Assembly: GCA_943704525.1 (NCBI GenBank)
Contig: CALSCQ010000188.1
Coordinates: 41,880-105,879 of the forward strand
Reading direction: 5' to 3'
Source: Pigoraptor vietnamica
Lineage: Eukaryota > Opisthokonta > Filasterea
Length of the DNA stretch: 64,000 nt
The translations under genes and the position numbers were made by a program. How positions within the stretch are numbered: the first letter of the stretch is position 1; each line of letters begins with the position of its first letter. Under the pieces are notes generated by a model. It made no database searches and was not told where the DNA came from. It saw nothing but the letters and a program-made list of their open reading frames with translations. Shown here one piece after another: positions 1-64,000 of this stretch.

Positions 1-2
1 CC

Positions 3-3000
3 GCCGAGTACCGCGCCGCGCTCGTCGGCGAGTGGCACACGAACCTCGTGCGGCTGCAGGTGCCGCACACGACCGGCGTGACGCTCGTGGGCACGCTGAG
101 CGATCCCGTGCGCCTGCGCCAGTGGCAAATTGCGGGCCTGCCGCGCGACAGCCTCTCGGTCGAGAACGGCGTGATTGTGAGCGCGTCGCGGCGCTGGCCG
201 CTGTTCATCGACCCGCAGGGGCAGGCGAACAAGTGGATCAAGAACCTCGAGAAGGACCAGGGCCTCGACGTGGTCAAGCTCACCGACCGCGACTTCCTTC
301 GCAGCCTCGAGAACGCCGTGCGCTTTGGCAAGCCGTGCCTGCTGGAGAACGTCGGCGAGGAGCTAGACCCTGCGCTCGAGCCCATCCTGCTGCGGCAGAC
401 GTTCAAGCAGGCCGGCAGCACGGTCATCAAGATCGGCGACGCCATCATCCCGTACCACGACGACTTCAAGCTCTACATCACGACGACGCTGCCCAACCCC
501 CACTACACGCCGGAGGTCTCGGTCAAGGTGACGCTCGTGAACTTCACGCTCGCGCCGTCGGGCCTGGAGGACCAGCTGCTCGCGCTCGTCGTTGCGGAGG
601 AGCGTCCCGACCTCGAGGACGCGAAGAACCAGCTGATTGTGAGCAACGCGAAGATGCAGCAGGAGCTCAAGGCGATCGAGGACGAGATCCTGTTCCTGCT
701 GTCGTCGGTGCAGGGTAGCCCCGTCGACGACGAGCGCCTGATCGACACGCTGCAGGCGTCCAAGAAGACGTCCGAGGAGATCAAGACGAAGGTGGCGCAC
801 GCCGAGCGCACGGAGCGCGACATTGACGCGACGCGCAGCCGCTACATTCCCGTCGCGGTGCGCGTGCGCATCCTGTTTTTCTGCATCACGGACCTCGCGA
901 TGGTGGACCCGATGTACCAGTACTCGCTGAGCTGGTTCGTGGGCCTTTTCCTCGCGGGGATTGCGAACGCGGAAAAGTCGGACGACCTCGAGCAGCGCAT
1001 CGCGAACATCAAGGACTTTTTCACGTTCAGCCTCTACGCCAACGTGTGCCGGAGCCTCTTTGAGAAGCACAAGCTGCTGTTCTCGTTCCTGCTCTGCGGG
1101 CGCATCCTCATGGACGACGGCCGCATCGACATGGTCGAGTGGCGCTTCCTCACCGCCGGCGGCACGGCGTCCAAGGAGCAGCTCCCGAACCCCGCCCCGT
1201 GGCTCTCGGAGCGCGCGTGGGCCGAGGTCATGGGCCTCTCGTCCCTCCCGCGCTTCTCGAAGATCGCGCGCGAGTTCTACGACAACCTCGACGGCTTCAA
1301 GCGCGTGTTCGACAGCCCGAACCCGTACCGCGAGACGCTGCCCGGCAAGTGGTGCCAGTCGCTCGACGGGTTCCAGCGGATGCTTGTGCTGCGCTGCCTG
1401 CGCCCCGACAAGGTCACGAACGCCATGCAGGACTTTGTCGCGGACAACCTCGGCCAGCAGTTTATCGAGCCGCAGTCGGCGGACCTCGCGGTCGTCTTTA
1501 AGGACTCGAGCCCGACGACGCCGCTCATCTTTGTGTTGTCGCCGGGCACGGACCCCGCGAACAACCTCTACAAGCTCGCCGAGGAGATGCGCTTCAGCAA
1601 GAAGCTGTCGTCCGTGTCGCTCGGCCAGGGGCAGGGGCCGCGCGCGGAGGCCATGATGCGCGAGGCGATGGAGCGCGGGCACTGGATCTTCTTTCAGAAC
1701 TGCCACCTCGCGCCCAGCTGGATGCCGTCGCTCGAGCGGCTGATCGAGGGGATCGCCCCGGACAAGGTGCACCGCGACTTCCGCATCTGGCTGACGAGCA
1801 TGCCGAGCCCGAACTTCCCCGTGTCGGTGCTGCAGAACGGCGTCAAGATGACGGTCGAGCCGCCGCGCGGGATCAAGGCGAACCTCATGCGCTCGTACAA
1901 CGGCTTCAACGACGCGTTCCTCGAGTCGTGCGACAAGCACACGGTCGACGTGTGGAAGAAGCTGCTCTTCTCGCTGTGCTTCTTCCACGGCGTCATCATC
2001 GAACGGCGCAAGTTTGGCGCGCTCGGCTTCAACATCCCGTACGAGTTCACCGACGGCGACCTGCGGATCTGCGTGAGCCAGCTGCGCATGTTCCTCAACG
2101 AGTACGACGAGATACCGTACAAGGTGCTCAAGTACACGGCGGGCCACATCAACTACGGCGGGCGCGTGACGGACGACTGGGACCGCCGCACCGTCATGAA
2201 CATCCTCGGTGACTACTACTCCGGCGACGTCCTGCGTGACCAACACCTCTTCTCAGCGTCCGAGCTGCACTACCAGCCTCCGGCGACGAACCACAAGGGC
2301 TACGTCGCGTACGTGCGCGGCCTCCCCATCAACGACGCGCCGGAAATCTTCGGGCTGCACGCGAACGCGGACATCACGTTTGCGCAGAATGAGACGTACC
2401 GCATGCTCGGCGAAATTATGGCGATGCAGCCGCGCTCGGCGGCCGCGGGCGGGCGCACGCGCGAGGAGGTTGTCGGGGACATTGCGAACGACATTCTGTC
2501 GCGCCTGCCGCAGCCGATGAGCCTCGAGGCCGTGATGAAGGCACACCCCGTGCGGTACGAGCAGTCGATGAACACGGTGCTGATCCAGGAGGTCATCCGG
2601 TACAACCGCCTGCTCGCCGTCATCCACGAGTCGCTGCAGGACATGCTCAAGGCGCTCAAGGGCCTCGTCGTCATGTCGTCGCTGCTCGAGAGCGTCTTTG
2701 GCAGCATCTACAACAACCAGGTCCCCGAGCTGTGGGTCGCGCGCGCGTACCCCTCGCTCAAGCCGCTGGCCTCGTGGGTCGCGGACCTCCTGGAACGCAT
2801 CAAGTTCATCACGACGTGGCGCGACAAGGGCATCCCCAAGGTCTTTTGGATCTCGGGCTTCTTCTTCCCGCAGGCGTTTTTGACCGGAACGCTGCAGAAT
2901 TACGCCCGCAAGTACGTCGTCTCCATCGACTCGATCTCCTTCGACTTCAAGGTCATGAAGGGCACCGAGGCCGACATCCGCGACCCGCCGCAGGACGGGT

Positions 3001-3389
3001 CGTACATTCGCGGGTTGTTCCTCGAGGGCGGCCGCTGGGACGTCGACGCCGGCGGCCTCGCAGAGTCGCGTCCGAAGGAGCTCTACACCGAGGTGCCCAT
3101 CATCTGGCTGTTGCCGGTTGTGAAGCGCAAGAAGCCCGACAGTGGCGTCTACGAGTGCCCGGTGTACAAGACGCTCACGCGTGCAGGTACGCCGTGTTTT
3201 GTTCCGCAGAAAACGTTCGTTGTCAGTTTCCGAACTGCAAACTAATGCATTTGCGATCTCGCTTCAGGAACCCTTTCGACCACCGGCCACTCGACAAACT
3301 ATGTCCTCACAATCGAACTTCCCTCCAGTTTGCCGCAAAAGCACTGGATCCAGCGCGGCGTGGCGTTGCTTTGCGCCTTGAACTACTGA
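3..3389 (+). CDS. Axonemal dynein heavy chain, C-terminal 1101 residues (partial, 5' end outside window)
   Basis: Inner-arm axonemal dynein heavy chain, the ATPase motor of cilia and flagella. Two exons are visible, 3-3186 and 3268-3389, with an 81-bp intron; the frame is already open at base 3. The visible part begins near the end of the stalk/AAA5 region ([16 protein letters not shown], then [16 protein letters not shown]) and runs through AAA6 ([17 protein letters not shown]) to the dynein C-terminal domain. The second exon restores the family ending TTGHSTNYV ... [15 protein letters not shown]; without splicing the frame would end early in FRTAN. Residue pattern is closest to the single-headed DNAH3/DNAH7/DNAH12 group, which is a family-level judgement from memory. 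It implies a motile flagellum. Confidence 0.96.
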
Positions 3390-3689
3390 ATGTCTTTTTT
3401 GCGTTCGCGGCTGCGTGAGCTGTCAATGAATAACGTTGCTACTAGCTATCTATTCCGGCTGCATTAAAAAGTTGTGTTGTTTACGGACCATTTACGTTAA
3501 AAAATGGTCAATAATAGCCCCGGGGGCATGTCGCCACTAATTTTCTGTGAACGAAAGTCATGTCTGAAACACAGATATGCCCGTCGGGATGTGACCCCTC
3601 AAATGAGCCACGCGTGCCTATACAAGCTTAACGCTTCTTGTCTTGACCTCGCTTCGTGTTCTTTGCGTATGCGGCTGTATGCTGCGCGT

Positions 3690-4203
3690 GACACACACGC
3701 ACACACACACACGTACACACACACACATATACACACATATACACACCCCACACACAACTCGCGAGGTTGTCACGAGGACGCATATATTATAATATAACCC
3801 ATGCACGTACGTACACACACACACACACACACACACACAACTCCTCGCGAGGTTGTCACGAGGACTTTAACCCATGCACACACACATACACACAACTTAC
3901 ACGTAACTCGCGAGGTTTGTCACGAGGACGGGGCAATACCCGCATAATACGTACATACTCACACTCACACTCACACTCACACGTATACACACACCCCTTA
4001 CATGCAACTCGCGAGGTTGTCACGAGGACGGGGCAATAATCGCATACGTAACACGTACATACATATACACATACACACACATACACACACACCCAATCGC
4101 AATGCAGTTATAACACCTATGAATGCAGACACCAGCACACACCATAACGAACACGCACAACGAATACGCACACGTTTATAAGCGTTTACACGTAGACACC
4201 CAT

Positions 4204-4271
<68 letters not shown>

Positions 4272-4286
4272 GCACACACACACACA

Positions 4287-4344
<58 letters not shown>

Positions 4345-4345
4345 T
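3690..4345. repeat. (CA)n/(GCAC)n microsatellite cluster with four copies of a 25-bp element
   Basis: Long CA tracts lie between 3690 and 4275, and a (GCAC)n tract follows to about 4342. Inside the CA tracts a 25-bp element, roughly AACTCGCGAGGTTGTCACGA followed by GGACG, recurs at 3756-3780, 3841-3865 (start altered), 3905-3930 (one T inserted) and 4006-4030. The last two copies are also followed by GGGCAATA. Its core CTCGCGAG is self-complementary. Confidence 0.9.
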
Positions 4346-4856
4346 ACTGTATCACACAATCACACGCAAGCGTACAGTCCTCGAAAGAAGGCTTTAATAA
4401 ATATTACACGGCGTAGCGATTTAACGATTCGGTGTGCTGTCCGGGACTACCGCTGGCCACGGTTCAACCTCTTTGTTTATTGCGAAACGTATGCTTCTTT
4501 GCTTGATACGGCATCGTAGGTACAATCTGGTACAATTATTGCAAGAGCTGTATTTGCATTGTAGGGTCAGGAATTTTGTAGGGCAAGCCATCTGTCAGCT
4601 TTTGTATGTAACGGGTTATGGTGTTTGTCTGCTTCACTGAGATGACCAGCCTTGAGATTTATAAGGTCTATCTAAGGTCTATCCAATTATGCTAATCTAT
4701 TTATGTAACCTCATATATCTCTTGTCCATGCAATCATGTGACTTATTGCATTTACTCAAGAGTACACTGAGCACAGGTTTATTATTATGCGTATGTCTGT
4801 TTGTTGAACAATTATGTAGTAGGGATATATCGCTGTCTGAAGTATTGTTTCATCGT

Positions 4857-4857
<1 letters not shown>

Positions 4858-4953
<96 letters not shown>
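4858..4953. repeat. (CT)n followed by (CA)n microsatellite
   Basis: About 38 CT units run from 4858 to 4935 and switch directly to about nine CA units. No gene is involved. Confidence 0.97.
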
Positions 4954-4954
<1 letters not shown>

Positions 4955-5275
4955 TTGAATTTTCAACACACTTGCAACATGCACAACGGACAAGGCTTGC
5001 TAATAGCGCTCGCACCCTGTGAAACCGTGAAACTACCCGGAAGTACGGTTAATACAGCGCAATCGACTCAGGCAACTTTTTGCTCTCACGCATTCGTGAT
5101 TCAAACTTTTGCCAACTTGTCTTTTCGCCTTCACACTATCACTGCCCGAACAACGGGTCCCGTCTGAAAGGCAACCGTCAAAATACACCCGGATTCAAGG
5201 GTCAAAGCTTTTCTGGACTGCGCCTTTGAGAATAGGAGAGTCCCTTTCTTTTGTAACAAGTGCTTGGGTGTTCTG

Positions 5276-5283
5276 TGACGTCA
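5276..5283. promoter_or_regulatory. CRE-like palindrome TGACGTCA upstream of the receiver-bHLH gene
   Basis: A perfect 8-bp CRE/ATF consensus, 361 bp before the start codon at 5644. A second copy is at 9568-9575 in another promoter region. The function is inferred from consensus only. Confidence 0.35.
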
Positions 5284-5643
5284 GCCACTCACCAAATCCG
5301 GAGTCGACTTCTCTTCGGAAATTATTTTCGACTAATTTTACTATGGCGTGACTCAGATTTGCCCTTTTTCCGGTGGTGCCATTCATTTTGACAGGTTGCC
5401 TTCCAGCCCTTTCCGGAGTTTCAAAGTTTGACACATCACTTCCACCGCAAGGACGCCAACTCGCCGACCCCTCCCAATTAAGCACGTGCGTATGGGAGAA
5501 GGCTTTCGGATGTCAGGGCCATTCGAGGAGCCGTTCGGTGCGTAATTTTGAGTTTCATAGTTTGTATTGTCAGATGTGTATGCGTTCCTTCCGCAAGTGC
5601 TTACATCACATTTCACATCACAGGCGGGCGGCCTGGGTTGTCC

Positions 5644-7824
5644 ATGGACCCCGTTTCGCTCAAAGATGACGTGCGCAATTGTCACGTCCTCATTGTGGAG
5701 GACAATGTGGTTTTGCAGCGTGTGTTGTCGAAGTGGCTCGAGAAGCTCAGCATTCGGCACACGCAAATGTTTGACGGCGCACAGGCCGTTTCCGCGTGCG
5801 AACAGACCGTGTTTGATGTCATTCTGATGGACTTGTCCATGCCCACGCTCAACGGCATTGAGGCTGCCAAGCTTATCAGGTGCGTCCGCGCCGCCTTCGT
5901 TCGGCTCCTGCGCGGTTATGTCGTGAGCCTGCTCCTGATTTTTTTTGGCGGGAATTCGCCCAGGTCGCGCGGTCAGAACACTTCGACCCCCATTGTCGCG
6001 TTCTCTGCCCTGACGGGCAACCCCGACTTTTTCGACGTGGGCATCAACGATTTCCTTCGGAAGCCGTTCACTAAGCACGACCTCGTGCGGAAGATAAACA
6101 AATGGGCCAAGGTGCGCGTGCAGCCGCAGCGCGTCAAGCACGACATGTCGTTCGAGGACCACTTTGGGGGCGGCGGCGACGACCAACACATCGACCTCTT
6201 GGACGACTTGCCGACCATTTTTGACTCGTTTGCGAACACACTGAACGAGTCTGCCCCAGCAGTGAGTGTCAGCGCGTCTTGTGTATGCGGCGTATGAAAC
6301 CGGGCGCTGACATATCTCGGGCGCTTGTGCACACAGCAAAAGGCCACGCGAGTGCTTGTTGTCGAAGACGATCCGGTAACGCAGCGCGTGATTACGACGC
6401 ACCTGCGCAAGATGGGCATTGACGTGGTGCAGGCGTTCGACGGACAGCAGGCGGTGGAGGCGTGCGCGTCGCTCAGCTTTGACGTGATATTCATGGACAT
6501 TTCCATGCCCAACATGAACGGGCTAGAGGCCACGCGCTTCATCCGGTGCGTCCCGTTCCTGCCATGGGCGTTTTCAGGCGCAGTCATACCGCTTCCCGGC
6601 GCAATGGGTTGCCTCGCTTGGCATCGCGTGGTTGTCTGATGCCTGTGTTGTCTGCTGTGCTGACGGTGGCTCTGTTGCAGGGACGGCACGGCGCGGTTCA
6701 CGCCCATCATTGCGTTCAGCTCGTTTGGCAGCCACGAGGAGTTTAGCGCCCTCGGCCTCAACGACTATCTCCCGAAGCCGTTCACCAAGGGCGACATTGC
6801 GGACATGATGGACAAGTGGTCGCCGTTCGCGGGGCGCGGCGTCGGCGAGGGCGAGGGCCCGGGTGCGGGCGCGGGTCCGCAGCAGGACGTGTTTGGGCCG
6901 CGCCCTCCGATGCCCGCCTCGATGGTCCCCGGCCTCGCGATGCACCCGATGCACTCGCCGCGTCCTCCCATGCCCCCGCAGCAGGGCATGCCGTTGGGCG
7001 CGCAGCCGGCCCTGTTTAAGCCTGGTCCGCCGCCGGGTGCCTTTGCTGGCCCCGTCGGCATGCAGTACGGGCCCGCGGGGCTGGGCCCTTCGCCGTCCCC
7101 GATGGGCATGGGCGCGGGAATGGGGATGGGGGGGCAGCCGGGCCTTGTGCCGGGGGTCGGCGTTGGCGTCGGCGTCCCCGTGCACGGCATGCACAACGGC
7201 CTCGGGCCGCGGCCGGCGGGGCCCATGGGCGAGTACGGGCCGCCGGGCATGATGGCGCACGGCCCGCCGAAGCCGCCGCTTGGGGCATCGCCATTTGTGG
7301 GCGGGGATGGGGGGCACATGGGAGGGCCGGGGCTTGGTGTGCCGCTGGGGCCGGGCACCGAGGATGGCCTCGACCCGTACGACAGCGCGGCGCGCAAGAA
7401 GATGAAGACAAGGTGTGTGCATGCGCTTGTTTTCTAATTCGCAGCACTCGGCGTGGCCTGCTGGTGTGTTTGCCTGATAGCAGCGTGAAAGGGCTTCTGT
7501 GTACTATCCACCCATCGCGCGCTGCGTTGCAGGCTGGGTGAGATTGACGAGGATTTCGAAAAGAGGGGCAAGGAGGAGTTTAGCCGCGCGAGCCACAATG
7601 ACAAGGAGCGGCTGCGGCGCAAAGAGATCAGTGACTGCGTGGACGAATTCCGGCGCATGGTGCCCGGGTGCAACGACAAGACGGACAAGGCAACCACCCT
7701 CCGCATGGCCGTGTCGTACATGAAGGAGCTCGTGCGCGCGCTCTCGAACGTCAGCGCGACGCAAACCGGAAGTCCGGCACCTGCGACGGCGTCGCCTGCG
7801 CGCGCGGACGGCCCTCCGTCTTAG
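5644..7824 (+). CDS. Tandem response-regulator receiver / bHLH transcription factor fusion
   Basis: Five exons (5644-5879, 5964-6261, 6337-6545, 6681-7412, 7533-7824) give 588 residues; every junction is GT-AG and phase-consistent. Residues about 13-125 and 182-290 are two complete receiver domains. Receiver 1 has E19/D20, phospho-acceptor D63 (LMDLSMP), S93 and K112; receiver 2 has E188/D189, D232 (FMDISMP), S261 and K280, so both should accept phosphate. Residues about 300-490 are a Gly/Pro/Met-rich linker. Residues 510-565 are a bHLH domain whose basic region HNDKERLRR has the H-E-R pattern of class-B factors that bind CACGTG. Likely role: a transcription factor controlled by histidine-aspartate phosphorelay. 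Receiver domains and bHLH domains are well known separately; I know of no described family combining them. Confidence 0.9.
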
Positions 7825-7852
7825 CCAACATGCTGCCAGCTGTCGTTGCGTT

Positions 7853-7880
7853 GCGTGCGTGCGTGCGTGCGTGCGTGCGT
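7853..7880. repeat. (GCGT)n microsatellite
   Basis: Seven GCGT units lie just after the stop of the receiver-bHLH gene, in the 138-bp gap before the convergent NDUFAF6 gene. Confidence 0.9.
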
Positions 7881-7962
7881 TTCCATTGCGTCTGCTGCAA
7901 TGCGCGTGCATGCGTGTGTCGGTGTCTTTGCGTCTCTGGAGTTTGTCGAAATGCACTTCACT

Positions 7963-9443
7963 TTACGAAAATCTGCCCCGTAGCGAGCGCCACGCCAGCG
8001 TCCACGGCAATAGCGGGTTCTGCCTTGTAACGTGTGGGTCGAAGACGTTGAAGTTGGCGGCCCTCAATCGTGACAGGGCATCCTCGCAAGCGGCCTCGGC
8101 GGGCCCCAGCACTGACCTCGCGGCGCGCGGCACCTGCTTCCCCAACGAGGCGGACTTTTGGATGTGCGAGTGCGCCGTGCTCGCCACGTCAAACACGGCA
8201 TCGCGCACGCCGTCCGTGGGCGCGCCGCGGAAGATGTCCTGGTGGGACGCATTGAACTGCGTCACGTGTGTAAGGTGAGTTCACTGCGGCGGCGCCTACG
8301 TACCCCCCCCCCCCCACACCCACACACCCACACACCCACGCACCTTGGCAGTCACGTCCATGGGCAAGACGACGCGCCTGTCACGCGCCAGGAAGGGCGT
8401 GGCGCGGAGCACCGTGACGATGCCCTGGGCCTGGCAAACACTCAGGTGTCATTCTGGGCAATGCGCACGCACACCCGCGCGGCCACGCACCTTTCCGATG
8501 TGTGAGGCGGCGTGGTCGGCATGCACGTCGCGGACGCCAAGGCTCTCGAGCAAGCTGCACTAGGAGAGCGCATCAGCGCCACAATCTCACGTCAAGCAGG
8601 GAATGCGGCGGCCACACCAAGGAGGGAATGCAGCGGCCACACCAAGGAGGGAATGCAGCGGCCACACCAAGGAGGGAATGCAGCGGCCACACCAAGCAGG
8701 AATGCAGCGACCACACCAACGCGCAGACGTACGCGTAAAGAAGCGACGACGCAGTGTTCTCCGCGTAGTGCTCGAGGTCAGCCATTGTGCGGTAGCCACG
8801 ATCTTGCAGATTCTTCTCCTGTAAGCATGGGGTCCGTCAGGGACAACGAGACAAACCCCCATCGCAACCACGTGCTTCCCGCGTACCCTGGCATCCAGTA
8901 GCCTGTGAAGCCACATGGCACTGAAGGGCGTTGCTTTCAGTGCGCGCGACAGCTCGGCGGCCACAGGATGTCCGCTCGAAGCGCCCTGCGCAATGCCCCG
9001 TCAGCATGAGGGCCAGGCACACGCGGCACACAAGACGCCACCTTGTCCGTGCTACGCAGCGTCTCGCGCCACCATTGAATGCGCACGCGTCCCGCATTGG
9101 CGTCGCTGACACTTTCCCTGTTGGTCGCGAAGGGTGAGGCTCACTCGTGCAGCCGCTGGCACTCAAATCACGCCCACACCGCCCTCATCTCGGCATACCG
9201 TATTCGTGCCGTTTCCACATTGAACGCGCGCAGTGCGAGGGCCGTGCGGCGGTGCGTGGCGGGCACAAAGAGCGCGCACACATACTGCTCGCGGTCAGCG
9301 CGGCGCACGAGGTCCGCGCAGAAAGCGGCCCGCGAGTGTGCAGGGGCGTGGCCATGTGCGCTGCGGGCGGGCAGTCTCCGGCCAAGCGGACTGTGCTGCG
9401 CGACGGCAAGCGCACTCTGCGGAATGAGTCCCCTTGCGTGCAT
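7963..9443 (-). CDS. NDUFAF6: NDUFAF6, mitochondrial complex I assembly factor (squalene/phytoene synthase fold)
   Basis: Seven exons on the minus strand: 9199-9443, 9042-9117, 8887-8985, 8733-8818, 8491-8554, 8344-8430, 7963-8256. All phases close, giving 316 residues (329 if the in-frame ATG at 9482 is used); the human protein is 333. Family signatures appear in order: ALRAFNVETARIRESVS, RIQWWRETL, HPVAAELSRAL, EKNLQDRGYRTMADLEHYAE, VHADHAASHIGKAQGIV, LRATPF, VRDAVFDVASTAHSHI, and FDPHVTRQNPLLPWTLA. The N-terminus is rich in R, H, S and A without acidic residues, fitting a mitochondrial presequence. The family is needed for early complex I assembly; the aspartate-rich prenyl-diphosphate motifs of true synthases are not evident. 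Intron 4 contains a 25-bp minisatellite. Confidence 0.92.
8601..8720. repeat. 25-bp minisatellite inside NDUFAF6 intron 4
   Basis: Nearly five head-to-tail copies of a 25-bp unit (GAATGCAGCGGCCACACCAA followed by GGAGG). The three middle copies are identical and the outer ones differ by a few bases. The array occupies most of the 177-bp intron 8555-8732, so copy number largely sets the intron length. Confidence 0.95.
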
Positions 9444-9567
9444 TGCGTGTGCGTGTGCCGTGCGATCAAGCCCTCTGCCCACAGCCCCCTCCCCCCCTCG
9501 CCCTTTCTGCCCTTACTGCCCTGCCAGCCAACACGAACGTGTGTGACTGAGTCGCTGCCAAACACCA

Positions 9568-9575
9568 TGACGTCA
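9568..9575. promoter_or_regulatory. CRE-like palindrome TGACGTCA in a divergent promoter
   Basis: The perfect palindrome lies in the 295-bp gap between the divergent starts of NDUFAF6 (9443) and the coiled-coil gene (9739). It is the second copy of this motif in the window. Function is inferred only from the CREB/ATF consensus. Confidence 0.35.
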
Positions 9576-9738
9576 GCGGTGCTTGAATTTGGCGCGTTCC
9601 CCAATTCGTTACTCGCACATTTGAAAAAAGCGCTCTCAGATAGCGCCGAACAAGCCACGCGCAGCAGGGCCTGCCGAGCAGCCGGGCACGAAGGCACTGC
9701 TCCTGAAGGCACTGCTTCCGAAGGCGCTGCTTTTGAGA

Positions 9739-12180
9739 ATGCTTGCTGCGGACGCGAGTGCCGCGTGCATCCGTGAGGGGCGCGGCGAGTGGGCCACCCT
9801 CGACCCCCTCGTGAGGAGCTCCCTCGCGCTCGTGTTTGAGCTCTTGCAGGTGCGTCGGTCCCTGTTGAATCCACTGTGGCGCCGCTGTGCTTATGGAGTC
9901 TGCTGTGCTTATGGAGTCCGCTGTGCTTATGGAGTCCGCTGTGCTTATGGAGTACGCTGTGCTAATGGAGTACGCTGTGCTTATGGAGTCTTCTGTGCTT
10001 ATGGAGTACGCTGTGCTTACGAAGTCCTCGCCCTTGCGCAGCGCCACAATGCGGCCATTCAACTGCAGGAGCGCGCGATGCAGAGTCTCTCCGACGCCCT
10101 CTCGAACAAGGCGAGCCGCGACGAAGCTGCCGCCCTCGCCCGCGCAGCTGCGCCTGTCGAGGCCCACTTGGTCCCACTCGAGGCCCTGGAACTCCGCCTT
10201 GCGCGAGTGGAGCAGGCAGTGTGTGACATGGCCGCTGCGCGCCATGCCGCAGAAACGCTTGGCCGTGCCGCTGTTCGAGTGGAGAGCGAGCCAGCAGTCC
10301 CTCGCCCGGCGGCGCCTCCCCTCGACGCGATGGAGGCCATTGAAATTCGCCTGCGCCGCCTTGAAGAGACCCTCAACGAGAAGGCGACAAAGCGGAGCGT
10401 AATGGATGCGCTTGGGCGAAAGGTGGAGCGCGCCGATCTCGAAGACGCCGTTACATCACTGAGACGGCGTGTGGATGCCAAGCTGGATGCCGACGTGGGC
10501 CTGGGGCGCCTGGACGACATGGAGCAGCGCTTGGTGTCGGTCACGCGCGCGGGCGAGCAGCGTTGCGCCGCGCTGGCCACAGAGCTTGCGGGGACGGCCG
10601 CGACGAAGGTCGGGAGGGAGGACCACGCAGCCTCGCTTGCGGAACTCGAGCGCGACATTGTCGGCCGCATGACCGTGCGAATGCAGCGCGCCATCGCCGA
10701 GGCGACGGCATCCCTGGCCGCCGACACGACGGAGCGCGTATTGCGAGCGGCGGACGTGGCTGGCCACGTGGCCCCGGTGGAGCGGCGCGTGGCGGACGCA
10801 GAAGCGCGCCTTGCCGCCCTTTCGGAGGCGCTTGATAGGCGGTCCGCGGACGTGGATATGCTTCAGCAGACAGTGGCAGTTGCCCCCACAATCGCGGAGG
10901 TCCGTCGCATTGTCACGGAGGAGTGCGACGCGACCAGCCATGGCACGGCCCTCGAGCTGCGGGCCGCGGAGGCGCGCGTCTCGGAGCGCGTGGACTTGCT
11001 GGGCGCTCAGTTGGAAAAGTCGATGACCGCCTTGCGCAGCGAATGCGATGCTCTTCGTGCCGAGGCTGTGGAGCGGCAGGTAGCGCTCGAGTCTGAGTGC
11101 GCGGCCGTTGCCCGTGACGCCAGGACGGCGCTGGACGAGGCCGTCGCGGGCATTGGTGCTGAGCGGCGGTCGCTGGCTGCCGAGATGCGGACGTCCAACG
11201 CAGCGCTCTCGGCCCGCGTCGGTGCTGCTTGCGAAGAGTCGGCCGCTGCGGTATCAGAGTTGCGCAGGGCCGTGGGCGACCACGCGGCAGTCGTTGCGCA
11301 GCTGAAGGCCTCCACCGATGAGCTCTCGCTCGGTCACGCGGCCCTGCGCGTCACCGTGGAATCCCAAGGGGAGGGCCTGATGCGCGCGCGGGGCGCACTG
11401 CAGGAGCTGCAGGCGACCGCGGTGGACATGCGGTCGCGCGGTGACCTGGCGGCGGAGGACACTGCGCGGCTGTCTGCCGCGGTCGATGACTGCCGCGTGG
11501 CGTCGGGGGCGCTGGCTGCGGCGCTGGACAAGTGCGATGCTTCTGTGGCTGCACTGCGCCTTGCCACCGAGGACGCGCGCGCACAGTGCGAGGCCAGGGC
11601 GGCATCTGTGCGCGCTGAATGTCGCGGGGCGCTTGCGGAGTTCCATGCGGCATTGCAGGGTCAGTCGGCGGTGAATGGCGCGGTCGAACGTTCGATGGGG
11701 AGCCTCCGGGAGCGTGCGGAAACGGTGTGTCTGCCCATGGGAGTGTGGGCGTGGTCATCCGCGGGCGTGGCGGGCAAGGGCGACGCACGCATTTCGGGGC
11801 AGTGGCGCAACTCGCACCCCGCGTGTTTCCGGTGGTCGCCGCGTCAGCCGTTTATGGTGGCCGAGTGCGAGGGTCTATACGAAATTACCGTGGCGGCATT
11901 CGCGACGGCAGAGCGCAAAGGGCGCAGCGGGCGCCTCGTGCTCAAGGCCAACGGCGCCGCAATTGGCGCGATCAGCCTGCGCTCCGACCCCTCGACAGGC
12001 ACACACGCGGCGACGGCGGGCACAGCCGCAGGCAGCCACGACGGCCGGGCCATGTGCGGGGTTGTGACAGAATTCGTTCGTCTATCTGAGCGGGCGCGTG
12101 TGTCGGTGCACATTGAGGGTGCGGGTGACGTGGAGGGGATCATACGCGTGTGCAAGCTGAGCACGGACCCTCCCCGATAA
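9739..12180 (+). CDS. Long coiled-coil protein with a C-terminal C1q/TNF-like beta-sandwich candidate
   Basis: Favoured model: exons 9739-9849 and 10042-12180 (749 residues), with an intron whose donor is GTGCGTCGG and acceptor CCCTTGCGCAG. Residues about 40-600 are Ala/Glu/Arg/Leu-rich heptad sequence typical of an extended coiled coil. The last ~140 residues change character: aromatic WRNSHPACFRW, then GLYEITVAAFA, LVLKANGAAIGAISL and SERARVSVHIEG, which resemble the GLYxF...NG...L strands of C1q/TNF-like folds. I do not recognise the orthologous family. The intron is 192 bp, divisible by three and free of stops, so retention would add hexapeptide repeats. The start is uncertain; 9739 is the first in-frame ATG. 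Confidence 0.75.
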   Translation: MLAADASAACIREGRGEWATLDPLVRSSLALVFELLQVRRSLLNPLWRRCAYGVCCAYGVRCAYGVRCAYGVRCANGVRCAYGVFCAYGVRCAYEVLALAQRHNAAIQLQERAMQSLSDALSNKASRDEAAALARAAAPVEAHLVPLEALELRLARVEQAVCDMAAARHAAETLGRAAVRVESEPAVPRPAAPPLDAMEAIEIRLRRLEETLNEKATKRSVMDALGRKVERADLEDAVTSLRRRVDAKLDADVGLGRLDDMEQRLVSVTRAGEQRCAALATELAGTAATKVGREDHAASLAELERDIVGRMTVRMQRAIAEATASLAADTTERVLRAADVAGHVAPVERRVADAEARLAALSEALDRRSADVDMLQQTVAVAPTIAEVRRIVTEECDATSHGTALELRAAEARVSERVDLLGAQLEKSMTALRSECDALRAEAVERQVALESECAAVARDARTALDEAVAGIGAERRSLAAEMRTSNAALSARVGAACEESAAAVSELRRAVGDHAAVVAQLKASTDELSLGHAALRVTVESQGEGLMRARGALQELQATAVDMRSRGDLAAEDTARLSAAVDDCRVASGALAAALDKCDASVAALRLATEDARAQCEARAASVRAECRGALAEFHAALQGQSAVNGAVERSMGSLRERAETVCLPMGVWAWSSAGVAGKGDARISGQWRNSHPACFRWSPRQPFMVAECEGLYEITVAAFATAERKGRSGRLVLKANGAAIGAISLRSDPSTGTHAATAGTAAGSHDGRAMCGVVTEFVRLSERARVSVHIEGAGDVEGIIRVCKLSTDPPR
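9883..10027. repeat. 18-bp minisatellite in the intron (or alternative coding part) of the coiled-coil gene
   Basis: Eight copies of the 18-mer CGCTGTGCTTATGGAGTC with point differences. The period is a multiple of three and the copies stay in the reading frame, encoding RCAYGV-like hexapeptides if not spliced out. Confidence 0.93.
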
Positions 12181-12273
12181 ATTGCTCAAATGCACATTGA
12201 CGCACTCCCGCACGCAGTCGTTGAGCAGCTCTATTGGTGGGTCACAGCACAGAAGTAACGGCGAGCGAACGCG

Positions 12274-13051
12274 CTATATCTGCGATAGGAATAGCGTCAG
12301 TATGCAGCGCAGTCCCTCAATTGGCGGCGGTCCCAGCCACTCACCTCCTCGACCTCGTCATCAACATCGTTTGTAAAGTCGAACGTGACATCGTCCTCCA
12401 TGTCGCCTTCGCCGAACGTGTCCGTCTCGTTGATTTTCGCTACAATAAAATCCAGGGTTAGCGAGCCAGAAGCGCCCGCGCCCCCGCGCCCCACCCCCGC
12501 ACATGCACACACACGCACCGTTTTCTGGCAGCTCGCCGTATGCCTTGAGGTTGCGCGCCTCGTCTGCGCTGTACTTCAAAATGACGTCCGCCTTCTCGTC
12601 CTGGTAGTCCCGAAGTCCGACGAGAATGATGTCGCCCTGGTTGATCCACACCTGCGCGCGGCGGTCTCAGCCACAGCTCCTCCAGCTGCAATACATGCGA
12701 TCAGAGGATAGCGCACCTTCTTTCGCAGCTTTCCGCGAATGTGACACAACCGACGCTCGCCATCAAAGCACTGCGCTTCGAGACGGCCGTTGCCGAGCAT
12801 CTTGGTGACCTGTGCATACTCTGCAACACGTGTTGGTCAGGCGGCAGAGTGAACCGGCAAACCACGCGACACAACGCACCCTGCCCATCTTCCTTGAACA
12901 CGAGCTCGCGCTTCTCTTGGTCGTGCTCGTTCTTTCCCCTGCGCCGGTTCTTTCCTCCCTTTCCTGCGACGCAACAGAAGCCGCGTTGAGAAACAGTCAC
13001 CCCAGCTCATGACGCGCCCTTCCCCATTGCAGCACCTTTGTTCTTCGGCAT
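12274..13051 (-). CDS. EIF1A: Translation initiation factor eIF1A
   Basis: Six exons on the minus strand: 13036-13051, 12880-12963, 12717-12820, 12519-12651, 12345-12439, 12274-12279. They encode 145 residues, against 144 in human eIF1A. The basic tail ([18 protein letters not shown]), the OB-fold ([66 protein letters not shown]) and the acidic tail starting INETDTF are all present. eIF1A helps recruit Met-tRNAi and scan for the start codon on the 40S subunit. The last coding exon is only six nucleotides (Ile plus stop), giving the VEEI end that parallels the human DIDDI end; the first has 16 nucleotides. Confidence 0.97.
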
Positions 13052-13303
13052 GATTGCGGTTCACAGTCACAGCGTCGCGCCCTGCTGCACGCCCGTGGTG
13101 TCTTCTTCTCCTTATTGCCTCTGAGAGTCAAGGCCAGTGCAGCGGCAGTGTTGCGCAGTGACGACAGCGCTTGTGGTCAGGCGCAATCATTTGAAACTGC
13201 GTCCCATTTTGGAGCCGTTTTTGCCCTGTTTCAAATTGCGCTGTCACACTGGCCACGTGCTGCGACGGAGGAGTAACAAATTGGCGGTAACAAAAAAAAC
13301 GCT

Positions 13304-15187
13304 TTATCTTCTTACAGTCGCTTCAAAGTAATCTTCCTCAAAAAGGCCGACCCATGTGCCCTCAATCTGCAGGCGCGCACCGATCGCCTGCGCCACGAAC
13401 TGCGACACGCCGGAGGACCCGCATCCGACGATGTAGTCCGCGTGTTCGGCGGCGAAGATCATGTCGGCAATGAGCTCGCGGTGGAACGTCGTGATGCTCG
13501 GGTCCTGCATCCGGTCGAGGTTCACGTGGCCCGTCCTGTGCCACTCGGGCGAGGAGAAGAGAGCCTCGTACTTGAGCCAGTAGGGGTTGAGGAGCGGGGC
13601 AACCGAGCGGTCGCGAAAGCCGGCGAGCCACTGGTCGCGTTGCTTCCAGCTGTCGAGATCGTCCGTCAGAAGAAACACCGACTTGAACGAGATGCCGAGG
13701 TGCTCCTCCGCGACGCGCACCATGTCTCCGTACGCGCTCAACGGAACGTAGCCGTCGGGGAAGCGCCGCCTGAAATTGACGATGCCGCTGTCGATGACCT
13801 TGTCGGTGCGGCGTATCTGGATGGCGAGCATCGGCTTCTTCATCGCCAGCGTCTTCTCCAGCATGCGCACCGAATTTTGCACGTCCGCGTTCGGTAGCCA
13901 CGCGGTTGCAAACAGCATCGAGCGCAGCATTGAGTGCACGGCCCACTCCACTGGGCCCTCGCGCCCGTCCTTAAACGCCGGCGGGTCGAGCGACGGAATG
14001 CGCTCGCCGTGGACCGTCTCCCACCAGACATCGCCGCTCTGCACCAGGTCATCCCAAAAGGGGGGAACGCACTGCATGATGTAGGCGTTGAATGCAAGGC
14101 CCGGGTAGTTCGTGGCCGGGTCGACGGTGCACTCGGCCATGCGCGGCTTCCAGAAGCACCCCGTCGACGTGTCCTCGTCCGGCCTCTGCGCCGAGCAGAA
14201 CGGGCGGAGATTCCGCGCGACATTCTCCGGATAAACGCGCGCTGCCTTATTGAGCATGACCATATCAATGAGCAGCGTCCCAATGTCGCGCACGGAGGAC
14301 ATGAGTCCCCATGGGAACGCGGGAATGAGGTGCACGACGTCCGGATCGCACCGTCCGCCGGGCTGTCCGCCGTTCGATTGCACGTTCTGAACCTTATCCC
14401 AGTGCCGCACAAACGTGTCGACCGCTTTCTTGCTCCATCGCAACACCGGCGGCGGCGAAAGATAGAGGCCGCCGTTCGGGAACTGGCGCGCATTCCAGCC
14501 GCTTGTCCACAGGCGCTTCTTGCCAACGGAGAGCGCCTTAACGCGGGGAGCGAGAGGCACCACCGCCTTCTACAAACAACGGAACACATAAATCAGTAAA
14601 ACTACAGCATACAAATGCAGAGGATGTGCGCGAAAACATTGCGGAAGTCGTACCGGTGGTGGCGGCGGTGCAGAACTGGAAGGCGGCACAGGCGTCGCCG
14701 AACTCGAGGCTGAAGACGATGAGTGCGCAACCGACGTTGTTGTGGCGGGCGCAGGGCCGGTCGTGAACGAACTCGCGGCGGCGTCCGTTGTCGTCGCTAC
14801 AGCCTTTTCCGGGGGATTCGAATGCGCCTTTTTCGGGGGATTCGCTTCGTCGGGGTCGACGACGGCGGCTTCGTCGTTGATCGTGCGGTCATCCTGCTCT
14901 TCCTCAAGGCCCGAATTGTCCGACCCCGCATCGCCGTCGTCGACAGGGGCCTTGACGTCGGCCGGCGTGTCTTCGGTCGCGACTTCCGCATCGCCTTCGC
15001 GCGCCTCCTCCTCGGCCTTGGCAAGCGCCTGGTCCACAGTCTCCCCTGGGCTAGGGACAAGCACGTTCGCCGCCGCAGACTCGTGCGCCGCGAGGCGGGG
15101 ACCAAACACAACGATGGCAGCGAGACCGACGGCGACGAGGGCAAGGCCGACCCTCTGTCGCTGCGTGAGCAGCGATGGGAGCGTCAT
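13304..15187 (-). CDS. Type II membrane alpha-1,6-fucosyltransferase-like glycosyltransferase (FUT8/GT23-like)
   Basis: Two exons on the minus strand, 14654-15187 and 13304-14569, give 599 residues. The short cytoplasmic end and one hydrophobic segment (VGLALVAVGLAAIVVFG, about residues 13-29) match a Golgi type II topology. A low-complexity Glu/Asp/Ser/Thr/Pro stem follows to about residue 178. The catalytic part carries IQIRRTDKV, the FUT8-type motif (H/Q)xRRTDK, followed by YVPLSAYGDMV, VFLLTDDLDSW, FHRELIADMIFAAEHADY and VGCGSSGVSQFVAQ, which fit the GDP-fucose-binding Rossmann half. FUT8-type enzymes add core fucose to N-glycans in the Golgi; the actual acceptor here is unknown. Confidence 0.8.
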
Positions 15188-15270
15188 CGTGCCGTGCGAG
15201 CGCTGTTTGCAAGGAGCCGGATTCCCTTTTGATCAACGTGGCACTGGCCCACCCGCAATGCGGGCATGAT

Positions 15271-15276
15271 CACGTG
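15271..15276. promoter_or_regulatory. CACGTG E-box upstream of EFM7
   Basis: GATCACGTGG is centred about 96 bp before the EFM7 start codon. Similar E-boxes occur upstream of several other genes here. It is the consensus site of class-B bHLH factors. Confidence 0.35.
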
Positions 15277-15369
15277 GTGTGTTACTGATGGGTGTTACCG
15301 TACACGTGGAAAAGAAAGATCCCGTTCGCATTTGTTTTTCCGTCATAGCTTTTTGCTTCGTCTGCTACC

Positions 15370-16542
15370 ATGGCCAGCGATGAACTGTTCGATGAATTTG
15401 GCGGCGATGCGGGCGGCATGTTTGAAGAACCTGCCGGGTTCCGGCCGCCCACACCACCCCCCACCGAGCACTTGTTCGCTCGCAGCTCACGGGACGGTGA
15501 GGTTGGCGTGGTTGTCGATCCTGATGCGAGCGAACAGCTATAACAGTCCCCGCGTGTATGCATTACACCTGTAGGTGCTGTGGCACCGCTGCGGATCAAG
15601 CTTGTTGGCCACCATTCGCTGTGGGCGCACTGCCTGTGGAACGCCGGTGTCTACGTCGCTCGCCTGATGGACACGGACCCAAGTTGGGTCAAAGGGAAGA
15701 GGTATGTAGGGTGGCGTCGGCTTTACATCCATCGAGTACTCACTGTACTTGTCGCAGAGTCGTGGAGTTTGGCGCTGCCGCCGCATTGCCATCACTACTG
15801 GCGGCGCTTAATGACGCGGAGAAGGTACTGTGTCCTGTGCGACAGTCTGCTGCCAACAACCTCACATAGAAACTGAATAGGAAGTGTCATGCAGGTCGTG
15901 ATAACAGACTACCCTGAGCGTTCGTTGGTGGAAAATATCGAATATAATGTGCTGCAGAACATTGTCACGGATGCACAACGCAGTCGAGTGTGTGTGAAGG
16001 TGGGAACACTATCGCTCATGGCGCTTCCATTTCCCAACGTCGTCAGCGCCTCACTCCACATGCTCTCAGGGCTTCTTATGGGGTGCTGACCCAACGGAGT
16101 TGCTGGCGGCGAATGGCGGTCGCAAGTTTGATCTCCTGCTGCTGTGCGACCTTGTGTTCAACCACAACCAGCACGTCCAGCTGCTGCGGTCGTGCAAGGA
16201 GTGCATCGCCGAAGATGGCAAGGTACGTTGGGTGTGCGGCGATTCGTGTGGATTGTGATCTCATGCCCTTGCGTGCAGGTCCTCGTTGCCTTCACACACC
16301 ACCGGCCGTGGCTCGCCGATAAGGACATGGTGAGTCGTCTGCTCTCTGATGTTGAATGATTGCAAAAAAAGCTAACGCAACTGTCATCGCAGGCCTTTTT
16401 TGCGCTCGCGCAAGATGAGCCGTTTGGGTTTGAAGTGCGGCGCATTTTCGAGGACGCGATGGACCCCATGTTCCCCAACGACCCCGGAGACGCCCAAGTG
16501 CGCGGAACTGTGCACGGGTTTGAGATGCGCATGAAACGCTGA
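15370..16542 (+). CDS. EFM7: EFM7-type protein N-terminal/lysine methyltransferase acting on eEF1A
   Basis: Seven exons (15370-15496, 15575-15701, 15758-15824, 15895-15999, 16070-16222, 16279-16329, 16393-16542) encode 259 residues, close to yeast Efm7. The conserved start FEEPAGFRPPTPPPTEHLF is followed by IKLVGHHSLWAHCLWNAGVY, motif I VVEFGAAAALPSLLAAL, the acidic SAM-site motif VVITDYPERSLVENIEYN, WGADPTELL, FDLLLLCDLVFNH and VLVAFTHHRP. Efm7 methylates the N-terminal Gly and neighbouring Lys of eEF1A in the cytosol; the same substrate is inferred. The motif-I glycine run is reduced to GAAAALP, similar to the GAAAGLP of relatives. Confidence 0.9.
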
Positions 16543-16561
16543 CAACAACAATACAGGTCGT

Positions 16562-17262
16562 TCATATTGAGCAGTAGCCCCCGCACATTCCGGCACCATA
16601 GTCGTCCCCGCCTCGCCCCACGCGCAGAGTGCCCGACGGACCCCCGTCCTCCCACAGCGCGGGCGTGTCGGCAATCTTTGTGGCGAGCTCGTCAAACGCC
16701 TGTTGGACGCCGACCTTCGTCTTTGCAGAACACTCAATGAACAGCATGGCGTGGTCGCGCGCAAACGCAAGGCCCTCGGCGCGCTCAACAACGCGGTCTT
16801 GAGCGCGGTCGACTTTGTTACCAACGAGCATTTTCACGACCCCGCCATTCGTCGCGTATGTGTCGAGCTCCTTCAGCCACATTCCAATGCTATCAAACGT
16901 TTCGCGCCTCGTCACGTCATAAACGAGAATCACGCCGTGTGCGCCGCGATAGTAGCTTGAAGTGAGCGTGCGAAATCGCTCTTGTCCCGCCGTGTCCCAA
17001 ATAGTGAGGCGGACCGGCCCCTCCGAACGGCCAATGTCAAACGTCTGCAAGGCCGACGGTAAGTGTGTGCATTGCACTGTGACATACGCCAAACAGCCTT
17101 TCCCACCTTCGCTTTGAAATCGACGCCAATGGTCGCACCTAGGTCGGGGTCAAACTTGTCGTCCGCAAAGCGAAGCAAAAGCGACGACTTTCCGGTGCCG
17201 CTATCGCCAATTAGCAAGACTTTAAACACAGCGAACGGCTCGCGCGAGAAGGACGACGCCAT
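16562..17262 (-). CDS. RAB18: RAB18-family small GTPase
   Basis: Two exons on the minus strand, 17107-17262 and 16562-17044, encode 212 residues. All G motifs are intact: GDSGTGKSS (P-loop), TIGVDF (switch I), [12 protein letters not shown] (switch II), GNKVD and [25 protein letters not shown] and TPALWE are characteristic of RAB18, which acts at ER and lipid-droplet membranes. The C-terminus reads MCGGYCSI; human RAB18 ends CGGYCSVL, so this one lacks one residue for a CxxX prenylation box. The gene is convergent with EFM7, whose stop is 19 bp away. GTP-binding identity is certain and the RAB18 assignment is strong. Confidence 0.95.
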
Positions 17263-17375
17263 TGTATCGAATAAATGTAAAGAGAAAGGGCTGCCAACGG
17301 GAAAAAACTGATCAGTGCGTTTCTTTGTTGTAGCATGCAGTGGAGTGCAACGTCACCAAATTCTTATGAACACGA

Positions 17376-17384
17376 AAAAAAAAT
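17376..17384 (-). terminator. Pol III T-run terminator of tRNA-Glu
   Basis: Read on the minus strand, a run of nine T residues follows the 3' end of the tRNA gene within about 6-14 bases, as expected for RNA polymerase III termination. Confidence 0.75.
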
Positions 17385-17389
17385 TGAAT

Positions 17390-17460
17390 TCCCATGCGGG
17401 GAATCGAACCCCGGCCACGGCGGTGAGAGCGCCGGATCATAACCACTAGACTACATGGGA
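17390..17460 (-). tRNA. tRNA-Glu (anticodon CTC)
   Basis: The 71-nt cloverleaf reads on the minus strand. The acceptor arms TCCCATG / CATGGGA pair over seven bases, the anticodon stem CGGCG/CGCCG encloses loop CTCTCAC with anticodon CTC (17425-17427), and the T arm contains the invariant GGTTCGATTCC. The D arm includes AGTGGTTA. No intron is present. CCA is not encoded. Confidence 0.97.
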
Positions 17461-17488
17461 TGGATACAAACCTACGGCAAGATAAAGC

Positions 17489-17510
17489 TATATAAGAGTG
17501 ATATCACGTG
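17489..17510 (+). promoter_or_regulatory. TATATAAG and CACGTG motifs between tRNA-Glu and the Src gene
   Basis: TATATAAG (17489-17496) and an E-box CACGTG (17505-17510) lie about 410 bp before the Src start codon. The same pair, E-box then TATATAAG, occurs upstream of RCF2. The TATA copy could instead serve the tRNA upstream region, so the target is uncertain. The rest of 17511-17916 is unremarkable and is probably promoter and 5' UTR. Confidence 0.35.
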
Positions 17511-17916
17511 CCGCTAGTACGGAAGATTTTTTTTCTCGACGACGCATGGGAGGACTTGCAACAGGAAATTTTGCCAAAATTCGCCCTGCGCTCAAATCAC
17601 TTTCCCGGCGCACCCCCTTGCCGGCATAATTGCGCGTCCAATAGAAAAGGCATACTGATCTTTGTTTTGGCTCGGAGTGCGTGTTTCGTGTGGCTAGTGT
17701 GTGGGCTTCACTCTTTTTTCAAAGAGCTCTTCAAGCGACTTCACTCCCTCCGCTGTTGCACACCGCGCACTTTCTTGGCCTCCGAGCGGACCCCAGGGGA
17801 AAGGGTCGTGGTTCGTTTGGCGCTTCGTGCGCCGGGGAGGTGCAGGTGCCACACATTTCACGGTCGCGTGCGCCCCGTCTTGTCAATGCGGCACTGAGCG
17901 CGGCTCATAGGTCAGA

Positions 17917-20105
<2,189 letters not shown>

Positions 20106-20216
20106 GCGGCCCTCGACCGCGCTGGAGCGTGCGTGCGCGCGTTTGCGTGGACCGTCGTTGCTGGCGTGCTTCTCAATACATCAAATGGCGTCATCTGGCT
20201 TTGTGTCGTCAATGAT

Positions 20217-20322
20217 CACGTGACGGGAACGCCCATCACAGTCACCCATCTCGCGGACGTGTGTCATCATCACCCACACCACACACACCTCACGCATTCT
20301 GTGCTCGGAAAATCTATATAAG
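20217..20322 (+). promoter_or_regulatory. RCF2 promoter: CACGTG E-box and TATATAAG
   Basis: CACGTG lies at 20217-20222 (inside TGATCACGTGACG) and TATATAAG at 20315-20322, respectively about 165 and 65 bp before the RCF2 ATG. Spacing and order resemble a compact core promoter. This is inferred from consensus only. Confidence 0.45.
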
Positions 20323-20385
20323 TGCGTTTCATCACGGTGTGCGGCGTGATCCAGAAGACTGAAAGTGTAGAACTCAAACCTAACC

Positions 20386-21120
20386 ATGCGCGTGACGGAC
20401 GAGAACGCAGTTCTCGAGGCGCAGTCGGCGGCCGCCGGCGGGATGGCGCGCTGGGGCCTTGTGTCCCTGGCGGCGGGTCTCGGGGGGTCGGTGCTCCTCA
20501 ACCGCTTCTCGCCAGCCTTCCGCTCCGCCCGCCTTCCGTTCAAGGTCTTTGCCGTAACAAGTGGGTGCTTGTGGATGTGACTGTCGCGCCACTTTTGCTG
20601 ACGCCATGCACCTCGACAGTGACGACGTGCGGTGGCGCCGCGACCGGCGGCGAGGTGGCGCTTCTGCGTCACGAACGAAGCTCGCACGCCACGACCCATG
20701 CGCACACCCCAGCGCACTCCATGACGTACAGGGCGCTCTTCAACCGCTACCGTTTCCACATTATTGGTGCGTGGGGTTTCGTGCCATTCGATCTGCCTCG
20801 AGTTGTGAGACTGACTTTCGTCAAATGCCCTTTTCGCTTTTTTAGGTGGCATTTGGGCGGTGTCGTTGGCTGGATCTCTCGCCCTCTCGTTTTCGAACCC
20901 TTACTTGGCCTTCCACCAGAAAGTGGTGCACGCGCGCGTGTATTCGCAGTCGCTCACGATGATTGCGCTAGTCGCCGCCGCCGCCGTAATACCGCTGAAA
21001 GATCCGTCCAAGCCGAAGGAGAAGGAGTCGTGGCGCGTAATTCTCGAGCAGCAGCACCTGCTCGAGCCTGAAAATGGGGAGGAAGACACAACAACTACTG
21101 AGGTGGCTGCCGCCCACTAG
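20386..21120 (+). CDS. RCF2: RCF2-like respiratory supercomplex factor (HIG1 domain)
   Basis: Three exons (20386-20560, 20620-20766, 20846-21120) encode 198 residues. The N-terminal half has a hydrophobic segment (ARWGLVSLAAGLGGSVLL). The C-terminal half has the HIG1-type signature: RYRFHIIGGIWAVSLAGSLA, then KVVHARVYSQSLTMIALVAAAAV, matching fungal Rcf2 (RYRYHVVGGTWALSLYGS ... QARMYAQ). Rcf2 associates with the complex III-IV supercomplex in the mitochondrial inner membrane. The second exon's first residues (ATMTTCGG) are less conserved, so that acceptor is the weakest boundary. The last 25 residues are acidic and threonine-rich. Confidence 0.82.
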
Positions 21121-21220
21121 TGTACAGATGTTGCGTGCGTTGGCGCGTTCGTCGCGTGGCGTTTTGGGGTTGTTGAGGGCATTGAAAATGGGCTTGTATT
21201 CGATGTGTCACGTGCCTCGT

Positions 21221-23773
21221 CTATGCCGGCTGCCATGCGCGTGCGGTGACATCGATCGCGGATGTGAAGCCGGCGGCGTTTTGCAGCCACGCCGTGTGGG
21301 TGACGTTGCCCCAAGCCACTGCCGCAGCATTTCTGTGCGGCACACTGGCAAGAGAATCGTGGGCATGGGCAAGCAGCCTGAGACAGTCGCTGGCGTCGCG
21401 CACGCAACCCAGCCGCGCATGGCCTTCTGCCGCATCGCAGAGAACGCCAGTGCTCGCCTGCAGCAGAGGTCGCGCCGCGGAGGGCGACGCTGCCGCCGAC
21501 GCCTCGCGCACGAGGGCGGCGCCGTAGAGCGCCTTTCCGCGCGCCGAAAGCAGGGACCCTCCGTGGGCCATGATTGACGGAAGTGCACGCTCAACGGTTG
21601 CTCGTCCGACGGAATGTTGCCCGAGCTCCAGCTGGGCCTCGGCGACGTACAAGGCTGCTTCTGCGCAGACACGTGACCAGCCGCGTCTTCGGGCATCCGC
21701 CTCGCACAACAGCAGCTCAGGGAGCGCCGTGCCGGGCGCACCGGACCGCAAAAGAGCTGCCGCAGACAGCACGCGCGCGCGGAGCGACACATCGGGGCGC
21801 AAATCCATCGCGTTCAGAGACGAAAGCGTGGCGAGAGTCGCCGCAAAGTCGCGCTCGCACAAGTGCGCTTCGGCCACAATGACAGAACGTTCCGACGGCG
21901 GCAACGATGAGGCCGCTGCGGCCGCACCCACCGCGTCCCCCGCAGCAGCGGCGCGTGACGCAGCGACCGATCGTGCCACGGCGATCCATGCGCGGCATTC
22001 GGGCCCGCCGGCGTCCGGAAAATGCGCTGCCCCTCCACCTAGTAGGGACGACACACTCAACCGGGCACTGCGCGCCACATCGACATCGTCGCGGCTTGCT
22101 GTGCCGGCGTGAAGGTCGCACACAAGCTCAGGATACAGGGACTCAAGCCCGGTGCACCCCCACGACGACCACGCGGCAGCAGATACCATGTGGGAGGAGG
22201 CGCGGATGTCGCCGTCGGCGCCGTGCTGGAATGCAAGCGCATCGGCGCGAGAGAGCAGGTGAGCTACGTCAGCGGGCGACGTGTCCTGCCTGTCCAACGG
22301 AGTACCGCGCGCCGCGCGTCGGGCCTGAGCCACGAGCGCGAGCGCCTGGAGGTGAGGAAGATCGTGCTCGGCCGCACGGGACGTGAGGCGCACGGCGGCG
22401 GATGTCGCGTCCTGCACACAGCGTAGGCACACATGGCGTCAGAAGGAATCATGCGATGGCGAAACGAAAGAACTCACCTGGGACGCCTCGCCCTCCGCGC
22501 CGGCATCGATGTGCACCAGCCACGCAAGGGCAAACTGAATGGCCACCGAATCGCCCATTTCTGCACACAATACAGCCCGCGGTTAGTCGCACAAACAAGA
22601 ACGCGGCCCACATGCCCCATTGGAACGCACCCTGGGCCACGCGAATGGCCTCGTCCACAGCCTCAAGGCCCTCGCGAGTGTGCCCGAGTCTGCGTGCAAA
22701 CCACCGCACGACCCAGTCAGCGCATCGCTCCCCAGTGGCGAACAGGGCATTTCTCCACCGTTCACGTGTTCCACAGTGCCCACCGGAAATGCACGCCCGC
22801 TAGTGCGAGCGGGCCATACTGAAACGCAGCCCTGGGCCGCTTGGCCGCACCAGACGCAGGCGCCTGGCCCGATGTCCGCGCGGGCGCAGGGGCGCTTGAC
22901 ACGCCCGACAGTGGCGACGTGTGCACTGCATCGACCGCCCCGAAGTAGTCGCCCGCATCCACTGCGGCGCGCGCTGCTTCGTTGGCGGACGGCGGGGTCC
23001 GTCCCACCGACGCAGCTTCCGTGGAGCCTGCCGCAAGCGCACCACGTGGACACAGGTTCAGTGCGGGCGACATCAATGAAACCCATATCTCCGCTCACCC
23101 TCGCAGTATCTTCGTAGCCTCTCGAACAGCTGGGCGACCTCAAAGAATTGCATGTCGATAAACAGAACGGACACCTCGCGGATGAAGAGACCTGCGGGCG
23201 GCACAGTCAACAGACGAAAATGCGCCCAGACCAAGTGCACGCAGACGCACCCAGGGCACTGTGTGGCGACACTTCCGGTGCGGCGCCCTCTTGCCCAGAG
23301 AGGAAAGACTGCGCTCGGACGACAAGCTGAAACAGGGAATCCACGGCGCTCTCGGGGGATGTAAGCTGTGGACGAGAACACATCAGCGGCGCATTCGCAC
23401 TGCCGCCATCAGCGCGCGGTTTGCGCCTACCTCCTGTTGTACTTGGGCCACGAGGCGTCCACCGTCCACGCCGCTCAGGGCGGCGCAGAGGCTTGCAAAC
23501 GAACCGTCCTCCGGACTCTGGCATGCGATCGCATCTGTGTTTCAGCCGTATGTCCAGTGCATGGCAATGACTGAGAACCCACCTCAATGGCCTCCACAAG
23601 CGCAGTGCCGAGAGTGCGGCGCGCGGCAGGCTGAATGCCATCTTCGGCGTATGCGCACACAAAGCGCAAGAGCACCAGCTGAGGAACGCGCCAAAAGGTC
23701 AAACGCGCAACAGAGCCAGCAATTCGTCCCAACGCACCGCACGCACCTTGCGTGGCGTTAGAACGCGCGCCAT
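21221..23773 (-). CDS. ANAPC5: Anaphase-promoting complex subunit 5
   Basis: Nine minus-strand exons (23747-23773, 23583-23678, 23431-23517, 23251-23365, 23099-23191, 22784-23027, 22631-22689, 22478-22560, 21221-22411) encode 664 residues. The start MARVLTPRK-LVLLRF resembles the APC5 N-terminus (ITPHK). The signature TPR segment is FQYGPLALAGVHFRLGHTRE followed by GLEAVDEAIRVAQEMGDSVA and IQFALAWLVHI, typical of APC5. The last exon (397 codons) is Ala-rich TPR helices. APC5 is a scaffold subunit of the cell-cycle ubiquitin ligase. The gene is convergent with RCF2, 100 bp apart. The region between exons 4 and 5 is short compared with human APC5 (755 residues). Confidence 0.88.
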
Positions 23774-24291
23774 CTTGCCGAAGCAGAGATGACGCAGACT
23801 ACGAATTTTCAAACGCCAGTGTGTGCGCGCCTCTTGACCGCGCTTTTTTTGGTTGTAACGTCCACATCCCGCTGTTACCTTACCCAAAAAGGACGCCCGT
23901 CACCCCCACCCTATGCGGGACAGTGAAACCCCCACCCACCCTTAGACACGTCAGCAAATCTTAGCCGCGCGTGCCCCTCGAGGCACTAAATTGGGCGAGG
24001 GCGCGTTTTTGCCTCAAATATGCGGCGTTTCCCAGTGCGCGTGCCCCGCGGACTGCGGCTGTTTCCATTTTGGGGGTGTGTGCTTTTGTGCCACAGCCCT
24101 CTCTACAAAGCCGCACAAGCAGCGCACGCAGGGCCGCGCAGGTCCCACGTAACCATTCGCACGCTGCGACGAGGGAGGCCTCGCACACGCACAGGGGCGC
24201 GCCTGCTGTTCGATCCGCCGATTTGCGCGTGTTCTGTGACTTTGTGGCTGATTTAAAGGCTGTTTGTTTTGGCATTCCATTCGTGGAAACA
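23774..24291. other. Divergent intergenic region, APC5 / ADAM10-like
   Basis: 518 bp between two divergent start codons. No gene was seen. It must hold both promoters. A-rich and pyrimidine-rich stretches are present (CTTTTTTTGG near 23845), but no motif stands out. Confidence 0.6.
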
Positions 24292-27200
24292 ATGGCACGG
24301 GCGCGGGTCGTCGTCGCCTTCGCGCTCGCGGTGTGCGTGCTGCACGCCGATTTCTGCGCGGGCGCCGCGTATGAGCGGAAGCGTGAGTGTTCGGCTGCGT
24401 GTGCGTTGCGCCGTGTGTGTATTGTCTATACGCAATTGCGTGTCGCCGTATGTGCACTTGTGTGTTGAAACAGTTCGATGTTCGACAGGTCGCCTCAATG
24501 ACGACATTTCGCACTTTGAGCCCCTTCGGCTCGACATTGATCGCATCCGCGATGCGCACGCGCGCCATCGCCGCTCCGGCGGCACTGTTCCCATGAGCGT
24601 GGACTTTTATGCTTTTGAGCGGTGAGTCGGCGTGGCTGATGCGCTCGCTCGGTCCCATGCTGACGCGCAATCGCCGCAGGAAATTCACGCTGCATCTTGT
24701 GCCCAATCGCCTCCACTTTGAGCAAGCGGTGTTTGAGGCCGTGTACGCGGACGGCGTCCCCGTCCCCATCAACCTCGACAAGTCGCAGTTCCTCCGCGGC
24801 ATCGTGGAAGGTGCGTTGCAGACGGCAGGTTGACCTTACGCATGGAACGGCCGACTGACGCGGACGCCCGCAGGTGACAAGGAGTCCGAAGTGGTGGTGT
24901 CGGTGATGGACGGGCGCCTCGAGGGCATGGTGAATGCCTTTGGCGACTCGTATCGCATCGAGAGCTCACATCGGTACATTCGCGAGGCGCACGACTTCAA
25001 CGCCGTGATGTACCGCGCGAGCGACGTTGACTTGTCCCCTCTCTACAAGCCCGGGTGTCTCGGGGGGCTGGAGCCGCCGCCCGTTGTGGGCGAGGACCCC
25101 CAGGCGATGATTGCGGACGAGGCGCTGCACTCGATGCTGACGCCGCAGTACCGCCCCGCGACCCGCCAGCGGCGCACGTTCAACTCGAAGTACTCGACGT
25201 GCATGATGTACCTTATCGCGGAGCACACGTTCACGCAAGACACGATTGCGATCATGCCGAACGGCGGCGCCGGTTTCACGGACTCGCAGAAGCAGGCTGA
25301 AGTGATCCGGCGTCTGGCGTCGTTCCTCTCGGCGGCCGACTCGATCTATCGCAAGACGAACTTTGGGGGCGACTCGGGGTACGGCCTGGGCATCTCGAAG
25401 ATGACGGTGTACTTCAACAACACGCCGAGCGTCTACACGCAGACGTCCGTGTCGGAGGACTACCTGCGCGTCTTTGCGCAGCAGTCCAATTTTGACGCGT
25501 ACTGCCTCGCGCACATTTTCTCCTTCCGCGAGTTCGACGGCGGCGTCCTCGGTCTTGCGTACCTGTCGTCCACGGGCAAGTCGGGCGGCATCTGCTCGAA
25601 GTTCGGCCCCGTGAGGCTCAGCGGCGGCACGGACACCGTCATGAGCCTGAACACGGCCCTCGTGACCACCCTCAACTTTGGCAAACGCGTCAGCTCGGTC
25701 GTCACCGAACTCACATTTGCGCACGAGGCCGGGCATAACCACGGTGCAAAGGTATGTGGGCCTGCCGCAGGCGCTTCTGGACGACTCTGACCTCTGAGCG
25801 TTGCCGTTCCCTTGTTCGTTGCCCTTCCAACGCAGCACGATAACGATGCGGATGTCAACTGTCCGAACCCCAATCCCGACGGGGGCAACTTCATCATGTT
25901 CGCACAGGCGACGGACGGGACCAAGGCAAACAACCGCCTCTTTTCGGACTGTAGCCGCGCGACAATGTCGCAAAACTACAACGCAAAGGCCGCCGTGTGC
26001 TTTAAGCGTACGTTGTCGATTGCCGCGTCTCGTGCGACACTGTGTGCAGAGCTCTAATGGCATGTTGTTGTTGCGCAGCGCAAACGGCCGCGTGCGGAGA
26101 TCTCATCATTGGCCCAACCGAGGCGTGCGACTGCGGCGGCGATGCGTCGCTGTGCGCCTCGATTGACCCGTGCTGTACGGCCAACTGCACGCTCGCGGCG
26201 TCCGCGGAGTGCAGGTGGGCCCTTGCAGTTTCGGTCGGCTCTCTTCACGCTTGCTCGCGCTGATATGTATCCCGTGTCGCAGCCCGAAGAAAACGGCCTG
26301 CTGCGATGACGCGTGTCACTTCCGCTCAACGTCCGTCGTGTGCAAGACAGAGAGCGACTGCACACCGGAAGTGAAGTGCAGGTGGGTTGCGGTCTAGTCC
26401 CGCCCATGGCGACCGCCCGAACTGGTTGCTCACGTAACGCATTGCCGCAGCGCGTCGAATAAGAACGGGTGCGGGCCCACGAACGTCACAGCGACTTTGC
26501 CCGACAACACGCCGTGTAACTGCCGCGACTCGGTGAACCGCAAGGACTGCCCTCTCGTCTGCGACGGGGGCGTCTGCCGGAAGAGCTTCTGCCAGACGCT
26601 CGGCCTTACCGATTGCCAGTGCCTCGCGCCCGAGTCGCGCTTGTGCACGCTGTGCTGCCGCGTCAATGGCACGTGCGTGTCCACGTTCGACATGTCGCCG
26701 CCGAAGAACATCACGCTCTCGTCGTCGATGGGCTGCAACAACAACCTCGGGTGGTGCGACGCCTCGAACATGGGGGTGGGCGGCTTCCCGCGCTGCCGCC
26801 TCATCAACCCGGGCAACTCGGGCTCCATATTCGGCTCGGACACGCTGAACAACGTCAAGAGCTGGCTGAAGAAGAACTGGTACTATGTGCTCGCGGGCGT
26901 CGGCGGGCTCGTCGTGCTCCTGATCCTCCTCAAGGTCACGTACAGGCCCAAGAAGACGGGCGAGTCGTTTGGACAGCGCGTGCGTAATTCGTTCCGCCGC
27001 AACCCGAAGCAGACGACGAGCGCACCGGCGTCTGCGGCGGCGTCTGCGGCGGTTATGGCCGCAGGTCAGCCGCTGCCTTACACTGCGAAGAACGCCGAGA
27101 AGTACAAGGAGTCGATTGCGATGGAACCGGTTCAGTACGTGGAGGGTCCGAGCGACGTCGACGCGAGGAGAGATGGTGGGTGACGCACTGGCCTGTCTGT

Positions 27201-27430
27201 TCAGCGCGAAGGTGCAGTGCGTGCGGTGCTGATCCTCCACACGAAATGCAGCGTGCCGCGAGCTCAAGCGCATGTTCCCGACGGTCGAGGACGCCATCAT
27301 TGTGTCGACGCTGAAGAGCTACCAGTTTGACGTGCGTCGCGCGGCCATGCAGCTCGGGGAGATGGGCTTCAAGCCCGTGGGCGGCAACGGCGCGGCCAAC
27401 GCAAATGCGGGCGAAACCCAGTACTACTGA
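24292..27430 (+). CDS. ADAM10: ADAM10-like membrane metalloprotease with a cytoplasmic CUE/UBA-like domain
   Basis: Nine exons (24292-24382, 24474-24621, 24680-24810, 24874-25751, 25836-26007, 26079-26214, 26283-26381, 26451-27175, 27252-27430) give 852 residues. There is a signal peptide (VVVAFALAVCVLHADFCAGA), a prodomain ending in a furin-like RQRR, then a reprolysin domain: AYCLAHIFSFREFDGGVLGL, and zinc site HEAGHNHGAKHD (407-418). A disintegrin-like region (EACDCGG, CCTANCTL) and Cys-rich region (CTLCCRVNGTCV, GWCDASNMGVGGFPRCRL) match ADAM10. A transmembrane helix (about 695-716) is followed by a Lys/Arg-rich tail and, at about 797-835, ELKRMFPTVEDAIIVSTLKS and DVRRAAMQLGEMGF, a CUE/UBA-like ubiquitin-binding fold absent from animal ADAM10. 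Exon 2 could begin at 24489 instead of 24474, still in frame. Confidence 0.93.
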
Positions 27431-27557
27431 GCGCAGGCCTCCACCCGCTTGCCCGGCGTGGACGTGCCTCCCTTTTGCCATTATTTCGCGTCTTTTCGTT
27501 CCTAAACTGCATTTAGCGCACGGCCTCCTTTCGTTCCACTTCCTTTAGCGCGGCAAC

Positions 27558-29258
27558 TCACGCGAGCGCCTGCTGCCAGAGGTACTCCACGGCGTAGTGG
27601 CAATCGCCCGCTATTTGGCAGTTATGGTCGCACGTGTAGATGGCCAGGACGCCCCAGTCGATGCCGCCAGCCACCTTGTCCGCCGGCAGCTGGTCGTCCA
27701 CGCGGAGGTAGTAGAGCAGCTGCGGAAGCACCTGCACGGCGATCGACGTCGTCAAGTGGCTGCGTCATTTCTCCGCCCACTCTCACACACATCCCTGTCG
27801 AGAATACCCACCTGAAACTCAAAAGTGCGCGGCGCTTTGCACAGCGGGCACGGCGGAATGTCACCGGACGCCGGCACTTGGCTCGAACTGATCCATAATG
27901 GGGTCGCCCGTCGCTGGTACCTGCGAGGAGCCGATGTCGCGCATCAAATGTGCGCGAACATAGCGCGTGCGCGTTGGGCGCCACGAGAACCACTGCCCTC
28001 GAACGGCCCAAAACCCACCGGACGACCTGGTCCGGCGCACGCTTGACGACGGTCTCAAATAGCGAAAACTGGCGGTCGGATTTGTCGAAGCGCGCAAACA
28101 GTTCGTCCAGGTCCGCATCTGCGCGGGAACCGATCAGAAAGACAGGCGGCGGTCTGGCTGGACACGGACCGACGCCCACCCTCGCCCTCCTCGTTGTCCA
28201 GGTGCATCTTCTTCACCGTCTTGCGATACTCCTCAACCCGCGCGCGCTCGCCCTCGGGGTCGTCGTCAGAGTCGCTGTCGCCGCTGTCATCCGCACGCGC
28301 GTTGTCTTCGTCGTCTCCGGCAGGCTCCGTCGCTATCTCAAACTCCTTAAACAGTGCCGTGCGCGCAGCTTCGGACGCCGGCTGCTCCAGCGCAATAAAC
28401 GCAGCCCGCTCTTCGGGAGACGCCGCCAAGACCGCACAACCCTCCTTGTGCCCGCAGCGCCAGTGAAGCGTCTGGTGTGCCCGCGAGCAATAATGCGCCT
28501 TCTTGCACGCCCCGCACGACTTGGGCGCAGGTGCGCCGCACACGCAGCACAGGCGAGCTGACCAACGAGGGTGAGATGATTGGCATTCGACAGTTTCGAC
28601 AGGCTCAAAACAAAGCAGGGCGCTCACCATGCACTGCGCCGCGGTGCTGCAGCCACGCAGTCTCGACATCGTCACCCGGTGCCGGTGGGTCGGTTCCATA
28701 GTAGGGATTGCTTTCGGGAAGCTGGCACCGAAACACTCGGAAACTGCGGGAGGTGAGGCGCAAGGCACGTAAAGGTGACGGTACTGAGAGCCGCGTCAGT
28801 CAGACAAGTAGATGGCGCCTACCCCGCGACTCCAAGAATAGTAGCAATACCGCTCCACCGACACGCAAAGAGTTTAACGTTAGAGTCTCCACAACGAACC
28901 TTCGTTGCCCCGCAGCGCGATGGCACCCTCCCTTCATGCAGCAGAACACATAGAGCGCGCGGTGACTTGCGTGCTCAATCGCGTCCTGTGGCGCGTACAG
29001 CTGCAAGAGAAATGCCAGGGGATCTCCGCACGTCTCGCACGTGAGTTGCTCTGTCGGTGGGAGGCCGGAGAAATCGAGCCACGCCTGTCGGGCAAACTAG
29101 ATAAGAGCAGTTCCGGGAAGAGCGAATGCGGCTTCGTGCGCCAGTAGACGCAAACGCACCGGCAGCCCGCCTGCCTTGCTGGGAAAGTGCACGCTCGTCG
29201 CAAGAGCGGCCTCTTCGAAGGGCTCGAGGAAGCCGAGGTCGAGTGGCGGTCGCGCCAT
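27558..29258 (-). CDS. PDCD2: PDCD2, programmed cell death protein 2 (MYND zinc finger; ribosomal protein uS5 chaperone family)
   Basis: Seven minus-strand exons (29160-29258, 28900-29084, 28628-28743, 28180-28557, 28019-28118, 27812-27920, 27558-27731) encode 386 residues. The N-terminal part has LGFLEPF, FPSKAGGLPAWLDFSGLP, LTCETCGDPLAFLLQLYAP and RALYVFCCMKGGC. A MYND finger follows (CCVCGAPAPKSCGACKKAHY ... HWRCGHKEGC). The C-terminal PDCD2 domain shows IPPCPLCKAPRTFEFQVLPQ, then IDWGVLAIYTC. Family members chaperone Rps2/uS5 during 40S ribosome assembly. An acidic linker (DDSGDSDSDDDPEGE) separates the halves. The gene is divergent from CHTOP, with starts 313 bp apart. Confidence 0.95.
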
Positions 29259-29570
29259 TGTTCACGCAAAACAGTCGGTTGTCATTCAAAAAAAAAAATT
29301 TATGCCAGTTGTGCACGTGCAAAGGGCCGTTACTACGATGTTACCATCTAGCGACATCTCGGGTTCTCTTCCCGCCTCTTCGCAGTGTTTACAGCACTCG
29401 CACCATCCGCCTGCTTTCATCCGCCATCCGCCGCAATCCGCTGCCATCCGCCCTCTCCTTCTCCCCATCCGCATTTGTGCCCTGTGCGTGTGGCTGCGGC
29501 GCGCATTCTCGACCAGAAGCGCCTCCCTCTCCTTCGTTGCCAAGTCTTCTTGCGCCACACCCACTCGAAA
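29259..29570. promoter_or_regulatory. Divergent promoter, PDCD2 / CHTOP
   Basis: 312 bp between the start codons. It contains an A11 run at about 29288-29298 and a CT-rich stretch with CATCCGC/CATCCGCC repeats at 29404-29470. No consensus core element is obvious. Two housekeeping RNA/ribosome genes share it. Confidence 0.5.
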
Positions 29571-30373
29571 ATGTCGGGCCGTGGCAAGCTCCAACTGAAG
29601 GGCACGTCGTCGGTGCCGCTGAGCGAGCGGTGAGCACTTCGCTGGATGTGTCGCCGGCACTCCGCAAGGCCGTCATGGGCCGACTGCGACCTTTCCCGCT
29701 GTCGTGTGTAGTGGTGTTCTTGTTTCTCTGTGTGCGTCGGCGGAGGTCGGCCGGTCAGCGATGACGAGCGCCAGACGGTCCGCTGTCTTGGGGGTTGGGT
29801 GGCGTTGTTCTATGGGCTGAATAAGCGTTGGCGGGGAGTCTTACGGTGGCCTCTTCGCGAGGGCGACCCTTCTGTCTGGCTGCTTGCTAAGCATGGCGAC
29901 GGCCGCGCCCTTTCTTCGGTGGCAGATTCTCCTCGATACGCGGGCGCCCGTCGGGTCAAGTTGCGAAGCAACAGCGCGCTGCCGCAGCACAGGCCGTCCA
30001 ACGAGTCAATCGCCAGGCGAAGGTCGAGGCAAGCCGTGCCGCGTCCGGCAACGGTGACCGCGCGCGCGCGCCTGCTACCGTCGTTGTCGCGGCGCGTGGC
30101 CGTGCGGCCGCTCGTGCTGCGAAGGCGACGGTGCTTGTGGCGTCGCGTGGCGGCGGCCGTGGAGCGCGCGGTGGGCGCGGAGGGCGCGGAGGACGAGGCG
30201 GTCGCGGCGGTCGTGGTCGGGGCCGCGGCGAGTCACGCTCCAAGGAGGATCTCGACCGTGAGATGGACGACTACATGATGAAGGACCCGTCGTACGCCAA
30301 GTCGAAGCTCGACGCCGACTTGGATGCGTACATGATGGACGCCGACAAGGCGGAAGAGGCGCCGGCGCAGTAG
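29571..30373 (+). CDS. CHTOP: CHTOP / FOP-like RGG-rich RNA-binding protein
   Basis: Two exons, 29571-29629 and 29926-30373, joined across a 296-bp intron, encode 168 residues. The N-terminus KLQLKGTSSVPLSERFSSI parallels CHTOP (KVVLKSTTKMSLNERFTNM). The middle is an RGG-type array (GRGARGGRGGRGGRGGRGG). The end has the duplicated LDxELDxYM motif of the FoP C-terminal domain: DLDREMDDYMMK and KLDADLDAYMMD. CHTOP binds the TREX mRNA-export complex and the arginine methylation machinery in the nucleus. The RGG region suggests arginine methylation. The intron is longer than usual for this locus. Confidence 0.88.
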
Positions 30374-30466
30374 CTGCGCTGGTGTCTCGCGGCTGCGCGT
30401 GCGTCTCTGTCTTTGCGTTTAAATGCCGTCTGTGAAACTGCGCGTTGTGGCTGTATTGGGGTGCCT

Positions 30467-32743
30467 CTAGAGAAACTTTTTCGAGTTTTCGGCAGCCCTT
30501 CGGTACAGCGCGTATGCTCCGAGTGCCGCGGTGGGCGCGCCGGCGAAGAGGGCGACGGTGCCCCAGGACGGCGTCTGGGTGCGCGCGGTACTCGCCCGGT
30601 GGAAGGCGGCGGACATTTCCGAGAGCTCGCGGCGGATCTCCTCATGCATGCCGACGATTTGTCCGCGTAGCTCTGACGCGGTGCGCACTGCGGGCGCCAG
30701 CGTCTGCGCAGTGTGTGCCCTTTGAGACGGGGGCGTACCATCCAACAGACAGATACTCAACGCGAACAGGCAGTGTTGCAGCGGAGAGAGTGAAAAGCGA
30801 GGACTCACGTCGAGGCGGACGCCCAGCTTGTCCAGCTGCTGCTGGATGTTGCGCAGGGACACGGAGGTGGCGGCGTCGGACGGAGTTGCAACGCGCGACT
30901 CGCCACCGTCGCGCTTGACGAGGACGGCAATTTCCGCCACGCGCTCGCCGAGTGCGTCGAGTGCCATGTCGGTCTCCTCGTGGACTTGCTTGAGCAGCGC
31001 GTGGATGGCATCGAGGCGCGCGTCCGACGGACTGGGCGCACTGGGCCTGCGGTGGTCACCCTCACCCTCTACCCTGAATCAGATCACACGCACCGCGGCT
31101 TACCTTTCCCCATTAACCGCTGGAGCCGGCGCATCCTGGCCTTCCGCTTGCGCCTCTCCCTCCTCGGTGCTCTCTTCAGGCGCCGCCTCGGGCGATTCCG
31201 TGCGTCGCCCGCCAGCGGCGAAGGCCGCGCTCTTCTTTCCCAGGCCCCCGCGCATGCGCTGCGTCAGCGACGCGAGCGTCTCTTCGATGCGGCGCATTGC
31301 GTCCGCCATGCCGTGCGCGGCGTTCTTCGAGGGCTTGCTCGCGATCTCCTTGCGCTGTTCGTCGCTCTCGGTGCCGCGCGCGCTCGCTTGCGGTCCGTGG
31401 GGCGTTGCATCGTTGGCCTGCGGTTGTAACACATCGTCCGCCGATTCCACCGCGAGCGCAGCCGTGTTCTCGTCAGCCCCGTGGAGAGCATCCCGTGCCG
31501 CCTATGCAGAGCGAATGGGCACTCAGCGCGCCATATAATACAGACACCTCCAAAGTGCACGGTGGGCCGCACACGTACCGGCGGCGCGGGGGGCTCATCG
31601 ACAATTCGGTACGTGACAAAGGACGACACGTCGAAGGTGTCTGCGAGCGGGTCGCGCTTCAGGGCCTCTGACGCACGTCGCTTCCTAGAGGGGCGCAGAA
31701 GACTAAGCCCACGCCGAACTGCATACGCACCTGCGTGGCGCGCCCCTGTTGACGCAGACACGCCCAGGAACCCCCCGTTGGGCAGATCTGCGTCGTCGAG
31801 CGCAAAGCAGACCTTGTCCTCAAGGGGCGCTGCGGCTGTCTCAGCCACGGACACCTGCAACGGGGCGGAGGTGAGCGACAGGGCCGGAGTTTTTGTCGCT
31901 TTGGAATGCACCCACGTACCGCCAGCCGCCGCTTGTTGTATGTCACTGCCACGCGTGCGTGGCCGTTTGCGCCTCCAAATACACCAAAGTCCCTCTCGCA
32001 CTCGCCGGCGAACACGATCCCCGCACTGTGCGTCTGTTGAGGATCGAACGACGACTGTCCCGTGCTCAGCACGCCGTAGATGCGCACCGGCGCCTGCGTG
32101 CATAGGGCATGTGTTGGCCGCGAGAACGATAGCCGCCGCAGAGCTTTTCACTTACAGTCTTCGATTCGGACGTTGTGTTGATGATTACGGCGAGGCCGGT
32201 GAACCGCGGCAGGGACCCCATGAGCGGTCCTTCGCGGATGGCCTCACGCGTGTACCACACGGCGAGCCCGTTGCCCCTCCCGCCCTGATTGCGCGCACGT
32301 GCCCGTGTGAGCAAATCGAACAACCACTGCAACTTCGAATTCGCCGCATGCTGCCCACCGTGCGTGTCGACGAGGATATCGACAGCCCAAGCTCGGTCTG
32401 CCATGCGGGTGCGGCCAGCTGTTTCGTGTTCTGAAGGAGTCCGTGCTGATTTGCATTTGATGCGCACAGCCTCGCCGATGTGTCGCTCAGCACGACGTCT
32501 GTTGGAAGTGCCGGGTGAGTGTCTCGGGGCACGCATGTCAGCAACGCAGTAATGGCACTCACTCCCTGCGAAGCGCCAGTGCGGAATGAGACCCGCAGCG
32601 CCGATAATGTGCGGGCTCTTGAACGAATGGCGCGCATCAAACTCGAGGCGGTGGGGAGCGTCCCCGTGTCCCTCACTCGACGGTGCGTCGGCGCGAATAG
32701 CACGCGCACACACAAGGATCACCAGCAGCCAATGCAACTCCAT
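30467..32743 (-). CDS. LMAN1: LMAN1 / ERGIC-53-like L-type lectin cargo receptor
   Basis: Nine minus-strand exons (32563-32743, 32359-32498, 32156-32284, 31920-32093, 31731-31854, 31579-31640, 31104-31501, 30809-31046, 30467-30703) encode 560 residues. A signal peptide (WLLVILVCARAIRA) precedes the lectin domain: FDARHSFKSPHI, TGGRGNGLAVWYTRE, LAVIINTTS, ARVAVTYN and LPNGGFLGVSASTGARHADT followed by FDVSSF. A luminal Glu/Ala-rich coiled-coil stalk follows, then one membrane helix (WGTVALFAGAPTAALGAYAL) and the cytosolic tail YRRAAENSKKFL. KKFL satisfies the KKxx ER-retrieval rule and resembles the KKFF end of ERGIC-53. It cycles glycoprotein cargo between ER and Golgi. A few calcium-ligand loop residues could not be aligned by eye. 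Confidence 0.9.
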
Positions 32744-32994
32744 CGCCTTGGCTAACCCCTTCCGCGCACCTTTCTTCAGATAACAGCTCTGTCCCACTCT
32801 GTCCCATGCAGAGAGCACTTGACGAAGCAGTGCTGTGATGTGTTTATGGCGCTTGGCGTTACGAGCGCGTGCGACATTAGAAGTTCCCGCCCCGCGCGAA
32901 GCCACACCCGCGCGAGAGAGGGCGTCCACAGGCGCTGTCAGCACTTTTATTTTTGCTGGTTGGAAGGATTGGTGTAATCTTCGACAGTTCGAAT

Positions 32995-33032
32995 CACGTG
33001 CCCGTTCCCGCCAAAAAAAATTGCGCGGGAAA
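32995..33032 (+). promoter_or_regulatory. E-box and paired E2F-like sites upstream of the Dad2-like gene
   Basis: CACGTG (32995-33000) is followed by TTCCCGCC (33005-33012) and, in the opposite orientation, GCGCGGGAAA (33023-33032), separated by an A8 run. These match the E2F consensus (TTTCCCGC / GCGGGAAA). The cluster is 65-100 bp before the Dad2-like start codon in a 353-bp divergent promoter shared with LMAN1. Confidence 0.55.
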
Positions 33033-33096
33033 TTGTGTACGGCTTTTTGCATAACAGCCGGCCGTGGGACTGAGCCTTGTATTTGGCACAATAATC

Positions 33097-33774
33097 ATGG
33101 AGGAGGCTGTGCGAGGTGAGTTATCGCGAGGAGCGAGGCCTGTCTCCATCTCCGTGGAGTGAACGCGCGTCAGAAGCACTTATAGACTACTGCAACCGTC
33201 ACTGGCGACCCCTGCGCTTTTGTCACGCACACACTGAGATTGCGATCGACACACAGAGATGCAGGGAGAGGTTGAACGGCTCGAGAGGGAGATCTCGCGG
33301 CTGCGTCGCAATCTTGACGCACTGGGAGAGCATCAGGAGAACGTACTCGCCGTGTCTGAAATTTGGGTGGGTTTCAACTGAGAGCGCCTCTGTCCTGGGC
33401 AATGTTACAGAGGGTGTCCTGGGCCATGTTACAGAGGGTGGGCCGCTGGGAGTTGCATGCCTGGAAGGATGGCCCTTGCCTTGTGAAGCGGATGAAAACT
33501 CGCTTTGGCTATGTGAATTCGCTGTGGATGGATGTTCTCGATGAAAAGTCGCGTAATGTGCACATGCAAAATTGTTGTGGAGTGAGACGGTTTGTTTTCG
33601 CTTGTTTAAGACACCTCTCAAAGCGGCGTAATGGCCTCGGTGTCATTCAGCAGAAGCCCGCGCTAAATGGACCAAGTGCCCCACCCATTGCAGGCCGAGT
33701 GGCTCAATCGCGCTGTGTTGGCCGCTGCGTCGACTCCCGCCGGTCCCTCCCTCCCTCGCACGGCCTCTTCATGA
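33097..33774 (+). CDS. DAD2: Small DASH-complex Dad2-like kinetochore protein (candidate)
   Basis: Three exons (33097-33115, 33257-33366, 33694-33774) encode 69 residues. The protein is a short coiled coil (MEEAVREMQGEVERLEREIS ...) ending with ENVLAVSEIWAEWLNRAVLA, which lines up with the Dad2 end of fission yeast (TENVAVVLQNWKNVLSTISL). Dad2 is a subunit of the DASH/Dam1 ring that couples kinetochores to microtubules. E2F-like promoter sites fit a cell-cycle gene. Weak points: small size and a 327-bp last intron. A longer third exon from 33651 would be an alternative ending. Confidence 0.55.
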
Positions 33775-35024
33775 CCACAAAGGAGGAATTGCGACACAGG
33801 GAAAATACAGCTGCGACAACACGACGGCGCTGATGCGCGACACGAATGGGCTATTCTCAGAGACGCACACAAGTACGGAACTCTACATGTTTGTGCGCGT
33901 GTGTGAAAGGGCATGGCTGTTTGGATGTGCGTGTGTGCGTGTGTGTGTGTGTGTGGTGTGCGTGTGCGTGTGTGTGTGTGTGTGGTGTGTGCGCGTGTGT
34001 GTGCGTGTGTGTGTGTGTGTGCGTGTGTGTGTGTGTGTGCTTGTGCCTGCGTATCCCTTCAGCATTTGCCCACCGTCGGCTCAAAGCAAGCGCCCTTTCC
34101 AGAAACCGATCCTGTCTCGCGTGGTCTACATCGTCCTCACAAGGGCATTGGGACTGTTTGTGGGCGCCGGCGTGTCACGGGACAGGTCGGCGGATGTTGC
34201 GCAGTGTGCGAGGGCGGCTGCGATGTGCCACTTTGGTGCGATGTACGAGTTCGGCTTTTGTCTCTCCACGGAGTGCCACGTATCGAGGCGAGGGGCGTTG
34301 CGTTGATTCGGAGAGCGGCAGAGGGCGAGGGGACTGGACTGCGAAGGTGTGGCTGGGGGATCATGAAGACGAGCTCAAGCAGAGGGGTCTCTGGTGAAGA
34401 GAGAAAATGAATGCGCAGGTGTCAAATTGAGTGGCCGCGGATTGTGCAGTTGTTGCGTCTTCGTTTGGTGCGCTGCACGCGCGACCTTGCAGGGCTCGGC
34501 AGGAAAGAAAAACAGTGTTGGTCAACAGCAAGAACGAGCTCACTATACAGCGCAGCTATCGCGGCTAACTGAACTGCATCGTGTGCCGAATGGCTGCCAC
34601 TCTCGGGGGACTGCAACCGGCCGAACACTCGATCACTGGCTCAGAGGGGGGGGCAGCTGAAGCTCTTATTGCGCGGACGCACGCGCGAGCCGCAAACGCG
34701 AGGCGCAGCACGCAAACGCAACAGCAGCGACACACTTGCGCAAGTTGCACACCAATGAACGCGCAAAAAACCAACGCAGCACCCCACGCAGTGCCCAAAC
34801 TGTGCGAACGGCACACGCAGCCGCACAAACGGACAGCAAAGACGCGAGCGAACATCACGCAGCACGCGCAAACGAGGCGCGGCACGCACGCGCACGAAGA
34901 CAAGACGCGAGCAAACGCCATACTAGTCGCGACGGAACAAGCGCCCACCGCGGCACTCCTAAGGCCAGCATTTCTTGCACATACCCAACATCGACAGAGG
35001 TTTGCGCAAGGCCGCGCGCCTCCT
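33775..35024. other. Gene-poor spacer with a (GT)n tract and degenerate CGCAAACG repeats
   Basis: A (GT)n-rich tract with GC interruptions spans 33925-34041. The section 34080-34560 shows no supported gene. The section 34670-34970 is a degenerate array of CGCAAACG-like words (for example GCAGCACGCAAACGCAACAG), reading through on both strands without coding character. Confidence 0.65.
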
Positions 35025-35726
35025 TCAAAAGACGAACGCGAGCGCCGTCCGCGCCCGAGAGCGAGCAAGCGCGCCCTCGGGAAGGACATTCACCTTGATG
35101 CGTTTGCTGAGACGCTCGAGCGAGGGGCTCTCACGTTGGGGCTTTGGCCGCTTCTCGCCCACTGTCTTCTCGCGCGGCGCGGGCTCCACGTTGGCAGCCG
35201 ACGTGTCGTTCTCGTTCAACTCCTCCTCCGTCGATCCGCATTCGGACGGCGCGAGGTCGTCTGCCGGGCCCGCTATCCTTGTAATGCGCAGCGCAGAACT
35301 CACGTGGCAGCGCACCAATGGCGCCTTTGTCCGGCCTTCCACGCGCGCGAGTAGTGTCGCCCGCGGTACGGCAAATCGCGAGATGCGTGGTGCGCTGTCC
35401 TGAGGCACGTGCGCGTCGCCGTTCGCTTGAGTGTAAGTCACACTTCGAATTGCGTCCAGGCACGCCACTTCGCTCTCGGTGAAAGAGGCGTCCGAGTCGC
35501 TCCAGTCGCACTCATCGGCCTCAGACCGGTCCAAAAACGACGACGCCGACATCACAGACGCGCTGTCGAGCACCTCGTCACACCTCAACACGTCCGCGCA
35601 CGGACTCGACCCGCCTTCCGCTTGCATCCAGAGTTCCAATTTCCTTGCGGCGGCAAGGTCGATGGCGGGCTCTGGCGATGCTTCGCGCTTAGTTGCGGTC
35701 GAGCCGCCGTCCTCTGCGCACGACAT
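35025..35726 (-). CDS. Hypothetical acidic, Ser-rich protein (233 residues)
   Basis: An open frame from the first in-frame ATG (35726) to a stop at 35025. I do not recognise it. Composition is Ser/Asp/Glu-rich (SFLDRSEADECDWSDSDASF) with a Lys/Arg-rich end (EKRPKPQRESPSLERLSKRI), like a disordered nuclear protein. Codon use matches neighbouring genes, and the frame is 232 codons without a stop. A GTGAGT-like donor near 35302 raises the chance of further introns, so the 3' half may be wrong. Confidence 0.4.
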   Translation of the reverse strand: MSCAEDGGSTATKREASPEPAIDLAAARKLELWMQAEGGSSPCADVLRCDEVLDSASVMSASSFLDRSEADECDWSDSDASFTESEVACLDAIRSVTYTQANGDAHVPQDSAPRISRFAVPRATLLARVEGRTKAPLVRCHVSSALRITRIAGPADDLAPSECGSTEEELNENDTSAANVEPAPREKTVGEKRPKPQRESPSLERLSKRIKVNVLPEGALARSRARTALAFVF

Positions 35727-36368
35727 GGCCGCACGGAAGTACTGTGAGGGAGGGTCGGTCGGTCGTCGCCCGTTGCCCTTTTGTGCTGCCTTGTCGCGTG
35801 CAGCACGTCGGATCCCCAGCACGTCGGCGTTGATTCGGGCGGGAGAGTGTCGAAGGGCGCGATTTCGGAGCGTGCGATGATGGGTTGAGCGGGAACGCGG
35901 TGGTTTCTTGCAGGTGCGGTGGGGTTATCTGCGAAGTGACCAACGCTGTCTCCGCAGCCAAAATTCGACGGTGGAACGCGCGAATGCAGGCGGTTGATGA
36001 AGTGATCGGCGCGCAGGAAGTGTGTTTCAGAGCACGCCTCCCGCCAACCATGCGATTCAAAATTGTGGGGGGGTGCGCTCGGCGTCGCAATGTGGACCGC
36101 CGCCCAATTTTCAAATTTTTCCCCCATTTCCAATGTGATGAGTCCCGAGGGCATTTTGAATCAAATTTTGGCTGGTTTTGCCGCGCGCGCCTCGACGAGT
36201 GTCACGTGAGCGCTCCACATCGTCAGCTGGAGCACTGCCGTTGTGGATGCTTGGTGCTCGCGACACGAACAAGTCTGCTCCCCGCAATTCGAGGCCTGCT
36301 ACGCCCGCACGCTGCGTTGGCGGTGCCCTTAATACTCTGCGGCGACCTACCGTTAGAGTCCATTCACA
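35727..36368. other. Divergent spacer before TMEM161
   Basis: 642 bp without a recognised gene. An E-box CACGTG is at 36203-36208, about 165 bp before the TMEM161 start. An AT-rich stretch (AATTTTCAAATTTTTCCCCC) is at about 36104-36123. Confidence 0.5.
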
Positions 36369-38710
36369 ATGGCAGTCCTTGGGCCGGAGATTCTCCTCAT
36401 ATTCGCCACCGCAGTGACGCTCGTGCGCTCTGCGGGTGTTCTGGCGCTTCCCACGCGCTTGTTCAGAGGGTATGTATAGCGACACGACACGCTTGTGGTT
36501 CTCTACTGTTTCAAGCTCACACCGCCCAATACACACCGCAGGCTCGTGTATTATACACTGCCGCACGATGGAGAGCTACGACAGATGTTCGGCTCGCAAT
36601 CAAGTGACCCCAAGAAGAAGAATCGGTGGGACCTCAGTGCAACGACATCGCCGGTGGAGTGTACTGGTGTCGGCGGAATGTATTGGTGACTGTTGTTCCT
36701 GCACATAGCTCCAAAGGAACACAGCCAGAGACGGACTTCAAAGTGCCGAAGGGGGAGGGTGCGATTAGCCTCGACCCGCGCAAGGTGGGACTTGCTGCAT
36801 GCGTGTCTGCATGCGGTGGGTCTGTGCGTGCACTGAACGGCTTTGCAAATCATCCGCCAGATCACGTCAGAGCAGCAGTTGCTCGGGCATCTCTTCTATC
36901 TCGAGCTTGAAACGCTAATGTCGCTTGTCTTCGCGGCGAGCGTGGTCGTCATGCTCGTGGACTTTTATTACGGCGCCATTGCATCGCCGGAGATGGCGCG
37001 GTCTGCGAAGTACAGCCTCGTGTGGCTGTACCTTGCGCTACTTTACAGCGGGTGTGTTTCCTTGTGGTTGCGTCTGATGTCAAGTCACTGTGGATTGGGC
37101 GCTGAATGCCGTTGTCTCCCCGCAGCAAGACCGTGTACGATGTCTCGGCGCTGTACTTCAAGTCTCCCCGCGAGCTCCTCCTTCTGTCGTCGGCCGCCGT
37201 GGTCATGTTCGCTGCGGCGTCGGCTGCGCTTATGAACGACGGGTCCCTGTTCGACTTTGATCTCCAGCTAGGTGGGCCCTCTGTGACCTCGACGCCATGC
37301 AATCCGCGTTCGTCACTTTCTTCGTCGCTGGGACGTCCGCTGCGCTTGCGTGCATCCATCTCGGCGCCGCTTGCGAACAGCGCTTTCGTCGCAGGCTTTG
37401 AGGCGGTCGTGAACCGCGCGAACGTGCTGTTGCAAGAGAGCGGCCTCCTCATCAAGTGAGTGCTGCACGGGACAGTGGCGGCCGATCTCTCGGGACGTGC
37501 TAAGTGTGCCCGCTCGCAGGGTGGATCCCTCGCCCGTGCGCTATAAGATTGCGATGGCGGGCGTCAGCGGCATACTTGGCGGCCTTCTCTTCTACCCGTC
37601 GGTTCGCATGGCGCGCTCGCACGTCGCCGCGACAGGCGCTGCGAGCGCGAGTGCCGTCGAGAGGTAGTTGCACCGTCTCAAACTGTTCGGGTGGCGTAGT
37701 CTTCATACCGTGTTGGGTCCTCTGCGCGGCGGGCGCGGACTTCGAATCGATTTGCAATTGGCATGCATTTGAGGCACCATGCTGATCGCCTCGCTTCGCG
37801 CACCGCAGGTTGCTGCTGAACATCGGCTTTCTTGCGCCTGCACTTCTGAGCCTCGCGTGGGTGAGGCCGCTGGCCCGGGACGCCTTCCGGGATGCCGGCA
37901 TCGAGTGGGTAGCCGTGACACCACTGTGTCGCGACTGCGTGCGCTGACGGGCCCTTGTCCAAACGGTTAGGATGACACCCGACCAGTTTGATCGGTGGCG
38001 CATTGGGGCGGTCGTGGCCGCATGCCTCCTGCGCGTCTTCCTGGCCCGTGTGCACCTGCAGGTATGTCGGCGTCTCCCTTGTCCACTCGCCTTCGCGTGC
38101 CTCGTGAGTTTACGCGTGACACACGGCATTCATTTGTGCATTTCACGCGCAGGCGTACCTCAACCAGGCATTTGCGCGCGTGCGTGTCGCCACACTCCCC
38201 AGCACAAGAAAAGTCACCGTCGCCGAACTGCGGACTGTGGTGTGTTTTGCGATGCGTGCAGTGAGAGCAGTGGACCTCTGCGACGCTCCGTGTGGTCATT
38301 CGCGGTCGCTGGATGCGCCATGCTCTCGAACCCTCGCGTTGTCGTCCATTCTTGTTGCGCTTGGTACCCCTTTCGTTGTGTCTGAGCGCCCTTGTTTCTC
38401 GCAGGTCGACAACATCTACCGGCTGGTCGTTGTCATCGCGGTCCAGCTGCTTGCGCCGACCCTTCTCCTCCTCTGCGCGTGCCTCGCCCTCAAAATGCAG
38501 GGCGGGTTCCAATGGTGGCAGTCGGCAACCGCCGAAGGTTCGACAACACCAGATGACGACAGCGGCGCCTATGGCCGCGACCACCCCGTGACGCTCTTCT
38601 CGCGCGGGTTCTTCTCCTATCTATGCTGGTGGTTGTGCACCGCGCAGGGCGTTCTCGGCGCGCTTGGCTTTCTGTATGTCAAGGTGGCCGAGAAGAGCGG
38701 TGTGGAATGA
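36369..38710 (+). CDS. TMEM161: TMEM161 multi-pass membrane protein
   Basis: Eleven exons: 36369-36469, 36542-36658, 36709-36784, 36861-37051, 37126-37271, 37395-37455, 37520-37663, 37809-37904, 37971-38061, 38153-38239, 38405-38710 (471 residues; human about 480). The start MAVLGPEILLIFATAVTLVR parallels TMEM161 MAVMGVQLVVTLLTATL. At least seven hydrophobic helices follow, including SLVFAASVVVMLVDFYYGAI, YKIAMAGVSGILGGLLFYPS and LVVVIAVQLLAPTLLLLCAC. TMEM161 proteins are poorly understood; in animals they affect ion currents. The exon 2 donor is uncertain (36658 or another in-phase GT about 20 bp later). Confidence 0.85.
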
Positions 38711-38794
38711 AAGGGCAGCCCATCACGGCACCCCTGTGCGCTGTCTAGACGAGCGACCTTGCGACAGAGGCACTCAGACATTACATATTACTCC

Positions 38795-39831
38795 TTATGA
38801 CGTGCCCCCCAGCCCCGTCACTACCTCGCACCACCGCCACAGCCGCGCGGCCATGGCGTCGTCCAACCCGCCCTTTGCGGTGCGCCCCGGCGCGCAGTTG
38901 TTGTAGTACACCCCGGCCTCGATGTCCGGCGACGTGGCGCAGTAGAGGGTGGTTGCCGCGCCTTGCTCGAGCGTCTTCGTCAGCGGCGACACGAGCCAGA
39001 ACAGCGTGCGGTAGAAGAGCGAGTGTCGCGTGATCTCCGTCTGTATCATGTTGCCGGGGTGCAGCGACACGGCCACCACGCCGCGCCCGTCGCTCCCCCC
39101 GTACCGCCGCGAAAACTCGCGCGCAAACAGCACGTCGGCGAGCTTCGCCTGCGAGTACGCCCACTGGTGATTGTAGTTGGCGCGGTGGAGCGGGAACGTC
39201 GTCTCCCAGCGAGCCCGCCAGCCCTCGGCGTGCTTCACAGGGCCCACACGCGTCACGCGGCCGCTTCCGTCGCGCTCGACGGCGGGCAACTCCTCCGGCA
39301 CGGCGAGGTCGAAGACGGGATAGCCATGGGACTCGGACGACACGACGACCACGCGCGAGGGCGCGGAGGCCTGCAGCGCCGGGAGGAGCAGGTTGGCGAG
39401 GAGAAAGTGGCCCACGTGGACGCCGACGGTGAGCTCGATCCCCTCGGCCGTTTCGGTGTACCCCTCGGGAAGAAGGAAGACGGCGGCGTTGCACACGAGC
39501 ACGTCGCAGCGCCCGCCCAGGTCACGGAGAAACGACGCCGCAAACGACCGCACGGACGCCTGCGACGCGAGATCGAGAGCCATGAAGCGCACGTTGGAAG
39601 AAGGGTGTCGCTCGCGGATGCGACGCACGGCGTCCTCGCCCCTGTAGATGCCAATTGAGAGGGGACTCACTTGACGACAAGTCAAGCACACACACACACA
39701 CACACACACACACGTATATACACACACATAGACACACACACACACACACATATATATACACACATAGACACACAGACACACACACACACACACACACATA
39801 CACACACATAGACACACACACACACACATAG

Positions 39832-39885
<54 letters not shown>

Positions 39886-40178
39886 TCCACAGCACCCGCA
39901 CGCACGCAAAAATTATGCAAGCAGTAGCACACGCGAAGGTGCCCACCACCCAACGACCGCCTCACACCATCCTACACTTATTCGCAATCACACACAACAC
40001 ACCTGTCCTTGCTTCGGCAGCCCAGGACGACGGTCGCACCGCGCAGTGCAAACACACGCGCCGTCTCAAACCCGATGCCCGCATTGGCACCCGTCACCAC
40101 GACCACGCGACCACCGAGGCCCACGCCCGCGGTGACCTCCTCGCCGGTGCTTGCGCCGCCAAACTTCCGCTGCGCCAT
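38795..40178 (-). CDS. Short-chain dehydrogenase/reductase (WWOX/retinol-dehydrogenase-like)
   Basis: Two minus-strand exons, 40003-40178 and 38795-39641, encode 340 residues. The Rossmann motif TGANAGIG, the DLAS and CNAA motifs, the SSESHG strand, and the catalytic YSQAK are intact, followed by HPGNM. The order and the insert between SS and YxxxK resemble the RDH/WWOX/protochlorophyllide-reductase-like group. Substrate cannot be inferred; NAD(P)-dependent carbonyl/alcohol oxidoreductase activity is likely. The 361-bp intron is filled with (CA)n and holds no coding potential. Confidence 0.9.
39686..39892. repeat. (CA)n microsatellite inside the SDR intron
   Basis: About 200 bp of CA units with interspersed TA and GACA units. 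It takes up over half of the 361-bp intron. Confidence 0.95.
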
Positions 40179-40450
40179 TGTGTGTGTTCTGCCTCCTATT
40201 GCGGGAGAAGAGTCTCTGTTTTAACGGCGCGTTGTGGGGTCGTTGATACTCAGACTCGGGTGCGACCAGTACTGTCCGGCTACTAGACTAAAAATTTCCG
40301 ACAGCTCTCAGGCTGTTCGAATAGACTGTGTCGGCAACATGCGCGCAGTTACAGTGCACTAGAGAGTGCGCATAGCACCTGCGTGCACGCTATCGCCGCG
40401 ACTACCGACAACAACGGCCAGTCACGAGGCAAGTGCAACGATGCGCTTTG

Positions 40451-41559
40451 TCACTGCAACAGCGTCCTCTGACGGCCCATCCACAGCACGCGATCCCGCT
40501 TGCGCCCGAGCGCCGCGACCATCACCGCGACCAGACGCTCGTCGTCCGCGCAGCCCTCGTACCCGGCCTCGGTCAGCAGGCGGTGGTCGTCCGTACGAAT
40601 CTCACGCACGAGCGTCGGCTCGGTGCGCTCGACGTGAGCCGATGCAAAGTCCTTGTGGTTTGTGTGCGAGAACGCAATCACATCGCCCACCGCAACGCGC
40701 CGCGTGAGCGCGAGCACAGCCACCTTCTTTTCTCCGAACATGCGGTCAAGTGTCCCGACGGGAAAGTAGCACGCCTCGGGAACCTCAATCGTGTCCACGC
40801 GCCGCAGACGCTGCTGGAAGGCGAAAAACTCGGACGGCGTGACGCACCCCGCGGCCGTGTTGGTCTCCTGCACGACGCAGCGGCAATTGGCGAGCCGCAA
40901 GTGACGGAGTCCTTCGATGCGCGATACTACGTCGAGCACGTGGCCCGTGAGAGGGGCGCCCGTGATTGTGAGGTCGTCCAATCCCCGCATGGCCGTCAGG
41001 GGATCCGCGACAAACGACGCACTGGCAAGGGGCATCTCGAACGTCAGGCGCCGCACATGGTCGAATGCCGCGAGTGTTGGCGGTATTTTGGACAGCGCAT
41101 ACGGCGACAGGTCGAGCGACTCGTTGCGCGACAGGGCGCACGCATCAAGGGCCTCTTGCACACGCACGTCTTGCGCCGGCGGGGCCTTCGCGGGCGGCGA
41201 TTGGGCTGTCCTCTCGCGCGCTGGTGCGCTGCTGTCGCTCCCAGTCCATAATGTCACGGCGACGTAAATGCCTGCAGCACAGCGGCATTAAATAGGGCAC
41301 ACTTGGATTGAGCCCCTTGTTCGGAAGGGCTCCGACAACCCACCCAGCACAGCGACGCCAAACTCAAGCAGGACGCGCGGCGGCAAGCCCAAAGCAAAGT
41401 ATCCGACAATAAAGAGTTTGACCTGAAAAGCAAATTGCCAGTTTGCGTCAGCCGCTCAAGACGTGCCACGTTGCACGCGGGCGCATCCAAAAGAACACCC
41501 ACCAACACAGAGACAACCCGATATTGGGTGGAGACGCGGGTGTTCCCGGGCACAACCAT
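40451..41559 (-). CDS. Unknown membrane protein with leucine-rich C-terminal region
   Basis: Three minus-strand exons (41503-41559, 41344-41422, 40451-41271) give 318 residues with consistent phases. Residues about 15-55 form one or two membrane helices (VVSVLVKLFIVGYFALGLPP, LLEFGVAVLGIYVAVTLW). The C-terminal ~260 residues include LRR-like strands: SLDLSPYALSKIPPTLAAF, VRRLTFEM, LDDLTITGAPL and LRHLRLANC. I do not recognise the family. Exons 2-3 are well supported by the continuous hydrophobic segment; exon 1 is less certain. Confidence 0.55.
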
Positions 41560-41894
41560 TCTCGCTGAAGACGAACGTTGCTACGCCCTGGCGTTGGAGC
41601 TCAAAACGGTCCTTTTTTCCAATCCACACACACGAATTCGACGCGAGTTTTTAAGTAACACGCGTGTTACATGCCACGTGCAAAGACGTCACGACGGGCA
41701 CATGACGTCCCTGATCAGGTGAGCGGGGGCACGTGCCCCCTCCGACCGTGTGGGTTCGACAGCCTTCCGTGCGGGCGCGCCCGTCTGCGCTGTGCAAGGG
41801 CACAAGGCGTGCGCGTCCCCAAGAAGACGCTGTGCTTGACTCTATCTTGTTCAAGAGAGACCGCAGGAGGCCGCCGTTTATCTGCCGAGCGACC
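41560..41894. promoter_or_regulatory. Divergent promoter, unknown membrane protein / FAAL fusion
   Basis: 335 bp between start codons. It includes an inverted repeat AACACGCGTGTT at 41657-41668 and an E-box CACGTG at 41675-41680. Function is inferred. Confidence 0.4.
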
Positions 41895-42225
41895 ATGCCC
41901 GACGGAAAGGGTGTGTGGGCATGTGTGTGATGGGCTGCGGTCGGCATAGCGACTCATGTACATGTGTGTCTCGCAGGTCTGCGGCCCGCCCACAAGGGGG
42001 CTGTGAACGCCTTCGTCTCCGCCGTCACGCGTCGTGTGCGGATGGCGGCGCGCTTTCTCGCGGCGATGTTCAAGGCGCTCTTTGTGCTCATTCTCGGCAA
42101 ACAGCGGAATGCCACGTCACGCAGTACGCAGACGCCCATCCCGAAGCGCAGTGCAAGGTGCGTGGGGCTTTTGGGCGCTGCTTCTCTGATTCGTTCTGTC
42201 CTGTGCGCTTTCATGGTGCTCTGTG

Positions 42226-42264
<39 letters not shown>

Positions 42265-45200
42265 ATGCGTGCGCGCTGTGTGTGGGGCTGCGACTAGCTA
42301 CTGACTGTGTGTGTGCATGCGTGTGTGCGGCTGCGACTAGCTACTGACTGTGTGTGTGCATGCGCGCGCTGTGTGGGGGGCTGCGACTGCTACTGACTGT
42401 GTGTGTGCATGCGCGCGCGGTGTGTGTGGGGCTGCGACTAGCTACTGACTGTGTGTGTGCATGCGCGCTGTGTGCGGCTGCGACTAGCTACTGACTGACT
42501 GTGTGTGTGCATGCGCGCGCGCTGTGTGCGGGGCTGCGACTGCTACTGACTGTGTCGCGTCAACAGTGCATCGGCGGACCTTTCGTCGGTGGCCACCGCA
42601 GACTCGGATACAATTCGCTCCTTTGCGACGGTCGTGCACATTTTGAAGTGGCGTGCGCTGCAGCACCCCGACAAGCCGACGCACACGTTCCTCGGCGAGG
42701 ATGGCGCAGTGGTGGACCGCCTCAACTACGCCGAGATGGACGTCGAGGCGCGCAAGGTCGCGGGCCTTCTCCAGACAACGGCAGGGTTTGCGAAGGGCGA
42801 CCGCGTCATTCTCGCGTACCCGCCGGGGCTCGACTTTGTTGTGGCCTTCTGGGGCTGCCTCTATGCGGGCGCGATCGCCGTCCCAGTGTACCCGCCGAAC
42901 CCGCAGTCCCTCTCGCGCGACATGCACAAGTTCCGGTGAGTGCGCGACGGCTTCTCCTTGCTCGGATGTGTGCGCGCCTCGGCATCTCTCTTTGTCACAT
43001 CGACAATGACTCCTGCTGAGACGTCTTGCGTGCCCTTGCGCCGCGCAGCAAAGTTGCCGAGGACTCTGGCGCGCGCATCGTCCTCACCACGCACATGTAC
43101 AATCTCGCGACGGGCATTGGCACCATCCGCCAGTCGCTCTCCGGCGGCGGCGTGCGGTGGCCGACGGCGCTGCAGTGGCTCACCACTGACGCGCTCCCCG
43201 ACGCCCTCGGCGGGTCGTACGTGGCGCCGGAGCTGGCGCGCGCGGACATTGCGTTCTTCCAGTACACGAGCGGGTCGACGTCGGACCCGAAGGCGGTGAT
43301 GGTGTCGCACGGCAACATCATGGGCCAGATGCTCACGTGGGACAGCATCCGCCCGGGTCACGTGCTCGTGTCGTGGCTGCCCTCGTACCACGACATGGGC
43401 CTTGTCGGGTACATCATCGTGCCGATGGTCGCCGCCGCGCACGTCGTCCAGTTCTCGCCCATCTCGTTCATCAAGAACCCCTTCCTCTGGGTCCAGACAA
43501 TCTCAAAGTACGGCGGCACCCACACGTGCGCGCCCAACTTTGCCTATGCGCTCACCGCGCGCAAGACGACGGACGCCCAGCGGGACACGCTCGAGCTGTC
43601 GCAGTGGCAGAGCGCCATCTGCGCGTCCGAGCCCATTCGCCCCGAGGCACTCAACGCCTTTGTCGAAAAGTTTGCGCCGGCGGGCTTCCGCGCCGACGCG
43701 TTCAACTGCGGCTACGGCCTCGCCGAGGTCACGCTCACGTGCACGCGGCAGAACCCGCTCGTCCCCGCGCCCTATGTGGTCCTGCACCTCGACAAGCGCG
43801 CACTTGAGACGGAGAAGACGGCCGCGGACGCCGACCCCGAGGTTGCGCAGCCCAAGGACATTGTGCGGCTTGTCGGCTGCGGCCGCGCGTGCCCCGACCA
43901 GAGCGTCGTCATTGTCGACCCGGACACTCACGAGCGGCTGCCCGAGGACCGCGTGGGCGAGATTTGGGTTTCCGGATCGAGCAACGCGCAGGGATACTGG
44001 CGGCGCCCGGAGCAGACCGAGGCGATGTTCCGCGCGCGCATCCGCGGCGATGCGACGGAGCGCCCGCACCTTCGCACGGGCGACCTCGGCTTTATCCGCG
44101 ACGGCGAGCTGTACGTCACGGGCCGCATCAAGGACATCATCATAGTGCGCGGCCGCAACATTCTCCCGCAGGACATTGAGCTCACCGTCGAGCAGGCGAG
44201 CGACCGCGTGCGCCCGGGTTGCGTCGCCGCCTTCTCGGTCGAGAAGGACGGTGAGGAGCGCCTCGTCGTCGCGGCCGAGTTGCGCGAGCTGGAGCGGCCC
44301 GCCGTGCACGCGGAGATTGTGCGCTCGATTCAGGACGCCGTGTTTGCGGAGCACCACCTGGCCTGCCACGCCATCAGCCTGCTCCGCCCGCGCTGCGTGC
44401 CCAAGACGACCAGCGGCAAGATCCAGCGGCACGGCGCGCGGTCGCAGTTCCTGGCGGGCACGCTCCGGGCCCAGCATTCGCAGACCTTCGACTTCACGCA
44501 CGACGACGACTCGCAGTCGACGTCCTCGGGCGGCAACGGCGAGTCGCGCGGCGAGCTCCCGCCGGCGGCCGACATTGAGCGCTGGCTGCTGCGGAAGATT
44601 GCGCCGCGCGTGCCGACGGCGGATGCCAACGCCACGTGGGCGGCGCTCGGCATGGACTCTGTCGCGCTCGTGGGCCTCGCGGCGGACCTGGGCAACTGGC
44701 TGGGCATCGTCGTCCCCCCGGCGGCCTTCTTCGAGCGCACCACCGTCCGCGCGCTCGCGGCGTACGTGGCGTCCGGTGTCTGCGCGTCGTCTTCAACGGG
44801 CGGTGCGTGCGCCGTAACCGAGCGCTTTAGCCAGCTCGAGCCGGGCCAGGAGGTCCCTCGCGAGTACTGCGAAATCGAGGAGTTCCCCGAGTTTGTGCAG
44901 CTGCAGCGGCAGAAGACCCAGCTGGAGGAGGCCGGCATCAAAATCCCCTACCTCCCCGTGATGAGCGCGGAGGATCGCCGGACGCGCCTCAACTTCAACA
45001 CGTACAACTACCTCGGCCTCGCGGGGCACCCGACCGTCGCCGCCGCGAGCAAGCGCGCGATCGACGAGTACGGCACGTCGATGTGCTCGTCGCCCATTGT
45101 GGGCCAGACGCGCCTGAACGTCGAGCTCGAGGAGGAGATTGCGTCGTTCCTGGGCGTCGAGAGCGCGATGGTGTTTATCGGGGGACACTCTGCGAACGTG

Positions 45201-46197
45201 ACGACAATCGGGCACCTCGTCGGCCCGCAGGACCTGATACTCTGCGACGCGCTCAACCACAACAGCATCGTGATGGGCCAGCGCCTCTCGCGGGCGACCG
45301 TCGTCCCCTTCCCGCACAACGACTGGCAGCAGGCGGACCGCATCCTCGCCGCCGTGCGCCACAAGTATCGCCGCGTGTTGATTGTCATCGAAGGTCGGTT
45401 AATGCCTAGCACGCCATTGTCGCGCGCGCGTGCATGTGTGCGTGTGTGTAGCACAACGAACCTGTCACATTTCAAGCATGTTTTGAGTATTGCGGGAACA
45501 TCAGCTGACATTGCCTCCGCTTGTGCCAGGCGTGTTCTCCATGGACGGCGACATTCCCAACCTTCCCGAGTTTGTCAGCATGAAGCGGAAGCACGGCGCC
45601 ATGCTGTACGTGGATGAGGCGCACTCGATTGGCGTTCTCGGCCGTACTGGGCGCGGCCTCGCCGAGTACCACGGGGTCGACCCGACGGCCGTGGACGTGT
45701 GGATGGGCACGCTGAGCAAGGCGATGGGCAGCTGCGGCGGTTACATTGCGGGCAGCAAGGCCCTCGTCGAGTATCTCAAGTTCACGTGCCCGGGGTTCGT
45801 CTTCAGCGTCGGCATGACGCCGGCAAACGCGGCGGCGGCGCTCGAGTCGCTGCGAATGACCGTGCGCGAGCCGGAGCGCGTCACGAAGCTCGCGGAGAAC
45901 GCGCGGCTGTTCCTTACGCTGGCGCGGGAGCGCGGCATGAACGTGGGCCGCAGCCACGACTCGCCCGTCGTGCCTGTCATCATTGGGGACACGCAGCGGT
46001 GCGCGCGCGCGGCCGAGCTGATGGCCAAGCGCGGGATTGACGTCAAGCCGATCATCTACCCGGCCGTCGAGGAGAACCAGGCGCGTCTGCGCTTCTTCCT
46101 CTCGCAGACGCACACGGTCGCGGACATTGAGCGCACGATCGACGCCCTCACGGAGATTGGCAAGGAGCTCGGCTTTGCGAATCCAGTGGATCGCTAA
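41895..46197 (+). CDS. Fatty-acyl-AMP ligase / acyl carrier / alpha-oxoamine synthase fusion enzyme
   Basis: Five exons (41895-41910, 41977-42157, 42567-42935, 43049-45393, 45530-46197) encode 1192 residues. After a basic N-terminus with a likely membrane helix (FLAAMFKALFVLILG, about 30-45) comes a fatty-acyl-AMP ligase (about 75-650: YTSGSTSDPKAVMVSHGNIM, SWLPSYHDMGLVG, YGLAEVTLT, LRTGDLGF, GRIKDIIIVRGRN). A carrier domain follows with the phosphopantetheine site LGMDSVALVGL (Ser about 726). The last ~400 residues are a PLP-dependent alpha-oxoamine synthase like serine palmitoyltransferase (YNYLGLAGHP, CDALNHNSIV, YVDEAHSIGVLGRTG, TLSKAMGSCGGY with Lys about 1034). Inferred reaction: ATP-dependent acyl activation, loading on the carrier, and decarboxylative condensation with an amino acid. 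The product is unknown. Confidence 0.92.
42228..42551. repeat. (GT)n tract and ~48-bp minisatellite in FAAL-fusion intron 2
   Basis: A (GT)16 tract leads into six tandem copies of a 43-52 bp unit: GTGTGTGTGCATGCGCGCGC, then a TGTGCGGGGC segment, ending CTGCGACTAGCTACTGACT. Copies differ mainly in GC/GT count. The array fills most of the 409-bp intron 42158-42566. Confidence 0.93.
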
Positions 46198-46352
46198 GCG
46201 GGTGTGGGAGACGGTAGCTGCTGCGGGCACGACCGCCCATATGGACGCGTGTTGTGGAGGCGCGCAATGAAACGCATTTAACTGTCGACTACGCCAGCCC
46301 TGCGCTGCGTCGTCTTAAATAGTGCTGTTTAATACCCTACGTCAAGCAGAGA

Positions 46353-49300
46353 TCAGGCGCCAGCGCCAGCGCCAAATAGGTCATTTTCAGGCTTTTCCTC
46401 TACTCGATCGTTCTCCGTTACGTCCTCTCCCACTCCCGCGTGCGCCTCGCCCTGGGCATGCGCGCCCTCCCGTGCGTCCACCGCACCGGCCGCACCGCGC
46501 TCTTTCCCATCGGCACCATCCCGTCCGCGCGCAGGACCCGCAAACCCAGGGCCTCCGGCCGCCGCAATAGGCGCAGGCACGCCCTCGCCCGCTCTGCCCT
46601 CCGCCGCCGGAGCTGGCTTCACCGCACCCTCGCGCCTCTCTCCGCGGTCTCTTCGCCGAGGCTGACCCACATTCGCCGGGGGAACAACCGCCAACGCCGG
46701 CGGTTGCACACGAGCATCGTCCTGCTGATTTCCCGCGCCTTCTCCAATCGCCCCCGGCGCGCCGTCCGCCTTTTCGCCAGCCGCTTCGTTCGGGGGTTGC
46801 GGGTCGGGTGGAGGCTTATGCAAAGGGTCCTTCTGTTGTGCCGCTTCACCCTTGGGGTCCTTCTTTTGTGCCGCTTCACCCTTGTCCCCGCCGTCGCCGT
46901 TCTCCGGCTTGTGGTGGCGCACGGGCTCCACCACGGGCACTTCGACAGCCAGCGCGACATCGCGCTTGCCCTTGCTGCAGTCGCAGGCATTGCCGCAAAG
47001 CGTCAGGTTGCGCCAAAAACCCACAATCTGGTCGCCGGTGAGCTCCGGGGCCGAGTACATGCCAGGCACGCAGCCCTCGAGCACGTGCCATGCGTAATCC
47101 TTCACGAGCGTCGGCTTGAGCGATGCGAGCCAAATTCCCATGGACGTGTCCTGTTGCATTTCAATGGACAGGACGTCAGAAGACGCAACCGGCACACAAC
47201 GCCCTTGCGTACACAGCCTTACGTTGACATACACAAATCGATGCACACTACACTCCCCAAGCATTCACGGGCTGGTCGACGGCGTAGCGCCTACCTCGCC
47301 CTGGTAAGTCTTGAGGGAGTCAGCGTTTCGCGCGACCCATTCGCTGAGGTCCGAGGACATCAGGTTGCCGCCACCACACGCAAACGACGGGTAAACAGGC
47401 GCCGCGTAATCGGGCTCGCGCCACTTTCCCCACCGCTCGACGAGCCAGTCGTTGCTGCATAGAGCAGTGTCAGCCGCGCGCAGCGTAAGTCACATTCAAT
47501 CCAGTCGATGGGGTCGCGGAATACAGTGGCCGCAACAAAAAACAGCGCCCAGAAAACACGTGAAGTGCATGCAGACAAGAGGAGATCAACAGCGCGGAAC
47601 ACGCACCGGAAGCGGCTCCACCATATCGAGCGCTTCTTTCGAAGTCCGTGGGCTTCGAGCCCGCGGAGAACGGCATCGAAGTCCAGATAGCAATCGTCGT
47701 CGATCTTGAGGACGAATTCCGCGTCAATGTTCTCGTAGATCCACCTGCGAAGGACCCACAGCGACCCCTGAGCATCCGCGACAAATTGGCGTGCGTGCTG
47801 CCGTGCCTCAAAGCCGCATGGTGCGTGCTGCCGTGCCTCAAGGCCGCACGGGTGCAGTGGTGGGTCGGTTACAGTACTGTTACAAAAGGGCAATTCAAGC
47901 GCTCACTTGTGGAACAGGAGCATCTTTGTCGGCAGCGAGCGATAGGTGTCGAGGTGGTCCAGCAGCAGAAGGTCCCCGTGCTCCTCCTGCGACGGAACAA
48001 GCGCACGCCAGAGACCATCAACAAACAGCAACGCAATCGGAGATGTGCAGTGGCACCACCGAGAGGGTGGGCATGAAACAGTAACTAACTATTTGCCGCA
48101 CCATTCTACGCGTAATATGTCGCTATAATCACTCGGGTGACACATTATCAGATAATAGAGTTGGCAACTGAACGGTACAGGGCCGTCAAACGGAATCAGC
48201 CGGCACACTGACCTGCTCGCGTGCAAGGCGCGCATTCTCCTCGGCCAGGCGCTGGCGGTGTGCTTCCGTGCGCCGCTCGCGTGATTCGATGTCCTTCTGT
48301 ATTTCCTCGATGGCGCTCTTTCCCTCCGCTGCGCATCCGTACAATTGGCGATTATCAGGTCAGGCGACAGATGCCGCGCAAAGGGTGAGTCTCACAACCC
48401 TAGACAGAGTCCGGGACGCACAGCAGACGCGCCGGCACAAACACGGAGCATGCACAGCCATGTGCGAAATGCAGTCAATTAAAGCGAGGGACACATAATA
48501 AACATATACGTACGATTGAGCTTGAAGACGAAATTGCCGGCCGCGTATTGGTTCGTCTCGTGGTGGAGTCGTTCCTGCGGTTGCGGTTCAAGTAAACCAA
48601 CTGACGGCATAAACAAGACAGACGCAAGGCCGACATGTAAATATGGCATAAAGATCAGAGGAGCGTGTCACTCGTTGGACAGGTATAAGCGGAGGCTCCC
48701 TTTGACTTCCAATCGACGTGGAAAAGTAAGAAAAATAAATACCGAAATTGAGTGAACGAGACCAATTCGCAACAGTAAGGAACAAACGATGACAGCGAGA
48801 ACAGTTGAGCCAAGGAGGGCAAGAGAGCATTTGCAGCAAAACGGCGGCCAGAGATCAGAGTCGCTCACATCAAAACAACAAGCGGCACACAAACAAATGC
48901 CACTGCCGCGGGTGACCACCAAACACTCCGCACCTCGCTGTCCGGGAACTTGTTCTTCACGACGCCAAAGCGGCTCACGGGAAGGAAGGAAATGAGGCCG
49001 CCGCCGGTGTCGACCGTGCCGTGCTCCGTCGGCATGTTGTTGCTCGGCTCGCCGGGCCCTGTCGCACAACCGCCAGCGGAGAGGCGCTGTGAGTGTCTGT
49101 CTCAATGCTCACCATATCGCGGCACAAAGCGTGTCTTTCTACGCGCTCCCCTTACACACGCACGCATCACACACTAAACACGACGAGGGATTTGATGGCT
49201 CAGTCCGGCGGAATCCCAGAACATGGACAGACACGCACCGTAGCCCTCAGCGACGATGCTGCCGCGAAACCCGCGCGGGACGGCGATCTGCGGGCGGAGG

Positions 49301-50796
49301 GACTTGAACCGCGTGCCGCCCACGAGTATGCCGGGGTCTTGCGGCGTGAAAACCACCGTCACTGCAAGCTGCCGAGTATCGGTCGAGTACAGTCGCGCGG
49401 TGATGTTGCGTCGGAGGCCGTCGGAGCCGCTGTCAAACACGCCGATCTTGGTGATGATGACGGGGTGGTGCGTCTCAAAGTCCATTCCGATCGGCCCGCT
49501 GAATTTGTGCGCGCCCACAGTGCCACGCGGCACGCGATAGGCGACGACCTCCTTGTCGACCACTGGAGAGAGCAAAGGGGAGGTCGCGCTCAGACAGGGG
49601 AAGGGAACACGAGCGGCTGGACGCGTGCGCCTGTGTGTCCACTGGGATGCACGCTTCTAAGGCATACATTGGCTGCGTACACGTGAACGCAAACAGGAAT
49701 CATTCAAGCAACAAGCCATGGCGAAGCGTGCACGTGCCTGGGACGGACGTCACGGCGGGCTCGCAGCCGTACTTGTCCGCGCGGTCCTTCGGGTCGAGGT
49801 CGCAGCCCTTGTTTCCGAGCACGAACTTGACCACAACGCTGCAATGCGCCCATTGACCGCAGTGTAAGCGAAAGACATCAGTCGCGCCGGCCAAATAACA
49901 TCTACATTCGACCCTCAGAGGGGCAAAAAGGTGCACTGCGCACACGACGTCTTGGCAGCTGCGATGGAACCCACCGCGCACTGAGCGCCTCGCTCTTCAG
50001 GTGACCGACCCACGTGTCCCGCAGCACCTGCCGCTCTTCAAAGTGCCCGCGCGCCGACGCAATCCCAACGACGACTTCCGTCTTCGGCAGGTACCGGTTG
50101 CCCCGCCCGAGCGTGCGATCGGGCCGCACGCCCCCTCGTAAGCTCACACGCGCAGCCGCGACAACCCCGTCGCCACCGCCGTCGTCCCTCTCTTCATCAT
50201 CGTTGTCACCGTCCTTCTTGCGACCGTCCCTCTCCGCACCGCGCCGCAGTGGCGCCCCGTCCTTCTCGTCACTGTCAAGGCGCTTGCCCAGCCGCACCGC
50301 AGCCTCCGCCTCGGCCATTTCGCCGCGCGCATCTTCGGCGCGAATGGCATCGTGGTCCTCCGGCGGCGCCCACGAAATGCGCAGTTGCCCAATCTTCCGC
50401 TGTAGCTGGCCCAACTCTGCGAGCATGTCGTCTCGAAAGTGAAAGGGAGCATCGTCGCTCGCGCGCTGCAGTGCATCAATGTGCCGCCGCAAAATCGCAA
50501 TCGCCCTCTCGGGATCCCCCGCCACGTCAAACGGACCCAACTCATTCTGCTGGCGAGGGTTCCGCGCGCCGTCAACGTTAACCTCGGGACGTGGTTGCGT
50601 GACACTGCGTGCGGTCCCTCGATGCGGTTTGTCGTCGAAATCGCCCACGTTGATGGACACGTCCAAACTTGCGAGCACGGCGAGAAGCACGACCGCGGCG
50701 AGTGCGATGGCGGCCACCAAAACTGGGAAAAATTACCGTCGGAGATAACATCAGTACATAGTGACAGGTATTACATTGGGTGTGTGTGTGGTGTGC

Positions 50797-50851
<55 letters not shown>

Positions 50852-51233
50852 GCGTGTGTTGTGTGTGTGTTGTGTGTATGTGTGTGCGTGTGACAAATCA
50901 GATGGGCGCGCAAAACTTTAAATGTGCGTGGTGTCATGAGCGGTTTGCGAATGCACGCGAGTGTGCATAAGTTCGTATACGAAGGCAAATGTGCGTGTGT
51001 GCGGGTGCGTGTCCACGTGCACATGTTATGGACAGTTGGCTGTCAGATGCCGATTACAGAGCCGCCAATTTCCCTTCATACATCCACGCACCTATTCGCG
51101 AGCGAGCGTTCATAGCCAGCCATCTCTTTCGGAAAAACCGGTGAAATCGCACCGCAGACAGCGACGGCCGTGTGGCCTCCACTGTCCCGTACACTGGCAG
51201 CGCGTGCTCACCCCCGCCCCCAGCACCCGCCAT
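46353..51233 (-). CDS. B3GALNT2-like beta-1,3-glycosyltransferase (GT31) with a large inserted domain and charged tail
   Basis: Minus-strand exons: 51212-51233, 49975-50722, about 49737-49838, 49239-49562, 48934-49058, 48514-48574, 48213-48328, 47907-47986, 47607-47744, 47295-47454, 46353-47150; roughly 890 residues. A membrane anchor (VLVAAIALAAVVLLAVLASL) is followed by a charged stem, then GT31 motifs: VGIASARGHFEERQVLRDTW, VVVKFVLG, LLLLDHLDTYRSLPTKMLLF, the DxD site FVLKIDDDCYLD, WWSRFRNDW, YPSFACGGGNLMSSD and GEDTSMGIW. Between VVVKFVLG and LLLLDHLDTY lies an insert with a beta-rich part (GPIGMDFETHHPVIITKIGV) and a coiled coil. The last ~150 residues are Ala/Gly/Pro/Glu/Lys low complexity. 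The junction of exons 3 and 4 did not close in phase and needs a transcript. Confidence 0.82.
50780..50894. repeat. (GT)n microsatellite in first intron of the GT31 gene
   Basis: A nearly pure (GT)n tract of about 47 bp (50800-50846) with interrupted flanks. It sits in the 489-bp intron 50723-51211. Confidence 0.95.
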
Positions 51234-51260
51234 GTCGGCCTTCGATGGGTTCCGTCGCCG

Positions 51261-51632
51261 TTAAAGTGGCGCGGAGAGGGGTGCAGTGCCACACGCACAG
51301 AGTAACGCTACTGGCACTGCATGGCTGCGAACTGAACGATTAGCCGTCGTGGCCAGTGCCTGAGCCGTGCCGGCGGCGGTGGGGATGCCAACGCGACTGT
51401 CGTCCAAACGAGTCTGAATAATGTCCCCTCGCAGAACGTGCGACACAACTGCCGAGAACAGCGCACACTGCGAGTGACACGCCAAGGAGATGAAGAAAAA
51501 GTGCTGTGCGTCGCTGAAGAAAGGGGGTGCTGCCCACAGCCGCGTCTGTGACAGGCCACTGGCATGTGGACAACCGTGGGAAAGGCTATAAATGGCCACA
51601 GATCCCAACGAAAGTGCTATATTTGGGAGCAT
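51261..51632 (-). CDS. Small hypothetical ORF (123 residues), doubtful
   Basis: An ATG-started open frame 28 bp upstream of, and on the same strand as, the GT31 start. It reads MLPNIALSLGSVAIYSLSHG and then FFFISLACHSQCALFSAVVS; not recognised. It may be part of the GT31 5' UTR or promoter, or a chance frame. Confidence 0.2.
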   Translation of the reverse strand: MLPNIALSLGSVAIYSLSHGCPHASGLSQTRLWAAPPFFSDAQHFFFISLACHSQCALFSAVVSHVLRGDIIQTRLDDSRVGIPTAAGTAQALATTANRSVRSHAVPVALLCACGTAPLSAPL

Positions 51633-51666
51633 TTTGGGGGCAGGTGACGGATCGAAGTACCTTCGT

Positions 51667-51696
51667 CAAGGGCGCTAATAGCTATTAGCGCCCTTG
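51667..51696. repeat. Perfect 30-bp palindrome
   Basis: The left arm CAAGGGCGCTAATAG is followed immediately by its exact reverse complement CTATTAGCGCCCTTG, with no spacer. It is intergenic, between the PSMB4 stop side (51908) and the start side of the GT31 gene. Confidence 0.97.
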
Positions 51697-51907
51697 CCTT
51701 CGTGAACGTAATGCAATCGGCTGCCAATCAACACTCCTGATGCGAACAGGCGCTCGTAGATAGCAGCGCTCTTCGTGCGCAGTGAATGATGGACTTGCGC
51801 GAGTCAAACTGGTCCGGTGCACGGGTCACCCCAGAGTCAAGCGCCATTTTTTAATGCCGACGCAGAGCACACACGCCAAACGCACGCGCACGCACGCTGC
51901 AAGCAGG

Positions 51908-53248
51908 CTATTCAAAGCCGCGGACCATCTGACCAATGTCCCAGTTCGTCTCGAGCATCTTGGGCGCATCGATTACAATGCCTGACGCCGTGACAACAGC
52001 GAGTTGATACTGCGCAAGCGGAGCAAAGCGCAGGTCAGCAATCAATGCACACAATGACCGACGTGAACAACGCCCTCATTCTGACTGCAAACGCACCCTG
52101 TTGAGAGAGCGCGCATCGCGGTAGAAGAGCACGCGCAGGCAATCCGTGACGAGCTTGCGTGCCTCTGCCTCGTTGAGATCCGGCTTCCTCTCGAGCGCCG
52201 TGCGCAGCAGCGGAATTGCAATGTAAGCGCCATATCCAGTCGCGATGCACGAGTCCTCGTACGCAACACCGAGCTTGTCGACAAAGCCGAGGAAACTGCC
52301 ACAAACGTAACAGACGCGTCAGTTGTGCCACAGCAGCAAGCCTGCATATGTGCGGTCGCGGTATGGCAGGACATCCTACCTCTGGCCGTCCTTGAAGCCC
52401 GCAACAAGGAACTCGTTCCAGAGGGGGTTAAACTTGCTTCGCCGGTTGTACATCACGCGCGTGAGATAGCTGTGCACTGCGACGGGGCTCAACCGGTGAC
52501 CGTCGTTCTGGCATTCGTCGTCGATGCTGTATGAGCGCCAGAAGGGAGTATGAGCACAACTGTACAATCCGACACAATACACCGCCCATCAATGCCGCGC
52601 ACACGTCGAGAGTGATCTAGAGTGGGTCAGCGCAACGCACCATACCAGGACTCAGCAGATGGCACGCAAATTTCAGAGACAGAAGCGTCCAAAGCAAATG
52701 CCTCAACAGTCAAACTCACACAAGGCTCTCGAGGAGCGTCTGCACCGACTGGTAATCGGCATAATCGCCCGTCATTCCGATGAGTGTCGTGTCGTTGACC
52801 TTCGCAAGCCTCGAAATGTCCATGAAACGCGCCATCGAGCCGTACGACGCTGCGCGGTGACGACACGTTCAGCAACAGCTGACAATCGGACACACCAGGA
52901 CCAGGACCGAACCGCCCACATACCCAGTGTATCGGCGCCCAAGATCACACCGCCATTGAACTTCACGCCCAACACAGATGTGCTCGTAACGCTCGGTTGT
53001 CTGCGAATAAAAAAAAGACCACCGATATATATAAATATCCAGGCCAGGCCGCAAGTGCAACACGTCGCCCACACGCCAACAACTACAGAGCCGCAGACTC
53101 ACAGCGTGCGCGTAATGGCCCCGGGGAGAGCAGTGCTGGCATGTTGACGCGCGTGGTACTCTGCGCGGGCAGCGTTGTGCTCGGCGGCCGGCATGTACGT
53201 GTTGTCGGCCCATCCGAGGCGCAGCCCGCCGTGCGCCGCAGGAAGCAT
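51908..53248 (-). CDS. PSMB4: Proteasome subunit beta type-4 (20S core beta7)
   Basis: Six minus-strand exons (53103-53248, 52924-53000, 52720-52849, 52380-52526, 52097-52295, 51908-52009) encode 266 residues; human PSMB4 has 264. The propeptide leads into [20 protein letters not shown], then [68 protein letters not shown] and [18 protein letters not shown]. It ends with [12 protein letters not shown], matching human NWDIAHMISGFE. PSMB4 is a non-catalytic beta subunit that helps lock the two half-proteasomes. All phases close. Confidence 0.97.
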
Positions 53249-53723
53249 TTTCAGTGCGAGGTGTGCGGACGCTTACAGACCGTCTCAATGCACAGGAGAG
53301 AAGTGAGAGATCTTAAATCGTGACAAATGTAATGAGATCGAGAGAACGCATCTACTTCCACTTGCGAGAAGAAACAACGTTCTCAGCTGTTGATGAATGA
53401 GCGAGCTCTCGTTTATTCTGAAAAACTGTAGCCGAAATCTCGGTAGATTTGAGGGCATTTCAGACGGCCGCTTCCTAGCAACCTGGATACACCCGGGCAA
53501 TTAATGTGACAATTGGCCAAAAATGCTGCCGATTTCGCCATTGTGCTCAGCGAGTTGTCGTGGGTGCCGTCCACCTCTCAACCGCACACTCACACCTGCG
53601 CGGCTCGCTTGTGCGCGCTCTGCATTACCTTGAACAGCTTTGCAAACGACGAAGAAGACGCACGGTGTTTTAGTCTCGTTGTGCTGTTGCTTTGAGAAGG
53701 GAAAGACGCGATCTTGAACGAAA
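53249..53723. other. Divergent spacer, PSMB4 / roadblock light chain
   Basis: 475 bp between start codons. No gene or clear motif was seen, apart from AT-rich segments near 53320-53440. It presumably holds both promoters. Confidence 0.5.
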
Positions 53724-54486
53724 ATGGTGGGTGTGCCCCCGCGTACCAGTGAAAGGTTTTCCGGGGCGCGAATTTTTTCTGGAATGGCGAGACGTTGTCG
53801 AACCCGCCAACTCGTGTTAACGGGTGTGCTTGTCCCGTGCAGTCTGAGGTGGAAGAGACTCTCAAGCGCATTCAGAACCACAAGGGTGTCATTGGAATTG
53901 TCATCATCAACAACGACGGTGCGTGTGTGCGCTATCGAGATGCCCTCGCAGGATGCGTGTGGGCTAACAGTACACGCTTGTGCACACAACAGGCATTCCG
54001 ATTCGCACAACACTCGACAACTCGCAGACAGTACAGTACTCTGCGCTCATCACACAGCTCGCTGCCAAGGCGCGCAGCAGCGTGCGCGACCTCGACCCCC
54101 AGGTGCGTCCGTGGACAGTCGCGCTCTAATCGAGTGTGCACCTTGTCGTTAGTGGAGCTGCGCCCCAGCGCCCTCTTCGTGGAGTGCGGGACTGTTCGAC
54201 TCATGCGCTTGTTTCTTGCAGAATGACCTCACGTTTTTGAGGATACGGTCAAAGAAGCACGAGATCATGGTCGCTCCGGGTGCGTTGTTCATCACACCTG
54301 CTGTGCCACACTCCTTTGTTGCGCGCGCACGTTCTCTCCACCGACACGCTCTTGACAAACGCGATGCAAGCGAAACCTTTGAATGTCCATCACTGCTGCT
54401 GCTCAGTGCTGATGTGTTTCTGTTCCGTTCGTCCCGCAGACAAGGAGTACATTCTCATCGTGGTGCAAAACCCCACCGACTCGTAA
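53724..54486 (+). CDS. DYNLRB1: Dynein light chain roadblock (DYNLRB/LC7)
   Basis: Five exons (53724-53726, 53843-53918, 53993-54102, 54222-54279, 54440-54486) encode 97 residues. The sequence [20 protein letters not shown], then [30 protein letters not shown] and [20 protein letters not shown], is nearly identical in pattern to human DYNLRB1. It binds dynein intermediate chains in cytoplasmic and axonemal dynein. The first coding exon would hold only the ATG, followed at once by a GTGGGTG donor; the joined start M-SEVEETL matches the human start M-AEVEETL, which supports this. Confidence 0.95.
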
Positions 54487-54947
54487 TTCGGCCTCTGCGT
54501 GACCCGATATCGCTCTCCTGCGTGTCGTCGTTGGCCCTTGTCCCGTCGCAGCGCCGCAGCCGCGCCAGTTCACGTCTTTTCGTCTTGTACATTATTGTAA
54601 AGCAAAGCACATTTCACTCATGTTTACTTGCACGTTCACTTGCCCTGTTCCTTCACTCTATTATTTATTCGACAGCCACTTCGCACAAGGGTGCCGCTGA
54701 TGCCCTGATTCGTTTGTTTCTTCAACAGTGACTTCGAACAATGAGTCCGTGAGACGACACTGTGCATACACACACACACACATATATCTCACTGAGACGC
54801 CATGAGAAGGAAGCTGATCGATGAGGTCACTCGAGTTAGTTGACTTTCCGGTCCACACTTAACGCTTCCACGCAGAAAACTTCCTACAGCTCATTACCCC
54901 AAGATAATCGGCCAAAGAGGTCGTTTTAATAAACAGCGCGAGGCCGT
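54487..54947. other. Convergent 3' spacer, DYNLRB / cathepsin D
   Basis: 461 bp between two stop codons. It is AT-richer than the surroundings, with TTATTTATTCG at 54661 and a short (CA)n at 54769-54782. No gene was seen; it holds the two 3' UTRs. Confidence 0.55.
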
Positions 54948-56389
<1,442 letters not shown>

Positions 56390-56536
56390 TTTCGAAAGCG
56401 GCTTTCAGCGCACAGCGTCAAAAACCGAGGAAGGCAAATGGAGCGACTTTGATGCAGCAGATGCGGCGCGCACTTTGAGAGCGCGTGACGCAGCTGAGCG
56501 GGCGGAATGTGTGCGCGCAAGCTGCGTGGGCTGCCA

Positions 56537-56604
<68 letters not shown>

Positions 56605-57176
56605 AACCCCAAGAGAGACAGCGCATTATTACGCACTTTTGATTCCATACATTTTTCATACAAATTGGGCACACATTTATTAATCTCCGACGTTCCATCC
56701 GATCAGTCGGATTGGGGGAGACGTCGGATCAGGGACTCGTTCGAGGCAATTAATTTGCACTTCTGCGGTTTCAGAGGGCATTTTGGTGGCTGCGGTTTCA
56801 AATTGCGCGTCCTGGGTGTGGGCAAAGGTCACATGGGGTGTTGAGTGATAAGAGGGCGCATTCTGATTGGTCCGCGATGACCACACGCCATCGCCCCATT
56901 GGATTCGCGGAAAAATATCCGCCGTCACTATGGCACTCTATGGACAGGGGACTGCGATGGCCCGGTATAATCGTCACTGATTCACTATCAATTTGTATGA
57001 ATCAAAATGCAATGGAGGAGCTATCTGATTATTGTTCATCCGGGGGGCTTGATGTTGCAATGGGTCATGTGATGGGTGTGTGGCTGAAACCGCTTTCTGG
57101 GCGTTCTGTGCCGCTAAACGGCTGCTCACGCAACCGCCCACGTAACGCAGGGAATTCCCCCACCCCGTTACACACA

Positions 57177-57217
<41 letters not shown>

Positions 57218-57319
57218 CACTCTGCAGGCTGTTGTGTCGAGGACATCGGCGAAAGGGCATCCGTACTCCATCGGAGACAGGGCACATATTTTGTGGAATT
57301 TCGCGCCTGATTTGTCATC
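56390..57319. other. Divergent spacer with (GT)n and (CA)n tracts
   Basis: 930 bp between cathepsin D and serine carboxypeptidase starts. It holds (GT)32 at 56540-56603 and (CA)n at 57171-57214. No gene is supported; short frames on both strands are repeat translations or chance. Confidence 0.7.
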
Positions 57320-59297
57320 ATGGCGCGCGCTTCGTTCGCGCTCGCGTGCCTCCTTCTGGCCGGTGTTGCGATCGCCGTGCCTATCCCTAGTGTCGGCGAC
57401 AGCGCCTCGGATGAGATCACGTCTCTTCCCGGCCTCACGAACAAGCTCGCCTTCCGCCAGTACGCCGGCTACGTGAGTGTCGACGACGCGCACGGCCGCA
57501 ACCTCTTCTACTGGTTCACGGAAGCGGAGACAAACCCTGCGACCGCTCCCCTCGGTGTGTAGCCCTAACGTTTTCAGTACGTTTTTGTGGTTTGCGGTCG
57601 ACGACCAGTGCTGACTTTGTCCCCGTGCGCAGTGCTGTGGCTCAACGGTGGCCCTGGGTGCTCGTCCGTGAGCGGCTTCTTCACGTGAGTCCACATTCAG
57701 TGTCGTCTATTTGCTCTCATATTTACGCTCGTCTCTTTTTTATCACCCGATCTCTGCTGTGCGCTCACGTTCCCCACTTCTTCACGCCCACGATTGCTTC
57801 CGATGCCGCACGCGACAGTGAGAATGGGGTAAGTGCTTCTGCCAACAGACATCGTCAGATCTTACGTTTCTCTGGGACCGACATCTGACATTTGCTTTCG
57901 ATCGAATATTCCAGCCTTTCCTCGTTCAGTCTGACGGCGCCACGATCGCTCTCAACGACCACGCGTGGAACAAGGTTGCCAACGTTCTCTGGCTCGAGTC
58001 GCCCGCCGGCGTCGGCTTCAGCTACTCGGACACGCGCAGCGACTACAACACGAACGACCTCCTGACGGCGCAGGATGCGTACCGGTTCCTGCAGAACTGG
58101 CTTGAGCGCTTCCCCCAGTACCGCAACTCGCCGTTTTTCATCACGGGCGAATCGTATGCCGGTACGTCAGCCTATTGTGCGGCGGACTGTTGCACGCACT
58201 TGCGGCCACGTCGCAATGCTCACTGTCGCCACTCTATGACTGCGCAGGGCACTACATCCCCAACCTCGCGAAGCAGATCCTCGACGCGAACGCCAACGGC
58301 ACGGAGAAGGTCATCAACCTCAAGGGCTTTGCCGCAGGCAACGCGCTCACGAACGAGCCCGACGATTTCAATGCGCCGATGACGTTCTTCTACACGCACG
58401 CGCTCATCTCTCCCCAGGACTACAAGGCGGCGTTCGATGCGTGCAAGGGTGACTTTACGAGCAGCGACGCGACCTGCCAGGACCTCGTCAACAAGGCCAC
58501 GCAGACCGTCGGCGACATTGACAACTACGGCATCTACGAGGACATTTGCACTGCGGGGAAGGTCCGTGGACACACGCAGGCGTCGCTCCTGAGGGCCAAG
58601 TACTTTGCGTCGCGCCGCCAGAGCGCCAACCTGAAGGAGATGCCGTACACGCCGCCGTGCATCGACGACTACGTCCAGACGTACATCAACGTGAGTGTCG
58701 CTTACCAGTGCATGATTTCCTGTTGTGATGCGCTCGTGAGTGCATGTAGATTGGCTCGCATGGCCACGAGGACACTGCTGACAATATGCGCCGTGCAATG
58801 TACAGCGCGCCGATGTCAAGACGGCCATCCACGCCAAGACGAGCATCTCGTGGAGCCAGTGCACGGGCTCGATCAACTACGACTTCAACCACGGCTCGAT
58901 GCTCCCGCTGTACCCGCAGTTCTTTGATGCCAAGCTGCGCGTGCTCATTTACTCTGGCGACACGGACGGTGTGCTCCCGACGGTCGGCACGGAGGGCTGG
59001 CTTGCACGGCTTCACATCACGGTGACGAAGGCGTGGCAGCCGTGGACGGGCTCGGACGGCCAGGTCGCCGGATATGTGACTTACTACGACAAACTGACGT
59101 TCCTCACGATCAAGGGTGCCGGGCACATGGTGAGTCACCGCAAAATTACCGGCGCTGCTGTTGGTGTCACTTCCTCGCAATTTGTGATGTGTTCCGAGTT
59201 TATCTAAACGCCACTCGCCTTTCGCCAGGTGCCCGAGTTCCGACCCATCCATGCGCTCGACTTCCTCACGAAGTTTTTGAATGGGACGCCGTACTGA
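57320..59297 (+). CDS. Serine carboxypeptidase (peptidase S10, cathepsin A/CPY family)
   Basis: Seven exons (57320-57554, 57633-57684, 57819-57828, 57915-58161, 58248-58690, 58806-59129, 59229-59297) encode 459 residues. There is a signal peptide ([15 protein letters not shown]), then [39 protein letters not shown] and the nucleophile motif [12 protein letters not shown]. The catalytic Asp lies in [11 protein letters not shown] and the His in GAGHMVPEF, completing the triad. These enzymes remove C-terminal residues in lysosomes or vacuoles. Exon 3 is only 10 nt (the T completing a Thr codon, then GAG AAT GGG) and is required to restore the invariant ENGPF. The gene is divergent from the cathepsin D-like gene, a second vacuolar protease. 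Confidence 0.95.
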
Positions 59298-59828
59298 GAG
59301 GCGCCTGGACGGGCGTGCGAGAAAGTGACATGCCAATATTGACAATTGCGAATGCCTTACGCGTTGCGTTTGCTATAAAGTGAAATCTTGAGCAATCCCA
59401 GCACAGATGCAGTAGCATAAAACCTCAAAAAAAAAAAAAAAGGAGGTAACACGATCGAAGGCAAGTAACACATCCGGGGTCTTATGTCTCTCACCACAAA
59501 TTACCAAATGAAGCACCGAGCCCAATAATAGCTCTGCGCAATGCGCAGATTACCCAAAATGTCCCTGTTTTGTCCAGCACTCGCAGCGCGCCGTGTGATT
59601 GGTCGGTTGCGATGGGGTGACTCTGCCTCCCTTGCTCCACACGCGACGCCACTGGCCACCAGCGTCACGCATCCATCGCCGTCCGATTTGCACGTGGGGC
59701 GCGCCCGCATAAGCAAAAGTGTCCCGCTTGTAACGAATCTCTCGTGTACGAATACCGCGTCTGCGCCACACTATTAGTTTCGCTGCGGGCGCTTGCATCC
59801 GTGCGGCCCTGCACAATCGATTCGGAGA
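59298..59828. other. Spacer between carboxypeptidase and MLX-like gene
   Basis: 531 bp; no gene. An A15 run lies at about 59426-59440, possibly near the 3' end of the carboxypeptidase transcript, though no AATAAA was seen just before it. Confidence 0.5.
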
Positions 59829-60410
59829 ATGGCCGAGCGAATCGAGCAACTGCTTTTTGTCATTGACAACGAACTCCAAACACAGCGAAATTCATCGCCG
59901 CCATCGGAGGAGGGCTCTGACGCCGGTCGCGTGCCGCCGTACGACCCATCGTCGCCGTCAAGCGCGTCTGACTTCTCGGATGTGAGCGTGCCTGGGGACG
60001 GCTCAGACCGACCATCGAAGCGGAGGAAGGTGTCGCTCGATGGCAGCTCCACTGACGGCGCGCAATCGGGGCGGGACGCGACCCGCAGCAAGCTTGCGCA
60101 CATTGCGTCGGAAAAGAAGAGGCGCGCGAGCATCCGCAACGGGTTTGATGAGCTGCGGCGGGAAGTGCCGACGTGCAACGCGTGCCACAGTAAGGCCGCG
60201 ATCCTCCAGAAAGCCGTCGAGCACATTCGGCTCTTGAAGCAGCGCAAGGACAACCGCGGGGAGAGCGAGGAGGCCGTGGAGCTGAAGCGGAAGCTCGGGT
60301 TTGCCGTGAACTTCATCGACGCCCTCAACAAGCAAAAATCGTCGCTGCTCGAAAACATTGCGCGCCTTGAGAGCGAACTCGCGCGCGCTCGGAGTGAACA
60401 GCGGCTGTAA
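59829..60410 (+). CDS. MLX: bHLH-leucine zipper transcription factor, MLX-like
   Basis: A single exon of 193 residues. Residues 1-90 are Ser/Pro/Asp-rich with a basic patch (RPSKRRKVS) that could be a nuclear signal. The bHLH domain reads HIASEKKRRASIRNGFDELR, then EVPTCNACHSKAAILQKAVE followed by HIRLL, closest to MLX/MLXIP (HTQAEQKRR ... SKAIVLQKTIDYI). A leucine/valine heptad region follows to the C-terminus. The H-E-R basic pattern predicts CACGTG binding. MLX proteins heterodimerise with MAX-network partners in metabolic control; the partner here is unknown. This is the second bHLH gene in the window. The first ATG in frame was chosen. Confidence 0.88.
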   Translation: MAERIEQLLFVIDNELQTQRNSSPPSEEGSDAGRVPPYDPSSPSSASDFSDVSVPGDGSDRPSKRRKVSLDGSSTDGAQSGRDATRSKLAHIASEKKRRASIRNGFDELRREVPTCNACHSKAAILQKAVEHIRLLKQRKDNRGESEEAVELKRKLGFAVNFIDALNKQKSSLLENIARLESELARARSEQRL

Positions 60411-61043
60411 AGTGCGTGCGCTGCGTACTGCGTGGGACGAGCTTGACGGCCGGTTGCGTGGGACGACGGCCCTTGTTACTATGTGAGCGTATGTTCTTGC
60501 ACTCGATGCAAAATTATGGTCTTACGCTCGGCGTTTGCGTTGCAGTTGCGTTGAAGCGTTGCGCTGAAGCGTTGCGTCGCGGCTGCGTTTGCGTGCGTGC
60601 GGTTGCGCTTGTACATACGATGCGGTGCTTGCTTTGGCGTCGCAGTTGAACTGCGCTCGCGTGTGGGCACCACTCTATTGAATATGATTGTCATTCTGAA
60701 GCCTCGTTATTCACTCCGACAACCCCTTCGACAGCCGCGACGTAGAGCTTTGCGTTTGCATGGATTTGTGTGTGCGCGAAGCACAAAGAACAATCGCCAT
60801 CGCCTTTTTGCCGGACAACCCGTATCATCATCACGTGACCAAATGTTGACACTTCAACCTTCTTTTCCTGCTGCGTGCTATTCAGCGCATTAGTGCGAGT
60901 GCGTGTGCGCCGCAAGTGTATTGTGCTATGCTTGTGTGTTAGGCCACTCTTGACTTCTCATCCTTCGCACATCTGGGAAGGTCTCTCGCACAAATACACA
61001 CACGGACACACACAGCACGACGCAAGGAAGCGCGGACGCAGTC
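60411..61043. other. Spacer with degenerate GTTGCG repeats upstream of RSU1
   Basis: 633 bp, no gene. The stretch 60525-60615 is a degenerate array of GTTGCG/GCGTTTGC words. An E-box CACGTG is at 60832-60837, about 210 bp before the RSU1 start. Confidence 0.6.
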
Positions 61044-63040
61044 ATGTCGAAGGCTCTGGCGAAGGCCATTGAAGAGGCGGCGTCAAAGCACCACGTCGAC
61101 CTCGATGTCTCAGACAAGGGCATCGCTCTTCTCGATTCCCCCAGGGCAATCAGTGGGTGGAAGTGTGCCTCAGCGTTTGAATCGGATGCGTTAGTGTGTG
61201 TGTGCGTGCGCGTGTGTGTGCGTGTGTGTGTGTGTTGTCTGTGCGTGCGTGTGTGCGTGCTGGCATGGTCAAGCCTCTTCTCAGTCAGCAAATGTCTGTT
61301 CTTATGAATCTCCCGTTCCCACGCAGCCACGCTCACCAATTTGACGCGTTTGAATCTGTCTCACAACAAGCTCACGGGTGCGTTCCGCGCGTGTGAGAGT
61401 GTCTGTTGTTGTTTGCTTCTATCGCCCGCAAGTCTTCAACGAACGTGCACTGGCCCTTTCTCCGCTCGCGACGGGTCAACCGACTCTAGCCTGTGATTCA
61501 AGGCGGTTCGACGTCCATATCTTGCGTTCCCTAACAGTTTTGTGTTTGCTCATTTTGCGCACAGCTCTTCCGAACAACATCCACGAGCTCGCAAAGCTCG
61601 AAGTGCTCGTGGTGTCGTTCAACGCGCTCGAGTCCCTCCCGACGTCCATCAATCAGATCGCCACATTGCGCATCTTTCTTGCAGCGTGGGTACAGTCTCG
61701 ATAGGTTTCCCTGTCGTGTCGGCTGGTCACTCACTCGTGTCGTTGTGTGGGTCGATGGACAAACGTCGGACGGTCCGACGCATGTGGCGTCGCTGAAAAA
61801 TGGAATCTGACTCTTCGTTGCGTTGTGTGCGACCCAAAACGTAGGTCGAATAAGCTGAAGGAGTTGCCGCGCGGGTTTGGAAGCTGCCCGGCGCTCGAGA
61901 TACTCGACGTGAGCTACAACGAATTGACGGCACTGCCGAACAACATTGACTATCTGAGTGGGTGCTCTGCGTGTCTCCCAACTGTCAGTTGTGCGTGCGC
62001 TTGGGACGACAATTCCTCTTTGCCTTCTTCTCGGCTATTGCTGACGTGACGTGTGTGCACTCTGACGGAAACAGCTACGCTGCGGGCGCTGTATCTGTCG
62101 AACAACAAGTTTGAGACGCTTCCGCCGGCCATCGGCAAACTAGGGGCGCTCGAGACGGTGAGTGCGCTGTGCCACTGTGCGCCGTGTTCCCCATGTAAGG
62201 CTGTATTCGTCAGCATATTACGACGATGGATGTGCGTGAAACGACGCCATCGTTCATTACTGCGTGCGCGTGAGCTGACGATCGGCGCCTTTGCAGCTGT
62301 CGGTGCGAGACAACAACCTCACGGCTCTCCCGCGGGAAATCGGACAGCTCAAATTTTTGCGGGAACTCTTTGCACAGGGCAACAGGCTGCGCGTCCTCCC
62401 GCCCGAGCTTGGTGAGCAGACGATCACACGCTGTGTCTTTGTGCGTGCGTATGTGGGGCGTGTGGGTGCACGTGTGACTCTACACACTTGTATAGCGTGG
62501 TGAAACTACGTGTGCGTATGCGGAGATCGAGCGGGTGCTGCTTGTGCCGTGCTCTGTCCCCACGCGAGATGCTCGCAAGGGCTAAAGCTCTTTCCCGCGG
62601 CAGCCGAAATTGATTTTGACGAGCCGAAGCACACGCTGCGGGTCGAGGGCAACATTCTCATCGACGAACTCGTGACGGAACTCAAGAGCGGCGTGGACGA
62701 CCTGCTCCGATATATGAAGACGCCCGTCTACGCATCGAAGCACGATGCCGTCCTGTGGGTGTGCGCGCGCATGCGCTGTTCGCTGTCATGTGCGCCCTTT
62801 GCCCGTGTCAAAATTTGCGCTCAATCGGTGACTGGCTGCAATGGCCAATTTTCGTGAATTTTTTTTTTGGTGACCCTGTGTGTGTGTGTGCGTGTGCATT
62901 ATGTATATTTCGTGCGACCGCGTCTATTACGAGCACACCATAGACACACACCGCTCTCCGTTAGTTCTCACCGGTTTTTCCTCTACACTTGCAGAGCAAC
63001 GCCATTGCCGGCACCAGCGGACGAAAAGAAGAAGAAGTAA
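61044..63040 (+). CDS. RSU1: Ras suppressor protein 1 (RSU1), leucine-rich repeat protein
   Basis: Eight exons (61044-61152, 61327-61377, 61565-61685, 61845-61957, 62075-62157, 62297-62411, 62580-62754, 62995-63040) encode 270 residues; human RSU1 has 277. The start MSKALAKAIEEAASKHHVDL matches MSKSLKKLVEESREKN. Repeats of 23 residues follow: LTRLNLSHNKLTALPNNIHE, LEVLVVSFNALESLPTSI, KELPRGFGSCPALEILDVSY, TLRALYLSNNKFETLPPAIG, and LSVRDNNLTALPREIGQLKF. The Lys-rich end (ADEKKKK) parallels the human tail. RSU1 binds PINCH in the ILK-PINCH-parvin complex at integrin adhesions in animals. The exon 7 acceptor (GCTCGCAAG) is the weakest boundary. Confidence 0.93.
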
Positions 63041-63105
63041 AGCGCTGCATAAACTTACGACAAAAAAGGGGGCATTTCGCAAGCAGCATTTATACTCCCA
63101 CACAC

Positions 63106-64000
63106 TCAGCGCGCCTTGATGCGTGCAATCACGTGACGGTAGCACTGCTCGTCGGCCTTGTACAGCTCGTCAATGGCTTTCAGACGCTCCGCGGGGTCTT
63201 CGATGCGCTCGGCCTGGAGGGAAGAGCAGGCCCAAGCGCGCGTGTGGCCGAGGGTTGGGGTTAGCAGGCGTGCAAGGGGCGGATTGCGAGAAGACGGTCG
63301 CGCAGCTGATGGCTTTCACATGCGGCGAGCAGCCCACGTGGTGCGCGGCGAGTTGACCCACCGATATGTCCCTGTAGATCCGCTTCTTGATCTGCAGGCG
63401 ATAGGCCTTGTACTCGTCCGCGTTGGCCACGTTCGTCGCGGCGAGGCGCAGGATTTCGTACACGCGCCGAGCTTGCGGCTGCGCAGTGGAGAGATTCGCA
63501 TATTCTTGTGAGCTACGGCCGCGATACCGCTCCCCAACCCCCATCGTATTTGAAGCGCAACAGCGCAACGACAAGCACACAATCGGAGGCAAACTGCGGC
63601 GGGCGCGGCAAAACAAAACAGACTCAATGCCACGTGAAGAAATCTGTCCTTCACCTTGGTGATTTTGAGCGTTTCGCGCGCAACCGTCGCGAGACTGTCG
63701 TTCCACGCCTCGGGCAGCGGGTTGAAGCTCGGCAAGCGCATGAGCTCCGAGGTATCGAGCGTGTCGCGCACAATGGTGAAGAACTCGTTCGGGTCCTCCA
63801 CAGTCACGTCAAACACCTAAGAGGCGAATTGTGTGTGTGCGTGTGCGTGTGCATGTATGCGTGTTTGCACAGGATGGAGAAAGATTAGATCGGCACAACG
63901 AAGACCACAACGGTGGATCGCTATAAAGATTCCAATAAATTTCTCGACACGGGCAACAGTAGCGACGACGTCCCCCCCTCCCCCCCCCTCACCCCCCACG
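63106..64000 (-). CDS. HAT1: Histone acetyltransferase type B catalytic subunit HAT1, C-terminal part (5' end outside window)
   Basis: Three minus-strand exons are visible (63655-63816, 63362-63478, 63106-63213), giving the last 128 residues; 63817-64000 looks like intron. VEDPNEFFTIVRDTLDTSEL, MRLPSF and PQARRVYEILRLAATNVANA, then YKAYRLQIKKRIY, match human HAT1 (QHARRVYEILRLLVTDMSDA). The C-terminal helix YKADEQCYRHVIARIKAR also matches. HAT1 acetylates newly made histone H4 at Lys5 and Lys12. The catalytic acetyl-CoA site lies upstream of the window. The gene is convergent with RSU1, with stops 65 bp apart. Confidence 0.9.

Follow-up and report, generated by a model that had tools for sequence, protein, structure and literature searches.

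Can a phosphorelay receiver be wired directly to a basic helix-loop-helix (bHLH) DNA-binding domain in a relative of animals? The question is raised by a spliced gene on the plus strand at 5644–7824 (perhaps from 5492) of the 64,000-nucleotide stretch analysed here (hereafter the window), in which two complete receivers are followed by a bHLH domain. Eukaryotic receivers drive plant and fungal output domains: in plant type-B response regulators (ARR1/10/12) and in fungal Skn7/Prr1, a receiver is joined to a DNA-binding domain and is fed by a hybrid kinase and an HPt protein. The initial annotation knew of no described family with a bHLH output. We therefore asked whether the gene encodes one protein, whether that protein has relatives, where its domains may have come from and what might feed it.

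Gene structure and domain content

Joining five exons across GT-AG introns, from ATG to TAG, gives exactly the 588 amino acids that had been predicted initially (Table 1); the joins themselves represent predicted splicing. An extra in-frame GT-AG exon upstream would lengthen the product to 610 amino acids; this exon is tentative because it is without conservation in the homologues described below. Residues of the window protein are numbered on the 610-amino-acid version. The frame stays open if intron 1 (84 nt) is retained, and no insertion matching its retention was seen in the alignment with any of the seven homologues.

Table 1. Exons, domains and linker motif of the receiver-bHLH gene (window coordinates)
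Feature	Coordinates	Strand	Remarks
Possible first coding exon (46 nt)	5492..5537	+	In-frame ATG; GT-AG intron to 5624; tentative
Exon with receiver 1 start	5624..5879	+	ATG 5644 inside; phospho-Asp codon 5830-5832
Exon with receiver 1 end and inter-receiver linker	5964..6261	+	Intron phase 2 after ..LIR
Exon with receiver 2 start	6337..6545	+	Phospho-Asp codon 6496-6498
Exon with receiver 2 end, long linker and basic stretch ARKKMK	6681..7412	+	
Last exon	7533..7824	+	bHLH domain 7585-7731; stop codon 7822-7824
Receiver 1 (residues 35-148)	5680..6105	+	Split by intron; Pfam, residue check
Receiver 2 (residues 204-316)	6346..6819	+	Intron at same place as in receiver 1; Pfam, residue check
Acidic-hydrophobic linker motif DLLDDLPTIFDSF between receivers	6193..6231	+	Alignment

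Pfam matches Response_reg to two stretches of the protein (154.1 bits for the whole protein; cut-off 30.2) and HLH to residues 532–580 of 610 (56.9 bits; cut-off 20.7). Both receivers are complete, as first described, with the acidic pair, phospho-Asp, Ser and Lys present in each, and the basic region of the bHLH domain has His5, Glu9, Arg12 and Arg13. The long linker between receiver 2 and the bHLH domain (190 amino acids) consists of Gly, Pro and Met to 57%. No PAS or other domain was found after the bHLH domain, and no GARP/Myb-like or HSF-type output domain anywhere in the protein, among Pfam matches at E up to 1; Pkinase and CCT domains likewise gave no Pfam match.

Homologues with the same domain order

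Whole-length and profile searches identified at least seven other proteins with the order two receivers, then bHLH. Scoring in both searches was confined to the 8000 candidates with most shared words, of which the 120 best were listed; the family may therefore have further members. The whole-length search found P0001 (578 amino acids, E = 1.0e-102; from a 9388-base contig in ENA) and P0002 (617 amino acids, E = 4.3e-102; EukProt label Nk52_evm16s32, which we take to denote the ichthyosporean Chromosphaera perkinsii), both annotated with both Pfam families, together with P0003 and P0004, whose database annotation has a receiver only and no HLH. The profile search added P0121, P0122 and P0123; P0121 (EukProt) is labelled a complete ORF, and its source sequence bears a name of the transcript-assembly type. 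When scanned directly, all seven proteins have two Response_reg stretches and an HLH domain over the Pfam whole-protein cut-offs, with HLH scores running from 21.7 (P0004) and 23.3 (P0003) bits, barely above the cut-off, up to 57.1 bits (P0001). A query with the bHLH part alone gave no hit at E up to 0.1 among 59 candidates, and a search of viral contigs returned 17 relatives. When the genome (a 32.5 Mb assembly of 1395 contigs) was scanned for Pfam matches, C68 was the only contig present in both the receiver list (40 matches) and the HLH list (27 matches).

Since seven other proteins carry the same domain order, sequence comparison indicates that the combination is a real, conserved family and not a joining artefact. 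The last exon junction of the window gene is a prediction, which is what the opposite reading, two adjacent genes (one for a double receiver, one for a bHLH protein) wrongly joined, would need. However, both halves are found in one protein in all seven homologues, one of them labelled a complete ORF; the open frame of the HLH exon contains no Met ahead of the domain, so that upstream exons are needed; and similarity to the homologues runs on across that junction. A wrong join is thus scarcely credible.

The family is of two kinds. In three of the eight members (the window protein, P0001 and P0002) each receiver has its full set of five active-site residues, whereas in receiver 1 of the other five the second acidic residue is replaced by Pro without exception; there, phospho-Asp and Thr/Ser are each kept in four of five (Glu and Ala, respectively, in P0122) and Lys in all five. 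Receiver 2 has its acidic pair, Asp, Thr/Ser and Lys intact in all eight members. Among the three domains it is also the best conserved, with a mean pairwise identity of 58.8% as compared with 45.9% in the bHLH domain and 42.3% in receiver 1. Loss of the second acidic residue from receiver 1 in five members, set against an intact receiver 2 in all eight, makes receiver 2 the likely switch. The same decay argues against the earlier suggestion that the two receivers are two inputs, at least if both are taken as necessary, and it means that control may be partly independent of phosphorylation.

Another reading is that the receivers are mainly protein-interaction modules. Plant pseudo-response regulators regulate without phosphate, and PRR/TOC1 carries a degenerate receiver on a regulator, comparable to receiver 1 of the five members; a T-box protein of the same genome, described below, also has a receiver with an altered phospho-site (LTE). 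Yet the family differs from PRR/TOC1 in having an intact receiver 2, and in the window protein by the lack of a Pfam CCT domain. Preservation of the receiver 2 active site throughout the family, in the very domain that has diverged least, makes regulation without phosphate an unlikely general explanation.

Two further features were seen in the alignment. An acidic-hydrophobic motif lies between the receivers. It reads DDLPTIFDSF in the window protein and YDDLxGIFDxM in P0001 and P0002 (YDDLTGIFDSM in P0002), is clear in these three members and weaker in the other five, and could bind a partner or coactivator. In the basic region, His5, Lys8, Glu9, Arg12 and Arg13 are present in all eight members, and Lys8 occurs in none of the 16 other bHLH domains of the genome with a readable motif (17 examined).

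Affinities of the bHLH domain and origin of the receivers

The best PDB matches of the window bHLH domain were ARNT2 (1.3e-8) and ARNT (1.6e-8), with BMAL1 also among them and MAX at only 0.0069; a profile of the eight members gave BMAL1 (5.1e-11), ARNT (2.6e-9) and MAX (4.2e-9), a modest margin. This refines the initial description of the domain as class B: its contact residues are those of CACGTG binders, but in the PDB comparison it is closest to ARNT/BMAL1. With these group C proteins, its closest solved relatives, the domain shares an ARNT-type bHLH and the His5-Glu9-Arg13 pattern; it differs in that no PAS match follows the bHLH, receivers lie N-terminally and Lys occupies basic position 8. 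The accessible text of PMC5064789 describes group C (PAS) bHLH proteins as specific to holozoans and treats PAS as a further motif for dimerisation. In a bHLH tree the family groups together (0.89), with no settled sister among the 17 bHLH domains of the genome that were used (of 27 places one is the window gene, and two partial domains and seven without loci were omitted).

The genome also encodes, in one 506-amino-acid frame (C241:4856–5947), a bHLH domain and two PAS matches in an ARNT-like layout, a possible partner for the receiver-bHLH protein. A second bHLH domain in the window itself (60090–60239, plus strand, 51.3 bits) groups apart from that of the receiver-bHLH gene. A CACGTG site lies at 5483, just upstream of the gene; since the window total of 48 sites is not above chance (43 expected; 23 of 100 shuffles reach 48), autoregulation through this site is unsupported.

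A partner such as the C241 protein is also part of another reading, in which the protein is a dominant-negative factor or phosphate sink (the latter proposed in the initial annotation): it would bind other bHLH partners and buffer the pool of HPt, while contributing little direct activation itself. The two intact receivers of the window protein and the lack of any Pfam domain after the bHLH are compatible with this, but a partner that does not bind DNA would not need His5, Glu9, Arg12 and Arg13, which all eight members have kept; we consider such a role improbable.

The origin of the receivers was addressed with a FastTree phylogeny (midpoint root) of 16 family receivers, 22 others from the genome and 35 bacteria-like ones, the last chosen by the family profile, a choice that counts against a kinase origin. 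The first receivers of all members form one group (0.85) and their second receivers another (0.90), and a further grouping unites the two (0.81). Next to them (0.84) are the receivers of two Rim15-like protein kinases on C1317 (L054) and C223 (L055), followed by a degenerate receiver of contig C336 and two bacteria-like ones (0.64, 0.71, 0.94). Both window receivers and both kinase receivers are interrupted by an intron of phase 2 that falls within the Arg codon of an ..IR motif; elsewhere in the genome, split receivers are mostly interrupted near profile position 60 instead of 67 (exceptions are L053, at 63–66, and L061 and L052, whose first pieces run to 70 and 84). The tree and the shared intron position and phase together give moderate support to a tandem duplication that predates the divergence of the sampled members, and to a common origin with the Rim15-like kinase receivers, although in those kinases the output is a kinase and here a DNA-binding domain. 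By plain identity the kinase receivers have no advantage over the bacteria-like ones (47% for the best Rim15-like and up to 50% for bacteria-like against receiver 2; 45% and up to 45% against receiver 1). Derivation from the resident hybrid kinases is less likely, as the tree places their receivers elsewhere and most split receivers break elsewhere.

Within the family, the window protein goes with P0001 and P0002 by its first receiver (0.80) and by its bHLH domain (0.76), but its second receiver groups, weakly (0.64), with the five members whose receiver 1 is degenerate. Those five thus appear as a group in each tree, but the remaining members possibly form a grade.

The gene on C336 (L063/L066, minus strand) encodes two degenerate receivers separated by a motif, YEDLDGLFNSV, that resembles the one in the window protein; no bHLH domain was detected in it (best 3.8 bits). 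It is perhaps a decayed paralogue.

Candidate phosphorelay components and a proposed mode of action

HisKA matches were listed at 26 places in the genome, 17 of them over the cut-off. Twenty loci were taken from the genome and ten frames from them were scanned with Pfam: five (L047, L050, L052, L059 and L061) combine HATPase_c with a receiver, L054 has a kinase and a receiver, L055 a kinase with the receiver in following frames, and L056 a receiver only; the remaining two, L046 and L053, have a receiver beside a T-box and beside a sub-threshold forkhead match, respectively. HPt was found at one place over the cut-off and at one weak place; the former was assembled by eye across two frames, with unverified splice sites. 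In this form it scores 48.6 bits, retains the HALKG motif and best matches plant-type HPt proteins in the PDB (7.9e-10; yeast Ypd1, 5.9e-7). With hybrid histidine kinases and HPt both present as candidates, each phosphorelay step has a putative representative in this genome.

We favour, with a probability of roughly 0.7, a response regulator that acts in the nucleus through a bHLH domain and whose dimerisation and E-box binding are controlled by phosphorelay. The seven homologues of the same architecture and the hybrid kinases and HPt of the genome support this reading, which follows the initial proposal of signalling directly into an E-box regulator. Phosphate from hybrid histidine kinases would travel by way of the small HPt protein to the receivers, with Asp254 of receiver 2 as its main target. 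Phosphorylation would alter receiver dimerisation, which in turn would promote or block pairing of the C-terminal ARNT-like bHLH domain and hence E-box binding, the receivers serving as an extra dimerisation module in a role like that of the PAS domains in ARNT. Receiver 1 would be a modulating duplicate, its site complete in the window protein and degenerate in five members. Nuclear location, phosphotransfer, dimer control, DNA binding and target genes are thus features that we infer for this protein.

As in eukaryotic response-regulator transcription factors, a receiver active site and a DNA-binding domain occur in the same polypeptide, and kinases and HPt (putative here) are encoded in the genome. 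Unlike the type-B ARRs of plants and Skn7/Prr1 of fungi, whose output is GARP/Myb or HSF, the protein has two tandem receivers and a bHLH output, and it is found in an apparent unicellular holozoan. What looks new, within a known kind of regulator, is the bHLH output domain and its conservation. No description of a receiver-bHLH protein was found among the papers listed from a literature with few subscription papers or preprints, or in the accessible portions of PMC4758236, PMC5064789 and PMC5560861. In the accessible portions of PMC4758236, animals are said to be without histidine kinases, and most response regulators of Physarum outside kinases to be without further feature.

Other observations concern the host and its regulators. 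Its description as a relative of animals agrees with 11 T-box matches, which lie on six contigs and of which 10 pass the cut-off, with cadherin repeats (47 matches, all on C1328 and C874) and with the bHLH-PAS frame. In the window, a dynein heavy chain (3–3242, plus strand) suggests a flagellate host; a reprolysin-like metallopeptidase is encoded at 24834–25787 (plus strand), and AMP-binding, phosphopantetheine and aminotransferase domains in adjoining frames at 42550–46194 (plus strand) possibly form a multidomain enzyme.

Receivers were also seen beside other DNA-binding domains. An uninterrupted 525-amino-acid frame (L046:3997–5571; C791:8996–10570) contains a T-box (197.9 bits) whose best PDB match is T protein/Brachyury, at 194.7 bits against 160.9 for the next class, as well as a C-terminal receiver (38.8 bits) in which the phospho-site reads LTE, Asp being replaced by Glu; the same replacement occurs in plant pseudo-response regulators. 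At L053:2410–4404 and upstream (C1035), three elements appear to belong to one protein: a cyclic-nucleotide-binding domain pieced together by eye from two frames (65.8 bits), a forkhead-like match that stays under its cut-off of 27 bits (20.4 and 22.2), and a receiver that is split by an intron and whose residues look intact.

It is conceivable, though we would place it slightly short of an even chance, that unicellular relatives of animals wired phosphorelay receivers into bHLH, Brachyury-like T-box and forkhead-like factors, and that this layer disappeared from animals along with their histidine kinases. If so, phosphorelays once acted directly on transcription factors of developmental families. 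For the receiver-bHLH family, an ARNT-like bHLH domain stands behind receivers in apparent close relatives of animals, so an ancient signalling route may run straight into an animal-type regulator. The family offers a defined case in which to ask whether a receiver can stand in for PAS in controlling bHLH dimerisation, and the fate of phosphorelay-controlled transcription on the way to animals becomes a testable question.
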